Source: Dactylosporangium sp.
GTDB lineage: Bacteria; Actinomycetota; Actinomycetes; Mycobacteriales; Micromonosporaceae
NCBI GenBank assembly: GCA_013041765.1
Contig: JABDRL010000411.1
Coordinates: 1-32,295, forward strand
Direction: 5' to 3'
DNA length: 32,295 nt
Below are positions 1 through 32,295 of the stretch, in pieces (within the stretch, counting starts at the first letter, position 1; each line of letters opens with the position of its first letter). Below the pieces are notes generated by a model. The model searched no databases and was not told the DNA's origin. It was given only the letters and a program-made list of their open reading frames with translations. Position numbers and translations under genes: made by a program.

Positions 1-84
1 ACACCCGTTCCGGGGACACGGGACGGCGGAATCCCGCGAGCCGCCGCGGATCCGGCAACCGGTCCGGTCACTGATCGGGTGTTG

Positions 85-113
85 GGCGGCAGCGGGCCGC
101 CGGGGCAGTTTTT
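85..113 (+). terminator. Terminator-like hairpin upstream of the rpoB promoter
   Basis: The arms GGCGGC (85-90) and GCCGCC (96-101) form a perfect 6-bp stem with a 5-base loop. Seven bases later there is a run of five T (109-113). This is the closest thing to a classical intrinsic terminator in the window. It would end transcription from a gene lying before the window, probably rplL. The gap between stem and T-run makes it less than ideal. Confidence 0.45.
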
Positions 114-121
114 CGGGGGGT

Positions 122-157
122 CACTACATGTTGTGGGTCGGGGCACTACATCTCGTG
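122..157. repeat. Tandem dyad motif, two copies 22 bases apart
   Basis: Copy one (122-135, CACTACATGTTGTG) is an inverted repeat with six of seven pairs matching. Copy two (144-157, CACTACATCTCGTG) keeps five of seven. Both are followed by G and then TCGGG. The 22-base offset is close to two helical turns, as expected for two protein dimers binding the same DNA face. The function is unknown. The motif lies about 170 bases upstream of the predicted rpoB -35. Confidence 0.4.
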
Positions 158-322
158 GTCGGGTCGGGAGATCTCAATCGCGGGCGTTCCCGGGTCGCCA
201 TTGCCCTTGACGCGGCTGGCTGAAGCCAGGCACGCTGAAGTGGCACCGCTTTGGGGAGGTAGCGACGGCCAACCACCGAACCGGCGGATCGGTGACTGCG
301 GGCCGAGTGATGCGCTGTCCGC

Positions 323-351
323 TGGACAGGGCTTGCCCTCTCGGCTACACT
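323..351 (+). promoter_or_regulatory. Predicted rpoB promoter
   Basis: TGGACA (323-328) and TACACT (346-351) are separated by exactly 17 bases, a good match to the housekeeping-sigma consensus in a GC-rich genome. Transcription would begin near 358, leaving about 120 bases of leader before the rpoB start. A small hairpin, CTACC (376-380) with GGTAG (387-391), lies at the beginning of that leader. Confidence 0.6.
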
Positions 352-480
352 GCGAGTTTGCGCTGTCTTTCGACTCTACCCTGCGCGGTAGTGCGTCCAT
401 TTTGGGCGCCTTCCAGGCGGGGGCCTGTCGGGCTGCACGCGTAACGGCCGTCGCATCACCGGTCCTCGGAAGGACGCATC

Positions 481-3921
<3,441 letters not shown>

Positions 3922-3933
3922 TGGACCGTTTCT

Positions 3934-3982
3934 GAACCGAACGACTGGTCCGGTTCGTGGCACGACGTGCTGCGAACCGGAC
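3934..3982 (+). promoter_or_regulatory. rpoB-rpoC intergenic hairpin with competing pairing
   Basis: Bases 3948-3963 pair with 3967-3982 to form a 16-bp stem with a 3-base loop. The outer ten pairs are perfect (GTCCGGTTCG with CGAACCGGAC); two G-U pairs follow, then four Watson-Crick pairs. An upstream GAACCG (3934-3939) can instead pair with CGGTTC (3951-3956), which would break the long stem. This could be an attenuator or an RNase processing site. There is no U-tract, so simple termination is not favoured. Confidence 0.6.
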
Positions 3983-4054
3983 TCCCGGACCTCGAAAGCA
4001 CCCGACGCGCCCGAAACTCCCGCCTCGGGCGATGATCGTAATGTGAGGACATAC

Positions 4055-7936
<3,882 letters not shown>

Positions 7937-7949
7937 CGGACGGGAACTC

Positions 7950-7984
7950 GGTGGGGGCGGCCTCGGTCGAAGGCCACCCCCACC
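7950..7984 (+). terminator. Hairpin terminator after rpoC
   Basis: Bases 7950-7963 (GGTGGGGGCGGCCT) pair with 7971-7984 (AGGCCACCCCCACC) over 14 positions with one C-A mismatch and a 7-base loop. The stem begins 13 bases after the rpoC stop and has no U-tract, which is common for actinobacterial terminators. It is the strongest candidate for the end of the rpoBC transcript. Confidence 0.75.
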
Positions 7985-8054
7985 GCTTCCGGGGTCTCGC
8001 CGGCCCGCACGGTGCCCGGAAACCAGGCGGAACGGCCGGTATCCGGCGGATGCG

Positions 8055-8084
8055 TTCGGTGTTCGGCCGCTGGATCGGTAGGGT
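8055..8084 (+). promoter_or_regulatory. Predicted promoter, possibly giving a leaderless mRNA
   Basis: TAGGGT (8079-8084) fits the actinobacterial -10 pattern TANNNT and ends six bases before the GTG at 8091. TTCGGT (8055-8060) lies 18 bases upstream as a weak -35. With normal spacing, transcription would start at or next to the GTG itself. The same AGGG could also act as a ribosome binding site, so the two readings compete. Confidence 0.4.
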
Positions 8085-8090
8085 CGAGAC

Positions 8091-8438
8091 GTGACGGAGG
8101 TACACCCCGGCGTGCGCCACCCGCAGGATCCGGATCCCACGCCATCTACGAAGGCGAAGGCGGTGCTGGGCCTGGGCGCGGTGGCGTTGGTCACCGCTCC
8201 GCTCCTCGGCGGTGTGGTGCCGGCGACGGTGGCTCTGCTGCTGGCGCGGGAGGCCAGAGCCGATCTGCTCGCGGCCAACGGGTTCCTTCTGGGCGGCCAG
8301 CGGCTTCGCACCGGCGTCCGGCTGGCCTGGGCCGGCATCGTGGTGTCCATCGCCGCGCTGACGGTCGTGGCGATGCTGGGACTGCTGACCCTGGCGGAGC
8401 CGGCCGGTGGACAGGATTTCGATCCGACGGTGAACTGA
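8091..8438 (+). CDS. Small membrane protein of unknown function, DUF4190-like
   Basis: A 115-residue protein with a polar, proline-containing N-terminus (1-20). It has a long hydrophobic stretch at about 24-52, a charged and amphipathic linker (53-76), and a second membrane segment at about 77-101. The tail is short and acidic. The order of segments, with an RLRTG-type linker before the second helix, recalls DUF4190-type proteins, and its neighbour is a clearer member. No catalytic residues are visible and I cannot assign a function. The GTG start is chosen because the reading frame upstream has no better start and a -10-like TAGGGT lies just before it. It sits between rpoC and rpsL with no obvious link to either. 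Confidence 0.7.
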   Translation: MTEVHPGVRHPQDPDPTPSTKAKAVLGLGAVALVTAPLLGGVVPATVALLLAREARADLLAANGFLLGGQRLRTGVRLAWAGIVVSIAALTVVAMLGLLTLAEPAGGQDFDPTVN

Positions 8439-8492
8439 ACCGGCAAGGGCGGTGCGCCGTGATGACCGGTGTGCGGAGCGAGAGGGCAGCGG

Positions 8493-9107
8493 ATGACCGA
8501 GCCTGACGGTCAACGGGCCGACGGGTGGGCCCCGCCGTCCTACCCGGCAGCGCCTACCCCGCCGGCATCCCCGGGCTACGTGCGACACCAGAACTCCGTG
8601 GAGGGCTGGTCGGGGTATCCGGCACGGCCCGCCGCTGCCTACCCGCCGGGTGCGCCCGGCCAGCCGTGGTATCCCGGGGCCGCCGCTGCTCCGATGATGG
8701 CGGTGCTGCCGGGTGGCCACCCCCTGCCCCCGACCGCGAGGGTCGATCCGGTCCCCGGAACCCCGTTCGGCGTCGCGTTTCTGCGGGTGCCCCGGATCCC
8801 CAGCGGGGCGGCGATCGGCGGCCTGGTCGCGGGGATCGCGTCGGTGCTGATTTCGTTCGTCACCGGCTGCTTCGGGGTCGCCGTCGGCCAGGGCGTGCTG
8901 ATCGGCGGGGCGTTCGCGATCCTTGCGGTGGCGCTCGGCGGTGGCGGCATCGGGCTCGGCCTGGTCGGGCTGCGCCAGACCCGGCGCGATCCCGGTCAGG
9001 TGACCGGTCGCGGGATGGCGATCGCCGGTATGAGCTGCGGCGGCGGCGGGGTACTCCTCACCGTTCTGGCGATGATCGGGGCCGCCGCGATTGCCGCAGC
9101 CGGGTGA
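8493..9107 (+). CDS. DUF4190-type membrane protein with proline-rich N-terminus
   Basis: A 204-residue protein whose first hundred residues are rich in Pro, Ala, Gly and Tyr and are probably disordered and cytoplasmic. The C-terminal half (about 105-204) is strongly hydrophobic, with an estimated three membrane segments. Between the second and third comes the basic LRQTRRDPGQVTGRGMAIAG stretch that is typical of DUF4190 proteins. The ATG at 8493 is preferred over a GTG at 8469 because a purine-rich GAGAGGG lies just upstream of it. The gene follows the smaller membrane protein by 54 bases, so the two may be cotranscribed. Function is unknown; such proteins are widespread in actinobacteria. 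Confidence 0.75.
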   Translation: MTEPDGQRADGWAPPSYPAAPTPPASPGYVRHQNSVEGWSGYPARPAAAYPPGAPGQPWYPGAAAAPMMAVLPGGHPLPPTARVDPVPGTPFGVAFLRVPRIPSGAAIGGLVAGIASVLISFVTGCFGVAVGQGVLIGGAFAILAVALGGGGIGLGLVGLRQTRRDPGQVTGRGMAIAGMSCGGGGVLLTVLAMIGAAAIAAAG

Positions 9108-9210
9108 CGACATCTCCTGCGACACGGCCGGTGCCTGCGAGTACTCTTGAGGCCGGAGTGACGTGCCGAGCTGTACGTTGGGCAAAGGACGCCGTTGGCG
9201 GACCCCCGTT

Positions 9211-9239
9211 TTGACCTGCGTCCTCACGGTCGGTACTCT
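9211..9239 (+). promoter_or_regulatory. Predicted promoter of the str operon
   Basis: TTGACC (9211-9216) and TACTCT (9234-9239) are separated by exactly 17 bases. Five of six -35 positions match TTGACA. Transcription would begin near 9246, leaving a long leader before the rpsL start at 9504. Confidence 0.65.
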
Positions 9240-9356
9240 TTTCCCCCGTGCCCGGCTTCGCTGGGCAGATCGTGCATGCGCCCACCTTGGCCAAGGCCGG
9301 GAGCGCGGTGCGACCGGCATCCCCGGCAGAACCAACGGCCTGGGACCGTGCGCCGG

Positions 9357-9382
9357 GCGACACGCCCGACCGCGGGGGTCGG
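9357..9382 (+). repeat. Leader hairpin element, copy 1 (rpsL leader)
   Basis: This 26-base element is identical to 14308-14333. It begins GCGACACGCCC and ends GGGGGTCGG. CCGACC (9366-9371) pairs with GGTCGG (9377-9382) around a 5-base loop. In this copy CGGGCG (9354-9359) can alternatively pair with CGCCCG (9363-9368) around a 3-base loop, which would compete with the first stem. The element lies about 120 bases before the rpsL start and inside the predicted transcript. Confidence 0.65.
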
Positions 9383-9503
9383 TGGTGACCCGAAAGGGGA
9401 GCGCCGGCCAGACGAACAACGACGTGTCGAAGTCGTCGAACGTGCACCACGCGCGGCGGCGAGCAACGGTGCGGCCGCAAGGCCGAAGGGAGAGGCAGGC
9501 CCG

Positions 9504-9878
9504 GTGCCTACGATCCAGCAGCTGGTCCGCAAGGGCCGGCAGGCAAAGACAGCGAAGAGCAAGACCCCGGCCCTCAAGGGCAGCCCTCAGCGGCGTGGCG
9601 TGTGTACCCGCGTGTACACCACGACACCGAAGAAGCCGAACTCGGCGCTGCGTAAGGTAGCCCGTGTCCGGCTCAGCCACGGGGTCGAGGTAACGGCGTA
9701 CATTCCCGGCGTCGGGCACAACCTTCAGGAGCACTCGATCGTGCTCGTGCGTGGCGGCCGGGTGAAGGACCTCCCGGGCGTTCGTTACAAGATCATCCGC
9801 GGTTCGCTCGACACCCAGGGCGTCCGCAACCGTAAGCAGGCGCGCAGCCGTTACGGTGCGAAGAAGGAGAAGAGCTGA
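9504..9878 (+). CDS. rpsL: 30S ribosomal protein S12
   Basis: A 124-residue decoding-centre protein of the small subunit. The GTG at 9504 gives [12 protein letters not shown], the canonical N-terminus; AAGGGAGAGG just upstream serves as ribosome binding site. The [13 protein letters not shown] loop carries K43, and K88 lies in RVKDLPG, so both main streptomycin-resistance positions are wild type. D89, the residue that is methylthiolated by RimO in bacteria that have that enzyme, is present. It is the first gene of the str operon, and rpsG begins two bases after its last base. Identification is certain. Confidence 0.98.
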
Positions 9879-9879
9879 C

Positions 9880-10350
9880 ATGCCGCGTAAGGGTCCCGCT
9901 CCGCGCCGGCCGCTCGTTCCGGATCCGGTGTACAACTCCCCACTGGTCACCCAGCTGATCAACAAGATCCTGCTGCGCGGCAAGCGCCAGCTGGCTGAGC
10001 GTGTGGTGTATGACGCCCTGGAAGGCTGCCGGGAGAAGACCAGCACCGACCCTGTCGTCACGCTCAAGCGGGCGATGGACAACGTCAAGCCGACCCTTGA
10101 GGTGCGTAGCCGCCGGGTCGGTGGCGCTACCTACCAGGTTCCGGTCGAGGTTCGTCCACAACGGGCGACGACGCTCGGACTGCGGTGGCTGGTGACCTAT
10201 TCGCGTGCCCGCAGGGAAAAGACGATGGTCGAGCGGCTGATGAACGAGCTGCTCGACGCGAGCAACGGCCTCGGTGCTTCGGTGAAGCGGCGCGAGGACA
10301 CGCACAAGATGGCCGAGTCCAACAAGGCCTTCGCCCACTACCGCTGGTAG
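9880..10350 (+). CDS. rpsG: 30S ribosomal protein S7
   Basis: A 156-residue primary 16S rRNA-binding protein that nucleates assembly of the 30S head. It starts [16 protein letters not shown] at an ATG one base after the rpsL stop codon, with AAGGAGAAG of the rpsL tail as ribosome binding site. The basic [16 protein letters not shown] segment and the C-terminal [14 protein letters not shown] are conserved. In E. coli, S7 represses its operon by binding a roughly 100-base rpsL-rpsG spacer. No such spacer exists here, so that mechanism cannot operate in the same place. Confidence 0.98.
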
Positions 10351-10443
10351 CAGCGGTCGTAGCCCGGCTCGCTGTCGCTGGCCCCAGGGGTAGCGACACT
10401 GACCGGCCGCTGGTCACAGCACTGTTACCTACTTGAAGCGATA

Positions 10444-10518
10444 CCCCCCGGGCCCCTCCGGGGGGACGGAAGTTCCCTCCCCGGGGCCACCGAGGAGGGC
10501 TTTGGGGGCCAGCCCCCA
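10444..10518 (+). promoter_or_regulatory. Three consecutive hairpins in the fusA leader
   Basis: The 184-base rpsG-fusA gap contains three stems. CCCCCC (10444-10449) pairs with GGGGGG (10460-10465). CCCTCC (10475-10480) pairs with GGAGGG (10494-10499). TGGGGG (10503-10508) pairs with CCCCCA (10513-10518). The last ends just before the ribosome binding site GAGAAGGGA. This could be a translational control element or a processing region. Stems form easily in GC-rich DNA, so comparison with relatives is needed. Confidence 0.4.
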
Positions 10519-10534
10519 TGAGAAGGGATTTCCC

Positions 10535-12634
10535 GTGGCTGCCGTAGACGCCGCCCTGGCCAAGCTCCGCAACATCGGCATCATGGCTCACATCGATGCC
10601 GGCAAGACCACCACGACCGAGCGGATTCTGTTCTACACCGGCATCACCTACAAGATCGGCGAGGTCCACGAGGGCGCCGCGGTCATGGACTGGATGCCGC
10701 AGGAGCAGGAGCGTGGCATCACCATCACCTCGGCCGCGACCAAGTGTGAATGGAAGGGTCATACGATCCAGATCATTGACACCCCCGGTCACGTGGACTT
10801 CACCATGGAGGTTGAGCGTTCGCTGCGGGTACTCGATGGTGCGGTGGCGGTCTACGACGGCGTCGCCGGGGTCGAGCCGCAGACGGAGAACGTCTGGCGG
10901 CAGGCGGACAAGTACAACGTTCCTCGGATGTGTTTCGTCAACAAGCTCGACCGGACCGGAGCCGACTTCTTCCGCTGCGTGCAGATGATGGTGGACCGGC
11001 TCAACGCCACGCCGCTGGTGCTGCAGATCCCCATCGGCCTGGAATCCGAGCACATCGGCGTGGTCGACCTGCTGTACATGCGGGCGCTGACCTGGCGGGG
11101 CGAAACGACCAAGGGCGAGGACTACGCCGTCGAGGAGATCCCCGCCGAGTTGGTCGAGCAGGCCAACGAGTACCGGGAGAAACTGCTGGAGACCCTCTCC
11201 GAGGCCGACGACGACATCATGGTCAAGTACCTCGAAGGCGAAGATCTGTCCGTCGAGGAGATGAAGGTCGCCATCCGGCGCGGGACCATCGCCGGCAAGC
11301 TCAACCCGGTGGTCTGCGGCACGGCATTCAAGAACAAGGGCGTGCAGCCCATGCTGGACGCCGTGGTCGACTACCTGCCCTCCCCGCTGGACGTTCCGGC
11401 GATCGAGGGCACGGCGACCGACGGGGAGACCCCGATGCTGCGGCAGCCGTCGGTGTCCGAGCCCTTCTCGGCGCTGGCCTTCAAGATTCAGACTGACCGG
11501 CACCTCGGAAAACTGACGTACGTTCGCGTCTACTCTGGAACGCTCGACTCCGGTTCTCAGATCATCAACTCCACCAAGGACCGCAAAGAGCGCATCGGCA
11601 AGATCTACCAGATGCACGCCAACAAGCGTGAGGAGCGGCCAACCGCCCGTGCTGGGGACATCATCGCCGTGCAGGGCCTCAAGCAGACCACTACCGGGGA
11701 CACCCTGTGCGAACCGGCCCAGCCGGTGATCCTTGAATCGATGACCTTCCCAGAGCCGGTCATCGAGGTGGCGATCGAGCCCAAGAGCAAGGCGGACCAG
11801 GAGAAGCTGGGCACCGCGATTCAGCGGCTGGCCGAGGAGGACCCGACCTTCCGGGTCCACAACGACGAGGACACCGGCCAGACGGTCATCTCCGGGATGG
11901 GCGAGTTGCACCTGGACATCCTGGTCGACCGGATGCGCCGGGAGTTCAGCGTCGAGGCCAACATCGGCAAGCCGCAGGTCGCCTACCGGGAGACGATCGG
12001 CCGGACCGTCGAGAAGGTCAGCTACACCCACAAGAAGCAGACCGGTGGATCTGGTCAGTACGCCAAGGTCCTGATCAAGATCGAGCCGCTGCCGATGGAC
12101 GCCGACGGCCCGACCTATGAGTTCGTCAATGTCGTCTCCGGTGGCCGGATCCCGAAGGAGTTCATTCCGTCGGTTGACGCGGGTGCCCAGGACGCGATGC
12201 AGTACGGCGTGCTCGCGGGATACCCGCTGGTCGGCGTGCGAGTCACGTTGCTCGATGGGCAGCACCACGAGGTGGACTCGTCGGAGATGGCATTCAAGAT
12301 CGCTGGTTCGATGGTGCTGAAGGAGGCCGCTCGCAAGGCCGGCCCGGTACTGCTCGAACCGTTGATGGCCGTCGAGGTCGTCACCCCGGAAGAGAACATG
12401 GGTGACGTCATCGGCGACCTCAGCTCGCGGCGTGGCACGATTCAGGCCATGGAGGACCGTGGGGGCAACCGCGTGGTCCAGGCTCTCGTGCCACTTTCGG
12501 AAATGTTCGGCTACGTCGGCGACCTGCGGTCGAAGACCCAGGGCCGGGCGAGCTACTCGATGCAGTTCCACTCCTACAACGAGGTTCCACAGAACGTCGC
12601 GAAGGAGATCATCGCAAAGGCGACAGGGGCATAG
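10535..12634 (+). CDS. fusA: Translation elongation factor G
   Basis: A 699-residue GTPase that drives ribosomal translocation and, with RRF, recycling. The GTG at 10535 is chosen because it gives [20 protein letters not shown] and follows AGAAGGGA; the open frame upstream is the GC-rich leader. GTP-binding motifs are AHIDAGKT (18-25), DTPGH (82-86) and NKLD (136-139). The domain order G, II, III, IV, V is complete at the expected length. The gene lies between rpsG and tuf as in most bacteria. The 184-base upstream gap contains hairpins and suggests separate control. No anomaly is seen in the protein. Confidence 0.98.
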
Positions 12635-12738
12635 TCTCTTCGCGTGGGTGATCGCCTCCTGGCGTCGCCCATCCGGGCCAGAGCGAAGCTGCACGGACCG
12701 GGCCTGAGGCCGGTTGGCCGCAAGACCCAAGTCGACAG

Positions 12739-12769
12739 GGTCCGCCAGCGCGTCCAGCGGTGGCGGACC
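12739..12769 (+). promoter_or_regulatory. Perfect 9-bp hairpin in the tuf leader
   Basis: GGTCCGCCA (12739-12747) pairs perfectly with TGGCGGACC (12761-12769) across a 13-base loop. It ends 31 bases before the tuf start and 18 bases before the ribosome binding site CAGGAGGA. No clear promoter was seen in the 166-base fusA-tuf gap. It may be an mRNA stability, processing or translational control element. Confidence 0.45.
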
Positions 12770-12800
12770 GACGAACCAAGAAGTCCACAGGAGGACACCA

Positions 12801-13994
<1,194 letters not shown>

Positions 13995-14069
13995 ATGGGC
14001 CGGTCGCGCAAGCGGCCGTCGCCTCGTCTTCGCTGGTTGCGGCTTCTGCCATTGGCCGGTTCGCAGTCG

Positions 14070-14092
14070 GGGCACCCGATTTGGGAATGCCC
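14070..14092 (+). terminator. Possible tuf terminator overlapping the rpsJ promoter
   Basis: GGGCA (14070-14074) pairs with TGCCC (14088-14092), and CCC (14075-14077) with GGG (14083-14085), around the loop GATTT and leaving an AA bulge. There is no U-tract. The right arm contains the predicted -35 of the S10 operon promoter, so terminator and promoter would share bases. The stem is short and the call is weak. Confidence 0.3.
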
Positions 14093-14145
14093 GTTCCATA
14101 CGGCATACTGTACAAGTTGCGTCGCGGGGCGGTCGGGACTACTTA
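14081..14145 (+). promoter_or_regulatory. Predicted S10 operon promoter(s)
   Basis: TTGGGA (14081-14086) and CATACT (14104-14109) are 17 bases apart; the overlapping TACTGT (14106-14111) is another possible -10. A second pair, TTGCGT (14117-14122) and TACTTA (14140-14145), also has a 17-base spacer but a poorer -10. This is the most AT-rich part of the leader, which supports a promoter here. Confidence 0.5.
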
Positions 14146-14307
14146 TTGTGCGTAGGCTCGACCGCTTCCGTGCGGCGGCCCGGGCGGATCCTTTCGCGGT
14201 CGGGGCGCCTTGCTTCCGCAGATTGGCGCGGTGCGTCCCAGGGGTGAAGCCCTCGCAAATCCGACCCGCTGAGGTGGGTCGATCGTGGCGGAGTCTGGCC
14301 CTTGGCC

Positions 14308-14333
14308 GCGACACGCCCGACCGCGGGGGTCGG
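14308..14333 (+). repeat. Leader hairpin element, copy 2 (rpsJ leader)
   Basis: This element is identical over 26 bases to 9357-9382 in the rpsL leader. CCGACC (14317-14322) pairs with GGTCGG (14328-14333) around a 5-base loop. It is about 92 bases upstream of the rpsJ start. Both copies are followed within a few bases by a CGAAA run. The identity lies in non-coding sequence, while the flanks are dissimilar, which suggests selection on the element itself. Confidence 0.65.
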
Positions 14334-14425
14334 CGAAAAGTCTGCTGGTCAGGCATTCTCCGACGATGCGCTGGCGTCGCGTCGGCGTGGATCGCACCAA
14401 CAACAGAGAAGGAACAGCAGCCACC

Positions 14426-14734
14426 ATGGCGGGACAGAAGATCCGCATCCGGCTCAAGGCCTACGACCACGAGGTCGTCGACTCGTCTGCTCGCAAGATC
14501 GTCGAGACGGTGACTCGGACTGGGGCGCAGGTCGCGGGCCCGGTGCCGCTGCCCACTGAGATCAACCGCTATTGCGTGATCAGGTCTCCGCACAAGTACA
14601 AGGACTCGCGCGAGCACTTCGAGATGCGCACCCACAAGCGTCTGATCGACATCATCGATCCGACGCCCAAGACGGTCGATTCGCTCATGCGGCTCGACCT
14701 TCCCGCTGGCGTCGACATCGAGATCAAGCTGTAG
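14426..14734 (+). CDS. rpsJ: 30S ribosomal protein S10
   Basis: A 102-residue protein of the 30S head that also takes part in transcription antitermination as NusE with NusB. The ATG at 14426 gives [19 protein letters not shown], the conserved beginning; AGAAGGAAC lies upstream. The extended loop with [20 protein letters not shown] and the end DIEIKL are typical, and the length is standard. It is the first gene of the S10 operon, behind a long leader. The frame is open further upstream but is not protein-like there. Confidence 0.98.
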
Positions 14735-14745
14735 GGACCGGACGA

Positions 14746-15411
14746 ATGGACAGGCAACTCAAGGGCATCCTGGGCGCGAAGCTCGGCATGACCCAGGTCT
14801 GGGACAACAACCGCATAGTCCCGGTGACGGTGGTGCAAGCCGGCCCCTGCGTGGTCACTCAGGTGCGCACCCCGGACGCGGACGGCTACAGTGCCGTTCA
14901 ACTCGCGTACGGTGCGATTGACCCACGCAAGGTCAACAAACCAGGCACCGGTCACTTCGCCAAGGCCAGTGTCGCCCCGCGGCGGCACCTCGTGGAACTG
15001 CGGACCGCCGACGCCAGCGAGTACACGACCGGTCAGGAAGTGACCGTCGAGGCGTTCGAGCCGGGCCAGCTCATCGACGTCACCGGCAGGACCAAGGGCA
15101 AGGGGTTCGCGGGCGTCATGAAGCGTCACGGCTTCCACGGCCTGCGCGCCAGCCACGGCGTCGAGCGCAAACACCGCTCGCCCGGGTCGATCGGTGCGTG
15201 CGCCACACCCGGCCGGGTTTTCAAGGGTGTGCGGATGGCCGGCCGCATGGGCAGCGCACGCTTCACCGTGCAGAACCTCATGATCCAGGCGATCGACCCA
15301 GAGAACAACCTCATCCTGGTCAAGGGCGCGGTCCCCGGGCCCAAGGGCGGGTTGGTCCTGGTGCGCACCGCCGCGAAGGGACGCGCGAAGAAAGGCGGTG
15401 TGGCGAGATGA
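14746..15411 (+). CDS. rplC: 50S ribosomal protein L3
   Basis: A 221-residue early-assembly protein that binds 23S rRNA near the peptidyl transferase centre. The ATG at 14746 yields [20 protein letters not shown], the family N-terminus, with TAGGGACCGG as a modest ribosome binding site 11 bases after rpsJ. The central extension with [20 protein letters not shown] and [14 protein letters not shown] is conserved. The stop overlaps the rplD start by four bases (ATGA), so the two are probably translationally coupled. Confidence 0.97.
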
Positions 15412-16112
15412 CAACGGTTGACGTGATCGGTGTCGAGGGCGAGGCCACCAGAACGGTCAAGCTTCCCGGCGACGTCTTCGACGCCACCGCGAGTATTCCC
15501 CTGATGCATCAGGTCGTGGTGGCGCAGCTGGCGGCGGCGCGGCAGGGCACGCACAAGACCAAGACCCGCGGTGAGGTCGCTGGCGGCGGCCGGAAGCCGT
15601 ACAAGCAGAAGGGCACCGGCCGCGCCAGGCAGGGGTCGATTCGCGCTCCCCAGTTCACCGGCGGCGGTGTCGTCCACGGGCCGGTGCCGCGCGACTACAG
15701 CCAGCGCACTCCCAAGAAGATGAAGGTCGCCGCACTGCGCGGGGCCCTCTCCGACCGGGCGCGCGAGGGCCGGGTGCATGTCGTCGAGACCTTCGTCGAG
15801 GGCGAAACGCCCCAGACCAAGGCGGCGCTGGCGATGCTGCGGTCGATCACCGAGTCGGCGAAGGTCCTGATCGTTCTGAGCCGTTCCGACGAGCTCAGCT
15901 GGCTGAGCCTGCGGAACCTCCCGGCGGTTCACCTGATCACCGCAGACCAGCTCAACACCTACGACGTGCTGGACGCCGACGAGACCATCTTCACGACGAC
16001 GGCGCTGGAGGAGTTCCTCAGAACTCCGCTGGCGATCGTCGACGGGGCCGGCGACGCTGGGCAGTCCGTGGCCGACGGGGCCGCCGACCGAGATGAGGAG
16101 GCCGAGCAGTGA
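15408..16112 (+). CDS. rplD: 50S ribosomal protein L4
   Basis: A 234-residue protein with a long loop reaching the peptide exit tunnel. The ATG at 15408 overlaps the rplC stop by four bases. The tunnel loop carries [20 protein letters not shown] and [13 protein letters not shown]. The acidic C-terminal tail ([20 protein letters not shown]) is an extension beyond the E. coli protein, common in actinobacteria. In E. coli, L4 represses the S10 operon through the leader RNA; whether it does so here is unknown, but the 431-base upstream region leaves room. Confidence 0.97.
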
Positions 16113-16411
16113 GCACGATCGCCGATGCACGCGATGTGATCATCAGGCCGGTGGTGTCGGAGAAGAGCTACGCCGCGCTCGACGGCAACTGGTACACGTT
16201 CCTGGTCCGTCCGGACGCGAACAAGACGCAAATCAAGATCGCCATTCAGGAGATTTTCAGCGTCCGCGTTGTGACGGTGAACACGCTCAATCGCGAGGGC
16301 AAGCGCAAGCGCACCCGTACGGGCTGGGGCAAGCGCAAGGACACCAAGCGGGCGATGGTGAAGCTCGTCGACGGTGACCGGATTGAAGCCTTCGGCGGGC
16401 CGGTCAGCTGA
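16109..16411 (+). CDS. rplW: 50S ribosomal protein L23
   Basis: A 100-residue protein at the exit of the ribosomal tunnel, where it docks trigger factor and SRP. It starts with a GTG that overlaps the rplD stop by four bases, behind GATGAGGAG in the rplD tail. The sequence [20 protein letters not shown] and the basic [19 protein letters not shown] loop are typical of the bacterial family. The length is normal. Confidence 0.97.
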
Positions 16412-16423
16412 GGGGTATAGACG

Positions 16424-17263
16424 ATGGCTATCCGAAAGTTCAATCCGACAACGCCGGGGCGCCGGGGTTCGAGCGTCGCCGACTTCGCTGAGATCACTCG
16501 ATCGACGCCGGAGAAGTCGCTGCTCGTTCCGCTGCCAGGCAAGGGCGGCCGTAACGTTCACGGCCGGGTGACCGCACGCCACCAGGGCGGTGGGCACAAG
16601 CGCCAGTACCGTCTGGTCGATTTCCGCCGGGCGGACAAGGACGGCATTCCGGCGAAGGTCGCGCACATCGAGTACGACCCGAACCGCACCGCCCGAGTCG
16701 CGCTGCTGCACTACGCCGACGGCGAGAAGCGCTACATCATCTGTCCGAAGGACCTCCACCAGGGCGACCGGGTCGAGGCCGGCGTGGGCGCCGACATCAA
16801 ACCGGGCAACAACCTGCCACTGCGGAACATCCCCGTCGGTACGACGGTGCACGCGGTGGAACTGCGGCCGGGCGGGGGCGCCAAACTGGCGCGATCGGCC
16901 GGTGTCGGCATCCAGCTGCTGGGCCGGGAAAGCGACCATGCCACCCTGCGCATGCCCTCTGGAGAGATCCGGCGCGTTCCCGTCACCTGCCGGGCCACCG
17001 TTGGTGAGATCGGCAATGCCGATCAGTCAAACATCAGCTGGGGCAAGGCCGGTCGGATGCGGTGGAAGGGCAAGCGACCCACCGTCCGTGGCGTCGCGAT
17101 GAACCCGATCGACCACCCGCACGGCGGTGGTGAGGGCAAGACGTCCGGTGGCCGGCATCCGGTCAACCCCCAGGGCAAGCCCGAGGGACGGACCCGTCGC
17201 AAGGACAAGCCGAGCGACCGCCTGATCGTCCGTCGGCGTTACGCGAGCCGCAAGCGCGGTTAG
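16424..17263 (+). CDS. rplB: 50S ribosomal protein L2
   Basis: A 279-residue protein needed for subunit joining and peptidyl transfer. The ATG at 16424 is preceded by GAGGGG, 12 bases after rplW. The conserved DHPHGGGEG motif lies at 230-238, matching the region with the functionally important histidine of E. coli L2, and the protein ends in a basic [10 protein letters not shown] tail. Domain content and length are standard. It lies between rplW and rpsS as in nearly all bacteria. Confidence 0.98.
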
Positions 17264-17274
17264 AGGAGTAGATC

Positions 17275-17556
17275 ATGCCCCGTAGCTTGAAAAAGGGTCC
17301 GTTCGTCGACGACCACCTGATTAAGAAGGTGGAAGCGCAGAACGCCAGGAACTCCAAGAACGTCATCAAGACGTGGTCGCGACGGTCGACGGTCATCCCG
17401 GAGATGCTCGGTCAGACGATCGCTGTCCACGACGGACGGAAGCATGTTCCGGTGTTCATCACCGAATCGATGGTCGGGCACAAGCTCGGCGAGTTCGCGC
17501 TGACGCGCACGTTCAAGGGCCACGAGAAGGACGACCGCAGGAGCCGTCGGCGGTAA
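17275..17556 (+). CDS. rpsS: 30S ribosomal protein S19
   Basis: A 93-residue protein that forms a complex with S13 in the 30S head and contacts the A-site tRNA. It begins [20 protein letters not shown] behind GAGGAGTAG (17264 region), 11 bases after rplB. The motifs [21 protein letters not shown] and [11 protein letters not shown] are conserved. The basic tail is normal. Confidence 0.98.
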
Positions 17557-17595
17557 CCCGCCGAGGGATCCAACGAGGATCAAGGGGAACTCCCG

Positions 17596-18117
17596 ATGCC
17601 AACGAAGAGCGACGCCGCGGCGCTTCCGGGCGCTCGGGCGATTGCGCGGCACGTGCGCATGTCGCCGACGAAGGCGCGCCGTGTTGTCAACCTCGTCCGC
17701 GGTCTGCCCGCGAAGGAGGCGCTCACGGTGCTGAAGTTCGCGCCACAGGCCGCGAGCGAGCAGGTGTACAAGGTGGTCGCCAGCGCGATCGCCAACGCAG
17801 AGAACAACGAGGGACTCGATCCCGAGTCGTTGCTGGTCAGCGAGGCGTTTGTCGATGATGGTCCGACGCTGAAGCGGTTCCGGCCACGAGCCCAGGGTCG
17901 GGCGTACCGCATTCGCAAGCGCACCTGCCACATCACCGTGGCGCTTGAGAGCGTCGTCGCCAAGTCCCGGCCCGCCCGGGCGGCGAAGAGGACGAGTGAA
18001 CCGGCGGTGCAGACCGCGAAGACGACCGCAGCGTCTACCAAGGACGTGACGCCCGCGAAGGCCGCGCCTGCGGGGGAGCGCGGGGGCGACGCCCCCGTGG
18101 GTGAGGAGACCGAGTAA
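17596..18117 (+). CDS. rplV: 50S ribosomal protein L22 with C-terminal tail
   Basis: A 173-residue protein lining the exit tunnel. The core (about 10-120) has [20 protein letters not shown] and the beta-hairpin [20 protein letters not shown], where macrolide-related changes occur in other bacteria. After about residue 125 there is an Ala/Lys/Thr-rich tail ending in acidic residues, absent from E. coli L22 but common in actinobacteria. The ATG at 17596 follows CAAGGGGA. The last base of its stop is the first base of the rpsC start. A GC hairpin (18081-18097) lies in the tail coding region. Confidence 0.97.
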
Positions 18118-18953
18118 TGGGTCAGAAAGTTCACCCGCACGGGTTCCGGCTCGGCATCAGCACGGACTGGAAGTCTCGCTGGTATGCGGACAAGCTCTAC
18201 AAGGACTACATCGCCGAGGATGTCAAGATCCGACGCATGATGTCCAAGGGGCTGGAACGCGCCGGCGTTGCCAAGGTCGACATCGAGCGCACCCGGGACC
18301 GTGTCCGGGTGGATATCCACACCGCGCGGCCGGGCATCGTGATCGGTCGCAAGGGCGCCGAGGCCGACCGCATCCGTGGCGAGCTGGAGAAGCTGACCAA
18401 GAAGCAGGTTCAGCTCAACATCATCGAGGTGAAGAACCCCGAGTCCGACGCCCAGCTGGTGGCACAGGGCGTCGCCGAGCAGCTGTCCAGCCGGGTCAGC
18501 TTCCGCCGGGCCATGCGTAAGGCCATGCAGTCGGCGATGAAGAACCCGCTGGTCCGCGGGATCCGGGTGCAGGTCTCGGGCCGGCTCGGCGGTGCGGAAA
18601 TGAGCCGTACCGAGTTCTACCGCGAGGGCAGGGTTCCGCTGCACACCTTGCGGGCCAACATCGAGTACGGCTTCTTCGAGGCCCGTACCACCTTCGGCCG
18701 CATCGGTGTCAAGGTGTGGATCTACAAGGGGGACGCCGTGCCGGGCCGGGAGGCTCCGCCGGAGGCACCTCCGTCCCGTGGTCGCCGGGACCGCGGTGAC
18801 CGCTCGGAGCGTCCGCGTCGCGGTCGTTCCGGTTCCTCCGGAACAACCCCGGGGGGAACGGAAGCTGGACGGGCGGCGGCGAACGAGCAATCCAGTGCCG
18901 CTGCCGAGAGCTCGAAGGTCTCGGCACCCGCCGAGACGCAGCAGGAGGGCTGA
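18117..18953 (+). CDS. rpsC: 30S ribosomal protein S3
   Basis: A 278-residue protein at the mRNA entry channel with helicase-like function. The ATG overlaps the rplV stop by one base (TAATG), with GTGAGGAG just before it. The type II KH domain carries the GRKG loop at 77-80. The conserved core ends near residue 215. The remainder is a low-complexity tail rich in Arg, Gly, Ser, Pro and Glu, including [19 protein letters not shown], which is typical of actinobacteria and probably disordered. rplP begins four bases after the stop. Confidence 0.98.
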
Positions 18954-18956
18954 GAG

Positions 18957-19382
18957 ATGCTCATGCCGCGCAAGCCCCCGAAGGGCTTCCGCAAACCGCA
19001 TCACCCGAATCGGCACGGTTCGGCCAAGGGCGGGACGAAGGTGGCCTTCGGCGACTACGGCATCCAGGCGCTCGGGCCTGCCTACATCACCAACCGGCAG
19101 ATCGAAGCGGCTCGTATCGCCATGAACCGGCATATCCGCCGTGGCGGTAAGGTCTGGATCACGGTCTTCCCGGACCAGGCCATCACCAAGAAACCAGCCG
19201 AAACCCGGATGGGCTCTGGTAAGGGCTCGCCCGAGTGGTGGGTGGTCAACGTCAAGCCAGGTCGGATCCTTTTCGAGATGTCATTCGGGAACGAGACGGT
19301 CGCGCGTGAGGCAATGCGTCGCGCGATCCACAAACTGCCGGTCAAGTGCCGCATCGTCAAGCGCGAAGTGGGTGAGGCGTGA
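18957..19382 (+). CDS. rplP: 50S ribosomal protein L16
   Basis: A 141-residue protein that binds 23S rRNA near the A site. The ATG at 18957 gives [20 protein letters not shown], close to the usual MLIPRRVKHRKQHHP beginning but with a slightly different basic stretch. The [24 protein letters not shown] section is highly conserved. AGGAGGGC in the rpsC tail is the ribosome binding site. The stop overlaps the rpmC start by one base. Confidence 0.97.
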
Positions 19383-19621
19383 TGGCAGCGGGCACAATGG
19401 CTGCGGAGCTTCGTGAGCTCGCCGACGACGAACTGGTGATCAAGCTGCGCGAGGCCAAGGTTGAGCTATTCAACCTCCGGGTGCAGTCGGCGACCGGTCA
19501 ACTCGACAGCCACGGGCGGCTCAAGGTCGTTCGGCGGGACATCGCCCGGATCTACACGGTCATGCGCGAGCGTGAGCTGGGCCTTGCGGCCGCGCCTGAG
19601 CCGATCGTGGAGGTGGCGTAG
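19382..19621 (+). CDS. rpmC: 50S ribosomal protein L29
   Basis: A 79-residue two-helix protein next to L23 at the tunnel exit. The ATG at 19382 overlaps the rplP stop by one base and gives [18 protein letters not shown], which aligns best with actinobacterial L29. A GTG at 19379 would add one residue and cannot be excluded. The [21 protein letters not shown] and [19 protein letters not shown] segments are conserved. The gene's last codons also encode the GGAGGT that serves rpsQ. Confidence 0.95.
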
Positions 19622-19623
19622 CC

Positions 19624-19923
19624 GTGAGCGAGCGAAGCGAGGGAACGCAAATGGGCGCAGAGACAACGGCCCAGCGCGGGCGGCGTAAGGTCCGAGAGGG
19701 CCTCGTCGTCAGCAACAAGATGGACAAGACCGTGGTGGTCGGGGTCGAGGACCAGGTCAAGCATCCGCTGTATGGCAAGGTCATCCGCCGGACCAGCAAG
19801 TTGAAGGCGCATGACGAGGCCAACGCCTGCGGTACCGGGGACCGGGTTCTGCTCATGGAAACCCGGCCACTCTCCGCCACGAAGCGGTGGCGAGTTGTTG
19901 AGATCCTCGAAAAGGCCAAGTAG
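19624..19923 (+). CDS. rpsQ: 30S ribosomal protein S17
   Basis: A 99-residue OB-fold primary rRNA-binding protein. The core [20 protein letters not shown] and [20 protein letters not shown] are canonical. Two starts are possible: GTG at 19624 behind GGAGGT (19609-19614), and ATG at 19651 behind GAGGGA (19639-19644), which would give 90 residues. The nine extra residues, MSERSEGTQ, are encoded by a GAGCGAGCGAAGCGAG repeat-like sequence and look non-conserved. The longer form is listed because its ribosome binding site is stronger. It ends the S10 group; the next gene is 87 bases away. Confidence 0.93.
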
Positions 19924-20010
19924 CCGACGAACCGTGAGGCCGTCAGGCCGAAGGTGGTTCTTCCAAGCTCCGGCTTCTGGTCGGAGGACTGGCAGACATA
20001 GGAGACAGAC

Positions 20011-20379
20011 GTGATCCAGCAGGAGTCGCGACTGCGCGTCGCCGACAACACCGGCGCAAAGGAGATCCTTTGCATCCGGGTACTCGGCGGCTCCGGTCGG
20101 CGCTACGCGAGCATCGGCGACGTCATCGTGGCCACCGTCAAGGACGCGATCCCTGGCGCTGGGGTGAAGAAGGGCGACGTCGTCAGGGCGGTCATCGTCC
20201 GAACCGCCAAGGAGCGGCGGCGCCCGGACGGCTCGTACATTCGCTTCGATGAGAACGCCGCGGTCATCATCAAGGACGGTGGCGATCCGCGCGGAACCCG
20301 CATCTTCGGGCCGGTCGGCCGGGAACTGCGGGACAAGCGGTACATGAAGATTATTTCGCTCGCACCGGAGGTGCTCTGA
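20011..20379 (+). CDS. rplN: 50S ribosomal protein L14
   Basis: A 122-residue protein at the subunit interface. The GTG at 20011 gives [20 protein letters not shown], behind AGGAGACAG. The signature [20 protein letters not shown] and the C-terminal [13 protein letters not shown] are intact. It opens the spc-type operon after an 87-base gap in which I see no convincing promoter, so it may be cotranscribed with the S10 operon. rplX follows after one base. Confidence 0.98.
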
Positions 20380-20380
20380 C

Positions 20381-20698
20381 GTGAAGGTACGGAAGGGCGA
20401 CACGGTGCTCGTCATCGCGGGTAGGGACAAGGGCATGCGGGGAAAGGTCCTGATGGCCTACCCCAAGCTCAACAGGGTCCTGGTCGAGGGCGTGAACCGG
20501 GTCAAGAAGCACACTCGGGTCCAGACGACGCAGCGGGGTGCCAAGACGGGCGGCATCGTGACCCAGGAGGCGACCATTCACGTCTCCAACGTCATGGTGA
20601 TCGACACTGAGGGCACGCCAACCCGCGTTGGATACCGCTACGACGAGAACAGGCAGAAGGTACGCATCGCGCGTATCTCCGGTAAGGACCTGGTATGA
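20381..20698 (+). CDS. rplX: 50S ribosomal protein L24
   Basis: A 105-residue assembly-initiator protein with a KOW motif near the N-terminus ([20 protein letters not shown]). The GTG start lies two bases after the last base of rplN, with GGAGGTG in the rplN tail as ribosome binding site. The [20 protein letters not shown] section is typical. The stop overlaps the rplE start by four bases (ATGA), suggesting coupling. Confidence 0.97.
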
Positions 20699-21258
20699 CG
20701 ACTGCGGAGAAGGCGCTGCCTCGGCTGAAGCAGCGGTACCGGGACGACATGATTGGCCAGCTGCGGGAGCAGTTCGGGTACACCAACCCGATGCAGGTGC
20801 CCGGCCTGGTCAAAGTCGTCGTCAACATGGGGGTCGGCGAGGCCGCGAGGGACGCCAAGCTTATCGATGGCGCCGTTCGTGACCTGGCAACGATCACCGG
20901 GCAGAAGCCGCAGATTCGGCGGGCGACCAAGTCCATCGCGCAGTTCAAACTGCGGGAGGGCATGCCGATCGGCGCCAAGGTGACGCTGCGCGGCGACCGG
21001 ATGTGGGAGTTCCTCGACCGGCTGCTGTCGATCGCGCTGCCCCGAACCCGCGACTTCCGCGGGCTCGACGGGCGCAAGCTCGACGGCAACGGCAACTACA
21101 CGTTCGGGCTCACCGAGCAGTCGGTCTTCCACGAGATTGACCAGGACCGGATCGACCGGCCGCGGGGGATGGACATCACTGTGGTCACCACCGCTAGGAC
21201 CGACGACGAGGGTCGGGAGCTGCTGAAGCTCCTCGGCTTCCCGTTCAAGGAGAAGTGA
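20695..21258 (+). CDS. rplE: 50S ribosomal protein L5
   Basis: A 187-residue 5S rRNA-binding protein of the central protuberance. It starts [20 protein letters not shown] with an ATG overlapping rplX. The conserved [20 protein letters not shown], the [20 protein letters not shown] loop and the end [12 protein letters not shown] are present. In E. coli, S8 represses the spc operon near this point. I saw no clear S8-like site here, but the test was by eye only. Confidence 0.98.
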
Positions 21259-21260
21259 GT

Positions 21261-21446
21261 ATGGCGAAGAAGGCACTGGTCCTCAAAGCCGCCCGGAAGC
21301 CGAAGTTCTCGTCCCGCGCATACACCCGCTGCCAGCGGTGTGGCCGGCCCAAGGCCGTGTACCGCAAGTTTGGACTCTGCCGGGTGTGTATCCGCGAGAT
21401 GGCACACCGGGGCGAGTTGCCCGGTGTTGCGAAGGCTTCCTGGTAG
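21261..21446 (+). CDS. rpsZ: 30S ribosomal protein S14 type Z (zinc form)
   Basis: A 61-residue small-subunit head protein. The ATG at 21261 is preferred over a GTG at 21255 because AAGGAGAAG has proper spacing and the family begins [11 protein letters not shown]24, C27, C40 and C43 form the zinc site, so this is the short zinc-binding type rather than the longer zinc-free S14 that many actinobacteria carry elsewhere. It is often annotated rpsN. The context, between rplE and rpsH, is the normal spc position. Confidence 0.97.
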
Positions 21447-21526
21447 TACCCTCTGCTTCGCCGTAGGCCCTGTGGAATAGCTAGCTGGCCAGCAGGGAAC
21501 CGCGGCGAGAAAGGCTGACAAAACCC

Positions 21527-21934
21527 ATGACCATGACTGACCCGATCGCAGACATGCTGACCCGTCTGCGCAACGCCAACCAGGCGTATCACGACCAGGT
21601 ATTGATGCCGTACTCCAAGATCAAGGCGAATATCGCCGAGGTGCTCAAGACCGAGGGGTACGTCACGAACTGGAGCGTGCAGGAGCCGGAAGCCGGGCGT
21701 ATCGGCAAGACCCTGGTGGTCGAACTCAAATTCGGCCCGAACCGGGAGCGCAGCCTCGCCGGAATCCGCCGCGTCTCCAAGCCCGGCCTCCGGGTGTACG
21801 CCAAGTCCGTGGAAATGCCGCGGGTGCTCGGTGGCTTGGGCGTGGCGGTCATCTCGACATCCCAGGGACTGCTCACCGACCGGCAGGCCCGCAAACGAGG
21901 CGTTGGCGGGGAAGTCCTCGCCTACGTCTGGTGA
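21527..21934 (+). CDS. rpsH: 30S ribosomal protein S8
   Basis: A 135-residue primary 16S rRNA-binding protein. It begins [20 protein letters not shown] at the ATG at 21527; a second ATG at 21533 is possible but the first matches actinobacterial relatives. GCGAGAAAGG is the likely ribosome binding site. The C-terminal block with [17 protein letters not shown] corresponds to the conserved RNA-binding end. The 80-base gap before it contains the short palindromes AGCTAGCT and GCTGGCCAGC, of unknown role. Confidence 0.98.
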
Positions 21935-21944
21935 GGAGGCTGCT

Positions 21945-22487
21945 ATGTCGCGAATCGGACGTAAACCGATTGTCATTCCCAACGGGGTCCAGGTGACCAT
22001 CGACGGGCAGAGCGTTCGGGTCAAGGGACCCAAGGGCGAGCTGAGCCACACCCTCGCCGAGCCGATCTGGGCCGAGCACGGCTCCGACGGGCAGTTGAAC
22101 GTCAACCGCCCGGACGACGAACGCCGGTCCAGGGAACTGCACGGACTGTCCCGCACGCTGGTGGCCAACATGATCGTTGGCGTCACCGAGGGGTACCGCA
22201 AATCCCTGGAGATTTCGGGGACCGGCTATCGCGTGCAGGCCAGGGGCCAGGACCTGGAGTTCTCGCTTGGCTTTTCCCACCCGGTGAAGGTCCCGGTTCC
22301 GGCCGGTATCACCTTCGCGGTCGAGCGGCCGACCCTGTTCCACATCAGCGGGATCGACAAGCAGCAGGTGGGCGAGGTGGCGGCCAATATCCGCAAGATT
22401 CGTCCACCCGAGCCCTACAAGGGCAAGGGCCTGCGCTACCAGGGCGAGGTTATTCGCCGCAAGGCTGGAAAGGCGGGTAAGAAGTAA
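21945..22487 (+). CDS. rplF: 50S ribosomal protein L6
   Basis: A 180-residue protein near the factor-binding site of the large subunit. The ATG at 21945 gives [20 protein letters not shown] behind GTGAGGAGG, 10 bases after rpsH. The two duplicated domains are visible, ending in the signature [20 protein letters not shown]. The frame is open further upstream inside rpsH, but that part is a shadow. Its stop overlaps the rplR start by one base. Confidence 0.98.
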
Positions 22488-22882
22488 TGGGCGCGACATT
22501 GCTCAGGCGCCGCAAGTCCGGCGGCAACGCCGCCGCGCGACGCATCGGCCGGGCGCGCAGGCACTTCCGGGTGCGCCGGGTGATCCGGGGTACGCCGGCG
22601 CGTCCCCGCCTGGTCGTTACCCGCTCGTTGCGGCACATCGGTGTGCAGGTTGTGGACGATCTCGCCGGGCACACCCTGGTCGCGGCCTCGTCCATGGACG
22701 CCTCGATCCGTGGTGCCGAGGGCGACAAGAGCGCTATCGCCCGGAAAGTCGGCACGCTCCTCGGCGAGCGTGCCAAGGCGGCCGGCATCAGCACAGTGGT
22801 CTTCGACCGAGGCGGCAACAAGTACGCGGGGCGCATCGCCGCGCTGGCTGACGCCGCTCGCGAAGCCGGACTCGAATTCTAG
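22487..22882 (+). CDS. rplR: 50S ribosomal protein L18
   Basis: A 131-residue 5S rRNA-binding protein. The ATG overlaps the rplF stop (TAATG). The N-terminal basic arm ([20 protein letters not shown]) is followed by the core [20 protein letters not shown] and [20 protein letters not shown]. The N-terminus is a little longer and more Ala/Gly/Arg-rich than in E. coli. GGCGGGTAAGAAG in rplF is a weak ribosome binding site, consistent with coupling. Confidence 0.97.
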
Positions 22883-22897
22883 TTAGGAGATTCGTTC

Positions 22898-23521
22898 ATG
22901 CCTGGTCAACAGCGCAGGGGCGGCGGGTCCGGGGGCTCAGAAGGCGGCGGCGGTCGTCGCGAGCACCGGCGCGATGGAGGCGGTCGCGGCAACGCGGCCG
23001 CCGAGAAGACCCCACATATTGAGCGGGTCGTCGCGATCAACCGTGTCGCCAAGGTAGTCAAGGGCGGTCGTCGATTCAGCTTCACCGCCCTGGTCATCGT
23101 CGGGGACGGCGACGGCACGGTCGGCGTCGGCTACGGCAAGGCCAAGGAAGTTCCGGCGGCCATCGCCAAGGGCGTCGAGGAAGCCAAGAAGCACTTCTTC
23201 AAGGTGCCTCGTATCGCCTCCACCATTCCGCATCCGGTGCAGGGCGAGGACGCCGCCGGCGTCGTGCTGCTCAAGCCGGCCAGCGCCGGTACGGGCGTCA
23301 TCGCCGGTGGGCCGGTGCGTGCCGTGCTGGAATGCGCGGGCATCCACGATGTGCTCTCCAAGAGCCTCGGTTCGTCAAACGCGATCAACATCGTGCACGG
23401 GACGATCGCGGCGCTGAAGCAGCTGGAGTCGCCGGAGGCGGTCGCGGCGCGCCGGGGCCTTCCCGTCGAAGACGTGGCGCCAGCGTCGATGCTGAAGGCA
23501 CGCGCCGGAGCGGGGGCCTGA
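22898..23521 (+). CDS. rpsE: 30S ribosomal protein S5
   Basis: A 207-residue protein involved in decoding accuracy. It starts at the ATG at 22898 behind TTAGGAGA. The first about 40 residues are a Gly/Arg-rich disordered extension ([20 protein letters not shown]), longer than in E. coli. The double-stranded RNA-binding-like domain begins at [20 protein letters not shown]. The C-terminal lobe has the [20 protein letters not shown] signature. The next gene starts after one base. Confidence 0.98.
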
Positions 23522-23522
23522 C

Positions 23523-23705
23523 ATGGCACGTCTGAAGGTCACACAGGTTCGCTCGAAGATCGGATCCAAGCAGAACCAGCGGGCAACCCTGCGGTCGCTT
23601 GGCCTGAAGCGGATTCGCGACGTGGTGGTCAAGGAGGACCGCCCCGAGATCCGGGGCATGATCCACACCGTGACCCACCTTGTCCAGGTGGAAGAGGTCG
23701 AGTAG
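23523..23705 (+). CDS. rpmD: 50S ribosomal protein L30
   Basis: A 60-residue protein of the standard bacterial short form. It reads [20 protein letters not shown] and then [20 protein letters not shown], ending in the acidic EEVE. The ATG is two bases after the last base of rpsE, so coupling is likely. Its position between rpsE and rplO is canonical. Confidence 0.97.
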
Positions 23706-23709
23706 TCCA

Positions 23710-24171
23710 ATGACGATCAAGATTCACCACCTTCGTCCCGCACCGGGGGCCAAGACTCCGAAGACCCGCGTCGGCCGTGGCGAGGGCTCCAAGGGCAAGA
23801 CCGCTGGCCGCGGTACGAAGGGGTCCAAGGCACGCAAGAACATCCCAGCGGCCTTTGAGGGTGGGCAGATGCCCATTCACATGCGGCTGCCGAAGCTGAA
23901 GGGCTTCAAGAACCGCAACAAGGTCGTCTTCCAGGTGATCAACCTGGACCGGCTGGCCGAGCTGTTCCCGGATGGCGGGCAGGTCGGGCCGGTGGACCTG
24001 GCCCAGCGGGGCGCCGTTCGTCCGGGGCGGCTGGTGAAGGTTCTCGGCGAGGGCGACTTGGGCGGAATCGCCCTGCACGTCTCCGCGCATGCCTTCAGCG
24101 GTTCGGCCCGCGAGAAACTTGCGGCGGCTGGCGGATCCGCCAGCGTCCTCAGTACAGAACCGACCGAGTAA
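23710..24171 (+). CDS. rplO: 50S ribosomal protein L15
   Basis: A 153-residue late-assembly protein. The ATG at 23710 gives [20 protein letters not shown], the family beginning, four bases after rpmD; GAAGAGG in the rpmD tail is the likely ribosome binding site. The Gly/Lys-rich [20 protein letters not shown] section and [20 protein letters not shown] are diagnostic. It ends the spc ribosomal-protein series and is followed by a structured 314-base gap. Confidence 0.97.
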
Positions 24172-24193
24172 CGACCGGTCGTCACGATGTGGC

Positions 24194-24247
24194 CCTGATG
24201 GCGCCCTCCACCTGCTGGAGACAGCAGGACCGGCGGGCGCCATGAGG
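24194..24247 (+). terminator. Two-part hairpin after rplO
   Basis: The outer stem pairs ATGGCGCCC (24198-24206) with GGGCGCCAT (24235-24243), extended by three more pairs beyond one mismatch. The inner stem pairs CCTGCTG (24211-24217) with CAGCAGG (24222-24228), closed by a GAGA loop of the GNRA type. An internal loop of four and six bases separates them. There is no U-tract. It may terminate or attenuate the spc transcript, or it may be a protein-binding RNA. Confidence 0.5.
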
Positions 24248-24350
24248 TGTGCCTTGACCCGCCTACCACGCTCGAATGGGATGGCGATCCTCGGACTTGG
24301 AGACTTCCGGGCTCGCTTCCCCGCACGGGGATGATCTGTTCGGGGCGGAC

Positions 24351-24359
24351 TGTTAGAGT
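24351..24359 (+). promoter_or_regulatory. Possible secY promoter (extended -10)
   Basis: TGTTAGAGT contains TAGAGT (24354-24359), fitting TANNNT, with an upstream TGN extension. No good -35 is seen at the usual distance. An 8-base inverted repeat, CTGTTCGG (24336-24343) and CCGAACAG (24379-24386), flanks it. The call rests mainly on the -10 and on local AT-richness. Confidence 0.35.
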
Positions 24360-24485
24360 TCCCGGCAGTCTGATATATCCGAACAGCAACGCCAGCACAG
24401 ATCGACCACCCTCATCACTCAGCCGCATCTGGAACGGGTCGGGACGGCCCCGAGCCTAGCGGCCGCCTTGCGCAGGAGGACGAAG

Positions 24486-25826
24486 TTGCTATCCGCCTTT
24501 CTCAGTGCGTTCAAAACGCCTGACCTGCGTAAGAAGTTGATCTTTAGCCTTTTCATCATCATGGTCTACCGCCTGGGCGCGACGTTACCGAGCCCGGGCG
24601 TGTCGTACGGCAACGTCCAGCGCTGCCTGGACATTGTGAACAGCGGCGACCAGGCCGGCGTCTTCACGCTGCTCAACTTGTTCTCCGGCGGCGCGCTGCT
24701 GCAGCTGTCGGTCTTCGCGCTCGGCATCATGCCGTACATCACGGCGAGCATCATCCTGCAGCTGCTCACGGTGGTCATTCCCCGGCTTGAGCAGCTCCGC
24801 AAGGAGGGGCAGTCGGGGCAAGCCAAGATCACCCAGTACACCCGATATCTGACGCTGGGCCTTGCCGTCCTCCAGGCTTCGGCATTCGTCGCCCTGGCCC
24901 GCTCGGGGCAACTGTTCGGCAACCAGTGTGACGGACCAGATCTTCAGATCATCCCGGACAGCTCGACCTGGAAGTACGGGCTGCCCATGTGGCTGACCGT
25001 GGTGACCCTGGTCGTCACGATGACCGCCGGCACGGGCGTCATCATGTGGCTGGGTGAACTCATCACCGACCGAGGCGTCGGCAACGGCATGTCAGTGTTG
25101 ATCTTCGTGTCGATCACGGCGAGGCTCCCCTCAGAGGGCTGGCAGATCTGGGAGAAGAGCAAGTACATCTTCGCGCTGGTCGTCGGCATCGGTATGGTGA
25201 TCATCGCGTTCGTGGTGTTCCTGGAACAGGCGCAGCGGCGGGTGCCGGTGCAGTACGCCAAGCGGATGGTCGGCCGGCGGATGTACGGCGGCACCTCGAC
25301 CTACATCCCGCTCAAGGTCAACCAGGCTGGTGTCATCCCGGTCATCTTCGCGTCGTCGCTGCTGTACATCCCGCAGCTGATCACGTCGTTCATGGGGAAC
25401 AGCACGCACTTCGTCAAGGTGTTCATCGAGCGGCACCTGGTCGATCAGAGCGATCCGGTGCACATCCTCAGCTACTTCCTGCTGATCATCTTCTTCACCT
25501 ACTTCTACGTGTCGATCACCTTCAACCCGACAGAGGTGGCCGACAACATGAAGAAGTATGGTGGTTTCATCCCCGGCATCCGCCCGGGCAAACCGACGGC
25601 GGAGTATCTGGACTTCATCCTGAGCCGCATCACCCTGCCCGGCTCGCTCTACCTCGGCATCATCGCGATCCTGCCCAACCTGTTCATCGACATGGTCGGC
25701 ACCAACGCGCAGAACTTCCCGTTCGGCGGTACGGCGGTTCTGATCATCGTCGGCGTGGGTCTGGAAACGGTCAAGCAGATCGAAAGCCAGCTCATGCAGC
25801 GGAACTACGAAGGCTTCCTGCGGTAG
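24486..25826 (+). CDS. secY: Preprotein translocase subunit SecY
   Basis: A 446-residue integral membrane protein forming the protein-export channel with SecE and SecG. The TTG at 24486 is chosen because AGGAGGA (24474-24480) lies five bases upstream and the result, MLSAFLSAFKTPDLRKKLIF, matches actinobacterial SecY; another TTG at 24468 would precede the ribosome binding site. About ten hydrophobic segments are visible. The GIMPYITASIILQLL plug-region motif and the cytoplasmic loop with PGIRPGKPTAEYLDFILSRI are conserved. The adk gene follows after 69 bases. Confidence 0.98.
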   Translation: MLSAFLSAFKTPDLRKKLIFSLFIIMVYRLGATLPSPGVSYGNVQRCLDIVNSGDQAGVFTLLNLFSGGALLQLSVFALGIMPYITASIILQLLTVVIPRLEQLRKEGQSGQAKITQYTRYLTLGLAVLQASAFVALARSGQLFGNQCDGPDLQIIPDSSTWKYGLPMWLTVVTLVVTMTAGTGVIMWLGELITDRGVGNGMSVLIFVSITARLPSEGWQIWEKSKYIFALVVGIGMVIIAFVVFLEQAQRRVPVQYAKRMVGRRMYGGTSTYIPLKVNQAGVIPVIFASSLLYIPQLITSFMGNSTHFVKVFIERHLVDQSDPVHILSYFLLIIFFTYFYVSITFNPTEVADNMKKYGGFIPGIRPGKPTAEYLDFILSRITLPGSLYLGIIAILPNLFIDMVGTNAQNFPFGGTAVLIIVGVGLETVKQIESQLMQRNYEGFLR

Positions 25827-25895
25827 GGTCAGGGCGCGCTCCTGCGCGACCGACGCCGACACGGCACCGGTGGTCCGAGGGATCGGAGGATCGAC

Positions 25896-26549
25896 TTGAG
25901 ATTGGTTCTGGTCGGTCCTCCCGGGGCGGGAAAAGGCACCCAAGCAGAGTTCGTCGCGGCCATGCTCGCCGTTCCCAAGATTTCGACGGGGGACATTTTC
26001 CGGGCCAACGTCGGTCGGGGTACCCCGCTGGGCGTGACGGCGAAGCGCTACATGGACGCCGGTCGGCTCGTGCCCGACGAAGTGACCATCAATATGGTCG
26101 CTGACCGCTTGGCGGACTCGGACGCCGTCTACGGTTTCCTCCTCGACGGATTTCCGCGGACGACGCCGCAGGCCATTGCCTTGGACGAGCTGCTGTGCTC
26201 GCGGGAGACGAAGCTCGACGTCGTGCTGGAACTGGTGATCGAGGAAGACGAGGTCATCCGACGGCTGTCCGGCCGCCGGACCTGCCGGGGCTGCGGCAAG
26301 ATCTGGCACATCGAGTTTGACCCGCCGCGGGCCACCGATCAGTGCGATCGCTGTGGTGGAGTGCTCTTCCAGCGCGACGATGACCGAGCTGCGACGATCG
26401 CTGAGCGGTTGCGGGTCTACGACCGGGACACGGCACCGCTGACCGACTACTACGGTGCCCAGGGCCGGCTGGTGGGTATCGACGGGACCGGGCCGGTCGA
26501 GGACGTGACCGCCAGGACCGGCGACGCGCTGCGGTCGTATCTCGGGTAG
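25896..26549 (+). CDS. adk: Adenylate kinase
   Basis: A 217-residue enzyme that interconverts ATP plus AMP and two ADP. The TTG start follows GGATCGGAGGA. The P-loop [10 protein letters not shown] is at 7-16, the AMP-binding region contains STGDIFR, and DGFPRT is intact. This is the long form with a full LID domain. C130, C133, C150 and C153 form a probable structural zinc site in the LID, as in several Gram-positive adenylate kinases; some actinobacteria, such as mycobacteria, have a short form without it. The position after secY is standard. The usual next gene, map, is not here. Confidence 0.97.
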
Positions 26550-26734
26550 GGGCCATGCACCCGACCGCGGGGTCGAGTTGGCCGTGGCTGGCACGGCGCG
26601 CGGTCCTGGCCTCGCCCCGACGGTGGCGCCAGGGGGCGGCCGTCGACCTGGGGACCGCTGGGCCGATCCTCCATTGAGCTGGATGCCGACGGGTGACATG
26701 CTCATGGTCCGAGGGGACTGCATGGGAGGACATA

Positions 26735-27352
26735 GTGGAGGGGCGGCAGGAAGACCTGCGGGCGGCCGATGTCGACAGGGCATTTGTCACTGGCCTGCTC
26801 AAGAAGGCTGTTGACGAGGGACGGCTGACCCTGACCGAGTACGACGAGCGCCTACGTGCCACCTACGCTGCGCAGACCTACGGGGATCTGGACGTCCTGC
26901 TGCGAGATCTGCCCGCCGGCATTCGGCAGCCGGCGTCGAACGAGCCCGCTTCGCCGGCCCCAACCACCAGGGTGCGGGACCCCGCCGTCGTGGAGTGGCC
27001 CGGGCGGACGGCCGCGAAGGAGACCCCGCTGGCCGGGATGGCCTCGCCCCGCCCGGGGCCGGTCGCCGGGCCGGTTCCCGCGACCCCGTCGGTGGCGTCC
27101 GTGTTCGCCGCGGAGGCGGCGGAGTTCGTCGCCAGCCGGCGTCATCGGAGGATTCCGAAGTGGCTGATCGTGGTGTGGGGAACCTGGCTGTCCGCAGTAT
27201 CGATCAATCTCGTGATCTGGCTGCTGGTCTCCATCACCGCCAGCGGGGGGCCGGTGTACTTCTGGCCGATGTGGGTCGCCGGACCATGGGGAACGGCGCT
27301 GGTGGCCCTCACGATCATGATGGGGCTGCTGGGGGCGTCGGACCGGGAGTAG
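26735..27352 (+). CDS. DUF1707-domain membrane protein
   Basis: A 205-residue protein. Residues about 7-57 (LRAADVDRAFVTGLLKKAVD and GRLTLTEYDERLRATYAAQT) match the DUF1707 family, a short helical N-terminal domain common in actinobacteria. A Pro/Ala-rich linker follows to about 135. Two membrane segments lie near 144-167 and 174-198, recalling the 2TM arrangement often joined to this domain. The GTG at 26735 is chosen because it follows GGGAGGA (26724-26730) and starts just before the domain. A weak promoter, TTGAGC (26674-26679) and CATGCT (26697-26702), is possible. Function is unknown. Its place between adk and infA is where map is usually found. Confidence 0.8.
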   Translation: MEGRQEDLRAADVDRAFVTGLLKKAVDEGRLTLTEYDERLRATYAAQTYGDLDVLLRDLPAGIRQPASNEPASPAPTTRVRDPAVVEWPGRTAAKETPLAGMASPRPGPVAGPVPATPSVASVFAAEAAEFVASRRHRRIPKWLIVVWGTWLSAVSINLVIWLLVSITASGGPVYFWPMWVAGPWGTALVALTIMMGLLGASDRE

Positions 27353-27366
27353 CCGGGGTGCCTGGT

Positions 27367-27395
27367 TTGCCCTACCGAAGGTCAACGCGTAGACT
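27367..27395 (+). promoter_or_regulatory. Predicted infA promoter
   Basis: TTGCCC (27367-27372) and TAGACT (27390-27395) are separated by exactly 17 bases. It begins 15 bases after the DUF1707 gene. Transcription from about 27402 would give a leader of roughly 115 bases before infA. It probably drives the infA to rplQ group. Confidence 0.6.
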
Positions 27396-27517
27396 ACCGT
27401 GCTGGCGCACAGCGTCCACTCTGGCATGCCCGTCCTGCGCTTCGACGGGCCGCCGGAGCCGCGGCTGGAAGGACCTGCGAGCCACCCAATCAGACCTGAT
27501 GTCAGGTAGTGGAGGAC

Positions 27518-27739
27518 ATGCCAAAGAAAGATGGGGCCATCGAGATCGAGGGCCGAGTAATCGAGCCACTCCCGAACGCCATGTTTCGGGTGGAGCTCGC
27601 CAATGGCCACAAAGTCTTGGCCCATATCAGTGGCAAGATGCGGCAGCACTACATTCGTATCCTGCCCGAGGACAGGGTTGTCGTGGAGCTCTCGCCCTAC
27701 GACCTCACTCGGGGACGCATCGTCTACCGCTACAAGTGA
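27518..27739 (+). CDS. infA: Translation initiation factor IF-1
   Basis: A 73-residue S1/OB-fold protein that occupies the ribosomal A site during initiation. The sequence [20 protein letters not shown] and [20 protein letters not shown] is almost identical to other actinobacterial IF-1 proteins. The ATG at 27518 matches the family start, but GGAGG (27511-27515) is only two bases before it, unusually close. A GTG at 27509 would add three residues (MED) and has no good ribosome binding site. The gene starts the alpha-type group with its own predicted promoter. Confidence 0.97.
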
Positions 27740-27775
27740 CGTCCGAGTCGCGAACGTCCGTGATCGCCTGGTTGC

Positions 27776-27789
27776 CCGGCAGCTGCCGG
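27776..27789. repeat. 14-base perfect palindrome in the infA-rpmJ gap
   Basis: CCGGCAGCTGCCGG is a perfect palindrome lying 37 bases after infA, within the 135-base gap before rpmJ. It could be an operator or a small RNA stem, though a stem would have to open its centre to form a loop. No second copy was noticed in the window. Confidence 0.35.
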
Positions 27790-27874
27790 ATGGCGCGGCT
27801 TGGCGGGCGTACCAGCAGGTAACGGTCGGTTCTTGTCGCTCGGACCCCGGGCGCGGAAGGAAGTTAGGCACACC

Positions 27875-27988
27875 GTGAAGGTCAAGCCGAGCGTTAAGAA
27901 GATCTGCAATAAGTGTCGGGTCATCCGGCGTCACGGCCGGGTCATGGTCATCTGTGACGACCCGCGCCACAAGCAGCGTCAGGGTTGA
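27875..27988 (+). CDS. rpmJ: 50S ribosomal protein L36 (zinc form)
   Basis: A 37-residue protein reading [20 protein letters not shown] and ending HKQRQG. The zinc ligands C11, C14, C27 and H32 are all present, so it is the zinc-binding type. The GTG at 27875 is supported by GGAAGGAAG and TTAGG upstream and by family length. The position between infA and rpsM is conserved in Gram-positive bacteria. Confidence 0.96.
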
Positions 27989-28042
27989 GGAACACCCGAA
28001 CCTGACGCACGACAGCGACGCCGGCCAGCGCCGGCACCGCAC

Positions 28043-28169
28043 CCCTCGCAAGAGGGCGCGCAGCGGCGAAGGCCCCTGCGCGAGGAAGGCTCGTCCCAGC
28101 CGCGGGGACGGTGAACGACCCCGTGGATTCACCCTCGGTCGGAGGCCGAGGCCCGTCCGGGCAGACGGG
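28043..28169 (+). promoter_or_regulatory. Series of four hairpins in the rpsM leader
   Basis: The 229-base rpmJ-rpsM gap has four stems: CCCTC-GCAA-GAGGG (28043-28056, GNRA-type loop), CGTCCC with GGGACG (28092-28097, 28105-28110), CCTCGG with CCGAGG (28133-28138, 28146-28151), and CCCGTC with GACGGG (28152-28157, 28164-28169). In E. coli, S4 represses this operon by binding RNA around the rpsM start. Whether this region does the same is inference. Confidence 0.45.
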
Positions 28170-28217
28170 GTTGGGGCGGGCATAGACCTCCGGCGAGAAC
28201 AAGGAGCACGCCCGCAG

Positions 28218-28598
28218 ATGGCACGCCTTGTCGGCGTCGATCTTCCCCGCGAAAAGCGGATGGAGATCGCGCTTACGTACATTTTCGGCATTGGCCGTAC
28301 CCGCGCCGCAGAGACGCTGGTTGCCACGGGTATCGACCCGAACAAACGGGCTCGCGATCTGACCGACGACGAGGTCGTTCGGCTGCGCGACTACATCGAA
28401 GGCAGCTTCAAGGTCGAGGGCGATCTCCGTCGGGAAGTCGCGGCCGACATTCGACGCAAGGTCGAGATCGGCTGCTACGAGGGCATCCGGCACCGCCGCG
28501 GGCTGCCGGTGCGTGGACAGCGCACCCGCACCAACGCCCGTACGCGGAAAGGCCCCAAGCGCACGGTCGCTGGCAAGAAGAAGCCCGGCAAGAAGTAA
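28218..28598 (+). CDS. rpsM: 30S ribosomal protein S13
   Basis: A 126-residue protein of the 30S head that contacts the P-site tRNA and bridges to the large subunit. The ATG at 28218 gives [20 protein letters not shown], the standard start; AAGGAG (28201-28206) is eleven bases upstream, slightly far. The helix-two-turn-helix region and the basic tail with [20 protein letters not shown] are typical. It follows a 229-base structured gap and precedes rpsK by 18 bases. Confidence 0.98.
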
Positions 28599-28616
28599 CG
28601 AGGAGCGCACACACTC

Positions 28617-29024
28617 ATGCCACCGAAGGCTCGCGCCGGTGCCGCTGTCAAGAAGGTACGGCGCAAGGAACGCAAGAACGTCGCCCACGGGCAGGCGCAC
28701 ATCAAGAGCACGTTCAACAACACCATCGTCTCGGTCACCGATCCGACTGGAGCGGTGATTTCCTGGGCTTCCGCCGGCCAGGTCGGGTTCAAGGGCTCGC
28801 GCAAGTCGACGCCGTTCGCCGCGCAACTCGCCGCGGAGGCCGCCGCCCGCCGCGCCATGGAGCACGGGATGCGCAAGGTCGACGTATTCGTCAAGGGGCC
28901 AGGGTCCGGCAGGGAAACGGCGATCCGATCGCTTCAGGCCGTCGGCCTGGAGGTCGGCCAGATCTCTGACGTCACGCCGCAGCCGCACAACGGCTGCCGC
29001 CCACCGAAGCGTCGTCGGGTCTAA
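28617..29024 (+). CDS. rpsK: 30S ribosomal protein S11
   Basis: A 135-residue platform protein near the E site. It starts [20 protein letters not shown] behind AACGAGGAGCG. The core contains [20 protein letters not shown] and [20 protein letters not shown]; the C-terminus [13 protein letters not shown] is highly conserved. The position between rpsM and rpsD is canonical. Confidence 0.98.
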
Positions 29025-29044
29025 GGCGCAGGGAGGACAACACC

Positions 29045-29671
29045 ATGGCTCGCTATACCGGTGCTGACTGCCGCCGTTGCCGGAGGGAGAAAATGAAGCT
29101 CTTCCTGAAGGGCAGCAAGTGCGATGGGGCGAAGTGCCCGTTCGAATCCAGGCCGTTCCCCCCGGGGCAGCACGGTCGCGGACGTACCAAGGAGACCGAG
29201 TACCTGCTTCAGCTTCGGGAGAAGCAGAAGGCCCGTCGGGTCTACGGCATTCTCGAAAAGCAGTTCCGCGGGTACTACGAGGAAGCCGTCCGCAGGCCAG
29301 GCAAGACTGGTGAGGAGTTGCTCCAGATCCTGGAGTCGCGGCTCGACAACGTCGTCTACCGGGCCGGATATGCCTCCTCGCGGGACCAGGCTCGGCAGTA
29401 CGTCCGTCACGGGCATATCCTGGTCAACGGCAAGAAGGTCGACATCCCGTCGTACCGGGTGCGGGAGCACGACATCGTCGAGGTTCGGGACAAGTCGCGC
29501 TCACTGGCCCCATTCATGATCGCTCAGGGACTCGCCGGGAGTCGGACGACCCCGGCGTGGCTTGAGGCGATTCCGAGCCAGCTCAAGGTCCTGGTGCACT
29601 CCCTGCCCGCGCGGCAGGTCATTGACACCCAGGTCCAGGAGCAGCTCATCGTCGAGCTCTACAGCAAGTAA
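29045..29671 (+). CDS. rpsD: 30S ribosomal protein S4 (zinc form)
   Basis: A 208-residue primary 16S rRNA-binding protein and, in E. coli, the translational repressor of the alpha operon. The N-terminal zinc site C9, C12, C26 and C31 is complete, marking the zinc-binding type. The S4 RNA-binding domain is visible at [20 protein letters not shown] and [20 protein letters not shown]. The ATG at 29045 follows AGGGAGGACAA. A hairpin lies immediately after the stop. Confidence 0.98.
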
Positions 29672-29676
29672 CCGGA

Positions 29677-29703
29677 TACGCGGGGGGCGATGCTCCCCGC
29701 GTA
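29677..29703 (+). terminator. Hairpin between rpsD and rpoA
   Basis: TACGCGGGG (29677-29685) pairs perfectly over nine bases with CCCCGCGTA (29695-29703) around a 9-base loop, starting six bases after the rpsD stop. There is no U-tract. It may partly terminate transcription or protect the upstream mRNA, allowing rpoA to be expressed at a different level from the ribosomal genes. Confidence 0.5.
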
Positions 29704-29813
29704 CCCCCGGACGGGCCCGGGGCCGGCCGAATGGTCGGCGCCGGAACCTGCCCCGACGGGACACTGTTCGGGCCGTCATATAGCGGGCGGCCACGACTAC
29801 TGGAGGAATTTCA

Positions 29814-30836
29814 GTGCTCATCTCTCAGAGGCCAACCCTCGCTGAGGAGTTGATCAGCGAGATCCGGTCGCGGTTCACCATTGAGCCGTTGGAGCCGGGC
29901 TTCGGGTACACCCTGGGCAATTCGCTGCGGCGGACGCTGCTGAGCTCGATCCCGGGCGCGGCGGTGACCAGCATCAAGATCGATGGGGTGCTGCACGAGT
30001 TCACGACGATCCCCGGTATCAAGGAGGACGTCGTCGAGCTGGTGATGAACGTCAAGGAACTGTGCGTCAGCTCGGATCACGACGAGCCGGTGTCGATGTA
30101 CCTGCGCAAGCAGGGGCCGGGCGACGTGACGGCCGGGGACATCCAGCCGCCCGCCGGCGTCTCGGTGCACAATTCGGACCTCAAGCTGGCGACGCTCAAT
30201 GCCAAGGGCCGCTTGGACATGGAGCTGACGGTCGAGCGGGGCCGGGGATACGTGACCGCCGCGCAGAACAAGCAGCAGAACCAGGAGATCGGCCGGATCC
30301 CCGTCGACTCGATCTATTCCCCGGTGATGAAGGTGACCTACCGGGTCGAGGCGACGCGCGTGGAGCAGCGCACCGACTTCGATCGTCTGATCATCGACGT
30401 GGAGACCAAGCCGTCGGTCACGCCGCGGACCGCCCTGGCCTCCGCCGGGTCGACGCTGGTGGAGCTGTTCGGGCTCGCCCGGGAACTGGACACGGACGCC
30501 GAGGGCATCGACATCGGACCGTCGCCGCAGGATGCCCAGCTCGCAGCCGATCTCGCACTGCCGATCGAGGAGCTGGACCTGACCGTCCGGTCGTACAACT
30601 GCCTCAAGCGGGAAGGGATCAACACGGTCGGCGAGCTGATCAGCCGCACCGAGGCCGACCTGCTGGATATCCGTAACTTCGGCCAGAAGTCCATCGACGA
30701 GGTCAAGATGAAGCTCGCCGGGATGGGCCTTGGTCTCAAGGACTCCGCGCCGACGTTCGACCCGACCCACGTGGTCGACACGTTCGCCGACGTGGAATAC
30801 GACACCGACGACTACCGCGAGACCGAGCAGCTGTAG
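29814..30836 (+). CDS. rpoA: DNA-directed RNA polymerase subunit alpha
   Basis: A 340-residue subunit. The N-terminal domain dimerises and seeds assembly of beta and beta' ([20 protein letters not shown] is the signature). The C-terminal domain from about residue 250 ([20 protein letters not shown] then [19 protein letters not shown]) binds promoter UP elements and activators. The GTG at 29814 follows GGAGGA (29802-29807). The acidic tail is typical of actinobacteria. It lies between rpsD and rplQ after a 142-base gap with a hairpin; a separate promoter is possible but I found no convincing one. Confidence 0.99.
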
Positions 30837-30865
30837 AGCGCGCTGCCTGGACAAGGAGCCCCACC

Positions 30866-31387
30866 ATGCCAACGCCCACCAAGGGCCGCCGCCTCGGCGG
30901 CAGCCCGGCGCACGAGCGGTTGATGCTGGCGAACCTCGCCACATCACTGTTTCGGTACGGCAAGATCCAGACCACGGAGACCAAGGCCAAGCGGCTACGC
31001 CCGCTGGCAGAGCGGCTCGTGACCTTCGCCAAGCGCGGTGACCTGCACTCACGTCGGCGGGTGCTCACGGTCGTCCACGACAAGGACGTGGTGTACCAGC
31101 TGTTCGACCAGATCGCGCCGCAGTACACCAACCGTAACGGCGGGTACACCAGGATCATCAAGGTCGGGCCCCGCAAGGGCGACGCGGCGCCGATGGCGGT
31201 CATCGAGTTGGTTGAGGAACTGCGGGAAGCCGAGTCGGCGGCAGGACGCGAGCGGGCCAGGGCCGACCGGTCGCGCGCCAAGACCGATGCGATGGCCGCG
31301 CTTGCCGGGGACGACGCCGAGACCGAGACCCCGGCCAGCTCCGGGACCTCGACCGACCCTGGCGACGCCGCGACGGCCAAGAACTGA
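30866..31387 (+). CDS. rplQ: 50S ribosomal protein L17 with C-terminal tail
   Basis: A 173-residue protein near the tunnel exit. The core (about 1-118) begins [20 protein letters not shown] and has [20 protein letters not shown]. After residue 118 comes a tail rich in Ala, Glu, Arg, Ser and Thr, absent in E. coli and usual in actinobacteria. ACAAGGAGC is the ribosome binding site. It is probably the last ribosomal gene of this transcript, as a hairpin follows. Confidence 0.97.
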
Positions 31388-31417
31388 CACCCACACCTCG
31401 CACTATCCATGCACCGG

Positions 31418-31445
31418 CCCGGCACTCGTACCGCAGAGTGTCGGG
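31418..31445 (+). terminator. Hairpin after rplQ
   Basis: CCCGGCACTC (31418-31427) pairs with GAGTGTCGGG (31436-31445) over ten positions including one G-U pair, around an 8-base loop. It lies 31 bases after the rplQ stop and before truA, with no U-tract. It is a plausible terminator or attenuator of the alpha group. Confidence 0.5.
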
Positions 31446-31483
31446 TCCGTGCGTGTCTTGACGTGAAGCTGGAGCGGACCGGG

Positions 31484-32295
31484 ATGACGACGGCGCCTGG
31501 GAATCGGGTCGGCGGCGGGCCGACGGCGCGGATTCGGCTGGATATCGCCTATGACGGCACGGGGTTCTCCGGCTGGGCCGCCCAGCCGGGGCGGCGCACC
31601 GTCGCGGGAGTGCTGACCGAGGCCCTCGCCGCGGTGTTCGGGGAGGACGGTCCGCGGGGACTGACCGTCGCGGGCCGGACCGACGCCGGCGTTCACGCCA
31701 GCGGGCAGGTGTGCCACGTGGACGTTCCGGTGGCCGCGGCGGAGGCCCTGACCGACTCGCTGGTCCGTCGGCTGGCTGGCCTGCTCTCGGCCGACGTCAG
31801 GGTGCGGGCCGTCTCCCGGGTGCCGCCGACGTTCGACGCTCGCTTCTCGGCCCTGTCGCGGCGGTACGAGTACCGGGTGACGGACACGCCGTGGGGCGCG
31901 GAGCCGCTGCGCCGCTACGAGACCCTGGCATGGCCCCGACCGCTCAACCTGGACGCCATCAACGCCGCCGCGCGAGCCCTGCGCGGGGAACACGATTTCG
32001 TCGCCTACTGCCGGCGCAAGGCGCACGGGACCACGATCCGGTCAGTCAGCCGGCTGGACTGGCAGCGGCGGCCGGACGGCGTGGTGCTTGCGACGGTGGA
32101 GGCGGATGCGTTCTGCCAGGCGATGGTGCGGAGTCTCGTCGGCGCGCTGCTGGCCGTGGGGGAGGGGCGCCGTCCCGTTGACTGGCCGGCCAGCCTGCTG
32201 ACCCGGAACGAGCGAGCCTGCGAGGTCATGGTGGTCCCGCCTCATGGCCTGACCCTGGTGGCCGTCGCGTACCCCACCGATGAGGTGGGGTACGC
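31484..32295 (+). CDS. truA: tRNA pseudouridine synthase A, incomplete at window end
   Basis: The enzyme converts uridines 38-40 of tRNA anticodon stems to pseudouridine. The frame runs from 31484 to the window edge without a stop, giving 270 visible residues, close to full length. RIRLDIAYDGTGFSGWAAQP and AGRTDAGVHASGQ are diagnostic, with D67 the catalytic aspartate. RRYEYRV and FCQAMVRSLVGALLAVGEGR are also conserved. The ATG at 31484 is preferred, with GGAG (31471-31474) nearby; an in-frame GTG at 31463 lacks a ribosome binding site. It follows rplQ as in many bacteria. Its last visible codons form a perfect hairpin. Confidence 0.95.
   Translation, partial: MTTAPGNRVGGGPTARIRLDIAYDGTGFSGWAAQPGRRTVAGVLTEALAAVFGEDGPRGLTVAGRTDAGVHASGQVCHVDVPVAAAEALTDSLVRRLAGLLSADVRVRAVSRVPPTFDARFSALSRRYEYRVTDTPWGAEPLRRYETLAWPRPLNLDAINAAARALRGEHDFVAYCRRKAHGTTIRSVSRLDWQRRPDGVVLATVEADAFCQAMVRSLVGALLAVGEGRRPVDWPASLLTRNERACEVMVVPPHGLTLVAVAYPTDEVGY
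32267..32295 (+). repeat. Perfect 12-bp inverted repeat at the truA 3' end
   Basis: GCGTACCCCACC (32267-32278) pairs perfectly with GGTGGGGTACGC (32284-32295) around GATGA. It is inside the truA reading frame, encoding part of VAYPTDEVGY, and ends exactly at the window edge. It may be a terminator embedded in the end of the gene. What follows it cannot be seen. Confidence 0.6.

Follow-up and report, generated by a model that had tools for sequence, protein, structure and literature searches.

The leaders of the rpsL (str) and rpsJ (S10) operons carry a short near-invariant element that is almost confined to these two positions, and something therefore probably reads it and tunes both operons. 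As judged from the alignment of its natural versions, the conserved unit is a linear core of about 19 bases, GACACRCCCGR-NNN-CGKGG. Based on sequence comparison, we see about an even chance that this core is the cis-acting site of one trans-acting factor that controls the str and S10 operons together, plausibly by ribosomal protein feedback.

An exact repeat in the rpsL and rpsJ leaders

The analysis started from a stretch of 32,295 nt from Dactylosporangium sp., here called the window, for which a preliminary description had reported an unchanged 26-base repeat. The sequence GCGACACGCCCGACCGCGGGGGTCGG is indeed present twice without any difference, at 9357–9382 and 14308–14333. The GTG start codon of rpsL (9504) begins 121 nt after the end of the first copy, and the ATG of rpsJ (14426) begins 92 nt after the end of the second, which agrees with the leader positions originally given (about 120 and 92 bases before the first starts). 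At 26 nt, this is the longest exact direct repeat of the window (the runner-up has 17 nt), and it is far above chance: repeats did not exceed 20 nt in 90 Markov simulations (order 1, 3, and 5). When up to three mismatches are allowed, the 26-mer has two copies and no more in the whole genome (an assembly of 5.19 Mb, 94% complete), and a reversed-pattern control has none. The rpsJ protein encoded in the window is identical to that of Longispora and Dactylosporangium. The coordinates of the features are listed in Table 1.

Table 1. Features of the rpsL and rpsJ leaders in the window
Feature	Position	Strand	Remark
Predicted rpsL promoter TTGACC-17-TACTCT	9211..9239	+	Promoter type common to rpsL leaders
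5′-terminal hairpin of the rpsL leader (CGTGCCCGGCTTCGCTGGGCA)	9247..9267	+	YGUGCC stem-loop immediately downstream of the predicted start
Core GACACRCCCGR-NNN-CGKGG, rpsL (str operon) leader	9359..9377	+	Invariant columns from 52 natural versions; found class-wide at this site of rpsL leaders
rpsL (S12), first gene of the str operon	9504..9878	+	
Predicted rpsJ promoter block CGATTTGG...GGCATACTGTACAAGTTGC	14078..14119	+	Block conserved in 43/58 rpsJ leaders
Core GACACRCCCGR-NNN-CGKGG, rpsJ (S10 operon) leader	14310..14328	+	Invariant columns from 52 natural versions
rpsJ (S10), first gene of the S10 operon	14426..14734	+	

The sequences that flank the two copies are unrelated and the core is conserved throughout the class (see below), which upholds the earlier view that a recent duplication is unlikely. 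We give next to no credence to chance or recent duplication as the origin of the repeat: the nearness of the two copies is all that points that way, the class-wide conservation refutes it, and the length of the repeat lies beyond the Markov simulations.

Distribution of the core in Actinomycetota

Among 198 genomes drawn from the phylum, the motif (at most three mismatches) was found in each of the 17 genomes that belong to the class of the window (its own genome included) and in one of the 181 genomes from outside the class, where it is not located before rpsL or rpsJ. In a class-wide draw, 102 of 148 genomes have the strict pattern and none has the reversed pattern. For 15 class genomes without the strict pattern in which rpsL or rpsJ could be located, the leaders were read directly. 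In 14 of these, rpsL, rpsJ, or both are preceded by a core that matches at 15–16 of the 16 informative positions; the remaining one (G288) has a partial match alone. Most of these genomes had escaped the strict pattern because of changes at its right end. A class genome usually has one or two copies in sense orientation, and rpsL or rpsJ is located downstream on the same strand at all checked loci except for three weak matches with three mismatches. The same picture of core placement is obtained from 80 rpsJ loci, most of them named, which span Longispora, Dactylosporangium, Micromonospora, Actinoplanes, Streptomyces, Nocardiopsis, Actinomadura, Frankia, Nocardioides, Glycomyces, and others.

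A relaxed version of the core has 32 matches in 20 whole genomes, about four of which are away from the rpsL and rpsJ leaders (G271:C33:507917-507935, G271:C33:551460-551478, G271:C1:271795-271813, and G223:C5:53238-53256), a count that is consistent with chance in GC-rich genomes. The preliminary description had named absence from close relatives and many unrelated genomic copies as findings that would speak against the element. Neither was observed, given that the core precedes rpsL and/or rpsJ in nearly all class genomes and that copies elsewhere are few. Its suggestion that the element is under selection is supported by this class-wide conservation, and the proposed link between the str and S10 operons by the presence of the core in both leaders of relatives. 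Outside the class, at least seven genomes from other families have the variant AACGCCCGRNNCCGTGG before rpsL, and the element is thus probably older than the class.

Relation to operon layout

The placement of the core correlates with the distance between tuf and rpsJ. Where this gap is shorter than 200 nt, the gap never contains the core (0 of 16), and the core is present in all 14 rpsL leaders that were readable; at this spacing, str and S10 probably form one transcription unit. Where the gap is at least 400 nt, a separate core precedes rpsJ in every case (30 of 30). For gaps of 200–400 nt, the core precedes rpsJ in 15 cases and is lacking there in seven, all of which have a core before rpsL. 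Three loci from Nocardioides and Aeromicrobium have kept the rpsJ core and have no rpsL core, and genomes G277, G296, and G008 resemble them, with the core at rpsJ and not at rpsL. Nearly all of these cases fit a simple rule, by which each S10 operon is preceded by one core, either directly or via read-through from str, with str being the more dispensable core site of the two. The occurrence of the core before nearly every S10 operon favors, without proving, a regulator tied to the S10-spc region.

The conserved unit compared with the proposed hairpin

The 52 distinct natural versions of the element form a gap-free alignment. Columns A2, C3, A4, C7, C8, C9, G10, C15, G16, and G18 are invariant; column 6 is A or G, column 17 is G or T, columns 12–14 are free, and columns 19–24 drift. 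The element had originally been described as a hairpin with the stem CCGACC/GGTCGG, which both copies should be able to form. Such pairing is possible in the window, where the copy folds at −10.6 kcal/mol, but the stem is not what has been conserved. Among the 52 versions, a compensatory change was found in none of the six pairs, the A-U pair is broken in 27 and the adjoining C-G pair in 19, and the number of paired cells is below that of all 500 shuffles. Many lineages that retain the left part and the CGKGG block have lost the right half of the stem. This also applies to mycobacterial rpsL leaders, which have lost the right end; mycobacterial rpsJ leaders are closer to the consensus. We thus abandon the hairpin as the defining feature. 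The preliminary description itself took conservation without covariation as the mark of a DNA site or a single-stranded binding site, and by this standard the alignment points to a linear site. We consider it quite improbable that the core belongs to a classical structured ribosomal protein leader in which the CCGACC/GGTCGG hairpin is the bound structure. The hairpin does fold on its own in common versions, and between 42 and 50 of the 52 versions retain its outer pairs, but the broken inner pairs, the lack of compensatory changes, the pairing below that of shuffled versions, and the loss of the stem in mycobacterial rpsL leaders and in several other lineages argue against it.

Other structures were considered and rejected. 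An alternative stem of four pairs, CCCG/CGKG, is rarely predicted to form thermodynamically; its covariation is uninformative because it uses invariant bases, and breakage of this stem or of CCGACC/GGTCGG is not offset by the other (p = 0.52). A pseudoknot of CACRC with the GCGKG loop would leave no nucleotides for the connecting loops, and its R and K positions change independently of each other. No covarying structure around the core was found across clades. Known ribosomal protein leaders usually have a covarying structure that is tied to a terminator or to the ribosome-binding site, and the lack of such a structure at the core therefore counts against a ribosomal protein feedback reading.

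At the level of a single clade, Streptomyces (L068–L112) has a long stem up to about 60 nt upstream of the core in rpsJ and rpsL leaders. Several of its pairs have changes on both sides, and in both leaders the stem ends at the base before GACAC. These stems were shown by a looser RNAalifold run and were not recovered in a MAFFT alignment of the rpsJ leaders; we treat them as a clade-level lead.

Predicted promoters and position of the core within the leaders

A predicted promoter of the type TTGACC-17-TACTCT or TACGCT is common to rpsL leaders (52 of 55), at a distance to the core of 85–278 nt and mostly 112–171 nt upstream of it. In the window, transcription of rpsL is predicted to start at about 9246–9248, corresponding to a leader of about 255 nt. 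The rpsJ leaders share a block CGATTKGG...GGCANACTGTNCAGGTTGC (43 of 58), the −10 part of which starts 140–265 nt upstream of the core, and the rpsJ leader of the window has about 310 nt when counted from the predicted promoter. The predicted rpsJ promoters are about 125–250 nt upstream of the core. A promoter score of at least 8 was reached by 67 of 113 leaders (rpsL and rpsJ pooled) versus 4 of 113 shuffled ones. The −10 hexamers match the Escherichia coli consensus at only about three of six positions and score below the threshold of a simple scan, which is why these promoters are absent from its output. With conserved predicted promoters well upstream, the core would be located inside 5′ leaders of roughly 200–400 nt; for the same reason, we rejected the core as a transcription start site.

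This position also bears on the question of whether the core is a double-stranded DNA site for a transcription regulator or a roadblock protein. Conservation without covariation is as expected for such a site, and CCGACC-N5-GGTCGG is a dyad in many versions. Yet the core lies well downstream of the conserved predicted promoters (mostly more than 100 nt) and has a single orientation throughout, and what stays invariant is the asymmetric left part, with free loss of the right half of the dyad. We consider a DNA site unlikely. It is extremely improbable that the core belongs to a leader peptide encoded by a conserved upstream open reading frame: some variable columns are at third codon positions in one frame or another, but controls 30–45 nt away give the same picture, none of the frames stays open from a start codon with any consistency, and none is tied to the frame of the gene.

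Two further features of these leaders were observed. The YGUGCC stem-loop is present in nearly all rpsL leaders, and its stem letters change with pairing kept in several of them. In the window, the hairpin is followed by a CGUGCGUGYGC-like stretch (9247–9282 in total). This second conserved feature is separate from the core; it occurs class-wide and appears to be retained in the rpsL leaders of Nocardioides and Aeromicrobium, where the core is lost. Streptomyces rpsJ leaders (L068, L079, and L091) have extended runs of almost invariant sequence, such as GCGCCTCCCGCCGGGAGGACCGGAAGCGAGTCCCACAGTACTCGTCG and GGACGTACGGGAATCTT, which are located 60–300 nt upstream of the core and have no match in Rfam.

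Possible modes of action

In the mechanism that we favor, the core of about 19 nt in the nascent leader RNA would be bound by one trans-acting factor, which would set the output of the str and S10 operons together. We infer that a protein recognizes the core as mostly unpaired RNA. With less certainty, this factor may be a ribosomal protein encoded in the S10-spc region, acting as a feedback repressor of its own operon and of str in trans; the feedback would plausibly be centered on S10. The least certain part is the mode of action, which might be an early stop of transcription or destabilization of the leader. We prefer this to coverage of the ribosome-binding site because the distance from the core to the start codon varies between 28 nt and about 200 nt, a range that speaks against simple coverage of that site by a protein.

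Many ribosomal protein leaders work by mimicry of rRNA, and the core was therefore compared with rRNA. Nothing clear was found for either mimicry or complementarity. The best 16S match is GTAACACCCGAAGCCGGTGG (13 of 16 positions; 15 of 300 permutations were as good) and the best 5S match is GAAACGCCCG (identical at 9 of the first 10 bases; 6 of 300 permutations were as good), and both are marginal after several tests. The 16S sequence GTAACACCCGAAGCCGGTGG was seen in L115, and the 5S sequence of L117 has the form GAAACGCCCGG, which is also the start of the sister-lineage variant, for example in G118 (GAAACGCCCGGCCCCGTGG). We regard these resemblances as leads only.

The main rival to ribosomal protein feedback is elongation control. 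The core would then be a site of the ops or nut kind, where RNA polymerase pauses or a Nus/NusG-type factor is loaded, and the resulting complex would escape Rho-dependent termination in the long structured leader and throughout the very long operon. The ops (RfaH) and nut/boxA sites are likewise short and sense-oriented, are located in leaders of long operons, and have no fixed spacing to promoter or gene. The core resembles them in being linear and devoid of covariation, in its variable distance to both promoter and start codon, and in its occurrence in two long ribosomal protein transcription units, with one copy per fused unit. S10 is identical to NusE, which would make the S10 operon a natural target. 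However, the sequence differs: the core consensus, compared by eye, does not match the ops sequence GGCGGTAGCGTG, and the resemblance is limited to GCGTG. No boxA stood out when the leaders were read by eye. In addition, the core is confined to the two ribosomal protein units, although other long operons, which have no core before them, might be expected as targets. We thus hold elongation control to be possible but doubtful.

Comparison with known systems

In E. coli, the S10 leader is under autogenous control by L4 and the str operon by S7. Like such autogenous leaders, the core is a lineage-restricted cis element in the leader of a ribosomal protein operon, and its reader would probably be a translation-related factor. 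It differs in being short, linear, devoid of covariation, and common to two operons, and neither a terminator nor a covered ribosome-binding site was seen at the core. We file it as a leader element of ribosomal protein operons that is unusual in being linear and in being common to two operons.

The preliminary description had considered that this might be an already known actinobacterial leader, for which we found no indication. Rfam 15 has no match in the window at the gathering score, and no match with an E value of up to 1 in four leaders (both leaders of the window, one rpsJ leader from Streptomyces, and one rpsL leader from a mycobacterium). Judged by titles, the core sequence does not appear in the open-access literature in the context of actinobacterial leaders, nor is it described in the accessible parts of open-access papers on r-leaders, rpsL attenuators, and actinobacterial ribosomal protein control. 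The 20 r-leaders of Eckert and Weinberg (2020; PMC7247131) include actinobacterial candidates for L17 and L31 and, in the accessible part of that report, none for rpsL or rpsJ. The rpsL attenuators described for Listeria, Xanthomonas, Pseudomonas, and Rickettsia, and before fusA in streptococci, are intrinsic terminators without a globally common sequence (Genome Biology 2010, PMC2965389). These also are rpsL leaders, from several phyla, but a scan of both window leaders for the U-run type of intrinsic terminator (GC-rich hairpin followed by a U-run) found none.

As far as the accessible text of the study allows the comparison, the closest precedent is a sequence common to the long 5′ UTRs of infA/infC and of rpoA/rpsM in Mycobacterium tuberculosis, for which coordinate regulation was proposed (Arnvig et al., 2011; PMC3207917). 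There too, operons for translation or transcription are paired by a common leader sequence. Other operon pairs are involved, a single species was aligned, and the rpsL-rpsJ pair is not mentioned in that text.

Significance

We tentatively propose, at rather less than even confidence, that an undescribed regulon with one or two sites per genome exists in Actinomycetota, in which a factor reads a linear leader motif and co-regulates str and S10-spc. According to the introduction of a 2021 paper (PMC8470358), the control of ribosomal protein synthesis in actinobacteria is almost unexplored. The combined output of str and S10-spc comprises many ribosomal proteins, EF-G, EF-Tu, and NusE/S10. If the proposal is correct, the core would be part of a main switch for ribosome synthesis in these bacteria, and its mode, whether elongation control or cross-regulation by a ribosomal protein, would be new for the str and S10 operons. 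The actinobacteria affected would include Streptomyces and the tubercle bacillus. As a small near-invariant motif before both central ribosomal protein operons, the core may serve as bait for finding its regulator.
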